Assembly: GCA_009841255.1 (NCBI GenBank)
Contig: VXMD01000046.1
Coordinates: 1 to 64,000 of the forward strand
DNA from: Candidatus Poribacteria bacterium
GTDB taxonomy: Bacteria > Poribacteria > WGA-4E > WGA-3G
Direction of reading: 5' to 3'
Length of the DNA stretch: 64,000 nt
Part shown: positions 1 through 64,000 of the stretch, in pieces
How the letters are laid out: each line of letters opens with the position of its first letter
Position numbering within the stretch: position 1 is the first letter of the stretch
Notes under the pieces: model-generated
Databases searched by the model: none
Seen by the model: the letters and a program-made list of their open reading frames with translations, nothing else
Told to the model about the DNA's origin: nothing
Position numbers and translations under genes: made by a program

Positions 1-2
1 TC

Positions 3-803
3 ACAGATATAAATCCCCTCACGAGCAAATCAAAAGAACGCCTCGGTTACCCGACGCAGAAGCCGCTCGCGCTTTATGAGCGTTTGATAAGCGCATCCAG
101 CAACGAAGGGGACATCGTTTTGGATCCGTTCTGTGGGTGCGGCACGACAATCGATGCGGCGCATACACTCAAACGGAATTGGATCGGTATTGACCTGACG
201 ATTTTGGCGTTGGATCCGATGCGTCAGCGGTTGGCAGACCGGCACGGCTTGGAGCCTTCAGTGGATTATCAGATTGAGGGGTATCCGACGAACATGCAGG
301 AGGTCCGTCGGTTCTTGAAGGATGGCGATAAACGGAAATATCACGACTTCTCGAACTGGGCGGTGACACGGCTTGGGTTGAAACCGACACGGGATGTCGG
401 GGACGGTGGGCATGATGGTGTCGGCGGTATGACGCTGTGGGATACGCAACAGATGAAAGAATCAAATGCCCGGATTCTAGCGGAGGTCAAGACCGGTAGA
501 CCCACGATCACGCAGGTGCGCGCCTTTTGTCAGGTAATGCGTGAGAACAATGCGGAGATCGGGATTTTTATCACGATCGCGCCTATCAGTGCGGGGATGC
601 GGCAGCAGGCGGAGAATATGGGGAGTTTTGAACATAACAGACGGAGTTACCCGCGTCTCCAATTCTGGCAGATTGATGATGCGTATTTCGAGAATCCCGA
701 GATTATCAATACATTCGTTCGGTTGCCGATGGAATGGCGGATTCGTCCGAGTCAGAAGTCGGAACGACATTTCGGTGGGGAGCAGCGGGAGTTTTTTCGG
801 TAG
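3..803 (+). CDS. DNA methyltransferase fused to a PD-(D/E)XK nuclease-like domain (5' end outside window)
   Basis: The frame is open from the left edge, so the start is missing. The visible chain starts in the C-terminal part of an N4-cytosine/N6-adenine methylase: YPTQKP at residues 16-21 and the AdoMet-binding DPFCGCGTT near residue 41. In beta-class methylases this motif follows the catalytic DPPY-type motif, which should lie upstream of the window. After about residue 105 a second domain begins, with GDGGHDGVGG (Asp near 138) and AEVKTG (Glu 161, Lys 163). That spacing fits the D...ExK active site of Mrr-like restriction nucleases. The chain would therefore modify and cut DNA in one polypeptide. 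Domain identity is from motifs only. The TAG stop precedes a consensus promoter by about 30 bases. Confidence 0.75.
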   Translation, partial: TDINPLTSKSKERLGYPTQKPLALYERLISASSNEGDIVLDPFCGCGTTIDAAHTLKRNWIGIDLTILALDPMRQRLADRHGLEPSVDYQIEGYPTNMQEVRRFLKDGDKRKYHDFSNWAVTRLGLKPTRDVGDGGHDGVGGMTLWDTQQMKESNARILAEVKTGRPTITQVRAFCQVMRENNAEIGIFITIAPISAGMRQQAENMGSFEHNRRSYPRLQFWQIDDAYFENPEIINTFVRLPMEWRIRPSQKSERHFGGEQREFFR

Positions 804-832
804 TTACTGGTTGTCAGATTCGTGATTCACAC

Positions 833-861
833 TTGACATTCGTTAAGAGTAACAGTATAAT
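833..861 (+). promoter_or_regulatory. consensus sigma-70-type promoter, TTGACA-N17-TATAAT
   Basis: TTGACA at 833-838 and TATAAT at 856-861 are separated by 17 bases. The -10 lies inside the left inverted repeat of the Y1-transposase element (from about 854) while the -35 lies outside it, so the promoter looks like an insertion-made hybrid. It points at the transposase gene. Confidence 0.7.
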
Positions 862-926
862 ATATTAACCCAAGTTGCTACTTACAAACTCTAGGCACTC
901 CGTAGGATTTTTCAAGTGCTTTCCTT

Positions 927-1001
927 ACCCCGTAGGGGTGATATGTCTATAGAACCGAGCACACCCAGATTATCGCACTCCGTAGGAGTGCTATGTCTAT
1001 A
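927..1001. repeat. upstream REP-like hairpins of the Y1 element
   Basis: Two palindromes, ACCCCGTAGGGGT (927-939) and GCACTCCGTAGGAGTGC (975-991), are each followed by the same foot sequence ATGTCTATA. They mirror the downstream pair at 1569-1644, so the transposase gene is enclosed by inverted REP units. Confidence 0.75.
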
Positions 1002-1056
1002 AAGAGGCGATAACTTGCGGTTAGACATAGCACATTCTGGAACGACATAAGAACTT

Positions 1057-1536
1057 ATGGCGAATACCTATACCCAACTCTATGTACATATCGTGTTTTC
1101 TGTAAAAGGTAGACAGGCACTTATTCCTGAAGGCCACAAAGCAGAACTTCATAAATATATCACGGGTATCCTCACGAATAAGAAACAGAAATTGATTCAA
1201 ATCAATTCGATGCCGGATCATATCCATATTTTGGTTGGTATGACGCCAGATACTACCCTGTCTGGTTTGGTGAAAGATATTAAAGTAAATTCGACGCATT
1301 TTATCAATCAGAAACGCTGGACTCTGGGACAATTTGCGTGGCAAGAGGGATTTGGTGCGTTCAGTTATTCCTATTCTCAGATACCTGAGGTCGTTGCCTA
1401 TATTGAAAATCAAGAGATGCATCATTCACGCCGGACATTTCGTGAGGAATATCTTGCGTTCTTGGAGCGTTTTGGAGTTGCGTATGATGTGAAGTATGTT
1501 TTTGATTCAGTTGCAGATGTCCCACCTGAAGAATGA
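1057..1536 (+). CDS. tnpA: REP-associated tyrosine transposase / IS200-like TnpA (Y1_Tnp)
   Basis: This is a 159-residue single-domain HUH enzyme. It carries the metal-binding H-x-H in MPDHIHILVG (about residues 53-62) and a C-terminal YSYSQIPEVVAYIENQ helix holding the candidate catalytic tyrosine. Length and motifs match IS200/IS605 TnpA and the RAYT subgroup, which nick single-stranded DNA at hairpin feet through a 5'-phosphotyrosine link. ATG at 1057 is the first in-frame start after the promoter at 833-861. No TnpB or accessory gene accompanies it, and the flanking hairpins favour RAYT over a plain IS200. The gene is intact, so it could serve the related non-autonomous copy near 45.9 kb. 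Confidence 0.9.
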   Translation: MANTYTQLYVHIVFSVKGRQALIPEGHKAELHKYITGILTNKKQKLIQINSMPDHIHILVGMTPDTTLSGLVKDIKVNSTHFINQKRWTLGQFAWQEGFGAFSYSYSQIPEVVAYIENQEMHHSRRTFREEYLAFLERFGVAYDVKYVFDSVADVPPEE

Positions 1537-1568
1537 TCTATGGGCACGGCGTGGGTATGCCGCCTTTT

Positions 1569-1644
1569 TATAGACATAGCACCCCTACGGGGTGCGGCAC
1601 TTTAGATAAACGATTTTCTATAGACATAGCACCCCTACGGGGTG
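1569..1644. repeat. downstream REP-like hairpins of the Y1 element
   Basis: Two copies of TATAGACATAGCACCCCTAC followed by GGGGTG lie at 1569-1595 and 1619-1644 in direct orientation. Each has a CACCCC/GGGGTG stem and the TAGACATAG foot shared with the upstream hairpins. Confidence 0.8.
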
Positions 1645-1722
1645 TAAAGAGACATTCTATTTGAAAAAGCCATGCTTGAACGTCCGAGACCTATTGGGTA
1701 GCAACTTGGGTTATATTATAAC

Positions 1723-2299
1723 CCGTTTCAAATGAGGCAGTATTCACTCAAGAAGGTTCTTTAATCCAGCAAATCCTAAAATCCTGTGAATCCTGATTCA
1801 GACAATCAGCATCACACATTACCATTACCCGATTAAATTCTGAACATATCTTCAGAAGAAAAGGGGTGCGCACACCAATCTACAAAAAATGATATATCAA
1901 TAAAGTAGTTTATCGCTGGTTCGTAAAATGTTACACTTTCCGCCAAATTATTTTTTTGGAAAAAAATAATCGAAAGCAAAACGTCCATGAACCCGCACTG
2001 TCACTGGGTTTGTTGCCGATGCACTTTGTACACCAAATGTTACACTGGTGTAACATTTTAAGTGGATTTTAATAACGTTTCGTTTAAAATAAATTTCCAA
2101 TTCGTTAAGTGTGAAGTCGGATTATTCAAAAAACTGAAGTTCTCCATCCTTGACAATCCTTTCGTTTCTAACCGTAATTGCCACCTTTCATAGACATAGT
2201 GCCCTGTCTCCTCTTCCCAGTAACGGGTGGGGAAAGTGCGTGAAAACCTCGTTGAAATACCCAAGCAACCCCAGAGTTTGTGGGTAGCAACTTGGATTA
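1723..2299. other. gene-poor region with palindromes and a decayed REP-element copy
   Basis: No convincing gene is seen. The region holds perfect palindromes at 1947-1970 (11-base arms, GG loop) and 2035-2058 (arms AAATGTTACAC). A decayed copy of the REP element lies at about 2189-2301: TAGACATAG near 2191 followed by a broken hairpin, then GTAGCAACTTGGATTATA at 2284-2301, matching the right end of the element at 854-1722. Confidence 0.6.
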
Positions 2300-2423
2300 T
2301 ATAGTAAAGTCGAAAGATAAGTTGACGGATGTAGCATAAACTGTTAGTTTGTGCATCCTTCGCACGCAGACTCACAGTCTACGCGACAATAAAAGTGTTC
2401 ACATAATTATGGACTTTACTATA
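2300..2423. mobile_element. 124-bp MITE-like element with 12-bp inverted repeats
   Basis: TATAGTAAAGTC at 2300-2311 is repeated in perfect inversion as GACTTTACTATA at 2412-2423. The outermost bases are TA, as left by TA-targeting IS630/Tc1-type elements. There is no internal gene, and an internal hairpin lies around 2370-2390. It is inserted directly at the end of the decayed REP-element copy. Confidence 0.65.
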
Positions 2424-2578
2424 ATTACGAGGGTATTGTGATGTGGGAAGGTAAGGTTGCAAGCTTCGCTGGCTGGGGAGTAGAGCGGTTAGAACGACTC
2501 GGTGCGGTTGGGAAACCGCACCTACCAACGCCCGTGAACGGACGCGGGATTCACTTGAGATATTTCGTTAAATCTAAG

Positions 2579-3142
2579 TTACAGGTTATTGGCAATGCGA
2601 ATTTCTTCGTTGCTAAAGGCTTCGTCATGCCATTCGGCAATACGCCATTCATTGTTTCTTTTTTCAAAGATAAAGAGGTTGTCCCCCTCGGCGTAGACCC
2701 CCTGAAACCCGCCTTCAAGTGCGTGTCCATCGGATATGAAGAGTTGGATTCTATAATGATTCTTCACTTCTGCGAGTGTGCCGTCCTCATTCGTCAGGCG
2801 AATCTCTGGGGGGACAGAGAGTTCTATCTCAATATCCTGGAACTTCTCAAAAACACGAGTGGCAGCTTCTCGTTCCTGTCGAATGTCATCAAACTCCAAA
2901 TCGTCTGTTTTATCTCCATCTGTCCCCCAATCGGAAACATAGAGGAAACCCTCTTGCCAGAAGGTGCCGATGTAAGCATCAACGTCTTCCGTCTCATAGG
3001 TCTGCCTCCACCGGTCTACGACTTTATTAATCTCAATGAAGTCTTCAGGTGGAACCTGACCGACCTTATCGGCGTTTCCACACCCCATGAAACCTATAAG
3101 TAAGATGAGTCCGCCGGTGACTTTTGCAAAAACTCTGAACAT
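2579..3142 (-). CDS. small secreted lipoprotein with SnoaL/NTF2-like fold features
   Basis: The chosen start is the ATG at 3142, which gives a typical lipoprotein signal: MFRVFAK, a hydrophobic stretch, then the lipobox IGFMGC. An upstream in-frame codon would add 13 charged residues before it. The 187-residue chain has the profile of the DUF4440/SnoaL-like group: an N-terminal helix (VVDRWRQTYETEDVDAYIG), the strand FWQEGFLYVSD, and a late WRIAEWHDEAF strand. These small alpha+beta barrels act as binding or poorly defined catalytic domains, so no specific function is claimed. The gene stands alone, and the opposite-strand frame over it is its shadow. Confidence 0.7.
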   Translation of the reverse strand: MFRVFAKVTGGLILLIGFMGCGNADKVGQVPPEDFIEINKVVDRWRQTYETEDVDAYIGTFWQEGFLYVSDWGTDGDKTDDLEFDDIRQEREAATRVFEKFQDIEIELSVPPEIRLTNEDGTLAEVKNHYRIQLFISDGHALEGGFQGVYAEGDNLFIFEKRNNEWRIAEWHDEAFSNEEIRIANNL

Positions 3143-3300
3143 AATAATTAAATATCCTTTTTTAAACTGGGGTTTCGACAATTTAGTTGATATGTCCGTT
3201 GGTTTATCAAGAGAGGTGATTTTTTGCTTTAGTTGCCAACCGACTCGGTTTTCTTCAGAAAATGTAATGTTTGTTGCGTTAATCTGCGGATTTGTGATAG

Positions 3301-3306
3301 TATAAT
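3301..3306 (+). promoter_or_regulatory. TATAAT box directly before the heptose kinase start
   Basis: TATAAT ends only three bases before the GTG at 3310. A transcript starting at the usual distance would begin at or just past the start codon, so the mRNA may be leaderless. No good -35 is seen at 17 bases. Confidence 0.4.
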
Positions 3307-3309
3307 GTT

Positions 3310-4347
3310 GTGAACTTAAAAGCCGTTTTTGAACAACTTCAAGGTAAGCGGGTCGTGGTTATCGGCGATGTCATCCTGGACACGTATATCTGGGGGGATG
3401 TGAAACGAATTTCGCCGGAAGCTCCTGTTCCAGTGTTTGAGACGATGACAGAGAATATTGGATGTGGTGGTGCGGCGAATGTCGCCCAGAACGTCGCAAG
3501 TTTAGGCGGCAACGCGGTCTTGGTCGGTGTCATCGGTGCGGACAGGGAAGGCGAAAAGTTGGTCCGGATGCTAACCGATATGGATCTCGTTACAACGGGA
3601 CTCTATACTGACGCTCAGCGGCCGACAAGCACAAAAACCCGGGTGGTTGCCCGTGCTGCGGCGACCTTCACCGGTCAGAAACAGGATTCGGGACATCACC
3701 TGCTCCGCATCGACAGGGAATCCAAAGCGGAAATTTCTCCCCAGATACAGGAACAGTTACTGGACACTGTGGCTGCTCAAGTGCCGACAAGCGACGCAAT
3801 TATCTTCGCTGACTACGATAAAGGGGTGGTTACGGCGCAACTCATCAAAGATGTTGTGAAACACGCCACGTCTCACGGTATCCCAATTATCGTCGATCCG
3901 AAGCGAAATAACTTCTGGCACTATGAGGGTGTAACCGCCGTTACGCCGAACCACAAGGAGGCGAGTGCCGCTGTCCATGAAGAGATCATGGATGTATCCG
4001 ATTTGGTCGCTGTTGGAGAGAAGATTCTGAACAGGTTATCCCTTAAAGCGTTGCTAATCACGCGCGATGCGAAGGGGATGTCTCTGTTTCAACGCACTGT
4101 AGACGGGACCGTGGAAGTGGAACACCTGCCGCCACACTCAAACAGTGTGACAGATGTTACGGGGGCTGGGGATACGGTCATTGCCGCTTTTACGCTTGCG
4201 CTGGCGGCGGACGCTGAATTTCGTGGTGCGGCGATGCTGTCTAACCTCGCAGGCGGAATTGCCGTCGGTAAGATGGGGTGCGCGACCGTCACACCAAAGG
4301 AATTGCTGCACGTTATTAAAACCGCAGCATCTATTTCTGATATGTAA
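3310..4347 (+). CDS. rfaE1: D-glycero-beta-D-manno-heptose-7-phosphate kinase (PfkB family)
   Basis: This 345-residue sugar kinase would phosphorylate heptose 7-phosphate at C1 on the way to ADP-heptose for the lipopolysaccharide core. The N-terminus VVVIGDVILDTYIWGDVKRI and the following SPEAPVPVFE are diagnostic of RfaE/HldE domain 1. GGAANVAQNVASLGG (about 53-67) binds substrate, and DVTGAGDTVIAAF (about 285-297) carries the PfkB catalytic Asp and anion hole. There is no C-terminal nucleotidyltransferase domain, so this is the stand-alone HldA-type. The start is GTG at 3310; no Shine-Dalgarno is seen, consistent with a leaderless message. gmhB, which acts next in the pathway, follows 26 bases later. 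Confidence 0.9.
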   Translation: MNLKAVFEQLQGKRVVVIGDVILDTYIWGDVKRISPEAPVPVFETMTENIGCGGAANVAQNVASLGGNAVLVGVIGADREGEKLVRMLTDMDLVTTGLYTDAQRPTSTKTRVVARAAATFTGQKQDSGHHLLRIDRESKAEISPQIQEQLLDTVAAQVPTSDAIIFADYDKGVVTAQLIKDVVKHATSHGIPIIVDPKRNNFWHYEGVTAVTPNHKEASAAVHEEIMDVSDLVAVGEKILNRLSLKALLITRDAKGMSLFQRTVDGTVEVEHLPPHSNSVTDVTGAGDTVIAAFTLALAADAEFRGAAMLSNLAGGIAVGKMGCATVTPKELLHVIKTAASISDM

Positions 4348-4373
4348 GGAATGTGCGTCAAGGGTTCAAAGTC

Positions 4374-4979
4374 ATGTCATCTTCCCGCAAGGAAAAATTA
4401 AAAACTATCTTTTTGGATCGGGATGGCGTTATCAACCACAATCCACCCAATAGAGGATACGTCCGGAAATGGGCGGAATTCGACTTCATTCCAAATTCCC
4501 GAAAAGCGATCCGGGAATTGTCAGAAAGTGGTTATCGAATTATTGTCATAACCAATCAATCGGGAATCGGGAGAGGCCTCTATTCAGAGGAAGATGTAGC
4601 GGATATCCACTCGCGGATGGTCGCTGAAATCAGCAAAGCGGGTGGAACAGTTGATGCTGTGTATTACTGTCCGCACCGTCCCGATGCAGGGTGCGCCTGT
4701 CGAAAACCGAAGCCGGGTATGTTAATGCGTGCCGCACGTGAACACAATATTGAACTGTCAAACGCCTATTTGATTGGTGATTGGATCACAGATATTGAAG
4801 TGGGACAACGTGTCGGTGCCACAACATTTCTCGTTTTAACAGGACTTGGACAGGAGAGTTATTACCACTACATTGATACGGAGCCTTGTCGGCGTGCGGA
4901 TGAGAACAGACACCGTCCCGATAAAATCTTCACAAACCTTTATACAGCAACGCGCTGGCTCAGGAAAATTAAACGGTAG
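4374..4979 (+). CDS. gmhB: D-glycero-beta-D-manno-heptose-1,7-bisphosphate 7-phosphatase (HAD family)
   Basis: It removes the 7-phosphate from heptose 1,7-bisphosphate, the product of the upstream kinase. Haloacid-dehalogenase motifs are IFLDRDGVIN (nucleophile and acid Asp), VITNQSGIGRG (motif II), and GDWITDIEVG (motif IV). The insert YYCPHRPDAGCACRKPKPGM holds the Cys/His zinc loop typical of GmhB. Length (201 residues) is normal. ATG 4374 is chosen over an upstream GTG at 4353. Oddly, the first ten codons read through a copy of the dispersed CCGCAAGG...ATTAAAA element (4384-4403), giving an RKEKLK tail before the domain. Confidence 0.9.
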   Translation: MSSSRKEKLKTIFLDRDGVINHNPPNRGYVRKWAEFDFIPNSRKAIRELSESGYRIIVITNQSGIGRGLYSEEDVADIHSRMVAEISKAGGTVDAVYYCPHRPDAGCACRKPKPGMLMRAAREHNIELSNAYLIGDWITDIEVGQRVGATTFLVLTGLGQESYYHYIDTEPCRRADENRHRPDKIFTNLYTATRWLRKIKR

Positions 4980-5174
4980 CCTGCCTTCTCACTGTGAAGC
5001 AGGCGTAGGCGGGTATTTGAAACGTATAGAAGCGTCTTAACGCATGGAATTCCTAAAAGTTAGTCCAAAGCGCGTAGCCCGTAACGAAGTGGAGGGCGGA
5101 TCTACGGGAAGGGCTTCAAAGTCCGAACCCACCTGACCGAACCGCAAGGAAAAATTAAAAATCCGCAAGGTAAG
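4980..5174 (+). repeat. intergenic repeat cluster ending in two tandem CCGCAAGG elements
   Basis: The stretch holds a module GTAGCCCGTAACGAAGTGGA (5075-5094) found again, partly inverted, near 18.03, 22.2 and 55.4 kb. Two head-to-tail copies of the start-site element follow at 5142-5160 and 5163-5181. The words before the first copy (ACCTGACCGAACCGCAAGG) also precede the polX copy. Confidence 0.65.
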
Positions 5175-6476
5175 ATTAAAAAGATAGAAACCCGGACAGC
5201 GCGCGCGGGTGTTATCGGGCTTGGATATGTCGGACTGCCGCTTACGGTTGCACTCGCGAGTGCGGGGTTCCGAGTGACAGGCATCGATATCTGTTCAGAA
5301 AAAATAGAGCGATTAAAACAGGGCGTTTCCGATGTCCCCGATGTCGCTGATGAAGTGCTCGCACCCTTGATTACATCCGGGCAGATTCAGGTGACAACGG
5401 ACTTTTCTGTGTTACAGGAATTGGACACAGTGAATATCTGTGTGCCGACCCCTTTGGGTGAAAACCGCACCCCCGACATGCAGTTTATCATCGCTGCGGT
5501 TCAGCAAGTTGCGCAATACCTCCACCCTGAACAACTGATTATCCTTGAAAGCACCACCTACCCTGGCACCACCGAAGAAGTTGTGCTACCGGAACTCAAC
5601 CCGCAATCCAGTCGGAAACAGGTAGGGCGCGATTTCTATCTCGCCTATTCACCGGAACGGATTGAGCCGGGCAATAGCACCTACTTCGTGACAAACACCC
5701 CTAAAATTATCGGGGGTGTTACGCCGCAATGCACCCACATCGCCGAAACCTTCTATGCCCAGTTTATCAGTAAAACGCACACGGTATCTTCACCTCGCAC
5801 AGCAGAAATGGTGAAACTCTTAGAAAACACGTTTCGGAGTGTCAACATCGGTTTAATTAATGAGGTTGCGCTTATTTGTGACCGGATGGATCTGGATGTG
5901 TGGGAAATCATTGATGCGGCGGCGACAAAACCGTTCGGCTTTATGCCGTTCTATCCAGGTCCTGGACTCGGCGGACACTGTATTCCGATTGATCCGCATT
6001 ATCTCTCTTGGAAGGCACAGATGTATCAGTACCACGCTCGATTTATTGAGCTGGCTACCGAAATTAACAGTGAGATGCCGAAATACGTGTTAGACAAAAT
6101 TATCCACGCCCTGAACCTACAACGCAAACCGTTGAATGGAGCGAAGTTATTAATCTTAGGGGTCGCTTATAAAAAGGACATCGGAGACATTCGCGAATCG
6201 CCTGCGCTCGAGGTAATTCGTTTAATTCTTGACAAAAAAGCAGAATTCCTATATCATGACCCGTATATAAAAAACCTATCTCTTGGCAACAGAGAAACTT
6301 ATCGCTCAGAACCGCTAACGGTAGATCTGGTAGAAAGTGTTGATTGTGTTGTTATCCTAACCGATCATGGTGCTATAGACTATAAGTGGCTCGTCGAGCA
6401 CGCCCCACTGGTTGTTGATACCCGCAACGCGACGCGCAGTGTAAAGAAAGGACAGGAAAAAATCATCAAAATTTAA
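5175..6476 (+). CDS. UDP-N-acetylhexosamine / UDP-sugar 6-dehydrogenase (WbpA/WecC type)
   Basis: It oxidises the C6 of a UDP-sugar to the uronic acid in two NAD-dependent steps, feeding polysaccharide synthesis. The Rossmann motif VIGLGYVGLPL lies at the N-terminus, followed by CVPTPLG, ESTTYPGTTEE, SPERIEPGN, and the catalytic Cys in PGLGGHCIPIDP. The C-terminal NAD domain has GVAYKKDIGDIRESPA. Length (about 433) is normal. The first ATG or GTG in frame (GTG 5274) would delete the Rossmann glycines, and no ATG, GTG or TTG exists upstream before the stop at 5082. The ATT at 5175, four bases after AAGG of the repeat element, gives MKKIETRTARAGVIGLG and is the best guess. CTG 5133 is the alternative. 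Confidence 0.85.
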   Translation: MKKIETRTARAGVIGLGYVGLPLTVALASAGFRVTGIDICSEKIERLKQGVSDVPDVADEVLAPLITSGQIQVTTDFSVLQELDTVNICVPTPLGENRTPDMQFIIAAVQQVAQYLHPEQLIILESTTYPGTTEEVVLPELNPQSSRKQVGRDFYLAYSPERIEPGNSTYFVTNTPKIIGGVTPQCTHIAETFYAQFISKTHTVSSPRTAEMVKLLENTFRSVNIGLINEVALICDRMDLDVWEIIDAAATKPFGFMPFYPGPGLGGHCIPIDPHYLSWKAQMYQYHARFIELATEINSEMPKYVLDKIIHALNLQRKPLNGAKLLILGVAYKKDIGDIRESPALEVIRLILDKKAEFLYHDPYIKNLSLGNRETYRSEPLTVDLVESVDCVVILTDHGAIDYKWLVEHAPLVVDTRNATRSVKKGQEKIIKI

Positions 6477-6561
6477 TTTTAATTTATCTCCACTTGGACT
6501 GCAATGCAATGGAGGGCGCCTCGAACACGAAAACTATTAAGATACAAACCTCGTTGCTTAT

Positions 6562-6578
6562 CCGCAAGGTATAATTAA
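6562..6578 (+). promoter_or_regulatory. CCGCAAGG-type start-site element
   Basis: CCGCAAGGTATAATTAA lies 17 bases upstream of the ATG at 6595. Its ATT (6574) is in frame with that ATG. A separate GGAG sits nearer the ATG. Confidence 0.6.
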
Positions 6579-6594
6579 GAATCGGAGCGTAATA

Positions 6595-8184
6595 ATGTCA
6601 AACCCAAATTTAAGACTGCATATACAGCGGGACCAACTCACGTGGTTTCTCGACCTCCTTTTAGATGAAAGAGAAATTTTCCAATTGAGTGCCTCGACCG
6701 GCATCGTCCTTGATGTGGACCGGCTGTGTGCCTTATCAAGGCGAGAATTACTCGTAAATTTAGCCGATGTGTTTTTGGGGGGCGTTGGCACAGCAAAACC
6801 TGAACTAAGAAATCCGGAAACTTCAGCCAACACGTTAGTCAGCCAGTTTCTTACTGAAAAAGCGCAGGCGGCGATTTCCCGAGTCGGGTATATGGAAATC
6901 TCCGAAATCGAAACGTTTTTCAAAACATCTGATGTCCTCGTAGAAGGCGGCGATTTTGGAGAAGTGATATGGGCACTGCTTACCGACCAACGGACCGCAG
7001 TTGTCGAGCATGGCTACAAACTTCTTAACACAACGTACGCGTCTATAGAAATGGCATATACCAATGGGGGCGGCGACTTCCAGAGTATGGATCAATTGGA
7101 AAGAATTGACTCGCACCACGCTCACGATACAGAAAGCGATCTGCCACAGTCGGGTGTGCCTGGCCGAGAAATCGAGCACCTTGAACAGCAATTAGCAGAC
7201 TCTAAAGCAGACTATACTTCGCTTGAGCAAAAACATAACCGATTAGATCAACAACGCGCTTTTCTATTAGAGGAAAACAGAGGATTAAAAACGAAAGCGG
7301 AGGAGAATCATGCGACCGAAAAACGATTGAAGACGCTTGAACAGGAAAATCACATACTCCGTGGACAGATAGCACAATATATTGAAGACACGACTGAACT
7401 ACAACAACTTACCGACGAACGTGACCGCCTCCTTGCTGAAAAGGAGCGGATAGTGGAACAATTAAGGGAATATGAGCAAATTAAGGCAGCCAAGGAGACC
7501 TTTACGACGGATCTCAAGTTGGTTGAGGAGGCAGTCTACAAAGGGCACCAGGGCCTCGAAGACTTTCAAACAACGCTTGATAGCCACTTCGATGTTCTGG
7601 AAAACTGCCATCAGGCGGCACGCGGCGCGTTGAATCAGATTCGTCAAACGCTTTCTTACTTGGATACCCAGGAAATCCCGGAAGGTCAGAGTCCCTACAA
7701 TCTGACGACTGAGCAACCGCGTGTCGGTGTATTCGTTGACGTTCAAAATATGTTTTACGCCGCTAAAGATCGTTTTGGACGTAGAGTCGACTATATCAAA
7801 CTCCTTGATTTGATCGTTGGACCCCGGTATCTTATGGTAGCTTATGCCTATGTCGTCCAGATCCCCGAAATCAACCAATCGAGTTTCTTGTCCCTTCTTG
7901 AACACAACGGTTATACGATTAAGAGTAAAGACTTACGGTTGCGCGGCGACGGGTCTGCAAAAGGGGATTGGGATGTCGGCATTGCAGTGGATGTTGTTTC
8001 GATGCTCGGTTCATTGGACGTTGTTATTCTCGCAAGCGGTGATGGCGATTTTTGTCCGCTTGCTGAACTCATCAAGCAACAGGATAAACGTGTGGAGGTT
8101 GTCGCTTTTGAACATAATACCTCCATGGATCTACAACAAATCGCGGACCAGTTCTTTCCAATCGGAGACGAGTTGCTCATCTAA
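6595..8184 (+). CDS. coiled-coil protein with C-terminal NYN (LabA/DUF88) nuclease-like domain
   Basis: This 529-residue protein has three parts. Residues 1-170 form an N-terminal alpha-helical region of unknown fold. About 195-330 is a long charged coiled coil (repeated LEQQL, LEQKHNRL, LEQENHIL heptads). About 375-520 is a NYN domain: GVFVDVQNMFYAAKDRFG, then KGDWDVGIAVDVV, then ILASGDGDFCPL. The acidic residues of these three motifs are the metal-binding set of PIN-like ribonucleases, and all are present. NYN proteins are thought to cut or process RNA. The substrate here is unknown, and the coiled coil suggests an oligomer or scaffold. The start ATG 6595 follows GGAG by about nine bases. 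Confidence 0.75.
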   Translation: MSNPNLRLHIQRDQLTWFLDLLLDEREIFQLSASTGIVLDVDRLCALSRRELLVNLADVFLGGVGTAKPELRNPETSANTLVSQFLTEKAQAAISRVGYMEISEIETFFKTSDVLVEGGDFGEVIWALLTDQRTAVVEHGYKLLNTTYASIEMAYTNGGGDFQSMDQLERIDSHHAHDTESDLPQSGVPGREIEHLEQQLADSKADYTSLEQKHNRLDQQRAFLLEENRGLKTKAEENHATEKRLKTLEQENHILRGQIAQYIEDTTELQQLTDERDRLLAEKERIVEQLREYEQIKAAKETFTTDLKLVEEAVYKGHQGLEDFQTTLDSHFDVLENCHQAARGALNQIRQTLSYLDTQEIPEGQSPYNLTTEQPRVGVFVDVQNMFYAAKDRFGRRVDYIKLLDLIVGPRYLMVAYAYVVQIPEINQSSFLSLLEHNGYTIKSKDLRLRGDGSAKGDWDVGIAVDVVSMLGSLDVVILASGDGDFCPLAELIKQQDKRVEVVAFEHNTSMDLQQIADQFFPIGDELLI

Positions 8185-8296
8185 AAGAGTTGTCGGAGTA
8201 GTGGTTATCAGTTATCGGTTCGGTTTGCCTCGCAGTGAAAGTAAAGAGATTTTCGTTTAACAACACCCGCTTGTGACCGATAACCATTGTAGTAAG

Positions 8297-9829
8297 ATGT
8301 ATTGCCTTTTTCAGCATATACCAAAGGTTGTAAAATATGCTAAAGTCTGTAAAGTTGCAAATGCGTTCTTCCGCCACAACAACTTTAGTACACTGTCACA
8401 CTTTCTTTTCTACCTCCCTTTTACTATCCTTTCTGTGCTTATTGTCATAGAGATAACAAGCGCGGAATGGTCCTCTTCAGCGACAGAAAATTTTCCGTTA
8501 TGCACAGCACAAAATGAACAACACTTTCCTGCCCTCGTTACCGATGGGCAGGGTGGGGCGATCGTCGCGTGGAGTGATGCTCGGCACGCGAATCGCGATA
8601 TTTTCGCGCAGCGCATCAGCACAACGGGAGAGATTTATTGGCAGTCAGATGGTATTCCAATCTGCGACCTACCCTCCTCACAAAGTTGGCCCCTAATTGC
8701 CGACGATGGCGCGGGGGGTGCTATTCTCGTCTGGGGTGATACCCGGCACGGCAATCAAGATAGTTACGCACAACGCATCGACGCAAACGGAAATAAATTG
8801 TGGGATCCTGCAGGCATACCGGTCTGTACGCACCCAACATTGCAAGACGATTTGAACGCTATCGCTGACGGTAAAGGTGGCGTCATCGTTGTGTGGGAAG
8901 ATTGGCGGAACGGGAATCAAGATATCTATGCCCAAAGGATTGACGGTACCGGAAAACCGCTGTGGGAAGTGAACGGTGTACCTGTCTACAGGGGTGTTGG
9001 CGATCAGTATGATCCCGTTTTAATCGCTGATGGACACGGTGGTGCTATTTTCGCATGGTGGGACATCAGTACTCCGGATTGGAACATTTTCGCGCAACGC
9101 CTGTCAGCAGAAGGGAATCCTATGTGGCATTCGGGGGATATCTCCGAGAATGCGCCAGTTCCGGTCTGTACTGCACTGGGCAACCAAGGTGCTCCGGTTG
9201 CTGTGAGTGATACAAATGGGGGTGTATTCTTCGTCTGGTCGGACTACCGCAATGATCCGAATTTTTATACGATGGCACAGTTATACGCGCAGCACATCAC
9301 CGCTGAAGGACGCGCGTTGTGGGAACAGGATGGCATTCCTATCTGCGAGCTGTCTGTTAACCAGCAGCAACCGTATGGGGTTCCCGATGGGAGTGGTGGT
9401 TTCATCGTCGCATGGTGGGACGAGCGGGATATTTTCGCGGACATCTATGCCCAACGTATCAACGGAAATGGCGAGAGGTTGTGGATCGACGAAGATTCTC
9501 AGTTCCAAGAGGCGGGTGTGCCTGTTTGCACCGGGGCAGGGGTTCAACGTCTCCCCCAACTTGTTCCGACTGGTAAGGTTGGAGAAGTTATCGTCTATTG
9601 GCTGGATTATCGCGAAGATTTCGGGGATTCGACAGAGGATGCAATCTACGCGCAACGGCTTGATGCCGATGGGAAACCGCTTTGGGAAACCAACGGTATC
9701 CCTGTCTGTCATGCACCGAAAGAGCAAATTACCCCCCAAGCTGTATCTACAGACGGTGATGCGGCAATCGTCGTCTGGAGCGATGCGCGCGGGGCAGATT
9801 ACGACATCTATATTCAACGTGTGCCTTAA
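8297..9829 (+). CDS. secreted beta-propeller-like repeat protein of unknown function
   Basis: The N-terminus carries a hydrophobic segment (FLFYLPFTILSVLIVIEITSA), read as a signal peptide or anchor. The rest is built of about seven to eight repeats of 50-65 residues. Each has the pattern GGAIVAWSDARH, DIFAQRI, an NG or TG turn, LW, and GIPIC. Such WSD/W-rich strands resemble blades of a beta-propeller. No catalytic motif is recognised, so a surface binding or structural role is only inference. The start is uncertain: ATG 8297 is used, and a GTG lies at 8273 inside a copy of the dispersed AACTGATAACC-type repeat. The next gene follows 19 bases after the stop. Confidence 0.6.
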   Translation: MYCLFQHIPKVVKYAKVCKVANAFFRHNNFSTLSHFLFYLPFTILSVLIVIEITSAEWSSSATENFPLCTAQNEQHFPALVTDGQGGAIVAWSDARHANRDIFAQRISTTGEIYWQSDGIPICDLPSSQSWPLIADDGAGGAILVWGDTRHGNQDSYAQRIDANGNKLWDPAGIPVCTHPTLQDDLNAIADGKGGVIVVWEDWRNGNQDIYAQRIDGTGKPLWEVNGVPVYRGVGDQYDPVLIADGHGGAIFAWWDISTPDWNIFAQRLSAEGNPMWHSGDISENAPVPVCTALGNQGAPVAVSDTNGGVFFVWSDYRNDPNFYTMAQLYAQHITAEGRALWEQDGIPICELSVNQQQPYGVPDGSGGFIVAWWDERDIFADIYAQRINGNGERLWIDEDSQFQEAGVPVCTGAGVQRLPQLVPTGKVGEVIVYWLDYREDFGDSTEDAIYAQRLDADGKPLWETNGIPVCHAPKEQITPQAVSTDGDAAIVVWSDARGADYDIYIQRVP

Positions 9830-9848
9830 CGGATAAGGAGGAAATCAC

Positions 9849-11792
9849 ATGATAAAACGCGCGCAAAGTGCTCCTGCAAAACGGGCAATTATTATCGGGA
9901 TGGATGGCGCGAGCATGGAACTGGTCAAGAACATGATTGATTGGGGACACACCCCGAATATGGCGAAATTGCTGCAAACAGGTGTTTACCGTCCGATGAT
10001 CGGCGTATTTCCGACATTGACACCGCCAGGATGGACGGCACTCTCTACGGGTTCATGGCCTGGTACCCATAAGGTCATGGATTTTAACATCCGTGCTCTG
10101 GGAGATCGCCTCGATAAAACGGTGTGGGGTATTAATACAGGCTTGTGTCAATCCGAATACCTCTGGAACCTCGTAGAGCGGGTAGGCGGGAAACCGATCT
10201 TAGTGAAATGGGAAATGTCTTGGCCCCCCACCGTCACAACGGGCATTCAGGTCGAAGGGACGGGACCCGGTGTTTCGAACCACCATCAGGTTGCCGGGTA
10301 TCATCTCTTTGTCGCCGGAAAATGGGCAGCGCGCCCTATCGGCGGACAACGGGACCCTGAGACGCTCGATCCGAGTGCATTACAGGGAGTTCAGCATATT
10401 GATCCGGTCACGATTGAACCGATTGCGGATGGCGAATGGGATGCTTTGCCTGATTCCGCAGAACCAGTGCGAACGGTTGAACTTACGATTCGACCTTTGG
10501 CGCGTGGCAGAGAAGATGTAATGCCTTCAATCTATTCCGAGAGTGAAGCCTCTGACGAAACACGCGTTCCAAAACCATTTTACGGGTTAATTTACGCCTC
10601 TGGCGATAGCGGCTATGATCGAGTGCGGATCTGTCGAAGCCGGTCTGGGGATGATTCTGTTGCGGATCTGGGTGTCGGTGAATGGAGTGAATGGTGGTTG
10701 GATACGTTTGAAATTGATGCGGCTGAAGTGGAAGGTTACGTCCGAATGAAACTTGTGACGCTCACCGAAACAGCGGAGGCTTTTGAACTCTTCGTCCCGC
10801 AAATTTGGCCCAGAAAAGGTTATACGGTTCCAGACACAATCGCCACGACGATTGACACTGAGATCGGCTCATTTCTTCAAAATCCGGCACGTGATGCGCT
10901 TGGACAGATGGATGATGATACCTATTTCGAAGTGCTTGACTACCACCATGAACGTCTTGCGGATGTCGCGACGTATCTTGCTGAAAACAACGAGTGGGAT
11001 GTGCTAATGGTGGAGAGCCACGCCCCGGACTACGCCAGCCATTTCTTCCTGAGTCAAGCAGATGAGATCAGCGGGGCGGCACCTGAGACAATTCACCGGT
11101 GTCGTGAGGGGTTACGGCGAACGTATGAATCTGTGGATCGGATGATTGGGCGCGTGATGGCGCAAGCGGATGAAGAGACCGTGATTCTCGTCTGTTCCGA
11201 CCACGGTGGCACGCCGAACCAATTCCGTGCCGTGGACATCGAAGAGGTGCTTGAAGAAACAGGATTCATCGTTAAAGACGGAAACGGGGCAATAGACTGG
11301 ACGAAAACGCGGGCAGTCAATGTTGGGTTAGTGCATATTTTCATCAACTTAGCCGGACGGGAACCGGATGGAATCGTCGCCCCTGAAGACTATGAAGCAA
11401 CGCAGCGTGAACTCATCGCAGCATTGCATACCTATAAAGATGAAAAGACCGGACGACATCCGTTTACGTTGGCAGTGACGCGAGCCGATGCGGAGATGTT
11501 TAACTTACACGGAGATTTAGTCGGCGACGTTGTCTATGCGCTTCGACCGGAGTTCGATGGTGCACACGGTAAGCAGTTACCCTCTGTGAGTTTCGGTATC
11601 GGTGGACAGCACTCTACGTTTATTCTATCGGGTGCCGGCGTGCGAGAAGGGGTTGCGTTGGAGCGACAGGTTCGCGTCGTTGATGTCACACCGACGCTCT
11701 GCTATCTCCTGGGACTTCCGATGCCTAACAACGTGGAAGGTGGCATCGTTTACGAGGCATTGGAGGATCCAAACTGGCATTTGAATCAATAG
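9849..11792 (+). CDS. alkaline-phosphatase-superfamily phosphodiesterase / nucleotide pyrophosphatase-like enzyme
   Basis: This is a 647-residue metallohydrolase of the type I phosphodiesterase group. The N-terminal AIIIGMDGASMEL supplies the first metal Asp. FPTLTPPGWTALSTGSWPG supplies the nucleophilic Thr region and the TG(x)P-like turn. Later ligands are seen in VESHAPDYASH, ILVCSDHGGTPN and GQHSTFILSGAGVREG. These are the two-zinc site residues of the superfamily. The substrate cannot be told; phosphonates, nucleotides and lipids are all known. The start is well supported by AAGGAGG eight bases upstream of ATG 9849. There is no signal peptide, so it is probably cytoplasmic. Confidence 0.8.
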   Translation: MIKRAQSAPAKRAIIIGMDGASMELVKNMIDWGHTPNMAKLLQTGVYRPMIGVFPTLTPPGWTALSTGSWPGTHKVMDFNIRALGDRLDKTVWGINTGLCQSEYLWNLVERVGGKPILVKWEMSWPPTVTTGIQVEGTGPGVSNHHQVAGYHLFVAGKWAARPIGGQRDPETLDPSALQGVQHIDPVTIEPIADGEWDALPDSAEPVRTVELTIRPLARGREDVMPSIYSESEASDETRVPKPFYGLIYASGDSGYDRVRICRSRSGDDSVADLGVGEWSEWWLDTFEIDAAEVEGYVRMKLVTLTETAEAFELFVPQIWPRKGYTVPDTIATTIDTEIGSFLQNPARDALGQMDDDTYFEVLDYHHERLADVATYLAENNEWDVLMVESHAPDYASHFFLSQADEISGAAPETIHRCREGLRRTYESVDRMIGRVMAQADEETVILVCSDHGGTPNQFRAVDIEEVLEETGFIVKDGNGAIDWTKTRAVNVGLVHIFINLAGREPDGIVAPEDYEATQRELIAALHTYKDEKTGRHPFTLAVTRADAEMFNLHGDLVGDVVYALRPEFDGAHGKQLPSVSFGIGGQHSTFILSGAGVREGVALERQVRVVDVTPTLCYLLGLPMPNNVEGGIVYEALEDPNWHLNQ

Positions 11793-11900
11793 TTGTCAGT
11801 TAAGAGATGCTTTGTAACAATCTTCTGTATCTTGGAATATTCCAAACTGGCGAGAATTGTTACCAGTTCTCACTGCGAAGCATCTTGTGACTGTTAACTG
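11793..11900. repeat. dispersed repeat of the GTTATCAGTTAACC family
   Basis: It has an inverted arrangement. GTTGTCAGTTAAGAGATGCT at the left and AGCATCTTGTGACTGTTAAC at the right flank a central stretch. Related copies lie near 8.2, 15.6, 46.1 and 54.05 kb. Confidence 0.55.
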
Positions 11901-13790
11901 TTAACCAATATTACACTTTTCACGCAATTCTTCTAAGGTGTAGGTGTTGATGACTTCGTCTTTTGTCAACCATCCACGCCGGGCGACATTTAACCCGGAT
12001 TGACGGTGCGCGAGTTGTTCGATGCCATGTGCATCGGTGTTGACTGCTAACAGTACCCCCGCTTTTTTTGCCATACGCACGAATTCAGGGTCAAGATCCA
12101 AACGGTTCGATGCGCCGTTAATTTCCAAAACCTTCTTATTTTCCGCCGCGGCTTCAATAATCTCTTCAAGATTCAGGGGATACATCGGTCTACGTCCGAG
12201 CAATCTGCCTGTCGGATGACCGATGATGTTGACAAACGGATTTTCGATCGCTCGAATGATACGCTTCGTCATTTCGGCTTCGGATAGTGTGAAGTGACTG
12301 TGAACGCTTGCGACGACAATGTCAAGTTGTTCCAGGATTTTACCCGGGTAATCCAAATCACCGTGCTGTCGGATATCTACTTCAGAACCCGCGAGGATTG
12401 TGATCCCTTCAACGGCTGCGTCCAATTCGCGAACTTGTGCTATCTGTTCCAGAAGTCGCTTCCGTTTCAAGCCGTTTGCGACGACAGAAGAGGCAGAGTG
12501 ATCAGTGATAGCAAAGTACTCAAGCCCTTCTGCTTTCGCCGCTGCGACCATATCTTGGAGTGTATGTCGTCCGTCGCTCCAATCGGTGTGTGCGTGTAAG
12601 TCGCCTCGTAAATCGGCGAACTCAATGAGTTTTGGCAAAGTGCCTGTTTTTGCGGCGGCAACCGAGTCACCGTCCTGGCGAAGTTCCGGCGGGATATAGG
12701 AGAGCCCGAGTTTTTCATAAATTCCCAGTTCTGTCATATCACGCACTTCATGCCAAAAGCGGGTCGACTTCAGAAAATCGTTTTCGGGGAGTGCGTTAAT
12801 GTGGGCGTCTGTCGCGGTTGTCAAGAAAAGGGTCGCTTCGTAGGTGGCAGCCGTACACAGATAGATAGAGACCGGGAAATCTCTGTCAATATAGAATTGA
12901 ATTAGGGGGAGTGTGTCGCGCACATCGTCTGTCGGTTTGTGCTGACTTTCTTCAATGCGTCTTTTGTTAAATTTGGGATTTTCGCTGTCATATACGTACT
13001 GGATTTGACTGTCCGTTTTAAAAACGATCTGAGTCTGCGGCGTTTTTATAGCGTTTAGGGACTCGAGAAGTGGTTGTAGGGGTGCTGGTAAGATGCCACT
13101 TTCAAACTGGAACATGCCTTCGTCTTGGCATTCAACAATCAACGCGACACTTTCACAAATCTCTTCATGCCGCCGTAAATCGCCTGTCCATTGGTAGCGT
13201 TTTACCGAGCCGCTATCTGTCAATGGTGCCAGATGATCAGAAAGGCCTTGGGCAGTGGGTAAAATTCGCCATAGCGGACGTTTGTTTCTTTGTTCTATGT
13301 GAAACGCCAAGCTCTCGGTTATCATCTGGAGCGTTTTCCGTCCGATGCCTTTCATGTTCCGAATCTGTGCACTCTCAATCAATTCGGAGAGATCATCAAA
13401 ATTTCTGACTCCATATTCTTGATAGAACCTGCCGACGGTTTTTACACCCACACCTCGAAGGTTGAGCAATTCAAGTATCTCTGTTCCCGTTTCTGCGGTA
13501 AGTTCATCGTAGAATTTGCAGCGTCCGGTTTCCAGCATTTCAACGGTCTTATCTTCAATGGCTTTCCCAATGCCGGGTGTCGCTCGAAGTCTTTCGACTG
13601 CTTCCCGATTATACCGCGGTGTGCTTTGTTGGGAATCTTTGGCAGTCAATTCCTCGGGGAAGTCTTCGATGATATCGGCTGCTCGTTCATAGATCCGGGC
13701 GCGAAAGGCATCTTCACCGCGAATTTGTAGGAGAGATCCGATGGCTCGGAATATAGCACTGATCTCACGATTTGTCATTTTTTTAATCAT
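11901..13790 (-). CDS. polX: PolX-family protein: helix-hairpin-helix, degenerate polymerase palm, intact PHP domain
   Basis: The order of domains is that of bacterial PolX: an N-terminal helical domain (MTNREISAIFRAIGSLLQI), helix-hairpin-helix repeats (RATPGIGKAIEDKTVEML, LRGVGVKTVGRFYQEYG, MKGIGRKTLQMI), a nucleotidyltransferase region, and a C-terminal PHP domain. The PHP metal ligands are complete: DLHAHTDWSDG, ITDHS, GSEVDI, SVHSH, IGHPTGRLLGRR and NTDAHG. They support 3'-5' exonuclease or phosphoesterase activity. In the palm the usual GS-R...GDIDIL is replaced by GSVKRYQ...EICESVALIV, so both catalytic aspartates are missing and polymerase activity is unlikely. ATG 13790 belongs to the repeat element CCGCAAGGT-ATG-ATT; ATG 13778 is equally possible. 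Confidence 0.85.
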   Translation of the reverse strand: MIKKMTNREISAIFRAIGSLLQIRGEDAFRARIYERAADIIEDFPEELTAKDSQQSTPRYNREAVERLRATPGIGKAIEDKTVEMLETGRCKFYDELTAETGTEILELLNLRGVGVKTVGRFYQEYGVRNFDDLSELIESAQIRNMKGIGRKTLQMITESLAFHIEQRNKRPLWRILPTAQGLSDHLAPLTDSGSVKRYQWTGDLRRHEEICESVALIVECQDEGMFQFESGILPAPLQPLLESLNAIKTPQTQIVFKTDSQIQYVYDSENPKFNKRRIEESQHKPTDDVRDTLPLIQFYIDRDFPVSIYLCTAATYEATLFLTTATDAHINALPENDFLKSTRFWHEVRDMTELGIYEKLGLSYIPPELRQDGDSVAAAKTGTLPKLIEFADLRGDLHAHTDWSDGRHTLQDMVAAAKAEGLEYFAITDHSASSVVANGLKRKRLLEQIAQVRELDAAVEGITILAGSEVDIRQHGDLDYPGKILEQLDIVVASVHSHFTLSEAEMTKRIIRAIENPFVNIIGHPTGRLLGRRPMYPLNLEEIIEAAAENKKVLEINGASNRLDLDPEFVRMAKKAGVLLAVNTDAHGIEQLAHRQSGLNVARRGWLTKDEVINTYTLEELREKCNIG

Positions 13791-14000
13791 ACCTTGCGGT
13801 TCGGTCAGATGGGTTCGATGGATAGAGTTTCTTTCCGTAGCCCCGTCTGCGTGTTTTTGCGAACGCTGAAATCCAATGCGAAGAAAGTCTTGCTTGGGGT
13901 GTTTTTGCTTGGGCGTTTCTGCGTATTGATAGGGTGTTTCCGTGTATTTCTGCGTATTGTTGCAGGCTACCCTAACTGAAGAGTTAAAAAATCTTGTGGT
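13781..14000 (-). repeat. intergenic repeat cluster upstream of polX
   Basis: The start-site element (reverse strand, 13781-13799) ends the cluster. Before it come the words GACCGAACCGCAAGG, AAGCAAAAACACCCC and tandem ACGCAGAAA units up to GTAGCCTGCAACAA (about 13960-13975). The same set recurs near 22.1, 56.7 and 59.1 kb. Confidence 0.65.
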
Positions 14001-14003
14001 CTA

Positions 14004-14861
14004 TTAGGCAAATTTCCGTTGTGCGACAAAACCGGCGAGGAACCCAACGACCATTTCGCCAAGGACAACCAGAATAGATTGATAGATCGTAAGGAAATTG
14101 GCCACCCCTAATTGAGATTTGAATATATAAAACATTCCGTAAAAGCAGCCAAGTCCACACAAGGCGCCAAGACCGCCAAGGAAAAGTCCATGAACAACAA
14201 AAGGAGCAAAGAGATGATGCCGGGACATGCCGAGGAGTTTCATAAGGGCTATCTCTTCTGCGCGGGTGATCGCTGTTTTGTTGATAACAGAACCGATAAT
14301 GAACCAGATGGCGACAACCGCTATTCCGATAGCGATGAAAGTCGTCCGCTCTGAATCGCGTAGACGATCCTTTAACTGACCCTGTCCTGTCAAGAGCACA
14401 TCCTCAATTTCGCTGTGAGCTTTGATATTCAACACAATCTGCTCTAAAGTTTTACGCGTTATCAAGTCTTCGTCGACATAAATTTTGAGGGATGCCGGGA
14501 ATGGGTTTACGCCTCTGGTCTCTGCGAATGCCTCCTTAATGAGGATACCCAAATCTTGGAACTGGGTTTCACCGCGAGCGAGGCTTTCTGCCTTTGAGGC
14601 GTAATTGACAGCGAGCACTTGTCCATTCTTTTCTATCTGACTGACCAAGGTGCGTCCGGCTGACTCATCAACAGTATCTTTTAGAAACGCAATAAGGGTA
14701 GGGGCATAACTTTTAAACTCAGACTGCTGTAATATGAACGAATGGTTTAACAGTAAGGTCGCAAGTAAAACAGTGACGAAACCGATGCCAAAGGAACTCA
14801 TCACACTTGCGCTGCCGGCACGGGCTATATGGGATATGGCATTCTTAAGATGATAACGCAT
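14004..14861 (-). CDS. ftsX: FtsX-like permease of the FtsEX cell-division ABC system
   Basis: This 285-residue membrane protein has the FtsX plan. An N-terminal cytoplasmic segment comes first, then TM1 (VTVLLATLLLNHSFI), then an extracytoplasmic domain of about 120 residues. Three TM segments follow near 175-200, 225-250 and 255-275. The late RAEEIALMKLLGMSRHHLFAPF matches the coupling helix region of MacB/FtsX permeases that contacts the ATPase. FtsEX controls septal peptidoglycan hydrolases in the families studied. The gene lies 24 bases after ftsE in the same direction, so the two are co-transcribed. The start is preceded by ACCAAAA rather than a Shine-Dalgarno. Confidence 0.85.
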   Translation of the reverse strand: MRYHLKNAISHIARAGSASVMSSFGIGFVTVLLATLLLNHSFILQQSEFKSYAPTLIAFLKDTVDESAGRTLVSQIEKNGQVLAVNYASKAESLARGETQFQDLGILIKEAFAETRGVNPFPASLKIYVDEDLITRKTLEQIVLNIKAHSEIEDVLLTGQGQLKDRLRDSERTTFIAIGIAVVAIWFIIGSVINKTAITRAEEIALMKLLGMSRHHLFAPFVVHGLFLGGLGALCGLGCFYGMFYIFKSQLGVANFLTIYQSILVVLGEMVVGFLAGFVAQRKFA

Positions 14862-14885
14862 TTTTGGTAGTTAACTGATGGCTAT

Positions 14886-15533
14886 TCAATGGATGCCGCC
14901 ATCCCGTAGTTCAATAATCCGCTTATTACATTTCTCAGCGAGTGTTCGGTCGCTCGTAGAGACGAAAACAGTCATTCCCTGAAAGTTAAGTGCATCAAGA
15001 AGTGTCATCACCTCAAGCGAGAGGCGCAAATCTAAGCCTTCTGTCGGCGCATCCGCAATCAGTAACAAAGGGTTGTTGATAATTGCGCGCGCTATCGCGA
15101 GGCGTCTTCGCTCATTGCCGGATATTTCTGATGGGAGCGCATTGTGATGGTGATATAGCCCCATCTGATTTAGGAGTTTATCGACATTTTCCTTAATCAA
15201 CTGCCTTGGCGTCCCTATGAGTCGCTGTGGTAGTGCCAAATTTTCTTGAACTGTCTTGTTTTCTAAGAACTTGAAATCTTGGAAGACGAGCCCTATCTTC
15301 TGCCGAAAGTAGGGGAGACTGATGTTGTCCAATTTTGCGAGTTGTTGTCCAACGACACTCAGGTCACCGCCGACTGGATCTAAATCAGCATATAACAGTC
15401 GCGATAGTGTTGTCTTGCCAGAACCACTTGGACCCACGAGAAACACGAATTCACCGCGCTCCACGCGAAAGCTCACCTTCTCAAGCACGCTAAGTTCGCC
15501 ATAACTGAAACTGACTTGATGCAACTGTATCAT
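14886..15533 (-). CDS. ftsE: FtsE-like ABC ATPase with degenerate catalytic motifs
   Basis: It is the ATP-binding partner of FtsX (215 residues, normal length). Walker A GPSGSGKTT (34-42) and the Q-loop VFQDFKFL are intact. The signature is ISGNERRR instead of LSGGEQQR. Walker B reads LLIADAPTEGLD where the family has ADEPTGNLD, so the catalytic Glu is Ala. The H-loop reads VFVSTSDRTL where His is expected, so it is Ser. With both residues missing, ATP could bind but hydrolysis should be very slow. Neighbouring ftsX keeps its coupling helix, so the pair may work as a nucleotide-gated switch rather than a pump. The codons were checked on the reverse strand and show no frameshift. Confidence 0.85.
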   Translation of the reverse strand: MIQLHQVSFSYGELSVLEKVSFRVERGEFVFLVGPSGSGKTTLSRLLYADLDPVGGDLSVVGQQLAKLDNISLPYFRQKIGLVFQDFKFLENKTVQENLALPQRLIGTPRQLIKENVDKLLNQMGLYHHHNALPSEISGNERRRLAIARAIINNPLLLIADAPTEGLDLRLSLEVMTLLDALNFQGMTVFVSTSDRTLAEKCNKRIIELRDGGIH

Positions 15534-15540
15534 TTTTAGT

Positions 15541-15645
15541 GGTTTTCGGTTCGCCTGCTACGCAGGCTTTTAGTCTTCAGTTTTCGGTTACAAGAGGTTT
15601 CTGGTTCAACAAACCTCTCTCTTAACTGATAACCGGCAACCGACA
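15541..15645. repeat. dispersed repeat with hairpins between ftsE and topA
   Basis: It contains the hairpin GCCTGCTACGCAGGC, a second with arms AGAGGTTT/AAACCTCT, and AACTGATAACCGGCAACCGA at 15625-15644. The last belongs to the same family as the copies near 8.2, 46.1 and 54.1 kb. The hairpins could also stop transcription from topA. Confidence 0.5.
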
Positions 15646-15646
15646 A

Positions 15647-17932
15647 CTATTTTGTATAGTCACACGCTGCTGTGTGACAGACGAGACGTGAGGTTGCGGC
15701 TTCGCCACCTTTCGCCTTTTCCGTCTTTTCAACGAGAAACGGCGCGTTGCATTTAGGGCAAGACTCTGGCACAGGTTTATCCCATGTTGAGAATTCACAT
15801 TTCGGATAGTTGCTGCAGCCATAAAAAACCTTTCCACGTCGACTCCGGCGTTCACCAAGGTAGCCCTCACAATTCAACTCCGGACAGTCAATCCCCATAG
15901 GAATCGGCTTTGCGTTTTTGCATTTTGGATATCCACTACATGACAAAAATTTTGCACCGGCGCGGCTTACCCTGACGACCATAGGTTTCCCACACTTTTC
16001 ACACGCGATGTCGGTCGGTTCCGGTTCCGCAGTGGGAGCGTCATCTGTGGTGGTTAAACGCTTGATATTCCGACATTCCGGATAGTTGGCGCATCCCAGA
16101 AACCGTCCATATCTTCCCCATTTGACGATCATATGGCTCCCACACTTTTCACACTTTTCGTCCGATTGCTCTTCCATCGCCTTTCGGGCTTCATACATCC
16201 TATCGGGGGCTTCGTTGAGGGCGGTTTGGAAAGCCGGATAGAACTGTCCTAACGTCTCTACCCACTTAATTTTCCCATCAGCAATGACATCCAGTTGATC
16301 CTCCATTTTTGCTGTGAATTCAACGTCAACGATGTTGGGAAATCCGTGTTTCAGGAGTTCGTTAACGAGCCTTCCGACATCCGTAGGTGAGAGCCTTCCC
16401 CGTTCTTTGGTGACGTATCCTCTGTCCTGAATTGTTGACAGGATAGAGGCGTAGGTACTGGGACGTCCGATCTCCTTGGCTTCCAGCATTTTGACCAGCG
16501 TAGCTTCACTATAACGCGGGGGTGGTTGCGTAAAATGCTGTTTCGGTTCTAATTTACGTAAGTCGAGTCTATCCCCTTCTTTAACGTCGGGTAAGTTGAT
16601 TGCCTCTTCATCCGATTCACGCTCATCGGTAGCAGGATCATCTTTGCCTTCCATATAGACGCGCCTGAACCCTTGAAATTTCATAACTGAACCGGTGGCG
16701 CGGAAGAAATAAGTGCCTGCTTGGATGTCGATGGTTGTACCATCGAAAATAGCCGGATTCATCTGACTCGCTATAAAGCGCATCCAAATCAGTTCATAGA
16801 GTCGAAATTGATCACGATTCAAATATGGCTTCAAGTCCGCCGGCGTACGCAACGGCAAGGTCGGACGGATCGCTTCGTGGGCATCTTGCGCCCCTCTTTT
16901 GCTCCGGTAATTAACAGCACGATTGGGTAAATATTCTTTGCCGTATGTTTCTGTGATGTACGCTCGCGCTGCTTGGAGTCCTTCCTGAGCAACCCGTGTC
17001 GAATCGGTACGCATGTAAGTAATAAGCCCGACGGATCCTTCGCTGCCAATTTCCAAGCCCTCGTAGAGTTGTTGGGCAATGAGCATCGTCTTTTTGGCAA
17101 CAAAGCGGAGTTTCCGTGACGCTTCCTGTTGTAAAGTACTCGTGATAAACGGAGGGACAGGCCTCTGTTTCCGTTCCCGCTTTTGGACTTTTTCAACGAG
17201 ATATGTCTGGGTCTTTGCGTCGGCAGCGAGTTCTTTGGCACGCGTTTCGTCTATGCGGAACCCGTAGTTGTTAATTTCGCCCTTCTTTTTTCCAATTTTA
17301 TGTAACTTTGCAGGGAAGAGATGCTGAACTTTGGTCGGTGTCAATGTTGCTGTGAGTGTCCAGTATTCTTCTGATTTGAATGCCTCGATTTCTGCTTCAC
17401 GCTCGCAAATCAGGCGGACTGCAACGGATTGAACTCTCCCGGCACTGAGACCCGGTTTCACACTACGCCACAAGATAGGGCTAATCTGGTATCCAACAAG
17501 TCTATCCAAGACGCGACGCGCTTGTTGCGCATCGACGAGTGCCATATCAATATCGCCCGGTTTTTCAATTGCTTCTAAAATTGCGTTTTTGGTGACTTCG
17601 TTGTAGGTGATCCGATGGATGGGCTTCTTTGTCTTTTTCAGTTCCTCAAAAAGATGCCAGCAGATTGCTTCACCTTCGCGATCTGGGTCCGCGGCAAGAT
17701 AGATATTGTCAACCTTACGCGCTTCGCTTTGGAGGGATTTCACGACCTTTCCTTTTCCCCGGATCAAAACGTATTTCGGAGCAAAGGCGTTCTCAATATC
17801 GACCCCCAGTTCCTTCCGGGGGAGGTCTCGAATATGTCCAACGGAGGATTCAACAATGTAATCCCTACCTAAAATCTTTTTGATAGTCTTCGCTTTCGCC
17901 GGCGATTCAACAACGACGAGTGACTTTGGCAT
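15647..17932 (-). CDS. topA: DNA topoisomerase I
   Basis: This type IA topoisomerase relaxes negative supercoils through a 5'-phosphotyrosine. The TOPRIM domain comes first (MPKSLVVVESPAKAKTIKKI and AADPDREGEAI, acidic triad present). The catalytic Tyr lies in LITYMRTDSTRVA. Four C-terminal zinc-ribbon units follow, the first three ending FLGCANYPECRN, FLSCSGYPKCKN and FYGCSNYPKCEF; the last, CPKCNAPF...CHTAACDYTK, is divergent. ATG 17932 is chosen because the conserved N-terminus starts there; a longer frame would run into repeat DNA. The start-site element (17933-17951, reverse) supplies AAGGA ten bases upstream. The product is 761 residues, typical for TopA with several zinc ribbons. Confidence 0.95.
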   Translation of the reverse strand: MPKSLVVVESPAKAKTIKKILGRDYIVESSVGHIRDLPRKELGVDIENAFAPKYVLIRGKGKVVKSLQSEARKVDNIYLAADPDREGEAICWHLFEELKKTKKPIHRITYNEVTKNAILEAIEKPGDIDMALVDAQQARRVLDRLVGYQISPILWRSVKPGLSAGRVQSVAVRLICEREAEIEAFKSEEYWTLTATLTPTKVQHLFPAKLHKIGKKKGEINNYGFRIDETRAKELAADAKTQTYLVEKVQKRERKQRPVPPFITSTLQQEASRKLRFVAKKTMLIAQQLYEGLEIGSEGSVGLITYMRTDSTRVAQEGLQAARAYITETYGKEYLPNRAVNYRSKRGAQDAHEAIRPTLPLRTPADLKPYLNRDQFRLYELIWMRFIASQMNPAIFDGTTIDIQAGTYFFRATGSVMKFQGFRRVYMEGKDDPATDERESDEEAINLPDVKEGDRLDLRKLEPKQHFTQPPPRYSEATLVKMLEAKEIGRPSTYASILSTIQDRGYVTKERGRLSPTDVGRLVNELLKHGFPNIVDVEFTAKMEDQLDVIADGKIKWVETLGQFYPAFQTALNEAPDRMYEARKAMEEQSDEKCEKCGSHMIVKWGRYGRFLGCANYPECRNIKRLTTTDDAPTAEPEPTDIACEKCGKPMVVRVSRAGAKFLSCSGYPKCKNAKPIPMGIDCPELNCEGYLGERRSRRGKVFYGCSNYPKCEFSTWDKPVPESCPKCNAPFLVEKTEKAKGGEAATSRLVCHTAACDYTK

Positions 17933-18320
17933 TTTTATTTTTTCCTTGCGGGAGTATAACGGCAGTCTGGGTTTTGAGGGGCTACCCTTAAATTCGCAGA
18001 AATACCCTATCAAAAACCCCAAGCAAACCTCTCCACTACGTTACGGGCTACGCCACTTTTCCAAATTTTTAACGATTTTTTTATTTTTTCCTTGCGGGAG
18101 TGTAACGGTGGTCTGGATTTTGAGGGGTTACTCTTAAATCCACTCTCCACTGTGCTACATGCTTGCTTTTTAATGCCTCAGCGTTTATGTCACGATTATA
18201 CACTTTTATTAACGTCTTCTGTTAACAGTGGTTTCATATCTAAGTCATCGATCCGTTTACGCGGTATAAGACACACATTCTATTTTTCAGATGGAAAAAA
18301 AGAGAGGACAGTTACATACA
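17933..18320. repeat. tandem-duplicated intergenic repeat upstream of topA
   Basis: Two direct copies of about 68 bases lie at 17933-18000 and 18076-18144. Each starts with the A/T-rich end of the start-site element, then CCTTGCGGGAGT, then a stretch ending CCCTTAAAT or CTCTTAAAT. Only the first copy adjoins a gene. From 18145 to 18320 no feature is recognised. Confidence 0.65.
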
Positions 18321-19094
18321 TTAGGAGGCGAAGGCGATCAAATCTATAAGCATCTGGCGCATATCGGTGCGGTGAACGATTGCGTCAATGAATCCATGTT
18401 CCAGCAACGATTCCGCTTTCTGGAAGTTTTCGGGAAGTTCCTCACGGAGGCTGGCAACGGCTAACGGACCGGCAAACCCGATCCGAGCCCCCGGTTCAGC
18501 AACGATGACATCGCCGAGGGACGTATAACTGGCAGTCGCGCCCCCAAACGTTGGATCGGTGACAACGGAAATATAGAAAACTCCAGATTTAGCATACTCG
18601 GCGCAAGCGGCAGCGGTTTTTGCCATCTGCATTAAAGCGAGCGTGCCTTCTTGCATCCGCATCCCACCACTCACGGAGACAATCACTAACGGTAGCTGAT
18701 TTTCAAGGGCGCGTTCAATACATCGCGTAACCTTTTCTCCGATAACAGAGCCACATGTGCCGCCTATAAACCCGACATCGCCAATCGCAATAGCGGTTGG
18801 ATACCCACCGATATTGGCTATACCGGAAAGCATCTCGGATCTGAGCCCCGTTTTTGCGACATCCCGCTCCAGTTTTTCCGGATATTCTGGGAATTCGAGC
18901 GAATCAATAGAGTAGAGATTGGCATCGTATTCCTCAAAACTATCCGTATCTATAATGAGATTGAGTCGTTCGTGCGCACTCATATAGTAATGGTAATCGC
19001 AGTGTGGACAGACCTTAAGATTTTTGGCAAATATTTTTGCCGCAATCTGCGCATCGCAATTTCTACATGGAATTGTTTTTGAAATTTCGGACAT
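18321..19094 (-). CDS. accD: acetyl-CoA carboxylase carboxyltransferase subunit beta
   Basis: It moves the carboxyl group from biotin to acetyl-CoA to form malonyl-CoA for fatty-acid synthesis, in complex with AccA. The N-terminal four-cysteine zinc ribbon is present (CRNCDAQ...KVCPHCDYHY). The crotonase-like core shows SVSGGMRMQEGTLALMQMAKT, where the paired glycines form the oxyanion hole, and TDPTFGGATASYTSLGDVI followed by AEPGARIGFAGP. Length, 257 residues, is on the short side but all domains are present. accA is not in the window. It follows a LamG gene in the same direction, separated by a hairpin at 19108-19131. Confidence 0.93.
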   Translation of the reverse strand: MSEISKTIPCRNCDAQIAAKIFAKNLKVCPHCDYHYYMSAHERLNLIIDTDSFEEYDANLYSIDSLEFPEYPEKLERDVAKTGLRSEMLSGIANIGGYPTAIAIGDVGFIGGTCGSVIGEKVTRCIERALENQLPLVIVSVSGGMRMQEGTLALMQMAKTAAACAEYAKSGVFYISVVTDPTFGGATASYTSLGDVIVAEPGARIGFAGPLAVASLREELPENFQKAESLLEHGFIDAIVHRTDMRQMLIDLIAFAS

Positions 19095-19107
19095 CTTTTA
19101 AGGGGTA

Positions 19108-19131
19108 GGGCAAGGTTTGAAAACCTCGCCC
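19108..19131 (-). terminator. hairpin between the first LamG gene and accD
   Basis: GGGCAAGGTTT and AAACCTCGCCC form a stem with a two-base loop and one mismatch. It lies 29 bases after the LamG stop and 14 bases before the accD start. It may be a terminator or an attenuator; no clean T-run follows. Confidence 0.5.
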
Positions 19132-19159
19132 AGTGAAAAATAAGTTACAAATTTCAGCA

Positions 19160-19936
19160 TTAACGTCCGGCTTTCAGGCGACCCCAGGTTGTAGAGAGTT
19201 TCCCCGCTGCTTCAACAGAGAGGGCATCCACGCCCTGTTCCATGAACGTATTGATTTCATCCTCGCTGAGTGCGCGATTCCAGAGACGGACCTCGTCGAT
19301 AATCCCAGAAAAAACATAGTTAAGGCGTTCACAATCCTGTCCAATCCTCCAAGGATCATCGTTGGCTTTGAGTTTACCGGGGGTATCCCCTTCCATTACC
19401 TCTTTGCCGTCATAGAAGATTTTGGTTTTCTTGGTATCGTTGGTAAAGGCGATATGCACAAATTCCCCAGTCTCAGGCAAATCGGTTGCAATATCGTTGC
19501 GACCTGCTTCGGTTTCAAGACGAATTTTGAAGACCCCGCCTTCACTGAACACGCCGTATTGAACTCTACCACCACACCCACCATGAACAGATTTACCGAC
19601 GACTTGACGGACACCGCCCCATTCCTCGGAGTTGATCCACGCCATAAACGAGAATTCATCCACGTTCAGTTTGGCAGTGCTTTCAACAGTGACAAAAACG
19701 TCGCTGCCTGGACCTCCAAATTCCAATGCCTTTCCGAATTTGCCATCAACCCATTTAGGATTGTCAATTACACCTTCATGCTTGTTTCCGCTAAGATCTT
19801 CCGCTTTGTCACCCTTGCCCTCATCGTAAGCGTGGTATACCACTAAGCCATCCAGAAATTCTTCTGGACCGATGGACATAGCGAGGGGTGCTACCATCAA
19901 AAGTAGTGTGATGGATAAACAAATAGTCAGTTTCAT
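19160..19936 (-). CDS. secreted LamG/concanavalin-like domain protein (paralogue 1)
   Basis: This 259-residue exported protein starts MKLTICLSITLLLMVAPLAM, a clear signal peptide. One LamG-like jelly-roll domain follows: GLVVYHAYDEGKGDKAEDLSG, FSFMAWINSEEW, HIAFTNDTKKTKIFYDG, and the end block GIIDEVRLWNRALSEDEI. The tail KLSTTWGRLKAG is conserved in the paralogue at 22.3-23.1 kb and in the pseudogene at 37.4 kb. The family usually binds carbohydrate or protein at the cell surface; no catalytic site is seen. ATG 19936 is chosen because the promoter (19971-19999, reverse) overlaps any longer frame. GGAGG lies ten bases upstream. Confidence 0.8.
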   Translation of the reverse strand: MKLTICLSITLLLMVAPLAMSIGPEEFLDGLVVYHAYDEGKGDKAEDLSGNKHEGVIDNPKWVDGKFGKALEFGGPGSDVFVTVESTAKLNVDEFSFMAWINSEEWGGVRQVVGKSVHGGCGGRVQYGVFSEGGVFKIRLETEAGRNDIATDLPETGEFVHIAFTNDTKKTKIFYDGKEVMEGDTPGKLKANDDPWRIGQDCERLNYVFSGIIDEVRLWNRALSEDEINTFMEQGVDALSVEAAGKLSTTWGRLKAGR

Positions 19937-19970
19937 AGTCAGAATTCCTCCGTGTAGGTAAAGATAAGGT

Positions 19971-19999
19971 ATTATAACAAACAGGAAAACATCTGTCAA
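19971..19999 (-). promoter_or_regulatory. consensus promoter for LamG paralogue 1
   Basis: On the reverse strand TTGACA (19994-19999) and TATAAT (19971-19976) are spaced by 17 bases. The -10 box ends 34 bases before the start codon. Confidence 0.75.
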
Positions 20000-20066
20000 G
20001 AAAAAAGTGGAGTTCTCTGCTGGGGGTCGTGAGCAAAGTTGTCCTCACAAGGCAAGAAAGAGTCGA

Positions 20067-20086
20067 GATTCGGAGATCCCTCCTAC
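20067..20086. repeat. copy of the GATTCGGAGATCCCTCCTAC dispersed repeat
   Basis: An identical 20-base word occurs at 27947-27966, and a diverged, hairpin-forming relative at about 50422-50483. All are intergenic. Confidence 0.6.
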
Positions 20087-20114
20087 GGTAGAGGAAGGAG
20101 ATAGGTGTTAGGTA

Positions 20115-22022
20115 TCAAGCGTTCAAGCCGAGTTGGGTGCTCAATTCTATGATGCGTCTATTAATTCCGGTTTTATCAATCCGATTGCCATCTACAAATT
20201 CTTGGTATGGCGGCAAGAGTCCGTCCGGGATCATAATCCGGGAATTCGCCTCCCGTAACGCTAACAATCCCATGAAAAGCTGCATTTCCGGTGAGTGGTC
20301 GGGTATAAAGTCATCCAACGCCTGACGCAGATCGGCATCTGTGAGGGTATCACGTCCATTGCGTCTCGCGATGTTATTTGCGCGCTGAACAATTAGAGAG
20401 AGGTCTCGTGCAGTCAGTCCATCCGTTGCTGAATCTCCGACGAGTGCCCGGAAGTTGAGTTGATCGGTGGCTTGTTCTTGACAGAAGATCTTTAAAATTT
20501 CTATCCTGCCTTCAGCGATTGGTGGTAGCAGGATTAACTTCATGTCGAAAATACCGTATCGTCGAAAAATCTGCGGCATTAGGTCTGGACGGCTCGATGC
20601 TCCCACCCATATCACTCTCCCGTGCAAAGATGGATCGGTAATGGCATTCACGAGGCTCTGCGGGAACGGTGGCTGTTCTTCTGGATGTGTTGCGGTCCGT
20701 GGCGATGCCTGTTCAATTTCATCCATAAAAACGACCGTCGGCGAAATGCCACGAATGAAATTGACGGCGGCGTTTAGATTCCGCTCATAGGTGTTGCCAT
20801 TCTCATTGATATTTACTGTTACCTCGCCGACCTGACTGGCGTAGCGGAGTTGAACGAACGTCATATTCGCCTCGCCTGCGAGTAACTTCGTAGCATAGAC
20901 CTTACCGGTGCCGGGAGGACCCAAGAAGAGCATACCGCGCGGCACGCGCCGTAGATCTCGATTTCTCATGCCTTCTGCGATATCCTTAATTGTCCACATC
21001 GCATACCAGCCATCGGCAGAGGCGTTCGTGTAGGTTTCACCGAGTTCAAGCACGCCGTGGCTGAAAGTCTTAATGCTCTCACGTCGGTATCTCGCAAGCG
21101 GTTCACCCCCCACCTTCTGTTGTGCAGACTCTGCCTGTTTCACAACATCGTGAATGCCGAACAGGTTCAGCCCTATTGTCTCGCCTGCAAGGGACTCTCT
21201 CTGAGGCGTGCTTCCAAGACTTTCCCGCGTTTGCGACGACATATCCGAGATGTCATGGAGATATTCAATAAAATGGCGACGTTGCTCATAGTCGGGGAAC
21301 GGGATTTCTATCAGCGGAATCTCCGGATTCACGATGAGATTCGGATGGGTATCGAAGGTGTTATGCGTGAGGAGCAGAATGATGTGTTTCCGTTTTCGGA
21401 TTTCCAAGTCGGATGCCCAGTTTTGCATCTGGTTGAAAAAGCGTTGCAGATCATCGTTAGAAGCACTACTCAGGGAAGGGTCGTTTGGTGCAAGTTGCTC
21501 CAGAAAATTGATAACCAATCCAACCCTCGCTCTGTCTTGCCGGAACAGATGATTCAACCTCTCTATCAGCTCCTCAGAGGGAGCGGGATCCATGTGCATG
21601 AGCGGGTCTTCATGCGGTTTATCGAACGCTAAAGTCGCATTAATTCTTCGACGTGCGACCTGCGGGTCAACGTCATGCTCATCGAGATCCGCGTCTTCAA
21701 CTTCCCGGAAACGGCGAAGCGTCTGCAGCCATGTGGCTATACTCTGGAAATGAAAAGCACCCATTTTCTCGTATTTCGGGACAACCTCCAGCATTTTTTG
21801 GGTTGCTCGCCACCGCCCGATATTCGGCAAATGAATGCCTTGTGAGGTATTATATCCGAGGACGAGTTCACACCCTAACATGCTGAGTTGCTCCATGAGA
21901 TATTCCGTCGTCGGCAAGTAGCCGTAAACATCGTCATGTAGCAGATCTTGGATATTAAAGTGGAGGAGAAACTGGTGTGCCGACCCTGCTTCGTAGTGTC
22001 TTTTTATCTCTTCCCAAAACAT
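20115..22022 (-). CDS. AAA-family ATPase of unknown role
   Basis: The 635-residue protein has an N-terminal half (1-330) without a recognised domain and a C-terminal AAA module. Walker A is LGPPGTGKV at about 366-374. The residue after Lys, normally Thr or Ser that helps hold magnesium, is Val. Walker B VVFMDEIEQ near 430, the sensor-1-like VIWVGASSRPDLMPQ and the arginine-containing RRYGIFD are present. A C-terminal helical lid follows (DGLTARDLSLIVQRANNIARR). The arrangement resembles meiotic-clade and FtsH-like ATPases, but no protease or other effector is attached. The start ATG 22022 directly follows the start-site element (22024-22042), which gives AAGG ten to eleven bases upstream. Confidence 0.75.
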   Translation of the reverse strand: MFWEEIKRHYEAGSAHQFLLHFNIQDLLHDDVYGYLPTTEYLMEQLSMLGCELVLGYNTSQGIHLPNIGRWRATQKMLEVVPKYEKMGAFHFQSIATWLQTLRRFREVEDADLDEHDVDPQVARRRINATLAFDKPHEDPLMHMDPAPSEELIERLNHLFRQDRARVGLVINFLEQLAPNDPSLSSASNDDLQRFFNQMQNWASDLEIRKRKHIILLLTHNTFDTHPNLIVNPEIPLIEIPFPDYEQRRHFIEYLHDISDMSSQTRESLGSTPQRESLAGETIGLNLFGIHDVVKQAESAQQKVGGEPLARYRRESIKTFSHGVLELGETYTNASADGWYAMWTIKDIAEGMRNRDLRRVPRGMLFLGPPGTGKVYATKLLAGEANMTFVQLRYASQVGEVTVNINENGNTYERNLNAAVNFIRGISPTVVFMDEIEQASPRTATHPEEQPPFPQSLVNAITDPSLHGRVIWVGASSRPDLMPQIFRRYGIFDMKLILLPPIAEGRIEILKIFCQEQATDQLNFRALVGDSATDGLTARDLSLIVQRANNIARRNGRDTLTDADLRQALDDFIPDHSPEMQLFMGLLALREANSRIMIPDGLLPPYQEFVDGNRIDKTGINRRIIELSTQLGLNA

Positions 22023-22023
22023 C

Positions 22024-22245
22024 TTTTAATCTTACCTTGCGGAGAAATACGCAGAAATACGCAGAAACACCCTATCAAAAACCCCAAGCAAAAACCCTGC
22101 GCCGTTGTTGCAGGCTACGGATTGGATCTATTGATCTATTAAAAGAAACAATTTACCTTGCGGGTCGGTCGGATAGGTCTGGTGAATGAAGTGCCTCTCC
22201 GTATATCCGCCCTCCACTTCGTTACAGGCTACGGATTTTATCGAA
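22024..22245 (-). repeat. intergenic repeat cluster upstream of the AAA ATPase gene
   Basis: Reading on the gene strand it holds the module GTAGCCTGTAACGAAGTGGA, then GACCGACCCGCAAGGTAA (an extra element copy near 22154), then GTAGCCTGCAACAACGGCGC, then tandem TTTCTGCGTA units. The start-site element ends the cluster. It is the fullest example of the composite repeat in the window. Confidence 0.65.
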
Positions 22246-22252
22246 AAGGGGG

Positions 22253-22275
22253 AGGCGCGCGTGGGAAGCGCGCCT
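22253..22275 (-). terminator. rho-independent-type terminator of LamG paralogue 2
   Basis: AGGCGCGC and GCGCGCCT pair across a seven-base loop. On the reverse strand CCCCCTTTT follows the stem. It lies just after the stop at 22284. Confidence 0.65.
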
Positions 22276-22283
22276 ACGATGTT

Positions 22284-23072
22284 TTAATGAGCAGTTTTGA
22301 TGTTGCCCCAAGTGGTGGCTAATTTCGCACGGGGATCAACAGACACACCTGCTTCTGATGCCATACCAATTTCGTCGGCACTCAAAGCGCGGTTCCAGAG
22401 GGAAACCTCGTCTATCAAGCCGGCGAAGACATAGTTAAGGCGTTCACAATCCTGCCCGATCCGCCACGGATCGTCGTTGGCTTTCAGTTCGCCCGGCACT
22501 TCGCCATCCACAACCGCTTCAGTGTTGATGTAGATTGTTGCGGTTTCACCATCGTTGGTAAAAGCAACGTGAATCCACTCACCTGTTGCTGGAAGATCGG
22601 TTGTGATGTCGGCTCTGCCGCCTTCGGTTTCAAAACGGAGTTTGAAAACCCCGCCTTCGCTGAATAGACCGTATTGTGTTCGACCCGCACAACCACCGTG
22701 GACGGATTTACCAACGATCTGGCGCGTGCCGTTCCAATGATCGGCGTTAATCCATGCCGCAAACGTACATTCGTTCACGTTCAAGAGATCGGTGCTTTCA
22801 ACGGTGACAAACACGTCGCTACCTTCGCCGCCAAAGCGAAGGGCACCGCCGATTTTTCCAGAATCCCAGTCAGGATTGGAAATTTCACCATCGTGTCCGT
22901 TCCCGCTCGAGTCTGCAGCGAGTGTGCCTTCTCCCTCATCGTAAGAATGATGCAGGATAAGCCCATCTGTGAGAGCTGCCGAGGCGAACGGTATGAATAG
23001 CATGGACAGTGCCACTGAGAAACACACGATCCCAAAGAATGAGAACTTGCGAGTCAATATTGTATTTTTCAT
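22284..23072 (-). CDS. secreted LamG/concanavalin-like domain protein (paralogue 2)
   Basis: This close relative of the gene at 19.2-19.9 kb (262 residues) has the same plan: a signal peptide (FFGIVCFSVALSMLFIPFASA) and one LamG domain. Shared blocks include HSYDEGEGTLAADSSGNGHDG, VGKSVHGGCAGRTQYGLFSEG, NDDPWRIGQDCERLNYVF and the end KLATTWGNIKTAH. The two genes flank the AAA ATPase gene and both have strong promoters, so they look like a recent duplication kept under similar expression. ATG 23072 has an AGGAGG about 12 bases upstream. The function is probably surface binding; no enzyme motif is visible. Confidence 0.8.
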   Translation of the reverse strand: MKNTILTRKFSFFGIVCFSVALSMLFIPFASAALTDGLILHHSYDEGEGTLAADSSGNGHDGEISNPDWDSGKIGGALRFGGEGSDVFVTVESTDLLNVNECTFAAWINADHWNGTRQIVGKSVHGGCAGRTQYGLFSEGGVFKLRFETEGGRADITTDLPATGEWIHVAFTNDGETATIYINTEAVVDGEVPGELKANDDPWRIGQDCERLNYVFAGLIDEVSLWNRALSADEIGMASEAGVSVDPRAKLATTWGNIKTAH

Positions 23073-23101
23073 GTCTTTGCCTCCTGAAAAGATATGAAAA
23101 T

Positions 23102-23131
23102 ATTATAACAAGTTTACATGGATTCTGTCAA
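23102..23131 (-). promoter_or_regulatory. consensus promoter for LamG paralogue 2
   Basis: On the reverse strand TTGACA (23126-23131) and TATAAT (23102-23107) are spaced by 18 bases. It is back to back with the promoter of the MATE gene at 23163-23191. Confidence 0.7.
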
Positions 23132-23162
23132 ACAAAAAACGAGTATAAGATATCTATTTCTC

Positions 23163-23191
23163 TTGACAATCGAACGGAATTCTGCTATAGT
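23163..23191 (+). promoter_or_regulatory. promoter for the MATE exporter gene
   Basis: TTGACA at 23163-23168 and TATAGT at 23186-23191 are spaced by 17 bases. The leader of about 105 bases holds a seven-codon open frame (23274-23297). Confidence 0.7.
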
Positions 23192-23273
23192 GGGATTCAG
23201 AGGCATCAACCAAAAAGGTCCATTAAACCGCAATGTCGGTGATGTAATCAAGGCAGAGAAGGATTGAAACAGC

Positions 23274-23297
23274 ATGAACGGAAAGCGAATACATTAA
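23274..23297 (+). CDS. possible seven-residue leader peptide MNGKRIH
   Basis: ATG 23274 follows AAGGA by ten bases and ends at TAA four bases before the MATE start codon at 23302. That is the geometry of a coupling or attenuating leader peptide. It could be chance, since the frame is tiny. Confidence 0.3.
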   Translation: MNGKRIH

Positions 23298-23301
23298 AAA
23301 T

Positions 23302-24678
23302 ATGAGAAAAACACGGGGTGATTTGACCCGGGGGAGTCTCCTAAGACACCTGCTACGGTTGTCAGGACCGATAATACTCAGCTACATGCTCCAAGAGGCA
23401 TTCAACATCGTCGATATGATCTTCGTTGGAAGGCTCGGTGCTGGCGCGATAGCGGCTGTCGGCGTCAGCGGAAACTTAATCCGGTTGATCGGGGTTTTCT
23501 CGCTTGGTATTTCAACGGGTGCGGGGATTATGGTTGCCCAGAACCTCGGCGCAAGGAACCTCGCACAAGCCGAGCACATCGCTATGCAGTCGATCCTGTT
23601 AGCTGTGTTTTTTTCTATCGGTGTAACCCTCGTCGGCTATCCGTTGGCTGAACAAGGTCTCCTCGCCGTCAGAATGGTAGATCCGGAGGTTTTAAGGCTC
23701 GGCACGACTTACATGCATATCATTCTTGCCGGTATTAGTACAATGTTTGTGTCTATGACGCTCGGCTCCGTCTTTCGCGCTGGTGGCGATACAATCACCC
23801 CCATGGTAGTGCTGATTTTCGCGACGCTGATTAACATTGTGCTTGATCCGTTGCTGATTTTTGGTTTATGGGGATTTCCAAAACTGGGCGTCGCAGGTTC
23901 GGCGTATGCAACGCTGGTCGGCCGTGGAGCGAGCGTAATTATCCTATTCTATCTCTGTTGGAGTGGTCGGGCACCTGTTTCATTTCGGAGCGTTCGGTAT
24001 CAGGTAGATCTGGTGGAGATGCTTGACATTTTGAGGCTTGGCGTTTACAGCTCTATGCAGGGGTTTTGGCGACATATTTCGCGACTCGGTTTTCTTTGGG
24101 TCATCGGACCGTATGGTAAGACGGTTGTCGCGGCATATACGATCTGCATGCGGCTTCGGATCCTTGTCATGAATCCCGGTTTCGGCATCGCAAATGCGGT
24201 TGTTCCATTAGTCGGTCAGAATTTAGGGGCGAATCAGATAGAACGCGCTGAGAGAGCGACACGGGTGGCGAACCTTTTAGGTGCGGCAATCATGGCGGTC
24301 ATCGGTGCGGTTTTCTTCCTTTTTCCACAGACATTCATCCGGATTTTCACACCGGAAACGGATGTTATTGAGATCGGTATCATTTATCTACGGTTTCTGT
24401 CCCCGACGTTCGGATTTATCGCCTTTTCGCTGATCTTAGGCAGAGCCCTCAACGGTGCGGGAGACACCTTCTCTCCGATGGTGATTACGCTTGCGGCACA
24501 GGTCGTCATCGGGTTGGGACTCGTGATTCTGCTTTCACACTTTATCGGTCTCAATGGCGTTTGGTCGGGTATTGCCCTCTCGAACGTTGTGCAAGGCATT
24601 GCGATGTGGGTTTGGTACAGTACTGGAAGGTGGAAGTCAATAAAACTTGTGAATAAAAAGAAACCCAAAGTAGCGTAG
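23302..24678 (+). CDS. MATE-family multidrug/organic cation exporter
   Basis: This 458-residue membrane protein has twelve predicted TM segments in two related halves. The first half starts LLRLSGPIILSYMLQEAFNIVDMIFVGRLG, split here as the typical MATE TM1-TM2, followed by GVSGNLIRL and GTGAGIMVAQNLGAR-like text (STGAGIMVAQNLGARN). The second half repeats it: GFGIANAVVPLVGQNLGANQ. These repeats are the family hallmark. MATE proteins expel drugs or metabolites in exchange for Na+ or H+. The start ATG follows CATTAAAAAT rather than a clear Shine-Dalgarno. A rhodanese gene follows 53 bases later in the same direction and may be co-transcribed. Confidence 0.9.
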   Translation: MRKTRGDLTRGSLLRHLLRLSGPIILSYMLQEAFNIVDMIFVGRLGAGAIAAVGVSGNLIRLIGVFSLGISTGAGIMVAQNLGARNLAQAEHIAMQSILLAVFFSIGVTLVGYPLAEQGLLAVRMVDPEVLRLGTTYMHIILAGISTMFVSMTLGSVFRAGGDTITPMVVLIFATLINIVLDPLLIFGLWGFPKLGVAGSAYATLVGRGASVIILFYLCWSGRAPVSFRSVRYQVDLVEMLDILRLGVYSSMQGFWRHISRLGFLWVIGPYGKTVVAAYTICMRLRILVMNPGFGIANAVVPLVGQNLGANQIERAERATRVANLLGAAIMAVIGAVFFLFPQTFIRIFTPETDVIEIGIIYLRFLSPTFGFIAFSLILGRALNGAGDTFSPMVITLAAQVVIGLGLVILLSHFIGLNGVWSGIALSNVVQGIAMWVWYSTGRWKSIKLVNKKKPKVA

Positions 24679-24731
24679 AATACAACACAGCGAATGTATC
24701 CTACAAAAAATCCAGAAGGAGTTACTTAATA

Positions 24732-25568
24732 ATGGAAACCTACAAAGGTTACGTAAATCCACAGTTGGTTATCTCTGCTGAGGAATTGAAAGGGGCGCTC
24801 GACGACGAAACGTACTGCATCGTCGATACGCGACCGACGTATGAATATATCCGTGGACACATCCCGGGTGCGCTTCATTTAGATTTGTTCGGTTTAAGCC
24901 TCATTGATACTCGGAAAGAGACGTATGATACCTTTATGTGGATGATAGCATACCTGTTTCAACAACGCGGGCTTGATCCGAGTAAACCGATTGTATGGTA
25001 TGAAGACATATCGGGAACGCGCGCCTCGCGAGGGTTTTGGTTTTGTGAGTACTTAGGGCATCCCGAAACCCGCCTATTGGATGGCGGTTTCAAGGCGTGG
25101 CTGTCGGCAAATGGACCTGTGAGTACGGCGGGTGCTGAACCCCCGGAGGTTCCACCTTTTCCGATAAATGCGCAACACGATATACATATGGATGCGGATG
25201 TGATCCGTGTCCTGCTAAACCGAGACGATTTTGTGCCGCTCGATACACGCACTGACGATGAACACTACGGTAGGGTTGCCCGCGCAGAACGGGCAGGTGC
25301 TATTCCAGGTTCTATTCACATTGAATGGCTCGATAATCTTGACGAGGCGGGTGCATTCAAACCTGCTGATGCGCTTCGGGAGATGTATGAAGCCGTCGGT
25401 ATTACACCGGACAAGCAGGTCATGTGCTACTGACAGGGCGGCTACCGCTCTTCCCAAGCCTATTTGGCGTTGCGGCTCTTGGGCTATCCAAAAGTGAGCA
25501 ACTACATAGGTTCTTGGAAAGAGTGGGGTGACCGGCTGGATCTGCCGGTCGAGATTCCACAAGTTTAG
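24732..25568 (+). CDS. rhodanese-type sulfurtransferase, candidate selenoprotein (in-frame UGA at catalytic Cys)
   Basis: This is a tandem rhodanese of 278 residues if the UGA at 25431-25433 is read through. Domain 1 (about 15-125: [30 protein letters not shown]) lacks a catalytic Cys, as usual. Domain 2 runs from about 150: [16 protein letters not shown], then [26 protein letters not shown], then [11 protein letters not shown] and a TAG at 25566. Homologues read YCQGG(I/Y)R here, so the UGA (codon 234) takes exactly the active-site Cys. The 44 codons after it keep normal family sequence. A stem of CCCAAG/CTTGGG (25453-25483) starts 19 bases after the UGA, where bacterial SECIS hairpins lie. 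AAGGAG precedes ATG 24732. The alternatives are a pseudogene or a base error. Confidence 0.75.
25453..25483 (+). promoter_or_regulatory. candidate bacterial SECIS hairpin
   Basis: CCCAAG (25453-25458) pairs with CTTGGG (25478-25483), and CC/GG can pair inside across small bulges. The loop region is TATTTGGCGTTGC. The stem begins 19 bases after the UGA. SECIS elements are weakly conserved, so this is suggestive only; a smaller GCGG-CTA-CCGC stem at 25438-25448 is an alternative. Confidence 0.4.
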
Positions 25569-25635
25569 TGTTTACGAGGCGTTCTGCGTGTTCACCACTT
25601 TAGTGACTTCAGTTGGACATTCATGCGGAAGAATT

Positions 25636-26481
25636 CTATGTCGTTAAATTCCATATCTGCGCCGCTGTGCCGCCGAGGATCCGATCCTTATTATTCTCTG
25701 TCAAGAACGGAAGTCCTTCGCGAATGAGTTGGAGTTCCTGCGCTAAAGAGGGCCAGTTGTGTTTTTGTCTGTGATGGCCGGGATAACCTGTTCCCCACAC
25801 CGTTCGCTCCGCTCCGAAAACCGACAGCAACTTCTCAATAAACGGATGCACGTCTGCGTAAGGGAACCCTTGGTGTGAGCGTCCAGCGACATCCGATAGT
25901 TTCAAGTGGACGTTATCATAACGTGCGAGTTCCACAATGGGTTGAAACGCCGCTTCCGCATCACCCACCTGTGGGTATCCCATGTGATCGAGAATAAGCC
26001 TCAGATGCGGGTACCGTTCCGCAATAACAGCCACCTGATCCGCGAACTCGGCGCGGAGGTGAAATTGGATGATGGCATCCAACGCCGCGATTTCTTCCCA
26101 CATCGGTCCGTTCTGTTGGGTGAGCAAAATCTTTTCATCGGAGTAGTACATCGGATGGAAACGGAAACCGACCAAACCGCGCGCTTTTATCCAGTAGCGC
26201 ACCTGCTCGGCGTTGTTCGGATCTTGTGGATCGATTAGGCCGTGTCCGATAAACCGATCTGGAAATCGTTTTACCGAATCGGCGATGTAGCCGTTATCCC
26301 ACGTCGACCAACTGGTCTGCACGAGGACTGTCCAGTCTACGCCGTGGGCGTCCATTTCTGATAGGAGTTCATCGGCGGTCCCGGGTTCGTCTGGATAGGA
26401 GTTCCAACTCGGGGCAGTGGGACCGACGGGATACTTCGGGGGATCGATTTCCCAGACATGCACATGGGTATCTACAATCAT
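25636..26481 (-). CDS. amidohydrolase-family (COG3618-like) metal-dependent hydrolase
   Basis: This 281-residue TIM-barrel enzyme starts MIVDTHVHVWEIDPPKYP, carrying the HxH metal ligands. The strands GLVGFRFHPMY, IIQFHLRAEF, LILDHMGYPQ and VWGTGYPGHH follow. These match the amidohydrolase-2 group of lactonases and decarboxylases (4-sulfomuconolactone- and L-fuconolactone-type hydrolases). In the last block the usual Asp-containing WGSDYP has become WGTGYP, so one expected acidic residue is Gly. The substrate is not predictable. AAGGAG lies eight bases upstream of ATG 26481, and a 122-bp MITE ends only three bases before that AAGGAG. Confidence 0.8.
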   Translation of the reverse strand: MIVDTHVHVWEIDPPKYPVGPTAPSWNSYPDEPGTADELLSEMDAHGVDWTVLVQTSWSTWDNGYIADSVKRFPDRFIGHGLIDPQDPNNAEQVRYWIKARGLVGFRFHPMYYSDEKILLTQQNGPMWEEIAALDAIIQFHLRAEFADQVAVIAERYPHLRLILDHMGYPQVGDAEAAFQPIVELARYDNVHLKLSDVAGRSHQGFPYADVHPFIEKLLSVFGAERTVWGTGYPGHHRQKHNWPSLAQELQLIREGLPFLTENNKDRILGGTAAQIWNLTT

Positions 26482-26494
26482 AAAACGCTCCTTC

Positions 26495-26616
26495 AGGACT
26501 TACGCAAATTTGGAGACCAGGTTTCTGATATTGAGAGGATATTTTCCAAGAAAGCGCAATGAATTGCACTACTACAAACCAAAAGCTACACGAAAACGGG
26601 GAACTGCGTAAGTCCT
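26495..26616. mobile_element. 122-bp MITE with perfect 12-bp ends
   Basis: AGGACTTACGCA (26495-26506) and TGCGTAAGTCCT (26605-26616) are perfect inverted ends. The interior has no gene but carries the palindrome AGCGCAATGAATTGCACT (26553-26570) and ACTACAAACC. The same palindrome recurs at about 39806-39834. It lies between moeA and the amidohydrolase gene. Confidence 0.7.
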
Positions 26617-26635
26617 ATTCCTTAACATACTGCGT

Positions 26636-27838
26636 TTAGAACAGGAACTGGGCATCCACTGTTTCTCCGGCATCTAACGTCGCACCGGCTGGAATCGTGA
26701 TTAAGCCGTTTGCCAGAACGAGTGAATGCAGAATGCCTGAACCTTGGGGTCCTGTCGTTTCGGCGGTGTAATGTCCGTTGGATTCCTTGAGAATTGCCCG
26801 CATATAATTAACGCGTCCGTCGCTGTTGGTAAGGGATTCTGCTAAAGTAGCTTTGAAGGTCGGACGCAATAGTTCTGTATGCCCTGCCATTTTGAGGAGC
26901 GCGGGTCGCACAAAAAGTTCAAACACAACGAGCGAGGAGACCGGATTGCCCGGCAATCCGAATATGGGTTTTCCGTCCGCAATACCGTAAGCCTGTGGTT
27001 TTCCGGGTTTCATCGCGACGCGCCAGAAGTTAACTTCGCCCAATCTCTCCAAAACACTTTTCACAAAGTCGTGCTCCCCTACCGAAACGCCGCCACTTGT
27101 AATGAGGGCATCCGCGTTTGCGAGTGCCGCCCGAAAGATACGCTCTATTTCTGCTTCATCGTCAGGAGCGATACCCATATCAATGGGTATGCCTCCAGCT
27201 TCCTCGACCTGGGCATAGAGACCGTAACGGTTGCTCTCTCGAATTTTTCCCGGTTCAAGCGGTTCACCGAGTAGCAGGAGTTCATCACCTGTGGAAACAA
27301 TCGCAACGGTGGGTTTGCGATAGACAGTAGCCTCTGGGCGATTAAGAGAGGCGAGCATTGAAACTTCGGGCGGACGTAGGTATTTCCCTTTTCCCATGAC
27401 CTGTTGTCCCGTCGCGACACTCTCACCCGTGAAACGGACGTTTCCCGTTTTGTCAATGCTCTCAAAAATTTTGACTTCATTTCCCTCTTGCTGGGTTACC
27501 TCTTGCATCACAACCGCATCGGCACCTTCAGGCATCATTGCACCCGTCATGATCCGTGCAGCTTGCCCGGCGGCGACCTGTTTCGTTGGGGCATATCCGG
27601 CGGCGAGCGTCTCTACAATCGAGAGGACAGCAGGATTCGTTTCGGAAGCGTTTTGGACGTCTGCTGCGCGGACCGCATATCCATCCATCGCTGAATTGTC
27701 GAACGGTGGAATGTTTTCTTCGGCATGCAGTCCCTCTGCGAGAACGTAGCCCGCACAACTTAGGATTTCCCGCTTTTCCGTGGGTAAAACCGGAATGGTG
27801 TTTAACATCTGTTGTCGAGCTTCTTCAACACTTAGCAT
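26636..27838 (-). CDS. moeA: molybdopterin molybdenumtransferase
   Basis: MoeA inserts molybdate into adenylylated molybdopterin to complete the cofactor. The 400-residue chain has the family order. The N-terminal domain has PPFDNSAMDGYAVRA, followed by the hinge with AGQAARIMTGAMMPEGADAVV. Domain 3 shows VAIVSTGDELL, ITSGGVSVGEHDF, MKPGKPQAYG and GLPGNPVSSLV, the MPT-binding motifs. Domain IV ends the chain. mobA, which acts on the same cofactor, lies at 39.1-39.9 kb but is not linked. The start ATG 27838 is preceded by AAAGGAGAAAAATTAG. Confidence 0.93.
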   Translation of the reverse strand: MLSVEEARQQMLNTIPVLPTEKREILSCAGYVLAEGLHAEENIPPFDNSAMDGYAVRAADVQNASETNPAVLSIVETLAAGYAPTKQVAAGQAARIMTGAMMPEGADAVVMQEVTQQEGNEVKIFESIDKTGNVRFTGESVATGQQVMGKGKYLRPPEVSMLASLNRPEATVYRKPTVAIVSTGDELLLLGEPLEPGKIRESNRYGLYAQVEEAGGIPIDMGIAPDDEAEIERIFRAALANADALITSGGVSVGEHDFVKSVLERLGEVNFWRVAMKPGKPQAYGIADGKPIFGLPGNPVSSLVVFELFVRPALLKMAGHTELLRPTFKATLAESLTNSDGRVNYMRAILKESNGHYTAETTGPQGSGILHSLVLANGLITIPAGATLDAGETVDAQFLF

Positions 27839-27946
27839 CTAATTTTTCTCCTTTGCATAATCTCATACTGAATATGATAAAGCATCGCGCCGATAAGTGC
27901 AAGCCCATCTTTTGTCAGAGAGTCAGCGGTCAGCAACAGCCGTCGG

Positions 27947-27966
27947 GATTCGGAGATCCCTCCTAC
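27947..27966. repeat. second copy of the GATTCGGAGATCCCTCCTAC repeat
   Basis: It is identical to 20067-20086, and sits between moeA and the divergent metal operon. Confidence 0.6.
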
Positions 27967-28005
27967 AGGAAAACTGGATGACTCTGGTCCGATTTCCACT
28001 TTCAT

Positions 28006-28034
28006 TTGACATTGACGCAATCGTGTGATATAAT
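28006..28034 (+). promoter_or_regulatory. consensus promoter of the metal-uptake operon
   Basis: TTGACA at 28006-28011 and TATAAT at 28029-28034 are spaced by 17 bases. The first gene starts at 28092. Confidence 0.8.
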
Positions 28035-28042
28035 ATATCGCA
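28024..28042. promoter_or_regulatory. 19-bp dyad over the -10 box, putative Zur/Fur-type operator
   Basis: TGTGATATAATATATCGCA matches its own reverse complement at all but three positions (3, 10 and 17). It covers the whole -10 hexamer, so a bound repressor would block RNA polymerase. Size and A/T-rich dyad suit the Fur/Zur class; which regulator binds is inference from the downstream genes. Confidence 0.55.
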
Positions 28043-28091
28043 AGTTTTTTTTTGGGCAATCTTAACTTTGATAATAGCACTGGCATAGATT

Positions 28092-28421
28092 ATGAGAAAC
28101 GGCATCGCTTTCCCAAACACACTTGCATGTAGGCATGGTTTGAGAGTCGGCATTTTAATAGGTTTATGTTGTTATGTTGCGCTGCTGTGTATCATCGCAC
28201 TCACGCACGATCACGACCATTGTGAACACGCGCATTCTGAGGAAACCTGTGCAGCCTGTTTCTACTGCAGCCAACACGTCGGAGAGGAGATTGCGTTCGT
28301 TGCACTCACCGCTCCGTTCCTTCCCAATACGGTGCTTCCACTGTATGAGGGTTCCGTTTTTCTTCCTTTAAGACTTACCACAAACACGCGCAGTCGTGCC
28401 CCACCTATATTCTCCAATTAA
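28092..28421 (+). CDS. small His/Cys-rich membrane protein at the head of the metal operon
   Basis: This 109-residue protein has one hydrophobic segment (GILIGLCCYVALLCIIAL, about 20-37) followed at once by THDHDHCEHAHSEETC and AACFYCSQH, a dense His/Cys metal-binding patch. The rest is a short tail. The overall look resembles the small DUF2946-type proteins found with metal-uptake genes, but family membership is not certain. Position directly behind the promoter and dyad at 28006-28042, and ahead of a His-rich lipoprotein and a TonB receptor, supports a role in metal (likely zinc) capture or sensing at the membrane. Start ATG 28092 lies about 52 bases after the expected transcription start. 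Confidence 0.65.
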   Translation: MRNGIAFPNTLACRHGLRVGILIGLCCYVALLCIIALTHDHDHCEHAHSEETCAACFYCSQHVGEEIAFVALTAPFLPNTVLPLYEGSVFLPLRLTTNTRSRAPPIFSN

Positions 28422-28802
28422 CTTCAAAATCTTGCCTTTAAAGGCACATCTGTCTTCGCTCTACATTATCTATAAAGTCAGGGACTACTTACATTCATCC
28501 CTCCTCTTGCCCGCTTTACAAAATAGGGCAATTTAGGGTAATTTTTGTATTGCAGACAGAAATACACAACTACATGCATTAACAACATTTCTTTCTGGAA
28601 ATCTATGAGGTTTCTATTGAACCAGAAATGTATGAAGGTACTTTATAATAGCGAGGACGCGTCTTTATATCTTTCGCGCGTTTATGCTGTCTGTTAAGAA
28701 CGATTCTGTTTTACGTATTAAAGTAGCAGGTACACGCAGTGTACCATCGAATAGTAGTAGGTACACGCAGTGTACCATCGAATACAGAAATTGGAGAATA
28801 CA
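28422..28802. other. 381-bp spacer with tandem palindromes
   Basis: No gene is seen. The last 80 bases hold two 31-bp direct repeats, each with a perfect GGTACAC-GCA-GTGTACC palindrome (28729-28745 and 28760-28776). The first 250 bases show no clear feature. Confidence 0.6.
28726..28787. repeat. two tandem 31-bp repeats with 7-3-7 palindromes
   Basis: The units share AGGTACACGCAGTGTACCAT and CGAATA. The palindrome centres are 31 bp apart, about three helical turns, so two proteins would sit on the same DNA face. They end 15 bases before the His-rich lipoprotein start. They could be operators, or RNA hairpins that protect or tune this gene. Confidence 0.6.
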
Positions 28803-29462
28803 ATGTTTACACATTTTTATGGAAGCGGCTTTTCTGTCGCCATCTCTCGATTAATGTTACTAACGCTTGTCACCGTACTTCCCCTCATGGGAGGTTGTGG
28901 TGAAGATGACAATCCTATCCTTGAGGATGATCATGAGCATGACCACGCACACGAAGCGGATGCCCCCCTTCACGCCGATGCCGACGGCTTTAACCTAGAA
29001 ATCAATGGAAAAGTGGTCTATCATCAACATCAAGGCCACCACGAAGGTGGTCTCACCGTTCCCGTTGGTGAAGAGATTCAGATCGATGTACATTTTCTTG
29101 ACGCGAACGAAATGGAACTCCATCTCGATGAAGTCGCGCACCCACCGGGTGAAGAGGAAGCTGACGACCATGCACATGAACATGGCGGATTGGAATCCTT
29201 CAGTTTGGGTCTGTCGGGTTACGATTCCTCTATTATTAGGATCCATCTCGACGAACATGAACACGAAGAGGACCACGAAGAGGACCACGAAGAGGACCAC
29301 GAAGAGGGACATGACGACCATGCCCATGAAGAACACGGTGACGCGTTACCGTTTGGACTCGAAGGATTGAAAGCAGGAAAAACGGAAATTAAACTCCAAC
29401 TGCTTCACGGGGATCATCCCGATTTCACGGCAGCACTGCTGATACCAGTAACAGTACAATAA
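28803..29462 (+). CDS. histidine-rich lipoprotein, probable zinc-binding protein
   Basis: This 219-residue protein begins with a lipoprotein signal ending LPLMGGC. The mature part is extremely rich in His, Asp and Glu. DDHEHDHAHEADAPLHAD lies near the N-terminus, and near residues 150-180 a 12-base DNA repeat encodes EEDH three times over, followed by EEGHDDHAHEEHGD. Between them are beta-rich, non-repetitive stretches (VVYHQHQGHHEGGLTVPVGEEIQ). Such proteins buffer or pass zinc in the periplasm. ATG 28803 is chosen because GGAGAATACA precedes it and the signal peptide starts there. The TonB receptor begins ten bases after its stop. Confidence 0.75.
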   Translation: MFTHFYGSGFSVAISRLMLLTLVTVLPLMGGCGEDDNPILEDDHEHDHAHEADAPLHADADGFNLEINGKVVYHQHQGHHEGGLTVPVGEEIQIDVHFLDANEMELHLDEVAHPPGEEEADDHAHEHGGLESFSLGLSGYDSSIIRIHLDEHEHEEDHEEDHEEDHEEGHDDHAHEEHGDALPFGLEGLKAGKTEIKLQLLHGDHPDFTAALLIPVTVQ

Positions 29463-29472
29463 GGGGGACATC

Positions 29473-31740
29473 ATGTTAAGCACTTGTGCTTGTTTGCACA
29501 GGTCTCCCACGGTGAGGACGCTTAGAAAGTGTCCTCACCTATTGGTGTTCGTATTTGGAATAGCAGGATGCCTGTTCTGCTATCTCAAGGATGTCCAAAG
29601 TGCTTCGGACATAACGCAGTCTTTGGAAGGAGAAGTTACTGAAGAACGGAGTCATGCTCGCCTGAGTGGCGTTAGAGTCCAGATTAAGGGCCTTGAGAGG
29701 AGCGTCCGGACCGATGCAAGCGGTCGGTTTAAGTTCGACGCAGTGCCGGAAGGACAGCAGACGCTTCAGTTCTTGAAGGTCGGTTATCAGTTTTTTGAAC
29801 AAGTCGTTGATGTCAATGCCGCCGCGCCTCATCTCAAGATTGAACTGGCGGCGTTGTCATTTCAATTGCAAACCATCAGGATATACGGTTCAAATCGCTA
29901 TCTGTCGCAGTTTGAGGAAACAACCGACTTAGCATTGGATGAGGAAGAACTCCAAAGACGGTTAGGTATGACCTTGGCGAACACGTTGGCGAATGAGATC
30001 GGCATTTCACAACGGACGATGGGGCGGGCAATCGCTCGGCCTGTTATTCGTGGATTGGGCGGGGACAGGCTGCTCATTCTCGAAAACGGCGAACGGACAG
30101 GTGATAAATCCGCATCCAGTGCCGACCACGCTGTATCCATTGATCCAACAACCGCTGAAGGCGTTGAAATTACGCGGGGTCCCGCATCGCTCATTTACGG
30201 TTCAAGCACCCTGGGTGGGGTTATCAACGTCAAAAGCAATCACATACCTCAAATTCTACCGAGACGGCTCGATATGCATCTAACGTTCCAGGCTGAATCT
30301 GTTAACTCGGGTTTGACCGGAACAACAGGTTTTACTTTCCCAATTGGTGATTTTGCGGGGGGTGTCGAATGGAATCGACGCCTTGCATCTGATATACAAA
30401 CGCCGGTCGGAGTCCTCGAAAACACTTCCCTTTCAAACGTCAATTTTTCAGGCGGCGCCTCGCTGATTAAGCCGTGGGGTTTCATCGGTGCCTCTGGGAG
30501 CGGATATCGTTCAGATTACGGCGTGCCGGGGTCTCCAGAAGGACATATCAGCGGCGTTAACATCGTACTCGACAAACAACGCTATGAAGGGCAGATGGAG
30601 TACCGCTTCAACACAAGGATGCTTGAAAAGGTAAGACTTCATACTGCCTATACGCGTTATCAGCATCAAGAGTTGGAGTCGAACGGAACACTTGGGGTCG
30701 AATTCGGGGTGCTAACCTACAATTTCTCAGCGATGGCGCATGTGTTGGACAACGCCGTTGCGGGTGTTTGGGGGGAATATCGAGATCATGCCACAGGTGG
30801 GTTTTATTGGACACCGCACACCCGTGAATTCGCGTTGGCAGGATTTTATCTCAACCAGCGTAACTTCGACAAACTCACCTTACAAGGGGCTATTCGCTAC
30901 GACCTTAGGCGTTCGGAACCGTTTCGACCTGGGGCAGTTGTCCGAGCCGGAACCGTCCGACGCCGCGATTTCAACGGTTTCTCCGGGGCTACCTCTGGAA
31001 TTTACCATTGGACGGATAGGTTGAGCACTGGAGCGACCCTGATGAAAACGTTTCGCGCACCCGGTATTGAGGAACTTTTCAGCGATGGACCCCACTTGGC
31101 TGTCTTTTCCTACGAAATCGGCAATGCAGAACTGGAACCTGAGCACGGCTATGGTACTGAACTCTTCGTCAAATACACAAACGAGAGGTTCAGGCTCAAT
31201 CTGGCACTTTTCAGGAATCAGATACAGAACTACCTCATTCCGACGCACAGTGGTGAAAAGGAGTGGGGCAGCGGGGCAGCCGGATGGTTATGGATTTATC
31301 AATACATGGGACACGATGTTGTGATGGATGGGGCTGAAATCCAAATAGGGAGTGAAGTCCTCTCACAGATCCATCTTCAATTGAATATGAGTTACATCTA
31401 CGGAACTGTTCAAACCAGTGGGCGACCGCTGGAGCGTATCCCACCCCTCAACGGTAAATTCGTCATTAGCTACACACCGACACCGTTGCATTTGCATGTC
31501 ACATCCCGTTTTTCAGGCAGCCAGACCCGACTCGGCGAGTTTGAGGAACCGACAGACGGCTACCTCGTCTATGATATTGGAGGTTCTCTCAATTTTTCGT
31601 GGTGGCAGCTGGAGAACATGGTCGTTTTCGAGATTGAAAACCTCCTTGATACCACATACCGCGAACATTTGTCTCGCATCAAAGCGGTAATGCCGGAACC
31701 CGGACGGAACGCGAAGCTTCTGTATAAACTTAATTTTTGA
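29473..31740 (+). CDS. TonB-dependent outer-membrane receptor, probable zinc receptor (ZnuD-like)
   Basis: This 755-residue outer-membrane transporter uses TonB energy to import a bound metal or chelate. Order of parts: signal segment (LLVFVFGIAGCLFCYL), a carboxypeptidase-regulatory-like domain (residues about 50-125, GEVTEERSHARLSGVRVQIKG), the plug (about 150-260, RPVIRGLGGDRLLILENGER and VEITRGPASLIYGSSTLGGV), and a 22-strand-type barrel. The chain ends LLYKLNF with the terminal aromatic residue expected for outer-membrane assembly. GLGGDR...ENG and the His-rich partner point to the ZnuD group. GGGGGA lies six bases upstream of ATG 29473. The metal is inferred from neighbours. Confidence 0.85.
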   Translation: MLSTCACLHRSPTVRTLRKCPHLLVFVFGIAGCLFCYLKDVQSASDITQSLEGEVTEERSHARLSGVRVQIKGLERSVRTDASGRFKFDAVPEGQQTLQFLKVGYQFFEQVVDVNAAAPHLKIELAALSFQLQTIRIYGSNRYLSQFEETTDLALDEEELQRRLGMTLANTLANEIGISQRTMGRAIARPVIRGLGGDRLLILENGERTGDKSASSADHAVSIDPTTAEGVEITRGPASLIYGSSTLGGVINVKSNHIPQILPRRLDMHLTFQAESVNSGLTGTTGFTFPIGDFAGGVEWNRRLASDIQTPVGVLENTSLSNVNFSGGASLIKPWGFIGASGSGYRSDYGVPGSPEGHISGVNIVLDKQRYEGQMEYRFNTRMLEKVRLHTAYTRYQHQELESNGTLGVEFGVLTYNFSAMAHVLDNAVAGVWGEYRDHATGGFYWTPHTREFALAGFYLNQRNFDKLTLQGAIRYDLRRSEPFRPGAVVRAGTVRRRDFNGFSGATSGIYHWTDRLSTGATLMKTFRAPGIEELFSDGPHLAVFSYEIGNAELEPEHGYGTELFVKYTNERFRLNLALFRNQIQNYLIPTHSGEKEWGSGAAGWLWIYQYMGHDVVMDGAEIQIGSEVLSQIHLQLNMSYIYGTVQTSGRPLERIPPLNGKFVISYTPTPLHLHVTSRFSGSQTRLGEFEEPTDGYLVYDIGGSLNFSWWQLENMVVFEIENLLDTTYREHLSRIKAVMPEPGRNAKLLYKLNF

Positions 31741-31751
31741 AACTGTAGGAT

Positions 31752-31780
31752 GGGGACGATGGTTTTTATCATTCGTCCCC
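31752..31780 (+). terminator. hairpin between TonB receptor and MerC-like gene
   Basis: GGGGACGA (31752-31759) pairs with TCGTCCCC (31773-31780). No T-run follows at once, so it may lower rather than stop downstream transcription. Confidence 0.45.
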
Positions 31781-31806
31781 GTTCTCAATTTTCTAAGGAG
31801 ATAAAA

Positions 31807-32229
31807 TTGAAAAGATATTTTAACCGCGAATTAGCGGATACGACTGGCGCGTGTCTCTCTGTCGCATGCGCGGCGTGTCTCCCCGTCGCATGCGCGATTC
31901 ATTGCCTCGCGATGCCGCTTTTAGTCGCAGTTTTGCCTTTGATTGGGTTGGGTTTCCTTGTGAATGAACGTGCGGAATTGGTCCTTATCCTTGGGGCAAT
32001 TGGATTGGCAGTTGGGAGTTTAACGTGGGGGGTTCGACGCCACCGCAGTTGGCGAGCATTTTTGATACTGATAGTGGCGTTGGCATTCATCGCTACCGCT
32101 CGAACAGCGGTTGAAGGCACTTTTGAAGTGGTTTTCTACAGTATCGGTGCGATTTTACTCGCCTCCGCACACCTCGTAAATCGGCACCTGTGCAAAACCT
32201 GTCTAACATGCGATCAGGAAGGTGTATAA
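31807..32229 (+). CDS. MerC-domain membrane protein
   Basis: This 140-residue protein has four hydrophobic segments and the MerC-type start: paired Cys in ACLSVACAACLPVACAIHCLAMP, followed by LLVAVLPLIGLGFL. The C-terminus has a further CKTCLTC pair. MerC proteins move mercury or other soft and transition metals across the inner membrane. In this operon zinc is more likely than mercury, as no mer gene is near. The start is TTG 31807, six bases after AAGGAG; the longer ATG frame at 31750 would include the hairpin. It overlaps or abuts the next gene, showing translational coupling. Confidence 0.7.
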   Translation: MKRYFNRELADTTGACLSVACAACLPVACAIHCLAMPLLVAVLPLIGLGFLVNERAELVLILGAIGLAVGSLTWGVRRHRSWRAFLILIVALAFIATARTAVEGTFEVVFYSIGAILLASAHLVNRHLCKTCLTCDQEGV

Positions 32230-32233
32230 AATT

Positions 32234-33175
32234 ATGCAGAGAATATACATTGCAGTGTGTTTAATAGGTATACTGATATGGACTGGCTGTGATCCGAAGG
32301 GACAGCCCGATGCTGCCACAGGCGATAAACTTCGCGTTGTTACCACGATCGGTATGATTACTGACATTGTTAAAAATGTTGGCGGTCCGCGCGTTGAGGT
32401 GACCGGGATGGTGGCACCTGGAATAGACCCACACTTTTACAACCCGACACCTAAAGATGTTCAAAGGCTCGGTTCAGCACATATCATCTTCTATAACGGG
32501 CTGCACCTTGAAGCAAAAATGGTGGACATCCTTGCGAAGATGTCGGAGGACACGCTGACAGTCGCCGTAACAGACGCCGTAGATCGGAGTCTACTGCTAA
32601 CACCGCCAGAATACGAGGGGCTCTATGATCCGCACTTATGGTTTGACGTGAAGCTTTGGATGCGAGCGGTGGAAAGGGTTCGCGATGCTCTGAGTGAATT
32701 CGATGCCGATAATGTTGTCCTGTACCGAAGCAATGCCGAACGCTACCTCACAAAACTCACGGAACTCGATGAATACGTAAAGGCACAAGTGGAACGTGTG
32801 CCATCTCGGCAACGCGTCCTTGTGACGGCGCACGACTGTTTTAACTACTTCGGAAAGGCGTACGGGTTTGAGGTGCGCGGATTACAAGGTGTTAGCACCG
32901 CGACAGAGATCGGTATCGCTGATGTACAGGAATTGGCGACGTTTATTGCGGAGCGGCGTATCCCTGCTATTTTTGTAGAGTCATCCGTCTCTTCACGGAG
33001 TCTCGAAGCGGTGAAAGCCGCTGTGAAGTCAAAAGGATTTGATGTGAAGATCGGTGGTGTGCTTTTCACAGATGCTATGGGAAACGAGGGGACACCTGAA
33101 GGCACCTACATTGGGATGATCCGATATAATATTAATACGGTTGTCCATGCTTTGATTGGGAAATCGGAGTTATAA
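32234..33175 (+). CDS. metal ABC transporter substrate-binding lipoprotein (ZnuA/TroA family)
   Basis: This about 313-residue periplasmic lipoprotein (lipobox IWTGC) binds Zn(II) or Mn(II) for an ABC importer. Family blocks are VVTTIGMITDIVKNVGG, GIDPHFYNPTPKDVQRL (first His), GLYDPHLWFDVKLW (second His), VTAHDCFNYFGKAYG (third His), and IFVESSVSSRS and LFTDAMG with acidic residues. It lacks the long His loop of typical ZnuA, so TroA/MntC-like specificity remains possible. ATG 32234 is preferred; GTG 32222 overlaps merC and is the alternative. Unexpectedly no ATPase or permease gene follows, so the importer is elsewhere or lost. Confidence 0.85.
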   Translation: MQRIYIAVCLIGILIWTGCDPKGQPDAATGDKLRVVTTIGMITDIVKNVGGPRVEVTGMVAPGIDPHFYNPTPKDVQRLGSAHIIFYNGLHLEAKMVDILAKMSEDTLTVAVTDAVDRSLLLTPPEYEGLYDPHLWFDVKLWMRAVERVRDALSEFDADNVVLYRSNAERYLTKLTELDEYVKAQVERVPSRQRVLVTAHDCFNYFGKAYGFEVRGLQGVSTATEIGIADVQELATFIAERRIPAIFVESSVSSRSLEAVKAAVKSKGFDVKIGGVLFTDAMGNEGTPEGTYIGMIRYNINTVVHALIGKSEL

Positions 33176-33383
33176 ACCGTTGGCTTCCAGCCAGCGGATT
33201 TCTATCAAGGCCGGGCACGTGCCGCCTATTGGGATGGTCGAAATGATGTGGGTGAGCGGGGTTCAAGTGGTGTTGGCTCATGTTAAGAAATAGTGCAAAG
33301 AAACCGACAATTCTTGACACCGTTTTGAATTGCTGCGTGCCCTTGAGAAGAAGTAGAAGCGACCTCTTATGGAGGAATCAGTC

Positions 33384-33977
33384 ATGTCTGGCAGAACTGA
33401 CGACGCATCTGCGCGTTGGTCACGTGCATTGAACAAGGTCAGGAAGATCGGGACGACGCTGTTGGACCAACAGTTGTGGTGTTGGGGACAGGACATTCGC
33501 CAGGCAAACGGAAATGCTTTGCTCGCCTACGGTTTTACCAAACATCGACCGCCGGAAGGCAAGCACGGAAGTACCGCTTATGAGTGGCGTGGTTCTGGCA
33601 GAAGCCGAGTTATTTTATGGGGATTCGGGTTTTTCTATGGCGATGGGCGCCGAGGAGGGCTTTTCTTGCAACGTTACAAATTCGCGCCCAAACAGACGGC
33701 AGGGGACGATTTTTCGTTGCCCATATGGAAACCGGAGCAACTCCCTGAGCTTACGCATCCATGTGATCTGGAAGCGTGGCATCACGTTTTCAACTTGCTC
33801 ACTCAAGGTCTCGCATGGATAGGCGACTACGAGCGGTGGATTATTTCTGAATACGGACTTGACTATCGCCAACGGTGTACTGACGCATGGAAGAAGAAAC
33901 CTATTCCTGCACACGAGATGGCTGCAAAGTGGCATGAACTCGTCGAATACTTGCTTTCACAGCCTGGAAGCGATTGA
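33384..33977 (+). CDS. conserved-looking protein of unknown function beside the CobW cluster
   Basis: This 197-residue cytoplasmic protein is rich in Trp and charged residues. Noticeable blocks are RALNKVRKIGTTLLDQQLWCWGQDIR, split by a helix break, then RSRVILWGFGFFYGDG, ERWIISEYGLDYRQRC and MAAKWHELVEYLLSQ. No domain is recognised with confidence. It lies between the metal-binding protein gene and the CobW cluster in the same direction, so a link to metal homeostasis is possible but unproven. ATG 33384 is chosen because GGAGG lies eight bases upstream; ATG 33369 contains that GGAGG. Confidence 0.6.
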   Translation: MSGRTDDASARWSRALNKVRKIGTTLLDQQLWCWGQDIRQANGNALLAYGFTKHRPPEGKHGSTAYEWRGSGRSRVILWGFGFFYGDGRRGGLFLQRYKFAPKQTAGDDFSLPIWKPEQLPELTHPCDLEAWHHVFNLLTQGLAWIGDYERWIISEYGLDYRQRCTDAWKKKPIPAHEMAAKWHELVEYLLSQPGSD

Positions 33978-34101
33978 TAAACATCAAGCTCAGATAATAA
34001 TTGCGCTGAACAACCGCACAAGCGGTTGATGAGCCGCAAACCCGTTTTGATTCTCACTGCGAAGCAGGACAAAACGGAACGAGAGGATAATCATTAAAAA
34101 T

Positions 34102-34197
34102 ATGTCAGAACAGATTCAACAGTTGCTTAATTTAGAGACGCTTGTGAACGCGAACTCTGCCTTAGAGGAATATCATCAGCAACGCCAAAAGGTATGA
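34102..34197 (+). CDS. 31-residue open frame, probably a gene remnant
   Basis: ATG 34102 is preceded by GAGAGGATAATCATTAAAAAT, the same CATTAAAAAT context seen before other starts here. The peptide begins MSEQIQQLLNLETLVNANSA and ends at TGA 34195. It looks like the intact N-terminus of a longer helical protein whose remainder was lost; the frame afterwards is closed repeatedly. Confidence 0.35.
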   Translation: MSEQIQQLLNLETLVNANSALEEYHQQRQKV

Positions 34198-34440
34198 GAG
34201 CAGATGGAATCGAAGCGTCGCCCAAGCTGGCATCAAGGCGGCGTGTCTTAGTGCATATACTGGTCTGTAAGGGGTGTTGTTGTGGCGGGACAGATAAAAC
34301 TCCATCTACACTATGCGCGACTCGTGGATTGGGCGGAAGCCGTGGCACGAACAGATGCACTCCTTCCGTTGCCTTCAGCCTTTGAGAGTCACCGTTTTGA
34401 TCGGTTTCGATCTCCCTCGTCCGGGTTTCAGAAAAAATAA
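34194..34440 (+). pseudogene. broken CobW-associated (2Fe-2S) ferredoxin-like gene
   Basis: One frame (from 34194) encodes VLVHILVCKGCCCGG, the N-terminal cluster loop of the small thioredoxin-like ferredoxin found beside CobW genes. A different frame (34282-34440) encodes LVDWAEAVARTDALLPLPSA and then FESHRFDRF, the C-terminal end of the same family. The middle, which would hold the second cysteine pair, is missing and the frame shifts. The two halves are recognised by resemblance only. Confidence 0.5.
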
Positions 34441-34560
34441 CCGAACCGTGAGTTACAAGTCTTCACAGTGGTAAGTGTTCGCCGGGGAGGTTCCTGTCGT
34501 ACAGCGTTGCTACATTGATACGAGCTTGATGACAGACGGTTTAAAGGAGTCCATACAACA

Positions 34561-34821
34561 GTGCTGAATTTTTTCAATTCGCAAAAAGAGAGTGATCCAC
34601 GCCAACTCGCCCAAGTCAAATCGTGGGTCTCCGAAGTCTTTGACCTATCAGAAGACATCTCCGTGATGATTACTCAGTTGCAATGCACCGAAGAAGGCTG
34701 CCCGCCTATTGAAACGGTCATTGCCATCATGGAAACACCGGGGAAGCCCCGGCAATACAAGATTCACAAACCGCTGGCGGAGGTGAAGCAGACGGACATC
34801 GTTAGCTTGACCGCTGGCTAA
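34561..34821 (+). CDS. small conserved protein of CobW clusters
   Basis: This 86-residue soluble protein has a Cys-containing core, MITQLQCTEEGCPPIETVIA, followed by PRQYKIHKPLAEVKQTDI. Proteins with this QCTEPGCPP...YKIHKP pattern occur next to CobW-type GTPases in proteobacteria, as far as I recall; the function is unknown and the two Cys could bind a metal. The start is GTG 34561, about 12 bases after AAGGAG. The CobW gene starts 19 bases after its stop with its own GGAGAG, so the genes form an operon. Confidence 0.65.
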   Translation: MLNFFNSQKESDPRQLAQVKSWVSEVFDLSEDISVMITQLQCTEEGCPPIETVIAIMETPGKPRQYKIHKPLAEVKQTDIVSLTAG

Positions 34822-34840
34822 ATTCAATAAGGAGAGAAAA

Positions 34841-36193
34841 ATGAACACAGCCATGCTAAACAATCAGGTCCCCGTCACCGTGTTGACGGGCTTTTTGGGA
34901 TCTGGTAAAACCACGCTTCTCAATCGTATTCTTACCGAAAACCATGGCAAACGTATCGCCGTCATCGAAAACGAGTTTGGCGAGATCGGTGTCGATAATG
35001 ATTTGGTCATCGGTGCCGAAGAAGAGATTTTCGAGATGAACAATGGTTGCATCTGCTGCACGGTGCGCGGTGATCTCATCCGTATTTTGGGGAATCTGAT
35101 GAAGCGTCGCGATAAGTTCGACTACATCATGGTCGAAACCACAGGGCTTGCGGACCCCGGGCCAGTTGCTCAGACGTTCTTCATGGACACCGAAATGCAG
35201 GAGAAACTGCAACTGGATTCCGTCACGACGCTGGTTGATGCCAAACACATTTGGCAGCACATCGATGACAGCGACGAGGCGCGTGAACAGATTGCCTTTG
35301 CCGATGTCATTTTGTTGAACAAGATTGACCTTGTGACCGAGGGAGAGTTAAAGCAACTGGAAGCCAGAATTCGCAGCATGAACGCTGCAGCGAAGATTTA
35401 TCGCACGAAAGACGCCGTGGTTGAAATGGACAAGATTCTCAATGTCGGCGGATTCGATCTCGACCGGGCGATGGAGATTGACCCACAGTTTATGGAACCG
35501 GAGTATCCCTTTGAATGGGCTGGTGTTTATAACCTTTCGGTAGGCACGCATGAACTGGTTCTCCAAGAAGGTCCTGACCCGACGATGAAAGTCGCGTTGG
35601 TGCCCGTAAATGCATCAACCGATGAAGCTTTGGAGGCCGCTGTTGAGCCAGTCGTTATGGTTTTCTCCGATGATGAGCATCAACTTTCGGCGGGTGGCAC
35701 CCTTCAACCGAGTGGACGTCTCATTGCGTTAAATCTCACAGCGGACGAATTACGCTTTGACGTGCAGATCGGCCGCCCCGGCGCTTACGCACTGTTTACC
35801 GAGCATCACCCCGACGAATTTCAAGCACAGCTCCTTGGCAGTGGTGCCCTTGTCAAGCCAGTTGTTGAACGCGAATTTAAGCCAGACCACGAACATGATG
35901 ACGAGGTCACATCGGTCGGCATCACAACCCCCGGCGACCTCGACCCCGACCGGCTGAACGATTGGATTAGCAACCTGCTTCGGACAAAAGGTATCGACAT
36001 CTTCCGCATGAAAGGTATTCTGAGCATTAAGGGGCAGCCAGAGCGATTCGTCTTCCAAGGTGTGCATATGCTCTTCGATGGGCGCCCCGACCGTCCGTGG
36101 GGCGGTGAACAGCGCTACAATAGCCTCATCTTTATCGGGCGCAACCTCGACCGGGCCGAATTGACTGAAGGGTTTGAAGCATGTCTCGCTTGA
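34841..36193 (+). CDS. CobW/COG0523-family metallochaperone GTPase
   Basis: This 450-residue P-loop GTPase would deliver zinc or another metal to client proteins, energy coming from GTP. Walker A GFLGSGKTTLLN is at about 18-29, followed by the hallmark metal site NNGCICCTVRGDL (CxCC). Also seen are ETTGLADPGP (switch), LLNKIDLV (NKxD base recognition), and a C-terminal CobW_C domain (IDIFRMKGILSIKGQPERFVFQGVHMLF) with a preceding His/Asp stretch DHEHDDE. ATG 34841 follows GGAGAGAAAA. The WD40 gene overlaps its end by 13 bases. The nearby zinc operon suggests zinc, but cobalt or others are not excluded. Confidence 0.9.
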   Translation: MNTAMLNNQVPVTVLTGFLGSGKTTLLNRILTENHGKRIAVIENEFGEIGVDNDLVIGAEEEIFEMNNGCICCTVRGDLIRILGNLMKRRDKFDYIMVETTGLADPGPVAQTFFMDTEMQEKLQLDSVTTLVDAKHIWQHIDDSDEAREQIAFADVILLNKIDLVTEGELKQLEARIRSMNAAAKIYRTKDAVVEMDKILNVGGFDLDRAMEIDPQFMEPEYPFEWAGVYNLSVGTHELVLQEGPDPTMKVALVPVNASTDEALEAAVEPVVMVFSDDEHQLSAGGTLQPSGRLIALNLTADELRFDVQIGRPGAYALFTEHHPDEFQAQLLGSGALVKPVVEREFKPDHEHDDEVTSVGITTPGDLDPDRLNDWISNLLRTKGIDIFRMKGILSIKGQPERFVFQGVHMLFDGRPDRPWGGEQRYNSLIFIGRNLDRAELTEGFEACLA

Positions 36194-37236
36194 GCAACCT
36201 GAGCAACCGCTTTTTCCAGCCCTCTCAACTGCGCGAAAATTGGGCCGCAACCCTCAGCGACCACGTCATTGATCTGGCGTGGTCCCCTGATGGGAGATAC
36301 ATCGCTGCCGCGTCGGTTCTCGGTCCGGTGACAATTTTTGCAGGTCGTCATGGAGCGGTTATCCATACCTTCGAAGGGCATGAATTCGGCACAATGTCAA
36401 TCGCGTGGCGCCCAGACAGCAGGGCGCTTGCGAGCGCAGGACAAGATGGAAAAATTCGGTTGTGGGATATGACAAGTGGCGAAGCGACCCATTCGCTTGA
36501 CGGGGGTGCCGCATGGGTTGAGCACTTGGCGTGGAGTGGCGGCAAAAAACCGATACTCGCCTCTGCCGCGGGCCGGAAGCTGAAACTCTGGAACGCTGTC
36601 GGTGATCTTGTTCGCGAATATCTCGACCATCAGAGCACGATTTCTGATCTCCAGTGGAGACCGCGTGTCAGGCAACTTGCCTCGATTGCCTACGGCGGTG
36701 TCACGCTGTGGGACCCGCAACAGTCGGAAGCCGTCCGCCGATTGGAATGGAAAGGCTCATCACTGGTGATTGCGTGGAGCCCCGACGGCAAACACATCGC
36801 CACCGGAGATCAAGATTCGACCGTACATTTCTGGATTATGTCTACCGGTAACGACTTGCAAATGTCTGGTTATCCGACGAAAGTGCGCGAACTCTCGTGG
36901 GATGCCACGAGTCGATACTTGGCTACGGGAGGCAGTGATGAAGTTACGGTGTGGGATTGTTCCGGTCGCGGACCGGCGGGTACCCAACCCATTACGCTTT
37001 CCGGGCATGAGGATTTTCTCAGCGTCGTGCGTTTTCAACATCGCGGAAAACTGCTGGCATCAGGCGGTGCCGACGGTCTGGTCTACGTCTGGCAATTGCG
37101 AGGCAGACGCAGTTCTCTGGCGGTTCATGAAGCCACTCTGGCAGCGGGGGTCACAAGTCTCGTTTGGTCACCGAATGACCAGTATATTGCTGTTGGTGAC
37201 GAGTCGGGTGGAGTGAGCGTTTTTTCGATGAGTTAA
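36181..37236 (+). CDS. WD40-repeat protein coupled to the CobW gene
   Basis: This 351-residue protein consists almost wholly of about seven WD40 blades. Repeating units end in LWD, LWN, LWD, FWI, VWD, VWQ, and share LAWSPDGRYIAAAS-type strands. It would fold as a single beta-propeller, a platform for protein contacts. No signal peptide is seen, so it is cytoplasmic. Its ATG at 36181 lies inside the end of the CobW gene (13-base overlap), so translation is coupled and the two proteins probably work together, for example with the propeller as a client adaptor. That role is inference. Confidence 0.85.
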   Translation: MSRLSNLSNRFFQPSQLRENWAATLSDHVIDLAWSPDGRYIAAASVLGPVTIFAGRHGAVIHTFEGHEFGTMSIAWRPDSRALASAGQDGKIRLWDMTSGEATHSLDGGAAWVEHLAWSGGKKPILASAAGRKLKLWNAVGDLVREYLDHQSTISDLQWRPRVRQLASIAYGGVTLWDPQQSEAVRRLEWKGSSLVIAWSPDGKHIATGDQDSTVHFWIMSTGNDLQMSGYPTKVRELSWDATSRYLATGGSDEVTVWDCSGRGPAGTQPITLSGHEDFLSVVRFQHRGKLLASGGADGLVYVWQLRGRRSSLAVHEATLAAGVTSLVWSPNDQYIAVGDESGGVSVFSMS

Positions 37237-37360
37237 AGTTCAACATTCAAACGGGGTCAGTTGCCCGAGTTCTTAGCTTGGTTATTTAAGCGGGGGTGGT
37301 GCCTAAATATCCCCTATGATCAAATCAGATACCGCTTTTATTTTTAGATTGAATTCGCAG

Positions 37361-37385
37361 TAGGGGCGAGGTCACCTCGCCCCTA
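37361..37385. terminator. perfect 12-bp hairpin after the WD40 gene
   Basis: TAGGGGCGAGGT pairs with ACCTCGCCCCTA around a single base. It lies between convergent genes (WD40 forward, LamG remnant reverse), fitting a two-way terminator, though no long T-run adjoins. Confidence 0.5.
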
Positions 37386-37397
37386 TTGAATAGAATG

Positions 37398-37591
37398 CTA
37401 CCGGTGTGCTGTTTTGAGCGCACCCCATACAGTCGTCAACTTTCCGGAGGCACCAACAGCAGACGGTTGCTGTCCTGATTGCTCAAGTTCCGCTGCGGTC
37501 AAAGGACGATTCCACACCTTCACTTCATCAATGAGTCCCTTGTAATACCGGTTCAGATGCTCTCCTACCCAAATTGACGGACATTGTCTAA
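37398..37591 (-). pseudogene. C-terminal fragment of a third LamG gene, cut at the IS end
   Basis: Reading from about 37591 down to the TAG at 37398 gives YYKGLIDEVKVWNRPLTAAE and the end KLTTVWGALKTAHR. It matches the last block of the LamG proteins at 19.2 and 22.3 kb (LIDEVSLWNRALSADEI, KLATTWGNIKTAH). The N-terminal three quarters are absent and the frame stops at the hairpin that begins the IS region, so the gene was disrupted, with deletion, at the IS boundary. Confidence 0.75.
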
Positions 37592-37654
37592 CAAGCCCAA
37601 TGCTTTAGCTTTGGGTCCAATGGGTAACGCCCGTGCAGAAGTCCAAAAAAAGAT

Positions 37655-37683
37655 TTGAATTTTAGCAGAGAATGTGGTATAAT
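37655..37683 (+). promoter_or_regulatory. promoter of the first tnpB
   Basis: TTGAAT (37655-37660), 17 bases, then TATAAT (37678-37683) with a TG two bases before it (extended -10). Confidence 0.55.
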
Positions 37684-37773
37684 TATACTACATCGTGGCA
37701 GTGGATACGACCTCCCGCTTGGGAGTGCCACTGCTCCGTTTCGTAGCGGTTTCACGGTGTAAAGGAAATCACG

Positions 37774-38988
37774 ATGTATACCACACTCTATAAATTATTT
37801 CGTGCGCCACGCAATCGGAACTTAAAACGAAAGACGTGGATCGCACACACAATATGGAACTATTTTCTCGGTTGGCAACGCACGCGCTATGCTCTTGGAC
37901 TTCCCTATATGTCTTTTAAGGAGATGTCGCGTGAGTTCACCGTTCTAAAGAACTCGCATCCAGAAATATTTGCACATTGGCGAGAACTTAACACGTGGTC
38001 AGCGCGTGAGATACTCAAAAGACTTGATGCGGGTTACATCCGTTTCTTTAAAGGTCTTGCGAAACGTCCTCCGAAGTTTCGGTCCTGGCGAAAACCTTAC
38101 TCGTTCACGATGTGCCAATCCGGTTTTAAGTTTGCTGATCCCGAAGAAGGCGATTTAGGGTTTGGTATCTATGGCGATCGCGTTCGGATTATGAAACGCG
38201 ACTACCGTTTTAATCTCAGTCGCCCGATACTCGGTAATATCAGGGCTGTCACCGTCAAAGCAGATGCGCTTGGAGATTTCTATATGTCCGTTGTAACAGA
38301 CCACATTGCCACCGAAGTCACACCCAAGACGGGTCAAGCTGCAGGGTACGACTTCGGTATCAAAACGATGTTCACCTGTTCCGACGGCACCCAACGGGAA
38401 TCCCCTCACTTCTATAGCACCGTACAATCGAAACTCAAATCAGCTCAACAGAGGCAGTCAAGCAAACAAAAAGGGAGCAACAACAGAGAACGTGAACGTC
38501 TAAATGCTGCGCGTGTTCACCGTAAAATCAGATGGCTCCGCGAAGATCATCATTGGAAACTTGCCAAGCAATTGGTGCATCAATACGATGTCTTGTTTTT
38601 TGAGACGCTTTCGTTTGAAGGAATGAAACGTCTCTGGGGACGCAAGGTCTCTGATATTGCGCCGTATGCGTTTCATCTGAAGTTGCGACATCAAGCGAAA
38701 AAGCACGGAAAGCACGTCTGCTATATTGATAGATTTGAGCCGACATCCAAAACGTGTAGTCACTGCGGACAAATAGATATGTTCATGACTCTTGATGTCC
38801 GTAAGTGGAAATGTTCAGGTTGCAAGCGAAAACATCACCGCGATGTCAACGCTGCAATCAATATACTTAAGGTTGGGGCATCAACCTTTGGGGTAGAGGG
38901 TGTCAGACTTGCCATCGCAAGCAACCCTCGTAGACTTCATCCAAAGTCTATACCCCACGATCCACACAGAAAAGCAAAGGATTCTTAG
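37774..38988 (+). CDS. tnpB: TnpB-like RNA-guided nuclease of an IS605-type element (copy 1)
   Basis: This 404-residue protein has the complete RuvC-like triad: Asp in AAGYDFGIKTMFTC, Glu in VLFFETLSFEGM, and Asp in KHHRDVNAAINIL. The zinc ribbon TCSHCGQ...WKCSGCKRK is intact. TnpB proteins cut DNA under guidance of an omega-RNA made from the 3' end of the gene and the right IS end, which keeps the IS at its site. With all catalytic residues present it may be active. Sequence outside the motifs differs strongly from copy 2 at 59.2 kb, so the two belong to different lineages. ATG 37774 follows AAAGGAAATCACG. Confidence 0.9.
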   Translation: MYTTLYKLFRAPRNRNLKRKTWIAHTIWNYFLGWQRTRYALGLPYMSFKEMSREFTVLKNSHPEIFAHWRELNTWSAREILKRLDAGYIRFFKGLAKRPPKFRSWRKPYSFTMCQSGFKFADPEEGDLGFGIYGDRVRIMKRDYRFNLSRPILGNIRAVTVKADALGDFYMSVVTDHIATEVTPKTGQAAGYDFGIKTMFTCSDGTQRESPHFYSTVQSKLKSAQQRQSSKQKGSNNRERERLNAARVHRKIRWLREDHHWKLAKQLVHQYDVLFFETLSFEGMKRLWGRKVSDIAPYAFHLKLRHQAKKHGKHVCYIDRFEPTSKTCSHCGQIDMFMTLDVRKWKCSGCKRKHHRDVNAAINILKVGASTFGVEGVRLAIASNPRRLHPKSIPHDPHRKAKDS

Positions 38989-38992
38989 AGAA

Positions 38993-39014
38993 TCCCACTG
39001 CTTCAGCTGTGGGA
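38993..39014 (+). ncRNA. right-end hairpin, possible 3' part of the omega-RNA of tnpB copy 1
   Basis: TCCCACTG/CAGCTGTGGGA forms a stem directly after the tnpB stop. In studied IS605 elements the omega-RNA covers the end of tnpB and this right-end structure, with the guide just beyond. That such an RNA is made here is inference. Confidence 0.35.
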
Positions 39015-39122
39015 GTATGTCAATTAGCACGTTTCGCAGGAGGATGCAAGTTGATAAAAAGAGGCTTGAGATTCCGTTCTGGTGATAACGAATGGTATTA
39101 CTATAGGTAATGCGGAAATGGA

Positions 39123-39869
39123 TTAATGCGTGGTTTGCATTCTCATATAGGAATCCGCTCTCTCAAAATCTTCAGGTGTGTTGATGTTGAAAAAGGACCT
39201 ACCGTCTGGATCAAACTTCTGCCAGATTTCAGGTGAAATACGCTTTATGTGTGCGCGTTCCGCCAGAGCATGAACCCGCAACTCGGATTCCCGTAGCATT
39301 GACTCGATGATAGGCAGGCATCTTTTAGAATAGGCGGCGCATAACGTTTGGAGGGTTATTTGATGAGTGCTGTGGAAGGGGTTTGTAACCCCGATGTCTT
39401 TGTTACGACTGTAGGTATAAGGCATCACCGCATCGTATTCACCTAAGACGGAAACGAGATAGGCGAGTAGGTTGGGATTTAAAAATGGACTGTCGCATGC
39501 GACACAAAGCACAGCATCGTGCGAAGCGTGCATCAAGCCGGTATAGATACCGCCCAAAGCACCGGTGTCTGGAAAGATATCGCCGTGCATCGACACACCG
39601 AGGTTCGCGTATTCAGTAGGGGTGTTAGTGATAAGCAGGAGTTCGTCCGTAATAAGGCGCATACGGCGGATAACATGTCCAATAAGCGCATCGTCTCCGA
39701 GCGGCATCAATGCCTTGTTCTCTCCCATCCGTCGACTCTGACCCCCTGCGAGGATAACACCTGTGACCGGAGATAACTTTTCAGACAGGTTCAAGGCGCG
39801 GTCCGATGCGCAATGAATTGCGCTACTACGAACCAGCCTGTGTTGCTGTACGTTCAACGACATCGACAA
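39123..39869 (-). CDS. mobA: molybdenum cofactor guanylyltransferase
   Basis: It attaches GMP to molybdopterin. The signature TGVILAGGQSRRMGENKALM binds GTP. The following blocks are TGALGGIYTGLMHASHD, LCVACDSPFLNP (metal Asp), and the late SFFNINTPEDFERAD. About 210 residues of core are normal. The first 25 codons are doubtful: they overlap the end of the peptidase gene and read through a palindromic repeat (39806-39834) also found inside the MITE at 26.5 kb. TTG 39794, just before NLSEKLSPVTG, would remove them. It acts on the same cofactor as MoeA at 27 kb. Confidence 0.88.
   Translation of the reverse strand: MSMSLNVQQHRLVRSSAIHCASDRALNLSEKLSPVTGVILAGGQSRRMGENKALMPLGDDALIGHVIRRMRLITDELLLITNTPTEYANLGVSMHGDIFPDTGALGGIYTGLMHASHDAVLCVACDSPFLNPNLLAYLVSVLGEYDAVMPYTYSRNKDIGVTNPFHSTHQITLQTLCAAYSKRCLPIIESMLRESELRVHALAERAHIKRISPEIWQKFDPDGRSFFNINTPEDFERADSYMRMQTTH
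39806..39834. repeat. palindromic repeat at the peptidase/mobA junction
   Basis: GCGCAATGAATTGCGCTACT plus ACGAACC matches the MITE interior at 26554-26580 almost base for base. It supplies the stop codon and last residues of the M28 peptidase. Confidence 0.65.
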
Positions 39870-41034
39870 TTAACTCACCTACCTGTTGTAGACTTTCAAC
39901 ATTGAGTAAATCGCTCCTATCCCCTTTCGAGTGAATCCTCAAAGCCGCACTGCCCACATCTCCTGCTGTCAGCGTAACCGTTTCAAACCCGCGGCTTGCA
40001 ATCGGGATGCTGTCCAATCCGACACCGATCGGTAAATACCGCTCGGAAACCTGTATGTCGAGTGATTTGCCTGACCTGTGGAACATCTCAGCTAACATAT
40101 CTGTGGTGCGAACCGTCGGAATTCCGTAGCGCGTAACGACGTTAACGCCGTTCCCGACACCGAGTCCATCTAAATTAATAACGTAGGTATTTTCTCTGTC
40201 ATAGTCATCGGCATGTGCTTGGACATAGCGTAGGGCACCGCACATGCCGTATTCTTCTGCACCGGCGGCAAGGAATGTAATGGATTTTTCTTCTCCACGT
40301 GCCACCAACACACGCGCGATTTCAAGCATGACGCCAACGCCAGAGGCATTATCAAAACCCCCGGGAGAGCGGTTCTGCGTGAAATTGATTTGCAACAGGA
40401 GCAGACAAAGTGTAGTCGTTCCAGCGACGCTCCAGACAATGGAATCGGGTAACCAGACGAGGGTGACGGAATCGGGTAACCAATTGACAATAGCGACCTC
40501 AATCACTATTACGGTTGTCAATGCAATAAGCCCCATAATCGCTATACCGTAAGCCACAGCCCGGACGGCAATCGGCAGGACCTGTGATTTGGAGTCATAG
40601 TGTGCAACGAATAGGAGGGCAGGTGTATTATCATTCGGTTTCCTACCGTTTGTTGCGACAATGTTCTCCGAATGATACTTTCTACCCACATTATATAATC
40701 CTTCAAACCGTTTCTGCCACTGGGTAAAAAACAACGCCACGAAGAGACTGAATAGGCAGACGAGACATACTGGTATTGGGAACCGTTCACCGAGCCACGG
40801 GACAGAGAGAACTACTGGAACGAAGAGCCCACAGACCAGACGCGGCAACACCTCTGCTGGGAATTTTGAAAAAGAAAAAGATTCTCGCGAAACCACCAAT
40901 CCTAACGCTGCAAATTGTTGGACGATATAGGCTTGTGCTTTTGCTTCACCCGCGCTACCCACCAGTCTCGGAAAGGCAAGTTGCGTGATGTGGTGGTACG
41001 CACGCTTCGCGTCATAAGTCAGGTGTATATCCAT
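39826..41034 (-). CDS. M28-family zinc aminopeptidase with internal membrane segments
   Basis: The 402-residue protein has the M28 metal ligands in order: His and Asp in LLFVAHYDSK, Asp in PGGFDNASGVGV, the Glu-Glu pair in AAGAEEYG, Asp in VINLDGLG, and His in LRIHSKGD. Two hydrophobic blocks near 65-105 and 160-220 interrupt the catalytic fold and should anchor it in the membrane. A short in-frame duplication gives NWLPDSVTLVWLPDSI. It likely trims N-terminal residues of peptides. The last residues and stop come from a dispersed palindromic repeat. It ends in the mobA frame and starts seven bases after the sulfatase gene, so the three genes may form an operon. Confidence 0.85.
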   Translation of the reverse strand: MDIHLTYDAKRAYHHITQLAFPRLVGSAGEAKAQAYIVQQFAALGLVVSRESFSFSKFPAEVLPRLVCGLFVPVVLSVPWLGERFPIPVCLVCLFSLFVALFFTQWQKRFEGLYNVGRKYHSENIVATNGRKPNDNTPALLFVAHYDSKSQVLPIAVRAVAYGIAIMGLIALTTVIVIEVAIVNWLPDSVTLVWLPDSIVWSVAGTTTLCLLLLQINFTQNRSPGGFDNASGVGVMLEIARVLVARGEEKSITFLAAGAEEYGMCGALRYVQAHADDYDRENTYVINLDGLGVGNGVNVVTRYGIPTVRTTDMLAEMFHRSGKSLDIQVSERYLPIGVGLDSIPIASRGFETVTLTAGDVGSAALRIHSKGDRSDLLNVESLQQVGELIVDVVERTATQAGS

Positions 41035-41040
41035 CCGAAT

Positions 41041-42420
41041 TCATTCTGTGCCTGATTCCGATCGGAACCGCCTTGCTAAGCGTCCACTGAGGGTCCGAGC
41101 GATCTCGGGTTCTGATTCGGCGATGTTGTGGCGTTCGCAGGGATCGTTCTCCAAATCGTATAACTCCGTCACGTCGCTGTAGTTTTCGATGAGTTTATGT
41201 GTCGCTGTCCGAATACACCGGAAGTTTCGGAGCGCACTCACCGTCTCAGTGCGGTGCGTTTCGGTTTCGCCACGAAGGACGGGCGCGATCGACTTCGCAT
41301 CAATGCGTGGCAACACAGGCACACCCACTAATTCACATATCGTCGGATTCAGATCGATCAACTCCACCAAACTCTCCGAAATCTGGTTTCCTGCAATACC
41401 GGGTCCGGCGACGATAAGTGGGACTCTCAGCGATGCTTCATACGCAACACTCTTGGTGTAAAGTCCATGATCCCCGAGCATTTCACCGTGGTCGCTTGAA
41501 TAAATGATATAGGTATTGTCGAGTATCCCGCGTTGCTCAAGTGCGCGAAGCATTTCCCCGATTTGGTCATCAATGAGTTCCGTCGCGGCGCAGTACTGTT
41601 GGCGCGTTAGGGTAATCTCCTCAGGGCTGATATTAACGACGCGTCGTTTCACCCATCCAGGTTTTCCTTCCATATCGTCAACGATAGCAGGCGGCATATC
41701 AGCATTCCGATACTTGTTCCCATACTCCGTAGGCGGATCGAAGGGATCGTGCGGTCCGACGAAACTCACGAACATATGCCATGGAAAATCATCAGGTATA
41801 TTCTCAATAAACTCGGTTGCGCGTCTGCCGATATAGGTATCGGCGAAATCCTCTGTTGAGAGGACGGAGTCGTGAGAACCGTTTTTAATCCAACCGCCGC
41901 TACTGCGTTTCTGATAGTCTTCGTGGAACGCTTTGAGCATCCCTTTCTCCTGAAGGTAGTGCGTATAGGGACCGATGGGCGTTGGTGAACTTCCGGCGTG
42001 CATTTTGCCTTCACACTCTTCAGGGTGTGTAAATCCCCAACTGTAGGTGCGTGGACGGTCGCCGTAGCGTCCGTTATAGCCATCGGGTTTGGCGAGATCG
42101 AGTTTACCGACACAGCCGACGCGATAGCCGTGGTCGCGGAGTTGCTGATAGTAGGTCGGCACGGTGGCGGGTAGGAAACTCCCGTTGTCTACTGCTCCCA
42201 TTCGGGAGGGTTGCAATCCGGATGCGAGCGCAATACGTGACGGGGCACAGACTGGGGCGTTCACTGTGCAGTTTGGAAAACTCACACCTGTTTCCGCCAA
42301 GCGTCGTAAGTTTGCGGTGTTGAGTGCGGTAGGTGCATTCTCAACAGTCTCCAGATAATCGTATCGATGCTGGTCCGACATGATAAAGAGAACGTTCGGT
42401 CTATCTGTTTTTTGGGGCAT
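41041..42420 (-). CDS. sulfatase (formylglycine-dependent, alkaline-phosphatase superfamily)
   Basis: This 459-residue enzyme cleaves sulfate esters. RPNVLFIMSDQHRYDYL gives the first calcium-binding Asp. APVCAPSRIALASG is the C-x-P-S-R signature whose Cys is turned into formylglycine by a maturase. Later motifs are FVGPHDPFDPP and IIYSSDHGEMLGDHGLYTK, the second metal site. There is no signal peptide, so it probably acts inside the cell on small sulfated compounds. Poribacteria-like genomes carry many sulfatases for sulfated host glycans. The start ATG 42420 has no strong Shine-Dalgarno. Confidence 0.92.
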   Translation of the reverse strand: MPQKTDRPNVLFIMSDQHRYDYLETVENAPTALNTANLRRLAETGVSFPNCTVNAPVCAPSRIALASGLQPSRMGAVDNGSFLPATVPTYYQQLRDHGYRVGCVGKLDLAKPDGYNGRYGDRPRTYSWGFTHPEECEGKMHAGSSPTPIGPYTHYLQEKGMLKAFHEDYQKRSSGGWIKNGSHDSVLSTEDFADTYIGRRATEFIENIPDDFPWHMFVSFVGPHDPFDPPTEYGNKYRNADMPPAIVDDMEGKPGWVKRRVVNISPEEITLTRQQYCAATELIDDQIGEMLRALEQRGILDNTYIIYSSDHGEMLGDHGLYTKSVAYEASLRVPLIVAGPGIAGNQISESLVELIDLNPTICELVGVPVLPRIDAKSIAPVLRGETETHRTETVSALRNFRCIRTATHKLIENYSDVTELYDLENDPCERHNIAESEPEIARTLSGRLARRFRSESGTE

Positions 42421-42469
42421 CTTAAGCGTCCTATAGGTAAACTTTGATAGTATGCTGGTAAATGTTTAT

Positions 42470-42508
42470 AATGATGATGGAATTTCCTGATTTAATTCCA
42501 CCATCATT
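42470..42508. repeat. 15-bp inverted repeat between divergent genes
   Basis: AATGATGATGGAATT (42470-42484) and AATTCCACCATCATT (42494-42508) pair with one mismatch around a nine-base loop. It lies between the divergent sulfatase and VOC genes, so it could be an operator or small mobile remnant rather than a terminator. Confidence 0.55.
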
Positions 42509-42565
42509 GTAAATGATGAAGTTCTAATTTTCAATCAAAAACCACCCTTAAACGTTCCCAATTTC

Positions 42566-42594
42566 TTGCGAAAATTTAGGTGGTATGCTATGAT
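42566..42594 (+). promoter_or_regulatory. promoter of the VOC-family gene
   Basis: TTGCGA (42566-42571), 17 bases, TATGAT (42589-42594), about 30 bases before the start codon. Confidence 0.5.
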
Positions 42595-42624
42595 GTGTCC
42601 ATAATTCTCAAAAAGGAGATCCAC

Positions 42625-43047
42625 ATGGCAGTCTTTTTACATACACGGGTTCGCGTGAGCGATCTTGACGGTTCTATCAATTGGTATTGCGACCACATGG
42701 GGTTCAAAGTGCTCAGTCGGAGCGATAAATCTCCGGCGGGCAACCAAATCGTGCATCTTGAACTCCCTGGCAATGCGCACACCTTAGAGTTAACCTACTC
42801 GCCTGACTTCGATCTTCAGGTTCAAGAGGACCTGATGCACTTTGCCATCGGTGTTCCAGATATTGTCGAATTTTGCGACGGGTTGGAGAAAGCAGGACTG
42901 GAAATTTGGCCCGATGAATGGCGCGAACAATTCACATCAGGTGGCATGAAAATGGCATTCGTTACCGATCCTGATGGCTACGAGGTCGAAATCTTAGAAC
43001 GTGCAGATGCCTCTGGCGATCCGCTCGATGTACTTGACGAATCTTAG
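42625..43047 (+). CDS. VOC-superfamily (glyoxalase I-like) protein
   Basis: This 140-residue protein has the paired beta-alpha-beta-beta-beta modules of vicinal-oxygen-chelate enzymes. Module 1 has HTRVRVSDLDGSINWYCDHMGF and VHLELPG...LELTYSP. Module 2 has LMHFAIGVPDIVEFCDGLEKAG and MAFVTDPDGYEVEILE. The expected metal ligands (His near the start of each module, Glu near the ends) are present, so lactoylglutathione lyase-like chemistry is possible, but many relatives bind or modify other compounds. AAGGAG lies seven bases upstream of ATG 42625. Its end overlaps the convergent dppA gene by four bases. Confidence 0.85.
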   Translation: MAVFLHTRVRVSDLDGSINWYCDHMGFKVLSRSDKSPAGNQIVHLELPGNAHTLELTYSPDFDLQVQEDLMHFAIGVPDIVEFCDGLEKAGLEIWPDEWREQFTSGGMKMAFVTDPDGYEVEILERADASGDPLDVLDES

Positions 43048-43859
43048 ACATGGGGCCAGAACTGGTTCCACGCTGTTAGCCAATCTTTCGCTCGGCTTTC
43101 AACGGTAACAGGACCCGTTATTTCAATCCCGTGTCGTCCTTTGAATTCCGCGAGTTTATCGACGCTGGAGAGTTCAATTTTGATTGTCGTTGGGGTGTCA
43201 GGAACATAAGGCTTCACTCGCGTTAAATCTGTGAGTGCATCTCTCGCGGCGTCCTCAATCAATTGACGGGCGCGCACCGGTGGAAGTTGTCGCGCACTGT
43301 ATCGACTTAATCCCTGTTTAACCGCGACTGTGGGCAGTGCCTCGCCGAGGAGTTCTTTGGCTTCTCGGCAGACTGCCGCGTCGCCTGTAACCAGTGCAAC
43401 TGGCACCCCGTAGGCACCATTAAGCGCAGCGTTTACGCCGGTCTCACCGACGAGGTCGTCGTTGAACCACAGGTTCCGATACTGCACGCTGGAAATCGTA
43501 TGGCACAACACACCGTCAGGCGTGCCATTGCGGGCGTGCATACCGATAAGTAAACAGGCATCACAACCGTCCTTCCACATATCTTCGTAGCGTCCCCACC
43601 CATGATGTGCCACCCACTCACAATCCGGGTGAATTTTATCTGGGATGAGCGAATTAAAGGTCCACCCTTGTCCCGCTCCGTGGCAATCTACAACGACAAT
43701 CTCTGTTGCCCCTGCGGCTTTCGCGCCGCGCACGGCAGCATTAATCTCTTCCGTATAGAGGTGTCGTCCCTCCTCAAACATCGCCGCGCCGCCGCTTACC
43801 TGCTCCCATACGACGATGCCGCTGACGCCTTCCATATCCGACATAATGAGTACTCGCAT
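43044..43859 (-). CDS. M55-family D-aminopeptidase (DppA-like)
   Basis: This 271-residue zinc peptidase begins MRVLIMSDMEGVSGI, whose D-x-E is the first metal site. EEINAAVRGAKAAGATEIVVVDCHGAG gives the DxHG motif. CDACLLIGMHARNGTPDGVLCHT carries the next His, and NAALNGAYGVPVALVTGDAAVC follows. These match DppA of Bacillus, which trims D-Ala-containing peptides. The physiological substrate here, perhaps peptidoglycan fragments, is inference. The start is ATG 43859, preceded by GGGAGTGG; stop overlaps the VOC gene on the other strand. Confidence 0.88.
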   Translation of the reverse strand: MRVLIMSDMEGVSGIVVWEQVSGGAAMFEEGRHLYTEEINAAVRGAKAAGATEIVVVDCHGAGQGWTFNSLIPDKIHPDCEWVAHHGWGRYEDMWKDGCDACLLIGMHARNGTPDGVLCHTISSVQYRNLWFNDDLVGETGVNAALNGAYGVPVALVTGDAAVCREAKELLGEALPTVAVKQGLSRYSARQLPPVRARQLIEDAARDALTDLTRVKPYVPDTPTTIKIELSSVDKLAEFKGRHGIEITGPVTVESRAKDWLTAWNQFWPHV

Positions 43860-43971
43860 TGATCCACTCCCTTTCTGCTAAATTCAGGATGTTTCTCACT
43901 TAAGTATAAATCCTTTACGCTTAAAAGGCAACTTCTGCCAAAAACTTTACGCAATTCTTCCAAATGAATGT

Positions 43972-44000
43972 TTGACATACACCGTCTGTTGTGATATAAT
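43972..44000 (+). promoter_or_regulatory. consensus promoter of argS
   Basis: TTGACA (43972-43977), 17 bases, TATAAT (43995-44000). The leader to ATG 44069 is about 60 bases and shows no Shine-Dalgarno; it ends TTTCCTCCT. Confidence 0.75.
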
Positions 44001-44068
44001 TCTGTTATTAGACAAAGTACGCAATCTCACAACAAAAATCGACCAATACATAATTTAAATTTCCTCCT

Positions 44069-45778
44069 ATGGACACAATTAAAGCAGAAATCTACGATAT
44101 TATAGAAAACGCGATCCAAGCGGCTATTGACGCTGGGGAAATTACGATACCCGAAGTGCCAAAGATCCCGTTCTCACCCACCAAAACGCCTGAACACGGG
44201 GACATCGCCACTCCGATTGCACTTGGGCTCGCAAAACAGGCACGGATGGCACCGCGCAAAATAGCCGAGATAATTGTCGCACATATCGATCTCAATGCGC
44301 ACCCAACCCTCCGCCAAATTGACGTTGCGGGTGCGGGTTTCATCAATATTCACCTCGCTGATAACTATCTCTACGACACACTCCAGACCATTGCTACGAT
44401 GCAGGAAGGGTATGGCACTTGCAACAAAGGGGAAGGGAAACGCCTTCAGATTGAGTTCGTCAGTGCCAATCCTACGGGACCGATCAATATCGTCAGTGGA
44501 CGCGCCGCAGCAGTCGGGGATACTCTCGTTAACCTCCTAAATGCTATAGGTTACGATGCCATACGGGAGTACTACGTCAACGATGCAGGGGGACAGGTCG
44601 AACGCCTCGGTGAATCGATAGATGTCCGTTACCGGCAAGCACTCGGTGAAGAGGAATTGGAAATTCCGGAGGGTGGGTATCAAGGCGAATACCTCCGGGA
44701 GTTCGCCCAGACTATCGCTGACACGGAGGGGGATGCCTATCTTCAACTTGGGACAGAAGAACGGGTGGCAACTTTCCGGAATAAAGGCATTGCCTACATC
44801 TTGGCGCAACAGAAGAAATCTTTGGAGCGTTTTGGTGTCGATTTCGATGTCTGGTCGAGTGAAAAAGCGATTCGCGAAAGTGGCAAACCGGAGGAAATTA
44901 TTGAACTGTTCCGCGATAAAACGTATCTCTACGAAGCGGAAGGCGCGACGTGGTTTCGGATGACAGATTTTGGTGATGATAAGGACTGTGTCGTCATAAA
45001 AAGCGACGGAGAATATACCTATTTTGTGCCGGATGCCGCCTATCATCGCGATAAATTTGACCGAGGTTTTACTACAGTCATTGACCTGCTTGGACCGGAT
45101 CACCAAGGGCATATCAGCCATCTCAAAAACTTTGCGAAAGCGATGGGTTTACCCGACGACTGGCTCGAAATCTTTATCATCCAATGGGTGAACCTTGTTG
45201 ATGCAGAGGGCAGGCGATCAGAGATGTCAAAACGTCAAGGTAAGTTTCTGACCCTTGATGACCTCATTGACGAACTCGCCGAGACCGTCGGCGAACAATT
45301 TGCGGTGGATGTCGCTCGCTATTTCTTCCTCATGCGTGCTAACAATACCCATCTCGATTTCAATATGGAATTGGCGGTCACGCATGCCAGCGAAAATCCT
45401 GTCTTTTATATCCAATACGCCCATGCACGGTGCTGTAGCATCTTTGAGCAGGGAGATGAGCAGGGAATTAGGTCGAAACCTATTGAAGCCGTCCCTCTGA
45501 ATCGACTCACAGAACCGATGGAACATGAATTGATTCGGAAGTTAGCCGACTTCCCATCCGCCGTGCTTTTGAGCGCGGAAGCACGGGAAGCGCATCGCGT
45601 TGTACACTATTTACACGAACTCGCAGGAATTTTTCATCCGTACTACAACCAACACCGGGTCCTTGATCCCGCAGACATGGAAAAGACGTACGCACGGCTC
45701 ATTCTGATACAGGGTGTGCAAAGCGTATTGAAAAACGGGTTAACGCTTTTAGGCATTTCCGCGCCTGTCTCTATGTAA
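44069..45778 (+). CDS. argS: arginine--tRNA ligase
   Basis: This 569-residue class I synthetase charges tRNA-Arg. It has the N-terminal Add-1 domain, the catalytic core (ANPTGPINIVSGRAAAVGDTL at about 132-152, YYVNDAGGQVERLG), the KMSKS-equivalent SEMSKRQGKFLTLDDL near 380, and a C-terminal anticodon-binding helical domain ending SVLKNGLTLLGISAP. The HIGH motif, normally HVGHGR or similar, reads NIVSGR, so both His are replaced. ArgRS tolerates variation here more than other class I enzymes, but loss of both is unusual. The gene has its own promoter and no nearby gene on its strand upstream. Confidence 0.93.
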   Translation: MDTIKAEIYDIIENAIQAAIDAGEITIPEVPKIPFSPTKTPEHGDIATPIALGLAKQARMAPRKIAEIIVAHIDLNAHPTLRQIDVAGAGFINIHLADNYLYDTLQTIATMQEGYGTCNKGEGKRLQIEFVSANPTGPINIVSGRAAAVGDTLVNLLNAIGYDAIREYYVNDAGGQVERLGESIDVRYRQALGEEELEIPEGGYQGEYLREFAQTIADTEGDAYLQLGTEERVATFRNKGIAYILAQQKKSLERFGVDFDVWSSEKAIRESGKPEEIIELFRDKTYLYEAEGATWFRMTDFGDDKDCVVIKSDGEYTYFVPDAAYHRDKFDRGFTTVIDLLGPDHQGHISHLKNFAKAMGLPDDWLEIFIIQWVNLVDAEGRRSEMSKRQGKFLTLDDLIDELAETVGEQFAVDVARYFFLMRANNTHLDFNMELAVTHASENPVFYIQYAHARCCSIFEQGDEQGIRSKPIEAVPLNRLTEPMEHELIRKLADFPSAVLLSAEAREAHRVVHYLHELAGIFHPYYNQHRVLDPADMEKTYARLILIQGVQSVLKNGLTLLGISAPVSM

Positions 45779-46136
45779 AGGGTAGTTTGGAAATGCCAAA
45801 CTGTGAGCAAATAATTTTCAGTTTTGGCTTCGGATAGACACAATTTCTTCTAAGTATGTTAGTTTTTCAAATGTGTTAACTCAAGTTGCCACTTACACTT
45901 ATTTATAGACATAGCACTCCGCTGGAGTGCTAGGGTTTGAATGCCCCATTTTCTACTCTCACTGCGAGGCAATATCACCCCTACGGGGTGAAGAAACGTG
46001 CCAAAAAGGGTTCTTCAAACGCGTAGAATTCGTTAGTAGCAATTTAGGTTATGTTAGCACTTTTAAAGCAGACACTGAAAAATCACACACCTCTTGTAAC
46101 TGATAACCGGTAACTGACAACTATTACAGGAAAAAT
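45779..46136. other. 358-bp spacer containing a non-autonomous REP element and dispersed repeat
   Basis: It holds the mini-element at 45873-46058 and, at 46098-46125, AACTGATAACCGGTAACTGA plus CAACT, a copy of the GTTATCAGTTATCGG family. No gene is seen. Confidence 0.65.
45873..46058. mobile_element. non-autonomous mini-copy of the RAYT/REP element
   Basis: The left end TGTTAACTCAAGTTGCCAC and right end GTAGCAATTTAGGTTATG resemble the ends of the 854-1722 element. Inside are its two hairpin types: TATAGACATAGCACTCCGCT with GGAGTGC (45904-45930) and TCACCCCTACGGGGTGA (45975-45991). No transposase gene is present, so mobility would depend on the enzyme at 1057-1536. Confidence 0.7.
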
Positions 46137-47498
46137 ATGACGATGGATTATAGAAAAACCGACAAGGCGCACGTGTGGCATCCACTGTTTCAGCATCAAC
46201 GCCTTGAGGAAACAACGTTAGTCGTTTTTGAATCGGCACACGGGACAACGCTTGTAGACGCGGAAGGGCGTGAGTACTTGGATGCCTACTCGGCACTCTG
46301 GAACGTCAATGTCGGTTATGGTAGACAAGAGATTGCGGATGCTGTCTATGCACAGATACAGCAGTTGCCTTATTATCCACACTCGCAGATTAACGTCCCT
46401 GCCACGGTGTTAGCGGAACAGCTCGCGGCATGTCTTCCGGGTGATTTGAACCATGTCTTTTTCTGCAACAGCGGTTCGGAGGCAAATGAAACCGCCATCA
46501 AAATGGCACGGCAGTACGGCAGACAAACCTATCCGGGTGAGAATCGCTACAAAATTATCAGTCGGTATCGTGGTTACCACGGATTTACGTACGGTGCTTT
46601 GTCAGCAACAGGGCAGTCACGCAGACGGAAGGCTTTTGAGCCACTCGTTCCGGGGTTTATACACGCGCATCCACCTTACTGCCACCGATGTCCTATCGGA
46701 TTGGACTATCCATCTTGTGGCACTGAGTGTGCTGATGAGATTGAACGGATAATTCGGTGGGAGGGACCCGAAACAGTCATTGCTGTCATTGCTGAGCCTA
46801 TCATCGGTGGCGGGGGTGTGATTGTCCCACCAGATGACTATCTTCCGAAACTGAGGCAAATCTGTGACGACTACGGTTTATTGCTCATCCTTGACGAGGT
46901 CATCACCGGCTTTGGACGCACTGGAAAGATGTTTGCCTGTGAGCATTGGGACGTACAGCCCGACCTTATTACGTTAGCAAAGGGGCTGACGAGCGGTTAT
47001 CTGCCGCTCGGTGCTTGTGTCGCCTCAGCAACGGTTTTCGATGCATTCCTCGGCGAGAGCGATGAAAACAAAGAATTCGCTCAGGTCTGTACCTACGGTG
47101 GACATCCAGTGGCGTGTGCTGCCGGTATTGCGAACCTTGAGATTCTCCAAAGGGAGCAGCTCTGGAAAAATTCGGAAAAGGTGGGTGCACATCTGCTCTC
47201 GAAATTAGAAACGTTGCGTGATTTACCCATTGTTAGTGATGTTCGTGGCAAAGGGTTGATGATAGCCGTAGAATTTGTCCAAACTGATGGGATGCCTCTG
47301 GAAACGGCAATGACCAACCAAATTGTGGGTCAGTTGCGAGACTTTAATACAGGGGGAATCATCGTCGGGAAAATCGGACATGCTGTCGATGAACCGGAAA
47401 ACATCATTTATATCGCACCGCCCCTGATTCTCACGGAAGCAGAGGCGGACAGAATTTTTGAGACGTTACGTCAAGTACTTGTCCAGCAGGAGTTTTAA
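46137..47498 (+). CDS. class III PLP-dependent aminotransferase (omega-amino acid / taurine-pyruvate type)
   Basis: This 453-residue enzyme transfers a terminal amino group to a keto acid such as pyruvate. FFCNSGSEANETAIKMARQY binds the PLP phosphate, ILDEVITGFGRTGKMF has the Asp that pairs with the pyridine nitrogen, and LITLAKGLTSGYLPLGA carries the Schiff-base Lys. The N-terminus HVWHPLFQHQ, with VNVGYGRQEIADA, is typical of taurine- or beta-alanine-pyruvate aminotransferases. Taurine is abundant in marine hosts, so that substrate is attractive but unproven. Its end overlaps the convergent mtnP gene by 33 bases. Confidence 0.85.
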   Translation: MTMDYRKTDKAHVWHPLFQHQRLEETTLVVFESAHGTTLVDAEGREYLDAYSALWNVNVGYGRQEIADAVYAQIQQLPYYPHSQINVPATVLAEQLAACLPGDLNHVFFCNSGSEANETAIKMARQYGRQTYPGENRYKIISRYRGYHGFTYGALSATGQSRRRKAFEPLVPGFIHAHPPYCHRCPIGLDYPSCGTECADEIERIIRWEGPETVIAVIAEPIIGGGGVIVPPDDYLPKLRQICDDYGLLLILDEVITGFGRTGKMFACEHWDVQPDLITLAKGLTSGYLPLGACVASATVFDAFLGESDENKEFAQVCTYGGHPVACAAGIANLEILQREQLWKNSEKVGAHLLSKLETLRDLPIVSDVRGKGLMIAVEFVQTDGMPLETAMTNQIVGQLRDFNTGGIIVGKIGHAVDEPENIIYIAPPLILTEAEADRIFETLRQVLVQQEF

Positions 47499-48323
47499 CT
47501 CGTGCCGCTTTGCTGTTGGTATCTTATCGGGTTGGGTAGCAATTGCGAATTGCAGGGCGGTTGAGCAGGCGCAGTTCCGTTCTTCAATTGGAATGTTGGC
47601 AACAGCACTTCTTACAATCTTTTTGGAAGTCTCTACATTGGCACGGACATTTTCAAGGATCATCTCTGTTGTCACGTTATCGTGTTCGGGGTGCCAACAA
47701 TCGTAATCGGTAGAACATGCGAGGACAGCGTAGCAGATTTCTGCCTCACGAGCGAGTTTCGCTTCCGGGGCAGCGGTCATTCCAATGATGTCGAACCCGA
47801 AGTGCCGGTAGAGTTCAGATTCCGCTTGTGTAGAAAACGCCGGTCCCTCCATACAGATATAGGTGCCGCCGTTATGGGCGGTTGCACCGACATCGGTCGC
47901 TGCAGTATATAAACAATCACTCAGAATTGAGCAAAAAGGATGTGCCAGACTAATGTGTGCGGCGATACCGTCGCCGAAAAAGGTGGACTTTCGGTCTTTG
48001 GTGTGGTCGTAGAGTTGATCCGGCACAACGAAATGGCGAGGTTCAATATCTTGTCGTAGACTTCCGACGGCACTGACGGAAATGAGCCATTCAACGCCTA
48101 ACGATTTTAAAGCATAAATATTGGCGCGGACATTGATCTCAGAAGGAAGGATCCGATGGCCAACGCCGTGCCGCGGTAGAAAAACGACGGGCTTCCCATC
48201 AAGGTTGCCCAGAATAAGAGCATCGCTCGGTTTACCGAACGGGGTTTCGACCGTGAGTTCTTCGATGTCTGTTAAGCCTTCCATCTGATAAAAACCGCTG
48301 CCGCCAATGATTCCGATACGCAT
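47466..48323 (-). CDS. mtnP: S-methyl-5'-thioadenosine phosphorylase
   Basis: It splits methylthioadenosine into adenine and methylthioribose-1-phosphate in methionine salvage. MRIGIIGGSGFYQMEGLTDI begins the family domain. VVFLPRHGVGHRILPSEINVRANIYALKSLG is the purine/phosphate region, seen here in two joined blocks. CMEGPAFSTQAES and IIGMTAAPEAKLARE bind ribose and base. 285 residues is normal. ATG 48323 is chosen; the start-site element (48324-48342) precedes it with AAGGA ten bases upstream, and a longer frame from 48353 would read through that element. The last 33 bases overlap the aminotransferase gene tail to tail. Confidence 0.93.
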   Translation of the reverse strand: MRIGIIGGSGFYQMEGLTDIEELTVETPFGKPSDALILGNLDGKPVVFLPRHGVGHRILPSEINVRANIYALKSLGVEWLISVSAVGSLRQDIEPRHFVVPDQLYDHTKDRKSTFFGDGIAAHISLAHPFCSILSDCLYTAATDVGATAHNGGTYICMEGPAFSTQAESELYRHFGFDIIGMTAAPEAKLAREAEICYAVLACSTDYDCWHPEHDNVTTEMILENVRANVETSKKIVRSAVANIPIEERNCACSTALQFAIATQPDKIPTAKRHELKLLLDKYLT

Positions 48324-48430
48324 TTTTAATGATTCCTTGCGGATAAGTGACATGGATTAAAATTTTGGTGTGCTTCGTGTTCGAGTCGCCTGTGCCGTTG
48401 TTGCAGGCTTAGGTTTTGTTGTGAGGTTTC
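48324..48430 (-). repeat. start-site element and repeat words upstream of mtnP
   Basis: On the gene strand it reads GCCTGCAACAACGGCACAGG, then ACTCGAACACGAAG, then CTTATCCGCAAGGAATCATT directly before AAAAATG. The last 18 bases match the copy before the aldo/keto reductase gene at 60.6 kb. Confidence 0.65.
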
Positions 48431-48463
48431 CGTACGTATCCTGATTTCAGTTGCGACCTCACT

Positions 48464-49339
48464 ATGAACCTGCGCATAATAGAATGGCGCGCAGTCCAGG
48501 AAACCATCGTAAAAAAAATGGCATTATTGCAGTGTGGTAATTTAACACTTGAAGGAAAATCGAGTTCCGCCGTTGCGACTTACGTTCGCGTCAGAGAACT
48601 GGACCTTGTTTTCGATTTAGGCAGATGTCCGATGAATTTTATCGGCATCGGCAATGTTTTCATTTCTCATTTCCACCTCGATCACTATTTCGGGTTGCCT
48701 ATCTACATCAGTCAACGCTGGCTTGCGGGTATACCGCCGGGGAACATCTACGTCCCTTGGAGTGGGTCTAAGCAACTGATGCATATTCTCGATAGAATCT
48801 CAGCGTTGGATACCGGCAAGAGTTGGGCGTATCAAATTACACCGGTTCGGGTAGGTGATGAGATTCCGTTTCGGCAAAATTTAGTGGCACACATTCTGCC
48901 AAGCGATCATAGTGTCCCTGCTGTTTCTTATTTAATTTGTGAGGTGCGTAAGAAGCTCAAACCAGAGTTTCAGCATTTGTCAGGGCGTGACATCGCCGAA
49001 CTGAAACATTCGGGGGTTGAGATAACGACAGAGGTGCAATTGCCCTTAATTGCTTACTTAGGGGATACACGGCGTATTCCCCTTGATGCGCATCCATTAC
49101 TCAAGCAGTGCAAGGTCCTAATTTGCGAATGCACATTCATCCTACCGGAACATCGGGTGCGTGCGAAGCGGACCATGCATCTACATCTTGAGATGTTACC
49201 CTCAATTTTAGCGGATATTGAGAGCGAACACATCGTCTTGACTCACTTCTCCCGCCGTTATACACCTGAACTTATTCGACAAAAGGTTTTCAACTACTTA
49301 CCACCGTCGGAACGTTCTCGCGTTCAACTCTTTCTCTAA
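48464..49339 (+). CDS. metallo-beta-lactamase-fold hydrolase, RNase Z-like
   Basis: The chain (291 residues from ATG 48464) has the metal motif FISHFHLDHYFGLP (HxHxDH) at about 67-80, then ILPSDHSVPAVSYLI (fourth His), YLGDTRRI (bridging Asp) and IVLTHFSRRY (last His). CTFILPEHR and the HLHLE block fit RNase Z/ElaC-type enzymes that trim tRNA 3' ends, although the usual GTxxxxP N-terminus is replaced by GNLTLEGKSSSAVATYVRV, so the substrate may differ. ATG 48518 (MALLQCGN) could be the real start, as the family domain begins there. Confidence 0.75.
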   Translation: MNLRIIEWRAVQETIVKKMALLQCGNLTLEGKSSSAVATYVRVRELDLVFDLGRCPMNFIGIGNVFISHFHLDHYFGLPIYISQRWLAGIPPGNIYVPWSGSKQLMHILDRISALDTGKSWAYQITPVRVGDEIPFRQNLVAHILPSDHSVPAVSYLICEVRKKLKPEFQHLSGRDIAELKHSGVEITTEVQLPLIAYLGDTRRIPLDAHPLLKQCKVLICECTFILPEHRVRAKRTMHLHLEMLPSILADIESEHIVLTHFSRRYTPELIRQKVFNYLPPSERSRVQLFL

Positions 49340-49353
49340 TGTGAGACGGCATT

Positions 49354-50352
49354 CTACTGAGTCCCTGCCCGTTCCATGTAAAGATGTGTTGTCAGGAGTG
49401 CCCAGATGGGCGCTAATACCGCATTTGTTAGTGTGTATACGGTAACCATCGCCGCGATTGCCCAAATAGGGACCTGCTGTAAAGTGATTTGGACATGATT
49501 CCCAAAAAAGAGACCGACGAATTTCCCTGATAGCAGTACTTCGCGTAGCAGCACGAATTCAGGTGCGGCGGCAGAAAACAGCAGCAACGTTAAACCGAGA
49601 ACCGCGATCCTAAACACCGTTGTCCCTAAAACAAGCAATAGGTACATACTAAAAAACCGACCCCATGCCCCTCTAACGAGCGCGCTACTCCGACGAAACG
49701 CAGCGATCACCGACAAATTCTCAATAATGATACACTGATTGTACAGACTCCATTTTACCAAAAAATAAGTGATAGGAATACTGGGAAGCAATACGAACAG
49801 AAAAATTGACCCAGAAAATCCAATGAATGTCCCATCTTCTAATAGCAACATAAGAAGCAAAACAACAATCGCGCCAATACACAGTAAGAATGCTCCTATC
49901 AAAGCACATCCACTTAAAATATGCCAGATTTTCGGGCGGGTCTTTAGCCAAGCTTCACGAGAAGGGACAGCTACGCCACGATGGTAATGAACTATAATCA
50001 AAGCGAGCGGACACATCGCTAACCATAGAAAACCGATATGGGTGGCACTTCCATCGATGGCTTTTACATTTGTCGGCTTGGGAGATGGCTGAGAGGTTTC
50101 ACTGGAGTGATCAGAGACTGCTGAGGGCACTGCTTTGATTCCAGTTGATGTACTAAAAGTCCATTGGGCTGTCTCCGGTGCCCCGAATTTGAAAAAGAGA
50201 AACCAAAATATGAGGCTAAAAACAATAAGGGGTAGCATCACGCGCCAGAACAGACCGAAATGATTCCGATATTCTCGAAATATCGTTGACATAAGTCCGG
50301 ACCGCTGTGGCACGGAAGCGGTGTTACCCGTGTTTTCCAAAACGTCCTGCAT
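49354..50352 (-). CDS. multi-spanning membrane protein of unknown function
   Basis: This 332-residue protein has about six hydrophobic segments. TM1 follows GLFWRVMLPLIVF; a Ser/Pro-rich loop of about 45 residues (VPSAVSDHSSETSQPSPKPT) comes next, then TM segments near 105-125, 145-170, 180-205, 225-260 and 285-315. VIAAFRRSSALVRGAWGRFF resembles the amphipathic helix seen in glycerophosphodiester-phosphodiesterase-type membrane domains and DUF975-like proteins. No catalytic motif is present. ATG 50352 is chosen because AGGAAATAAAACC precedes it; the longer frame has no signal there. It follows the TPR lipoprotein gene in the same direction. Confidence 0.6.
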   Translation of the reverse strand: MQDVLENTGNTASVPQRSGLMSTIFREYRNHFGLFWRVMLPLIVFSLIFWFLFFKFGAPETAQWTFSTSTGIKAVPSAVSDHSSETSQPSPKPTNVKAIDGSATHIGFLWLAMCPLALIIVHYHRGVAVPSREAWLKTRPKIWHILSGCALIGAFLLCIGAIVVLLLMLLLEDGTFIGFSGSIFLFVLLPSIPITYFLVKWSLYNQCIIIENLSVIAAFRRSSALVRGAWGRFFSMYLLLVLGTTVFRIAVLGLTLLLFSAAAPEFVLLREVLLSGKFVGLFFGNHVQITLQQVPIWAIAAMVTVYTLTNAVLAPIWALLTTHLYMERAGTQ

Positions 50353-50417
50353 GGTTTTATTTCCTATCTGTAGGGTGAACTTCAGACAAGCCTGCAAAGG
50401 TGTGGTGTCGGGTAGTG

Positions 50418-50550
50418 TATGTAGAGGCGAGTCTCCAAGCGATTCATTTTTGTGAATCTATGCTCGGAGATCTCACTCTACAGCACACGACCGATCACTC
50501 TTCTACTAAAGCGGTATAGGGAAACCGAGGTATAGGAGGGGGGTTTCCCT
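50418..50550. repeat. REP-like long hairpin and a second hairpin downstream of the TPR gene
   Basis: An imperfect 20-bp stem (about 50422-50483) encloses a perfect GATTCA/TGAATC inner stem, and its right arm CTCGGAGATCTCACTCTACA is related to the GATTCGGAGATCCCTCCTAC repeat. A second stem AGGGAAACC/GGTTTCCCT (50518-50550) ends 12 bases before the TPR stop and may act as its terminator. Confidence 0.55.
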
Positions 50551-50561
50551 AAAAATTGGAA

Positions 50562-51953
50562 TTAACTGCCGGGATTGGAACTGGCATCCTGGTCAGACGT
50601 TCCGGCTTCTTGCTCCTCGTAGAACTTGTATCCATCTTCGTCTTGGTCAAGTTCATACTGACGGACAATCTGCTCTGCTTCGCGAAGATAGGGTGTATCT
50701 CCCTTTGTAATGCTCATATAGGCTTTGAAGCCTTCATAAGCAGATCCGAATTCCCGGATGGACCGATAACAAACCGCCTGTTGGTAAACGGCTTCGTTTC
50801 GCCATACAGACTCCGGCGCGTTTTCAAACAGATTGTTATATGCATCAATCGCACGTTCGTACTCACCATTTTGTTGATAAAGGGTGCCGGTCCGATACAA
50901 TGCATCTGCCGAGGCGAATTTCTTATGCGATAGGTCTCTCGCCAACGTCTTGTAAGCATTAATAGCACGCGGGAAGTTGCGAAGTTTTTCCCAGTTCCCG
51001 GCGATCTGCTGGAAATTTTGGACGACCTGATCGCTATATCCCATCACCCACATATCGGCAGGGGTAATTTTCCGTCCAGTTTTTTGGTATTCGACTGCTT
51101 TCTTATTGCGAAACTTATTAATTTCATCCATTAGAAAACTAATCTCTACCAGGATTTCATTGGTTTGCTTCAGGAGCGTTCCAGCCTGCGAAGCTTCATA
51201 AGAATCTGGAAACTTCTCAGCAACTGCGACATAAGCGGGCCAACCGCCTCGATAGTCGAAAAGGGTGTAGAAATAGACGTTCCCCACCTGGAACTGTGCC
51301 TGCGCAGCTTTGGCATGTTCAGGAAACTCTTCCACCATTCGCTCGTAATTGCGGATGGCTTCGGTATAATTTTCTAAACTTTCATAAGCACGCGCCACTT
51401 CGTAGAGTGCCTCTGCAGCAATGTTAAAGGTCTCATCTGTTGGCGAATTATCGTAAATCGCTTTGTAGTTTTGGTATTCAGCCCGCTTTGCCTTAATAAT
51501 CTCGCGGTTCTTTCGAATATTCGCCGTACCGCTTTTCGCTTCGTTTGCGTAATATCCGGTGGGATCTAACGTGACAATAGCTTGATAATGCTCAACCGCT
51601 TTATCCCAATCATAGCGGCGCTTATAGATTTTGGCGATCTGGTAGTGCGAGCGCTGTGCCCACTTCCCTTTCGTATCGCGTTCAATGACCTCTGAATAGA
51701 GGGCTATCGCTCTATCGTAAAGTTCTTGTTGCCTCTGGCGATTCTCCTCCATCTTTTCTGGATCATCATTGCGCACTTCCATGGTTTCTGCCTCGTCAAA
51801 CGCAGTGTCGGCGTTTTGGAGCTTGGCACCGAGCGGGATAATGCTCATGCCACCTGTGCACCCGATAATCGTCCCAGCGAGAAAAACGAGGGCAAGCATG
51901 AGAAGATGGGTTCGGTCTATTCGGAGACCGAAGCCGTGTGTGAAACGGTTCAT
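50562..51953 (-). CDS. tetratricopeptide-repeat lipoprotein
   Basis: This 463-residue exported lipoprotein has the lipobox FLAGTIIGC near residue 32. At least six TPR units follow in two arrays: ALYSEVIERDTKGKWAQRSHYQIAKIYKRR, DKAVEHYQAIVTLDP and YTEAIRNYERMVEEFPEHAKAAQ in the first; RAINAYKTLARDL, YERAIDAYNNLFENAPESVW and GSAYEGFKAYMSI in the second (longer units quoted in parts). The TPRs resemble BamD/YbgF proteins that aid outer-membrane assembly or cell-wall work, but length and layout differ, so no exact role is claimed. The C-terminus is acidic (DEDGYKFYEEQEAG). A promoter lies at 52043-52070 on its strand. Confidence 0.8.
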   Translation of the reverse strand: MNRFTHGFGLRIDRTHLLMLALVFLAGTIIGCTGGMSIIPLGAKLQNADTAFDEAETMEVRNDDPEKMEENRQRQQELYDRAIALYSEVIERDTKGKWAQRSHYQIAKIYKRRYDWDKAVEHYQAIVTLDPTGYYANEAKSGTANIRKNREIIKAKRAEYQNYKAIYDNSPTDETFNIAAEALYEVARAYESLENYTEAIRNYERMVEEFPEHAKAAQAQFQVGNVYFYTLFDYRGGWPAYVAVAEKFPDSYEASQAGTLLKQTNEILVEISFLMDEINKFRNKKAVEYQKTGRKITPADMWVMGYSDQVVQNFQQIAGNWEKLRNFPRAINAYKTLARDLSHKKFASADALYRTGTLYQQNGEYERAIDAYNNLFENAPESVWRNEAVYQQAVCYRSIREFGSAYEGFKAYMSITKGDTPYLREAEQIVRQYELDQDEDGYKFYEEQEAGTSDQDASSNPGS

Positions 51954-52042
51954 TGTGAGTCCTCCTTAGGAAAATAGAAATGTGCCGGTATATTTTCAGC
52001 CAGAACGACATAACCAACCGGCTCCCGTTCATTGTTAAGAAT

Positions 52043-52070
52043 ATTATACTAAATTTACGAAAAATGTCAA
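52043..52070 (-). promoter_or_regulatory. promoter of the TPR lipoprotein gene
   Basis: On the reverse strand TTGACA (52065-52070), 16 bases, TATAAT (52043-52048). Confidence 0.65.
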
Positions 52071-52301
52071 TTCTTTTTTAATTTTAAAAAATTCCGATCG
52101 GTTTGATTCTTGCTAAGGTTCGTGTTACATCCTAAAAATTACATCTACAGGCGGAAACAAACACAAACAGGAAAAACTTGACAAAACACTGCAAATATGT
52201 AAGAATTGCGTTTGCACAAAACGATTAACATCCCGCCGGCGGGATCACTCGTTCAACATAAATTTTTCCATGTGAAAATCAAACGTAACAGGGAGGAAAA
52301 C

Positions 52302-53204
52302 ATGGCGAATTCAGATTACAAAATTGGTGTTGTAGGGGTAGGCAGAATGGGGGCAAACATTGCCCGGCATCTCAATGACGAAGGGTTTGATGTTACGGCT
52401 GTGTACGATGTTGCAGGTGAACGCGCCCAGGAACTCGCAGCAGAAATCGGTGCAACAGCAACCGGAGAACTCGCGAAAGTTACAGGACTCGCAGACTATA
52501 TCATTACCGTGGTTACGGACGATGCGGCGATGCGAACAATTTTCTCTGACGATGCAGAGGACAGCCTGCTTCAAGGGGCGTCGGGCAAAGTCTTTATTAA
52601 CTGTGCCACAATTAGCCCCCAAGTCCACGTGGATGTTGAGCAACTCGCGGCGACGCACGGTGCTGAGACGCTTGAAGGATGTATGGCAAGTAGTATCACC
52701 CAAGCACGGGAAGGCACGCTCTACCTCATGTGCGGTGGTAAAAAGGAAACATTCGACAAAACCCGCGCAATTCTGGACTCAATGAGCATCTCGCTCCGTT
52801 ACATCGGTGAAGCCGGTCAGGCGGCACAAGTGAAAGCCCTCGTCAACATGGTAATGAATATCAATACGGCGGGTCTCGCTGAAGGGCTCGGTTTGGGTGC
52901 AGCACTTGGATTGGATTTGGAGATGCTGCAGGAAGTTTTCGCACAAACGGGTGCAAACTCCCGCGTCTTGGAAACCGACGGAGAAGACATGGAGGCACGC
53001 GATCATGAGTGTTATTTCTCATCTGCGCATGCATCCAAAGATTCAGGCATCGCGCTTGACTTGGCAAACGCCGCTGGTATTTCACTCCCACTCGCTCAGG
53101 CAACGAAGGCGCAGTACGATCGCATGATTGAACTCGGATTGGGTGATCTGGATAAGTCTGGTGTTGCTGAACTGACGTTCCCCGGACGGGGACCGGAGAA
53201 TTAA
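52302..53204 (+). CDS. NAD(P)-dependent beta-hydroxyacid dehydrogenase (3-hydroxyisobutyrate dehydrogenase family)
   Basis: This 300-residue oxidoreductase has the N-terminal Rossmann motif KIGVVGVGRMGANIARHL and VYDVAGERAQELA. Next come the family loop FINCATISPQVHVDVEQLAA and EGCMASSITQAREGTLYLMCGG, the equivalent of the DAPVSGG...A substrate loop. The catalytic Lys block is GQAAQVKALVNMVMNINTAGLAEGL. The C-terminal helices close the site. Members oxidise 3-hydroxyisobutyrate, tartronate semialdehyde or sulfonated analogues. ATG 52302 is supported by GGGAGG eight bases upstream. A TTGACA at 52178-52183 may be the -35 of its promoter. Confidence 0.88.
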   Translation: MANSDYKIGVVGVGRMGANIARHLNDEGFDVTAVYDVAGERAQELAAEIGATATGELAKVTGLADYIITVVTDDAAMRTIFSDDAEDSLLQGASGKVFINCATISPQVHVDVEQLAATHGAETLEGCMASSITQAREGTLYLMCGGKKETFDKTRAILDSMSISLRYIGEAGQAAQVKALVNMVMNINTAGLAEGLGLGAALGLDLEMLQEVFAQTGANSRVLETDGEDMEARDHECYFSSAHASKDSGIALDLANAAGISLPLAQATKAQYDRMIELGLGDLDKSGVAELTFPGRGPEN

Positions 53205-53293
53205 AAACGTCCGAGTCCTTAATCTTGGTCGCGAATTGACCAGAAACCTGCTCGAAATGAAATGGCGAGCAGCACGGAGGTCCATCAAAAACC

Positions 53294-54019
53294 ATGCTCA
53301 AAGGCGTCATCCTCGCAGGTGGGCTCGGTACCCGTTTGCATCCACTCACAAAAGTCACCAGTAAGCATCTCCTGCCTGTAGGCAACGAGCCGATGGTGTT
53401 TCATAGTATCAAGCAGCTCACGACCGCAGGCATCACCGATATCCTTATCGTGACGAATCCTGAGTACGTTGGAGACTTCGTGAAGGTTTTGGGGAGTGGA
53501 AATGATTTTGGATGTGAACTCACCTATCGAGTACAGGAGGAAGCCAAGGGCATTGCGCATGCGCTGGCGCTAGCAGAAGGGTTCGCTAGTGGTGGTAGAA
53601 TTGCTGTTTTGTTAGGTGACAACATCTTTGAAACCCCGATTCAACAGGCTGTTAATGACTTCCACGCACAACGGCAAGGGGCTCGCGTCTTACTCAAACG
53701 GGTCTCGGATCCAGAACGCTACGGCGTAGCGACGTTGAATGGGAGACATATCGTTGCGATAGAAGAGAAGCCGGAACATCCAGAAAGTGATTACGCGGTG
53801 GTAGGTGTCTATTTCTACGATGCGTCCGTGTTTGACATCATCCGTACAGTCAAACCTTCAGCACGCGGAGAATACGAGATCACTGCCGTCAACAACGTCT
53901 ATATTCAGCGCGGAGAACTTGAATACAGTCTTGTCCGCGGGAATTGGATTGACGCTGGAACTTTTGACTCGCTCACCGAAGCGCATCAGATCTTGCTGAA
54001 TTCCTCGGACTGGCAGTGA
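53294..54019 (+). CDS. sugar-1-phosphate nucleotidyltransferase (RmlA-like)
   Basis: This 241-residue enzyme activates a sugar phosphate with NTP. GVILAGGLGTRLHPLTKVTSKHLLPVGNEP is the pyrophosphorylase signature (given here as the RmlA-type AGGLGTRL and the K of SKHLLPVGN). VLLGDNIFE gives the metal Asp, EEKPEHPESDYAVVGVYFYD the sugar loop, and GNWIDAGTFDSLTEA the second metal Asp. Length fits the short RmlA group making dTDP- or UDP-sugars. It sits 116 bases before a GT2 glycosyltransferase gene on the same strand, consistent with one glycan pathway. ATG 53294 is preceded by GGAGGTCCATC. Confidence 0.88.
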   Translation: MLKGVILAGGLGTRLHPLTKVTSKHLLPVGNEPMVFHSIKQLTTAGITDILIVTNPEYVGDFVKVLGSGNDFGCELTYRVQEEAKGIAHALALAEGFASGGRIAVLLGDNIFETPIQQAVNDFHAQRQGARVLLKRVSDPERYGVATLNGRHIVAIEEKPEHPESDYAVVGVYFYDASVFDIIRTVKPSARGEYEITAVNNVYIQRGELEYSLVRGNWIDAGTFDSLTEAHQILLNSSDWQ

Positions 54020-54135
54020 GAGTGGTTGTCGGTTAACAGTTGTCAGTTGTTGGTTAAGAAGTCTTCTGTTTAGCCGAAGTCTCTTGTTACTGAAAACCGA
54101 TAACTCAAAGCGAAGCGAACTGAAAACCATTAAAA
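54020..54135. repeat. dispersed GTTATCGG/AACTGATAACC-type repeat
   Basis: GTTGTCGGTTAACAGTTGTC (54024-54043) and ACTGAAAACCGATAACTC (about 54091-54108) flank a TTAAGAAGTCTTC-like hairpin core. The copy ends ACTGAAAACCATTAAAAATG, where the final ATG (54136) is the next gene's start. Confidence 0.55.
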
Positions 54136-55365
54136 ATGAACGAAAAACCGATTCTATCCATTGTGGTTCCCGTCTACAACGAAGAAGAGAATGTTCGTCT
54201 GTTATTTGAAAAAATCCAAGCGGTTTGTGAGACGATCGGTGATCCTTATGAGGTGTTGTTCGTAGATGATGGGAGCCACGATAAGACGTTCGCGGTACTT
54301 TCGGAGTTGAGCAAACAGAAACCGCAGTTGGCAGTCATTCGGTTCCAGGAGAATGCTGGACAAACCGCGGCAATGGCAGCGGGTTTTGAGTTCGCGCGAG
54401 GGCAACGGATTATTAGTATGGACGGTGATTTGCAAAACGATCCAGCTGATATTCCGAAACTGCTCGAAAAATTGGACGAAGGCTACGATTTAGTGTGTGG
54501 ATGGCGGAAGGAACGACAGGATAAATTTTTGACGCGGCGTGTTCCATCCATCGTTGCGAACTGGATAATTGGCAAGGTAACAGGGGTTCCTATCCACGAC
54601 AACGGATGCTCACTTAAGGCGTACCAGGCATCCGTTATCAAGCAGGTCCCGCTCTATGGGGAGATGCACCGATTTATCCCTGCGATGTCTACAGTCGTAG
54701 GTGCGCGTATCGGTGAAATTGTTGTCACACATCACCCACGCCGTTTCGGGAAAAGCAAGTACGGGCTCGGTAGGGTATGGCGCGTGATGCTGGATATTCT
54801 CGCTTTCAAGTTTATCATCTCTGTCTTTTCATCGCGTCCGAACCCACAAAAACCCACACTGCGACGGCGGTTGTCAAATGTTCTTTTTCGTCCGAAACAG
54901 CGGGCTTTTCGCGTCGCGGCGTTTCTTAGCCTCCCCTTCTTCGTGTTGGGACGTGTTTTGTTCGGAAGTGCTAACGTTATGGCACTGAGTGGCTTCGGGT
55001 TAGCGATAGCTTTACTGATGCTTGGATGGATAACAGAGAATAGGATTCAGCACGCTAAAAAAGATTCAACCCCGTTAGATGTGCTTACACGTTTTTTTGC
55101 GTTTCGATGTAAGCGGAGACCTATCCGGTTTTTTGGACCTATTGGCGTGGGGTTGCTCGGACTCGGTGGTATCTTCTGTACGGGCTGGGTAACCCAGCCC
55201 GTACCACCTATCAACGCTCTTTTGCTGAAAAATCTGGATGTTGGGTTATCGAATCTGAGTGCTGTTTTTATCCTCGGTGGTATCTTTATATTCTGTTTTG
55301 GTTTGTTTGGTGAACTCATCGCTTATGCCAACGCAAAACGGGTAAAAGACTACACGATTCTTTAA
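54136..55365 (+). CDS. family 2 glycosyltransferase, polyprenyl-phosphate type, with C-terminal membrane region
   Basis: This 409-residue protein has a GT-A domain (1-220) with LSIVVPVYNEEENVRLLFEK, VDDGSHDKTFAVL, MDGDLQNDPADIPKL (DxD-type metal site) and CGWRKERQDKFLTRRVPS, NDNGCSLKAYQ-like text (HDNGCSLKAY). These match DPM1/GtrB-like enzymes that load a sugar onto undecaprenyl phosphate. After the domain come at least four hydrophobic segments (about 265-290, 295-310, 340-360, 375-395). A charged linker RRRLSNVLFRPKQRAFR splits off the first pair. The start ATG has no Shine-Dalgarno but the CATTAAAAATG context. Confidence 0.88.
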   Translation: MNEKPILSIVVPVYNEEENVRLLFEKIQAVCETIGDPYEVLFVDDGSHDKTFAVLSELSKQKPQLAVIRFQENAGQTAAMAAGFEFARGQRIISMDGDLQNDPADIPKLLEKLDEGYDLVCGWRKERQDKFLTRRVPSIVANWIIGKVTGVPIHDNGCSLKAYQASVIKQVPLYGEMHRFIPAMSTVVGARIGEIVVTHHPRRFGKSKYGLGRVWRVMLDILAFKFIISVFSSRPNPQKPTLRRRLSNVLFRPKQRAFRVAAFLSLPFFVLGRVLFGSANVMALSGFGLAIALLMLGWITENRIQHAKKDSTPLDVLTRFFAFRCKRRPIRFFGPIGVGLLGLGGIFCTGWVTQPVPPINALLLKNLDVGLSNLSAVFILGGIFIFCFGLFGELIAYANAKRVKDYTIL

Positions 55366-55523
55366 TTTTACCTTGTGGGTGGATAACGCACGTTGTTTCT
55401 CCGCAAGGAAAAATTAAAAGTGGGTAGCCCATAATGAAATGGAGGGGTTTTTGCTTGGGTATTTCTTCAGATATAAGCAACGCACCTACAAGTCGAAATG
55501 GCGTTGTTTCTCCGCAAGGCAAA
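55366..55523 (+). repeat. two copies of the start-site element before the class V aminotransferase
   Basis: TTTCTCCGCAAGGAAAAATT (55398-55417) and TTTCTCCGCAAGGCAAAATT (55507-55526) flank GTAGCCCATAATGAAATGGA and TTTTTGCTTGGG. A reversed, weaker copy (TTTTACCTTGTGGG) follows the GT2 stop. The duplication suggests recombination between copies. Confidence 0.65.
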
Positions 55524-56648
55524 ATTAAAAAGTGGCGGCGTGAATTTCCGGTAACCGAAACCTACATCTATATGAATCATGCAGGTGTTGCTCCATTGTC
55601 GCGTCGGGTGCGAAACGCTATGACAGCCTTTATAGAGGATGCGACTCTGAACGGTGCCGTGAATGCCGAACAGTGGGCAGAAACGGCTGAGGACTGTCGC
55701 AGGGCGGCAGCACAACTCATCAATGCCGATACCACAGAAGTCGCATTCATGAAGAATACGACACAAGGTATCCTCATTGCAGCCAACGGTATCGATTGGC
55801 GAGAAGGGGACAATGTCGTCACAACAGCGGTCGAATTTCCTGCCAATATCTATCCGTGGTGGAGTTTGAAAGAACGCTACGGTGTTCAGACGCGCATGGT
55901 GCCGGAGCGAGACGGATGCATTCATATTGAAGATATTACTTCGGCGATCGATGCACGTACACGGGCTTTGACGATCAGCCATGTAGAGTTCGCCTCCGGT
56001 TTCCGGAACGATATTCAGGCACTTGGAGATCTGTGCCGAGCACACAATATTTGGTTCATCGTTGATGCCATTCAAAGCCTCGGCGCGATTGACGTGGATG
56101 TGAAATCTTGTAACGTTGATATTCTGGCAGCCGACGGACACAAGTGGTTGCTGGCACCGGAGGGCGCGGCGATTTTCTATTGTGCCGACGAAAAACGCGA
56201 GCGGTTAATCAATACGAATGTGGGTTGGTCGAGTGTTGTAAACCCGCACGACTTTCTTGATTACGATTTAACCCAAAAACCGGACGCAACCCGTTTTGAG
56301 GAAGGTTCTTACAACAGCGTCGGACTCTATGGGCTTAAGGCAGCGATTGACTTACTCCTTGACATCGGTATCTCTACAATCGAAGCGAGTGTTTTGGAAC
56401 TCACGAAACGTTTAATAGGCGGATTGGAAGCCAAAGGCTACCGTGTCAATACACCGAAAGCAGATTCGGATCGAGCGGGGATTGTCATTTTTGAAAGCGA
56501 GCGGCATACACCTTCTGAAATTTATGAGAAACTCCACGCTGAAGATATAATTACAGCAGAACGTGGAAGCGGGGTCAGGGTCTCCCCTCATTTTTACAAT
56601 ACGACATCTGAAGTCGAACGTCTCCTTGAAGTTTTACCTGACCTGTAA
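55524..56648 (+). CDS. class V PLP aminotransferase (isopenicillin N epimerase / cysteine desulfurase-like)
   Basis: This PLP enzyme has YIYMNHAGVAPLS at its N-terminus, TTQGILIAANG, ISHVEFASGFRNDI, FIVDAIQSLGAIDVDV (Asp to the pyridine N), ILAADGHKWLLAPEGAAI with the Schiff-base Lys, and RFEEGSYNSVGLYGLKAAI. These fit the EgtE/selenocysteine-lyase-like branch of class V. The exact reaction is open. With the ATT at 55524 as start, the chain is MKKWRREFPVTETYIYMN, a normal family N-terminus. The nearest conventional start, ATG 55434, would add 30 residues translated from repeat DNA. AAGG lies four bases before the ATT. Confidence 0.8.
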   Translation: MKKWRREFPVTETYIYMNHAGVAPLSRRVRNAMTAFIEDATLNGAVNAEQWAETAEDCRRAAAQLINADTTEVAFMKNTTQGILIAANGIDWREGDNVVTTAVEFPANIYPWWSLKERYGVQTRMVPERDGCIHIEDITSAIDARTRALTISHVEFASGFRNDIQALGDLCRAHNIWFIVDAIQSLGAIDVDVKSCNVDILAADGHKWLLAPEGAAIFYCADEKRERLINTNVGWSSVVNPHDFLDYDLTQKPDATRFEEGSYNSVGLYGLKAAIDLLLDIGISTIEASVLELTKRLIGGLEAKGYRVNTPKADSDRAGIVIFESERHTPSEIYEKLHAEDIITAERGSGVRVSPHFYNTTSEVERLLEVLPDL

Positions 56649-56690
56649 TTTTAACAGCAATTAAGGCGCGGCCAACTTCCATCCAAACCC

Positions 56691-56909
56691 GTAGCCTGCA
56701 ACAATACGCAGAAACGCCCAAGCAAAAACACGCAGGCGGATATGAGGAAGTAACTTGAGAGTCTTAATACCTGTAATTTCTCCGCAAGGTATAATTAAAA
56801 AACATTAAACCAAACCCGTAGCCTGCAACAACGGCGCAGGCGGATATGAGGAAGTAACTTGAGAGTCTTAATACCTGTAATTTCTCCGCAAGGTATAATT
56901 AAAAAACCT
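56691..56909 (+). repeat. tandem-duplicated composite repeat before the lipoprotein gene
   Basis: Unit 1 (56691-56803) and unit 2 (56818-56909) both run from GTAGCCTGCAACAA through CGCAGGCGGATATGAGGAAG to TCCGCAAGGTATAATTAAAA. The last 80 bases are identical. Unit 1 has an extra ACGCAGAAACGCCCAAGCAA insert. Confidence 0.75.
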
Positions 56910-58361
56910 GTTTTAACGATCTGCTTATCGTTCATTTTAGGCACACTACTGATACTCAATGCTTGTACAATGCCCGGGGGCAATCAGAAAATTAGCAAAA
57001 TCCGTCTCTCCATCCAAAATACATTACCTATCCAACGGAAAAAGGTTCCGATTGTTCTGACGGGAACACAACTCCGAAAGGTGAATCCCGATTTCACCTT
57101 TAAAGCCTATTCCGTTGTTACCGGGAAAGCCCCGCGGGAAGTGATGATCCCGGCACAAGCGGATGACTTGGACTATGATGGCGAACGCGATCAACTCTGC
57201 TTTTTGTTAGATTTAGAACCTGAAGAGACAAAAGAGGTTTCGATTCTTTACGATCCGAATGTCAAAGCGACGTTAACACTGGATATCAATAAGCAGACGC
57301 GCGCCGCTATCTTTCCCGAACTCAATGTCGTGGCTGCGATGGAATCGAATCTGATTGCGTATTTATTAGAGCCAAACGGTGCCGTCACTGCTTACGGTAA
57401 AAAACGAGCGAAATTGTTCAGTGTGGATACGATGTTTCAGCCCGAATTGGATTACGAGAGACCGTTCTCTCCAGAACTCAGACACCATTTTGAGACCAAC
57501 GGCGTCCTCCTTTCCCAACAGGTGCAGGTAGAGATAGAGAAACCGGAACAACAGTGGGTCGTCCGCGATCTCGAGAATCAAGAGATCTACTTTATCCGGA
57601 AATCATACGATATTGAAACCGGTCTTGAGCAGGAACCTACAACAGAGGGGCAGTTGGACATAGTTCAATCGATTGGCTTATCGTTGAACGCACTACTTAA
57701 ACCTGAATCACCCGAGATGGTTGCCCTGAATGGTTCTGACGGTCTAATAGGTTGTGGTGGAATTGCACTGTGGGAAAAAAAGAAAGCGGAGATAATTCCA
57801 CTCCCGACTGAAGGGGATTACGTCCGTATCCTCGCCGATGGTTCCATCCGCTCTATTGTCCAACGGATCGTGCCGCAGTGGGAAATTCAGGGGGAGACGC
57901 ACCGGTTAACATCAACCATATTCATCTATGGAGAAAATCCATGGATCGAGCATCACATCCACATTGATGGGAATCTATCGCCGGATTATGCTTTTATCAC
58001 TGGTATTCCGTATCCAAACGGTGATTATATTTATAATGAGAACGAAGCACAGGGATGGATGTGGAGTTGGGGAATGGATCCACACGGCACGGAGACACTC
58101 GGGATGGCACTCATCGTTCTCGTCGGTCGCGATTCACAGGATACCGGGCTTGACGCATCACAAACCGAGTTTTCAGCGTTACCCGTTATCCTGACGCCTG
58201 ATGCGGAAAGCAGGCTCAGTTATCGGACGTTTGCTATCTGGGGAGGGGGTATTGATGGTATTGAGACCGAGGCGGAATTCGCGGAACACGTTCAAATCAC
58301 GACGACTGCGTTGAAGACCCCACCCCACATCAAGTTCTTGCCGAAAGAGGAAGAAAAATAG
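56898..58361 (+). CDS. DUF4861-like secreted lipoprotein
   Basis: This about 488-residue lipoprotein starts, if ATT 56898 is used, with KKPVLTICLSFILGTLLILN and Cys: a textbook signal and lipobox. The mature chain begins IRLSIQNTLPIQRKKVPIVL, then IPAQADDLDYDGERDQLCFL and LDLEPEETKEVSILYD. These match the N-terminal pattern of DUF4861 proteins, often linked with polysaccharide use. GIALWEKKKAEIIPLPTEGD, HHIHIDGNLSPDYAF and WSWGMDPHGTETLGMAL follow. TTG 56859 is the only conventional start nearby and would add 13 residues read from the repeat. Function is unknown. Confidence 0.75.
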   Translation: MKKPVLTICLSFILGTLLILNACTMPGGNQKISKIRLSIQNTLPIQRKKVPIVLTGTQLRKVNPDFTFKAYSVVTGKAPREVMIPAQADDLDYDGERDQLCFLLDLEPEETKEVSILYDPNVKATLTLDINKQTRAAIFPELNVVAAMESNLIAYLLEPNGAVTAYGKKRAKLFSVDTMFQPELDYERPFSPELRHHFETNGVLLSQQVQVEIEKPEQQWVVRDLENQEIYFIRKSYDIETGLEQEPTTEGQLDIVQSIGLSLNALLKPESPEMVALNGSDGLIGCGGIALWEKKKAEIIPLPTEGDYVRILADGSIRSIVQRIVPQWEIQGETHRLTSTIFIYGENPWIEHHIHIDGNLSPDYAFITGIPYPNGDYIYNENEAQGWMWSWGMDPHGTETLGMALIVLVGRDSQDTGLDASQTEFSALPVILTPDAESRLSYRTFAIWGGGIDGIETEAEFAEHVQITTTALKTPPHIKFLPKEEEK

Positions 58362-58384
58362 TCTCAAACAAACGGGAGAACCCT

Positions 58385-58984
58385 ATGATTATCAAGGAAG
58401 AATGTCTACAACTGATCGCAAATCAACGGACAGACGAAGTCGTCGTTACGACAATGGGAATTACCGTTCCGTGGGGTGAAATATCGACACATCCGTTGGA
58501 TTACGCCTCCGTCGGCAGTGCGATGGGACACGCTGCGGATTTCGCACTCGGCATTGCACTCGCTCAACCGGATAAAAAGGTGATCGTATTCAACGGTGAT
58601 GGAAGTATGTTGATGTGCTTGGGGACATTGGCGACGATTACTGCTCTCAATACGCCACCCCCTAACTATCTACTCTTTGTCTGTGACAACGGCACCTATG
58701 AAGTCACAGGGAATCAACCGGTGCCTGATGGCAATGCGGGTTTCAGTTGGACCACGATTGCGAGAGGTGTTGGTTTTGAACAGGTTTATGAATTTGACAA
58801 TTCCGCCGTACTTGAAGTGGAGCTCCCAAAAATCTGGAATGAAACCGGACCTATTTTTGTGAACCTGAAGATTGCGCAAGCGGACGAACCCCCGCCGGAT
58901 CGGTGGGGTGGTTTTCCGTACCCGTATCTGCAAGAATCACTCGCCGAATCGACACATAAGTTAAAACAAGCACTTGCAAGATAA
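58385..58984 (+). CDS. thiamine-diphosphate-binding subunit (sulfopyruvate/phosphonopyruvate decarboxylase beta-like)
   Basis: The 199-residue chain is the C-terminal, cofactor-binding half of a ThDP enzyme: SVGSAMGHAADFALGIALAQP, then the GDGS...N motif IVFNGDGSMLMCLGTLATI and LLFVCDNGTYEVTGNQPVP. In two-subunit enzymes such as ComDE this half pairs with an alpha chain holding the other domain. No alpha gene is adjacent, so the partner is elsewhere or it works differently. The taurine-type aminotransferase and sulfatase in the window make a sulfonate substrate thinkable, but this is inference. ATG 58385 follows GGGAGAACCCT. Confidence 0.75.
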   Translation: MIIKEECLQLIANQRTDEVVVTTMGITVPWGEISTHPLDYASVGSAMGHAADFALGIALAQPDKKVIVFNGDGSMLMCLGTLATITALNTPPPNYLLFVCDNGTYEVTGNQPVPDGNAGFSWTTIARGVGFEQVYEFDNSAVLEVELPKIWNETGPIFVNLKIAQADEPPPDRWGGFPYPYLQESLAESTHKLKQALAR

Positions 58985-59244
58985 TCAGCACGTTCCATTG
59001 GGTGCTCCCTAACCCACGGGATAATTGAGGAAGTCCGTCTGTTCTACTGATACCTGATAAAACAAAGTGGCAAGCCTGCAACAATACGCAGAAATACGCA
59101 GAAATGCCCAAGCAAAAACACGCAGGCGACTCAAGGGAATAGTCGGTTTTGGAATCCCAATCCTTTAGGTTTGGGAGGAAAAACCGCCCTTGTGAATTAG
59201 ACCCAACGCCTAAAAAGTAATAAACGCCTGATACCTGATATGCC
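58985..59244. repeat. composite repeat and IS hairpin upstream of the second tnpB
   Basis: It holds AAGCCTGCAACAATACGCAG and a tandem ACGCAGAAAT pair with GCCCAAGCAAAAACACGCAG (59072-59127), then the hairpin TCCCAATCCTTTAGGTTTGG plus GA (59155-59176). The repeat words are the same as before polX and the DUF4861 gene. Confidence 0.6.
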
Positions 59245-60545
59245 ATGAAATTAACTTTTGTCTACCCTGTGTATCCTACGAAAACACAGGAACAAATATT
59301 GTTAGCGTGGTTTGACCACTTGTGCGAACTTCAGAACTCGGCGCGCCACGATAGACTTGTTGCGTATGAGACGGAAGGTGTTTTTGTGTCGCTCTCTGAC
59401 CAGCAAACCCTTCTCACAGCTGCCCGTGAGAAATATGATGATTTCCGCGCCGTGCCACAAGATTTTCAGAATCACACGTTGCGAAGGACTGACAAAGCCT
59501 TTACTGCGTTCCGCAAACGTTGTAAGAACGGAGATGCCAAAAAAGGGTATCCTCGCCATAAAACGCGTGTGCGTTCTCTCACATGGAGTCTTCGAAAATA
59601 TACCAAAGTTGTTCGTAAAAAGACGAAAGACTCTGACAAGCAGACAATACGCGTTCGCGAGAACCCGATAATAGAGACCCATTTTAGGCACAATCGCTTA
59701 AAAGTGCCGAAGTTAGGCAAAGTCAAGATACGCATGCACCGTCCTCTACAGGGTGACCCGAAAGAGGTCACGATCGTCAAAAAAGCGTCGGGTTGGTATG
59801 CCCATATCTCTTGTGAGATACCCGACACGCCAAAAGTTGAACCGACACATGCGATAGCGATTGACGTAGGCACGACAGACTACCTAACGACTTCCGAAGG
59901 CGAAAAGGAAGATAACCCTCGCTGGTATCGTCAAGCAGAAGGATTACTGCGAAAACACTCCAAAGACCTTTCCCGAAAGAAAAAAAGGAGCCACCGTTGG
60001 CAGCAACAAAAACACAAACTCTCTCTGCATCATGAACGGACAACAAATAAACGCAAAGACTTTATCGGCAAACTCGTCTACAAACTCTACCACCATCAGA
60101 AAAACAATGTGTTGGTAGCAGAGGACTTAGGCGTATCTAACATGGTAAAGAACAAACACCTCAGCAAGAGCATCAGCGACGCGTCTTGGGGTATCTTCTT
60201 TAAGTGGTGTGCAGACATAGCCGAAAGAGACGGTTTGCACTTTCACCAAGTTGACCCCAAGAATACCTCGCAAACTTGCTCGTGTTGTGGTAAGAAGTCG
60301 CCAAAAAAACTTTCGCTGGCGATACGAACATTTGATTGTAGCTTTTGTGGCACTTCGTTAGACCGAGACCACAACGCTGCGATAAATATACTTTTACGGG
60401 CGGCTTGCGCCCATCGTGGAGAGCGTTGGGTTACTGACCTCTATGAAGCGAGAAACACAAACAAAGCACGAGACGCGGGCTTTGAGGATGCTGAACAGCT
60501 GTTGTTCAATGATCTCTTCACAAGCCCAAGTCTTTAGGCTTGGGT
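59155..60545 (+). mobile_element. IS605-group element carrying only tnpB (copy 2)
   Basis: A subterminal hairpin on the left (59155-59176, CTTTAG loop) and AGCCCAAGTCTTTAGGCTTG plus GG on the right (60523-60544) enclose a single tnpB. The right hairpin closely resembles the hairpin at the left of copy 1 (37593-37615). Exact ends are uncertain. Confidence 0.65.
59245..60537 (+). CDS. tnpB: TnpB-like RNA-guided nuclease of an IS605-type element (copy 2)
   Basis: This 430-residue protein has the RuvC-like triad complete: Asp in AIAIDVGTTDYLTTSEG, Glu in VLVAEDLGVSNMV, Asp in SLDRDHNAAINILLRA. The zinc ribbon CSCCGKKS...DCSFCGTS is intact. The N-terminal MKLTFVYPVYPTKTQEQIL and the long basic middle (DLSRKKKRSHRWQQQKHKL) are typical of the family. 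It differs widely from copy 1 and so was acquired separately. As in other TnpB elements the right-end hairpin overlapping the gene's end may form an omega-RNA. ATG 59245 lacks a Shine-Dalgarno. Confidence 0.9.
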   Translation: MKLTFVYPVYPTKTQEQILLAWFDHLCELQNSARHDRLVAYETEGVFVSLSDQQTLLTAAREKYDDFRAVPQDFQNHTLRRTDKAFTAFRKRCKNGDAKKGYPRHKTRVRSLTWSLRKYTKVVRKKTKDSDKQTIRVRENPIIETHFRHNRLKVPKLGKVKIRMHRPLQGDPKEVTIVKKASGWYAHISCEIPDTPKVEPTHAIAIDVGTTDYLTTSEGEKEDNPRWYRQAEGLLRKHSKDLSRKKKRSHRWQQQKHKLSLHHERTTNKRKDFIGKLVYKLYHHQKNNVLVAEDLGVSNMVKNKHLSKSISDASWGIFFKWCADIAERDGLHFHQVDPKNTSQTCSCCGKKSPKKLSLAIRTFDCSFCGTSLDRDHNAAINILLRAACAHRGERWVTDLYEARNTNKARDAGFEDAEQLLFNDLFTSPSL

Positions 60546-60591
60546 ACATTGACACGTGGAAACGGTCAAAGTTCAAATCTGCTTCACTTAT

Positions 60592-60611
60592 CCGCAAGGA
60601 ATCATTAAAAA
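60592..60611 (+). promoter_or_regulatory. CCGCAAGG start-site element before the aldo/keto reductase gene
   Basis: CCGCAAGGAATCATTAAAAA runs directly into ATG 60612. With the preceding ACTTAT it equals the element before mtnP over more than 20 bases. Confidence 0.7.
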
Positions 60612-61508
60612 ATGACCACAAAATTAGAAACTCGACGAATGGGACGCACTGAGATGCGACCGAACGCACTTGCGCTCGGCGCGGCATGGATGTGGCAGAA
60701 ACCGGATGCTGAAGTTATCGGTGCAATCCGTCGCGCTATTGAACTCGGTATCAACTATATCGACACCTATCCCGGGCACGCCGAACACCTCTGGGGAGAG
60801 GCACTCTCCGATGGATTGCGGGAAAAGGTTTATTTGCAAGCGAAGGTAGGCACACATCCGGAACGGCGGAAAGACTTCTCCGCCGAAGGCACGCGGTGGA
60901 GCGTCACAAACAGCCTGAAAAGTCTTCGCACAGATGTCCTTGATTCTGTCCTCATCCACGACCCGATTGATATGGAGAGCGTGCTGGCACCTGGACAGGC
61001 CTTGGATACGCTCTTAGAGATGAAAGCGGAGGGTTATATTCGGCATATCGGTGCGGGTGTCCGTTCCCACGAATTCCACAAAGAACTCATCGAAACGGGG
61101 CATATTGACATCATCTTGACTTTCTTAGATTATACGCTGTTATCTCAATCTGCGTCCGAGACAACCTTGCCACTGGCATGCGAGCACGATATCGGTATTA
61201 TCCTCGCGAGTCCATTAGGTATGGGAAGTCTGACCGGCGCAGAACCCAATGTTGAAGAAGAACGCCGACGTAACCCTGACGCTGAGCCGAAGGCATACGC
61301 AATGTGGAAGTGGTGTCAGGACCGCGATGTCAACATCCGGCATCTGGCGATGCAGTTTTGTCTCGCTGCCCCTATAGACGGTGTCGTGATGTTCGGTCCC
61401 GCGGATAAAGCACAGATCGAAGATGGATATGAAGCGGCAACGGCTGACATCCCGGAACATATCTGGGAGGCGTTTGAGGCGGAATTCGGCATTCAGCGCG
61501 GGATGTAG
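60612..61508 (+). CDS. aldo/keto reductase family oxidoreductase
   Basis: This 298-residue TIM-barrel enzyme begins ETRRMGRTEMRPNALALGAAWMW, then INYIDTYPGHAEHLWGEAL, where the catalytic Asp is kept and the usual Tyr of the tetrad is shifted or replaced (TYPGHAE in place of TAxxYG). VYLQAKVGTH has the catalytic Lys region, DSVLIHDPIDME the His, and IGAGVRSHEFHKELI and GIILASPLGMGSL the later barrel strands. It probably reduces or oxidises a sugar-like carbonyl with NADP(H), as in D-threo-aldose 1-dehydrogenase relatives. The start is fixed by the start-site element. Confidence 0.82.
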   Translation: MTTKLETRRMGRTEMRPNALALGAAWMWQKPDAEVIGAIRRAIELGINYIDTYPGHAEHLWGEALSDGLREKVYLQAKVGTHPERRKDFSAEGTRWSVTNSLKSLRTDVLDSVLIHDPIDMESVLAPGQALDTLLEMKAEGYIRHIGAGVRSHEFHKELIETGHIDIILTFLDYTLLSQSASETTLPLACEHDIGIILASPLGMGSLTGAEPNVEEERRRNPDAEPKAYAMWKWCQDRDVNIRHLAMQFCLAAPIDGVVMFGPADKAQIEDGYEAATADIPEHIWEAFEAEFGIQRGM

Positions 61509-61538
61509 TTAAGCGCCTGAACCAGATCGAGAGATTCT

Positions 61539-62339
61539 TTACAGCTTTACCCCCGCAGCCAAATCTGAGGCGAATTGCTTCACGGCAGTGAGCAATTTTG
61601 CCTCGTTGTCCATATTGTCTTCAATGACATTGACAATAGCACTTCCCACAATCACACCATCCGCGATCTGTGCGACCTGTGTTGCCTGCTCAGGTGTTGA
61701 TATACCGAAACCGACACTCACCGGTTTGTCAGTGTGTTTTCGCAGTTCTGCGATCATCGGTGCGATTTCGTCCGACAACGTTGCCCGCGCACCCGTTACA
61801 CCCGTTACCGATACACAATAGATGAATCCGGTGCTGATTGAGGCGATCAGTTGCATCCGTTCCGGTGGACTGGTCGGGGCAGCAAGAAAGATAGTGGCGA
61901 GGTTATAGTTCGGTGCGATGTCAAGGAGTGGTTGCGCCTGCTCCGGTGGTAGATCCGGGATGATAACACCGTCGACCCCTGCGTCTTGTGCCGCCTTGCA
62001 AAATACGTCCTCCCTCATCCGAAAGATCGGATTGTAGTAGCCCATGAGGGCAATGGGGATGTCTGTCTGTGTGCGGAGGGTCGCGACCATCTCCAGGATC
62101 TGTTGGAGCGAAATGCGATGCGTGAGTGCGCGTTCACTTGAGCGTTGAACGGTGGGTCCGTCTGCAATTGGATCGGAGAAGGGAACACCGAGTTCGATGA
62201 GATCTGCGCCTGCTTCCTCAAGTGTCAGGAGAAGTTTGGAGGTAAGTTCAGGGGTTGGGTCTCCTGCACAGAGGTATGGCATAAATGCCTTAGCGCCTTG
62301 GGCTCGGAGTTCTTGAAATTTTCTATCAATTCGGTTCAT
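61539..62339 (-). CDS. trpA: tryptophan synthase alpha subunit
   Basis: It cleaves indole-3-glycerol phosphate to indole, which passes to TrpB. IDRKFQELRAQGAKAFMPYL starts the chain. GADLIELGVPFSDPIADGPTVQRSSERAL holds the catalytic Glu and Asp (quoted family stretch LIELGVPFSDP and ADGPTVQ). Then come PIALMGYYNPI, VDGVIIPDLPPEQ and SVGFGISTPEQA with GVIVGSAIV, the phosphate site. 266 residues is normal. ATG 62339 is chosen because the longer frame covers the promoter at 62383-62411. No other trp gene is near, so it is unlinked from trpB here. Confidence 0.95.
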   Translation of the reverse strand: MNRIDRKFQELRAQGAKAFMPYLCAGDPTPELTSKLLLTLEEAGADLIELGVPFSDPIADGPTVQRSSERALTHRISLQQILEMVATLRTQTDIPIALMGYYNPIFRMREDVFCKAAQDAGVDGVIIPDLPPEQAQPLLDIAPNYNLATIFLAAPTSPPERMQLIASISTGFIYCVSVTGVTGARATLSDEIAPMIAELRKHTDKPVSVGFGISTPEQATQVAQIADGVIVGSAIVNVIEDNMDNEAKLLTAVKQFASDLAAGVKL

Positions 62340-62382
62340 GGATATAATTGAGTTCCGGCTTTCTGTTAATATATTTTTTTCA

Positions 62383-62411
62383 ATTATACCTTGAATGCAT
62401 CGAATTGTCAA
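62383..62411 (-). promoter_or_regulatory. consensus promoter of trpA
   Basis: On the reverse strand TTGACA (62406-62411), 17 bases, TATAAT (62383-62388), 44 bases before the ATG. Confidence 0.75.
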
Positions 62412-62439
62412 GGAAAGTTCGTTGGAAGTGCAGAGTTAT

Positions 62440-62688
62440 TCAGTCGCCCAACTTTCCGAAAATAGGCTTTAAAACCAACCCGTTCAAAAAAAGTGGGGAA
62501 GTCAAGTCTTCAGTTTCGCGCTTTTCGACAATTTCTAAGGCAGAATCACCGAACCAAATTCGTTCACTTTTCGGATCGATCCCGGCTGTCTGTCCAATAC
62601 GCTCGGTGATATCGCGCTGTTTCTGGTATTCCGTCCAAATTTGCTTGCATTTGCGTGAATCGGCTTCTGTCCAATTTGCGTGTTTCAT
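62440..62688 (-). CDS. small hypothetical protein
   Basis: The 82-residue chain begins MKHANWTEADSRKCKQIWTE and has one helix-rich half, then DPKSERIWFGDSALEIVEKR and a hydrophobic end PLFLNGLVLKPIFG. The WFGDS word recalls short DUF5678-type proteins, but the match is weak. ATG 62688 is chosen because AAGGAAATCAACA precedes it; a start six codons upstream has no ribosome-binding site. The next small gene lies 76 bases upstream on the same strand, so both may be one transcript. Confidence 0.5.
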   Translation of the reverse strand: MKHANWTEADSRKCKQIWTEYQKQRDITERIGQTAGIDPKSERIWFGDSALEIVEKRETEDLTSPLFLNGLVLKPIFGKLGD

Positions 62689-62763
62689 TGTTGATTTCCT
62701 TACCAAATCTTCACGAGTTTTCCCACTATTTGCAAAACTTGAATGACCGTCTCATCTGGCATG

Positions 62764-63033
62764 TCACCTGCGTACCTTGCACCTCTTGCCCACCCAGCCG
62801 ACTGGCGGACCCGTGTCAACTTCACCCGAAAAACTGTGTTCTGGCCCTCTATTTGTGGGTTCTGGTACTTTAGCTAAGAGTTCCTCCATGGTGTAGTTTG
62901 GAGGTGGTACCGGACCCCGCCGCTCTTTTTTAGGTGGAATATCGCTGTTTACAATTTCAACATTATCTTTCCGCAAGTCGGATTTTGGTGCTTTGATTGG
63001 AATTTCTGCTGGTACACAATTCGATTTTTTCAC
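62764..63033 (-). CDS. small hypothetical protein with AbrB-antitoxin-like tail
   Basis: The 89-residue chain has a polar, Pro/Lys-rich N-terminus and the C-terminal block YTMEELLAKVPEPTN, then EVDTGPPVGWVGKRC. That block resembles the tails of AbrB/MazE antitoxins (LxELLxxI...D.GPPVGKE). The DNA-binding swapped-hairpin domain is not recognisable, so this may be a remnant or an unrelated small protein. The start is GTG 63033, with only AAGAAG upstream. No toxin gene is recognised next to it. Confidence 0.4.
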   Translation of the reverse strand: MKKSNCVPAEIPIKAPKSDLRKDNVEIVNSDIPPKKERRGPVPPPNYTMEELLAKVPEPTNRGPEHSFSGEVDTGPPVGWVGKRCKVRR

Positions 63034-63201
63034 GATATAACTTCTTGTATTTTCTCGGATTTATAAACTATAATGTAACATAAAATCGCGCGGAGGTCAA
63101 ATTTTCGCGCATTTCACCAAGAAAGAGTCTGGGGCAGGACTGTCTTTAAAAAAGAAAATAGGCGAGGTTAGGATACCTCACCAGCGGAAATAGAAGGTTG
63201 T

Positions 63202-63240
63202 GTATCGTAAGGGTGGCACGGAGACCACCCTTAACGATAC
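63202..63240 (-). terminator. long hairpin downstream of clpB
   Basis: GTATCGTAAGGGTGG (63202-63216) pairs with CCACCCTTAACGATAC (63225-63240) with one bulged base. It lies 16 bases after the clpB stop on the reverse strand. Confidence 0.65.
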
Positions 63241-63255
63241 TTTGCGTCGGCTAAA

Positions 63256-64000
63256 TCACGCCTTCCGGAAAACGAATCCTTCATCTTCAAGGTCAACAGT
63301 GATTGCGTCGCCATCATGGAAGACACCTTCCAGCATCTGGATCGCCAATGGATTGAGGATGTCCCGTTGGAGTGTTCGTCGGAGTGGACGCGCACCGTAG
63401 ACTGGATCGAATCCGCGTTCTACTAATTCCGCTTTCGCAGATTCAGAAAGTGTCAGGGTCATCTCCTTCTCGGCGAAGCGGTGACTGAGTTGCGTGAGTT
63501 CAAGCGTGACAATCCGTTTCAACTCCTCGACACCGAGTCGGTCGAAGATAATCAGGTCGTCAATACGGTTCAAAAATTCGGGTGGGAAATGTGTCTGGAC
63601 CGCTTCCGTCACCTTCCGACGGATCTCCTTTGCGTCCAACAACGCATCGCTAATCCACTGACTCCCGATGTTGGAGGTCATAACGACAACCGTGTTCTTA
63701 AAATCGACGGTGCGTCCTTGTCCGTCCGTCATTCTGCCGTCATCGAGCATCTGGAGCAAGACATTGAAGACCTCTGGATGCGCCTTCTCGACTTCGTCGA
63801 GGAGAATAACACAGTAAGGATGTCGTCGGACGGCTTCCGTCAGTTGTCCACCCTCATCGTAACCGACGTATCCCGGTGGTGCGCCGATCAGTCGGGAGAC
63901 AGTGTGCTTCTCCATGTACTCGCTCATATCAATACGTGCCATGGCACTCGCATCGTCAAAGAGGAACTCGGCGAGCGATTTGGCGAGATGCGTTTTACCG
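63256..64000 (-). CDS. clpB: ClpB chaperone, C-terminal part (start outside window)
   Basis: The frame is open to the right edge, beginning inside the second AAA module ([20 protein letters not shown]). [37 protein letters not shown] (pore loop GYVG), [16 protein letters not shown] (Walker B) and [10 protein letters not shown] (sensor 1) follow, each a ClpB/Hsp100 hallmark. [14 protein letters not shown] carries the arginine finger region, and [19 protein letters not shown] the D2 C-terminal domain. ClpB rescues aggregated proteins together with DnaK. The final FVFRKA matches normal ClpB ends. About 248 residues are visible; some 600 would lie beyond the window. Confidence 0.95.

Follow-up and report, generated by a model that had tools for sequence, protein, structure and literature searches.

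Selenocysteine (Sec) forms of COG2897 rhodaneses were found in Sargasso Sea data in 2005 (PMC1088965), and a Sec rhodanese assigned to cd01449/COG2897 was described from the GOS data in 2008 (PMC2398784). A 2026 review lists a rhodanese-like selenoprotein form 4 with the motif UxxG (PMC13188914). The same review gives the consensus bacterial SECIS element as a stem of at least 4 bp with a loop of 3–9 nt, having a G in one of its first two positions and lying 16–37 nt from the UGA, and it recognizes a subset of SECIS elements that fall outside this model. In a 2017 sponge metagenome study, SelA and SelB were noted in most of the symbiont bins (PMC5649159). The first-pass annotation of the Poribacteria DNA studied here (64 kb in all, hereafter the window), which was made from the sequence alone, had proposed a candidate selenocysteine rhodanese and had noted that rhodanese selenoproteins have precedent in marine metagenomes. 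The proposal is now supported by the retention of the UGA in relatives, by the Sec machinery of the host genome, by Cys/Sec exchange among homologs and by selection on the sequence beyond the UGA.

The gene is on the plus strand at 24732–25568. Its ATG, at 24732, is preceded by a Shine-Dalgarno-like sequence (AGAAGGAG, 24714–24721), its sole internal stop is the TGA at 25431–25433, codon 234, and its frame ends with TAG at 25566–25568, giving a protein of 278 residues if the UGA is read through. Exactly 44 sense codons (25434–25565) separate the UGA from the TAG, as had been annotated. The readthrough protein has two Pfam Rhodanese stretches (E 1.9e-37) and the two-domain COG2897 (SseA) architecture, in which the active site is in the second domain. 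The first domain (residues 15–125, 24774–25106; PF00581 and translation) has an active-site loop without Cys, as is usual for the rhodanese fold. The solved structures nearest in sequence, 1e0c (E 9.7e-38) and 1uar (E 1.9e-36), are two-domain sulfurtransferases; these and 3hzu matched over the full length. In the alignment residue 234 pairs with the Cys in HCQTHHRS, the active-site loop of Azotobacter vinelandii RhdA (1e0c); this Cys is the catalytic Cys230 of that enzyme. The annotated placement of the UGA at the nucleophilic Cys of the family was therefore correct, and there are orthologs that have Cys at this position. The UxxG motif is present as UQGG (residues 234–237). The protein scored below the curated cut-offs of two models, NF041203 rhodanese_LYCAU (34 bits, cut-off 115; the window protein has YUQGG rather than the CxU motif) and the 3-mercaptopyruvate sulfurtransferase equivalog NF008557 (94.6 bits, cut-off 250). 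By homology, we infer that the frame encodes a sulfurtransferase of the two-domain COG2897/SseA type.

Scanning the window for Rfam families and tRNAs gave no matches. The gene order MATE-rhodanese-amidohydrolase-moeA is shared by nearer relatives only, and comparison of the neighborhoods across relatives provided no clue to the substrate. As an aside, two similar LamG-like proteins encoded on the minus strand (19160–19999 and 22284–23072) flank an AAA-type ATPase gene, and this set is seen again 5′ of the rhodanese in many relatives.

The source genome (5.73 Mb, 96% complete) contains all four of the components on which a Sec reading depends: a tRNA-Sec with anticodon TCA (78.1 bits), a full-length SelB (353 bits) that adjoins it, SelA (596 bits) and SelD (361 bits). 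The SelD (L019, G000:C31:125360-126283) is itself of the Sec type, with an in-frame UGA in the motif KCAGUASK. The hairpin that comes next, GCUC-CGGGU-GAGC, has the geometry of an ordinary SECIS, its CGGGU loop being 16 nt past the UGA. Bacterial Sec decoding of the usual kind is therefore to be expected in this genome. Another locus of this genome (G000:C67) encodes a Cys-type homolog with 29% identity to the window protein. The Sec enzyme thus has a companion and probably fulfills a special role.

Is the UGA a fixed feature of the gene? Among the 60 genomes sampled first, a single TGA was found at the same place in 35 of the 36 genomes of the same genus; the gene is absent from the remaining one, G027, whose genome is 81% complete. 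When 85 genomes from the phylum were compared, the TGA was present in 67 of 70 close orthologs (those with at least 57% identity); G037, G040 and G042, which all belong to one family, account for the remaining three and have Cys encoded by TGC or TGT there. Cys and Sec orthologs within one order are 57–60% identical. The first-pass view that the tail retains rhodanese sequence is borne out by the divergence within the genus, in which the mean amino-acid difference is 0.042 past the UGA and 0.109 ahead of it, while the synonymous difference past the UGA is 0.241; the low amino-acid relative to synonymous difference indicates that the tail is under strong selection at the protein level. No relative had a frameshift downstream of the UGA, and five orthologs with the internal UGA also end in TGA as a real stop. 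From these comparisons we conclude that the UGA codon is maintained by selection and that, as had been suspected, its coincidence with the catalytic codon is not chance.

The same arrangement is widespread outside the Poribacteria. A DNA pattern anchored on the TGA and a downstream SW-EWG motif, which matched once in the window and not at all in shuffles of the window, was used to scan GTDB genomes and gave at least 117 UGA loci; in all 117 that were listed, the UGA is flanked by rhodanese sequence both 5′ and 3′. The matches listed came from Poribacteria, Chloroflexi (SAR202, Dehalococcoidia), Binatia, Latescibacteria, Gemmatimonadota, Nitrospinota, Tectomicrobia, one Planctomycetota and one Nitrospirae, making about nine phyla among the matches listed, according to depositors' labels, some of which are plainly wrong. 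For example, the locus L165 (CAMBFS010000120.1), deposited as Klebsiella pneumoniae, carries a Sec rhodanese of Binatota type, and its label is almost certainly in error. No relatives were found in viral contigs. A tRNA-Sec scoring above the family cut-off was present in all 16 of the UGA-form host genomes tested, and in a second sample it was present in five of five Sec-form genomes versus 10 of 18 counted genomes with Cys forms only, some of which have only distant homologs.

Alternation of Cys and Sec at codon 234, which the first-pass annotation had named as a check, is seen within Poribacteria, within Latescibacterota, where the sample had 19 full-length orthologs with TGA and one (G178) with Cys, and across a tree of 88 proteins. 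That tree, made by a quick method with the codon-234 site left out, requires nine Sec/Cys changes, counted irrespective of direction, and six of these are forced by well-supported branches. The Cys-form genomes G037, G040 and G178 have retained tRNA-Sec, from which it follows that Cys forms do not merely follow loss of the Sec trait.

If the UGA is decoded as Sec, then what in the mRNA marks it? RNAalifold found no stable consensus for the window's clade and consequently we relied on tests of synonymous shuffles and pair probability. These drew attention to a hairpin next to the UGA on the plus strand (25435–25451; arms 25435–25441 and 25445–25451, loop CUA, −8.9 kcal/mol). Its positions (4–20 from the UGA) have a mean pair probability of ~0.6 compared to at most 0.1 in synonymous shuffles, and its z-score is −2.5 in Poribacteria and −2.0 in other phyla versus −0.8 in Cys orthologs of the same clade; these values, like the z-scores and pair probabilities that follow, come from related sequences and describe an effect rather than independent tests. 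In the window's clade, codons −1 to +7 relative to the UGA are constrained. The hairpin is outside the consensus SECIS model, as its triloop has no G and starts only 8 nt past the UGA. A different arrangement is found in Chloroflexota/Binatota and Nitrospinota/Tectomicrobia, in which the codons CGT-GCG-KCG-CAC past the UGA are synonymously invariant in 43 distinct sequences. They fold into a stem of seven pairs capped by a triloop, GGC or GUC, 17 nt past the UGA. This stem, which the window's clade does not have, conforms to the consensus SECIS model in the Chloroflexota/Binatota/Nitrospinota lineages and has z-scores of −2.5 or lower relative to synonymous shuffles, versus about 0 for Cys homologs. 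In one Tectomicrobia sequence (L189) the stem is preserved by paired base substitutions, two amino acids being changed in the process. Judged by these patterns, the codons past the UGA are constrained as RNA in the Sec forms, and this constraint is much weaker or absent in the Cys forms.

The hairpin adjacent to the UGA is a candidate for an atypical SECIS of the window gene, and its rival is the structure to which the first-pass annotation had pointed, a stem-loop starting 19 nt past the UGA (25453–25483, plus strand). That stem-loop can form, as a possible but weak second hairpin, yet it did not prove to be the main constrained structure, as its z-score is only about −1 compared to −2.5 for the adjacent hairpin, and its pair probability is ~0.3. 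It does have points in its favor: its candidate apical loop, GUUGCG, begins with G, U and is ~35 nt past the UGA, a spacing that fits the 16–37 nt model, and codons 12, 13, 14 and 16 past the UGA, which are within this stretch, are constrained. On the other hand, its upper stem consists of just three pairs, one of which is often broken. We therefore consider it possible, though as a minority reading, that in the window's clade the downstream loop is the functional SECIS and the hairpin beside the UGA does something else, such as slowing the ribosome or affecting termination. The alternative, to which we give somewhat less than even odds, is a shift of the Sec signal in the clade formed by Poribacteria, Latescibacterota and Gemmatimonadota, such that SelB would be directed by a hairpin abutting the UGA, while related lineages have a textbook SECIS at 17 nt. 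If so, the abutting hairpin would represent a separate class among bacterial SECIS elements, and a single selenoprotein family would have changed its SECIS while repeatedly exchanging Cys and Sec.

Other explanations dispense with selenium, or give it another task. One is that a nonsense mutation or a sequencing error produced the UGA, in a gene that is truncated or decaying. In its favor, the organism uses UGA as a normal stop and orthologs in relatives even end in TGA, but we regard this explanation as having a negligible chance of being correct, since the TGA is kept in nearly all close orthologs and in many phyla (see above) and conservation is higher in the tail than ahead of the UGA. Sequencing error was rejected because the same TGA occurs in dozens of separate assemblies, and a chance UGA is excluded by conservation across the genus, the phylum and other phyla. 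Another is that the UGA is read by near-cognate decoding, for instance as Trp, or is reassigned. Structures 3′ of stop codons can promote readthrough, and the hairpin beside the UGA departs from the textbook SECIS. Against this, homologs have Cys and never Trp at codon 234, tRNA-Sec is present in every Sec-form genome tested, a textbook SECIS follows the same UGA in sister lineages, and the same gene uses TGA as its terminal stop in relatives, an observation that led us to reject genome-wide reassignment outright; decoding without selenium thus seems very improbable. That the protein is a selenoprotein which carries selenium, for example as perselenide to SelD, rather than transferring sulfur in metabolism is a less remote proposition, albeit still an unlikely one. 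A role of rhodaneses in transporting selenium, and not sulfur alone, is discussed in the literature (PMC9369223), and in two SAR202/Dehalococcoidia loci, L104 and L148, a tRNA-Sec is within ~5 kb and ~2 kb, respectively, of the Sec rhodanese, possibly reflecting a link to selenium metabolism in those bacteria. However, no sel gene was found near the rhodanese in the window's genome or in any other locus examined apart from these two, and Cys forms occur in genomes that have no tRNA-Sec.

The explanation that best fits the observations as a whole, and which we consider very likely to be right, is that the gene encodes a two-domain rhodanese with a Sec nucleophile whose UGA is decoded via SelB and a downstream mRNA structure. 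The UGA at 25431–25433 is almost certainly read as Sec, judging from its conservation and genomic context, and the status of the product as a selenoprotein is strongly supported. In the proposed sequence of events, SelB would deliver Sec-tRNA(Sec) to the ribosome at this codon, directed by an mRNA structure just 3′ of it, and the ribosome would continue to the TAG at 25566. In the finished enzyme, the selenium would probably accept sulfane sulfur, with thiosulfate, a persulfide or mercaptopyruvate as donor, to form an Se-S intermediate, which would then probably hand the sulfur to a thiol acceptor. We infer these steps, from Sec insertion and SelB's choice of hairpin to the chemistry and substrate.

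During this work a second type of rhodanese was encountered, a short protein with two in-frame active-site UGAs in the motif LYUSU (L239, at G041:C77:60010-60489; L241; L243; L250), of which L248 and L249 are single-Sec versions. It recurs, with two or three TGAs, in Poribacteria families f2 and f4 and in G052, the f3 genomes having CSU instead, and a form with its TGAs was not found in the window's own genome. It resembles NF041203 (76 bits, cut-off 115), for which CxU with a single Sec is the listed form, and appears to be a double-Sec variant.

Why do such genes matter? Standard-code gene callers stop one codon before the active site and, as a result, enzymes of this kind are easily filed as truncated. 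In addition, the family offers a series made by nature: within one enzyme, sulfur and selenium have replaced each other as nucleophile on at least six occasions, making the benefit of selenium to a sulfurtransferase directly testable. Its two hairpin arrangements are also relevant to how much latitude a bacterial SECIS has in its placement relative to the UGA.

How, then, does the window gene compare with what has been described? NF041203 (form 3, CxU) also carries Sec in the active-site region of a rhodanese fold, but it is short and single-domained, whereas the window protein has two domains and the motif YUQGG. The closest solved structure by sequence, over the whole length, is RhdA; the active-site loop in both starts with C/U-Q and has an R five residues on, but RhdA has a Cys nucleophile in the loop CQTHHR and the window protein has UQGGYR. 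Form 4 of the review (representatives MCY3690685.1 and MQG53192.1) matches the window gene in motif and description, which is the extent of that comparison. The published Sec rhodaneses of COG2897 share with the window gene an active-site Sec, the UxxG motif (here UQGG), widespread Cys homologs and a marine origin, but they were represented by few metagenome sequences with no named hosts, while here the host genomes are known. Thus, the Sec COG2897 rhodanese was already known and the window gene is a well-supported further member; what our analysis adds is the host range of the family, its near-universal retention in Poribacteria, a count of its Cys/Sec exchanges and its two hairpin arrangements.
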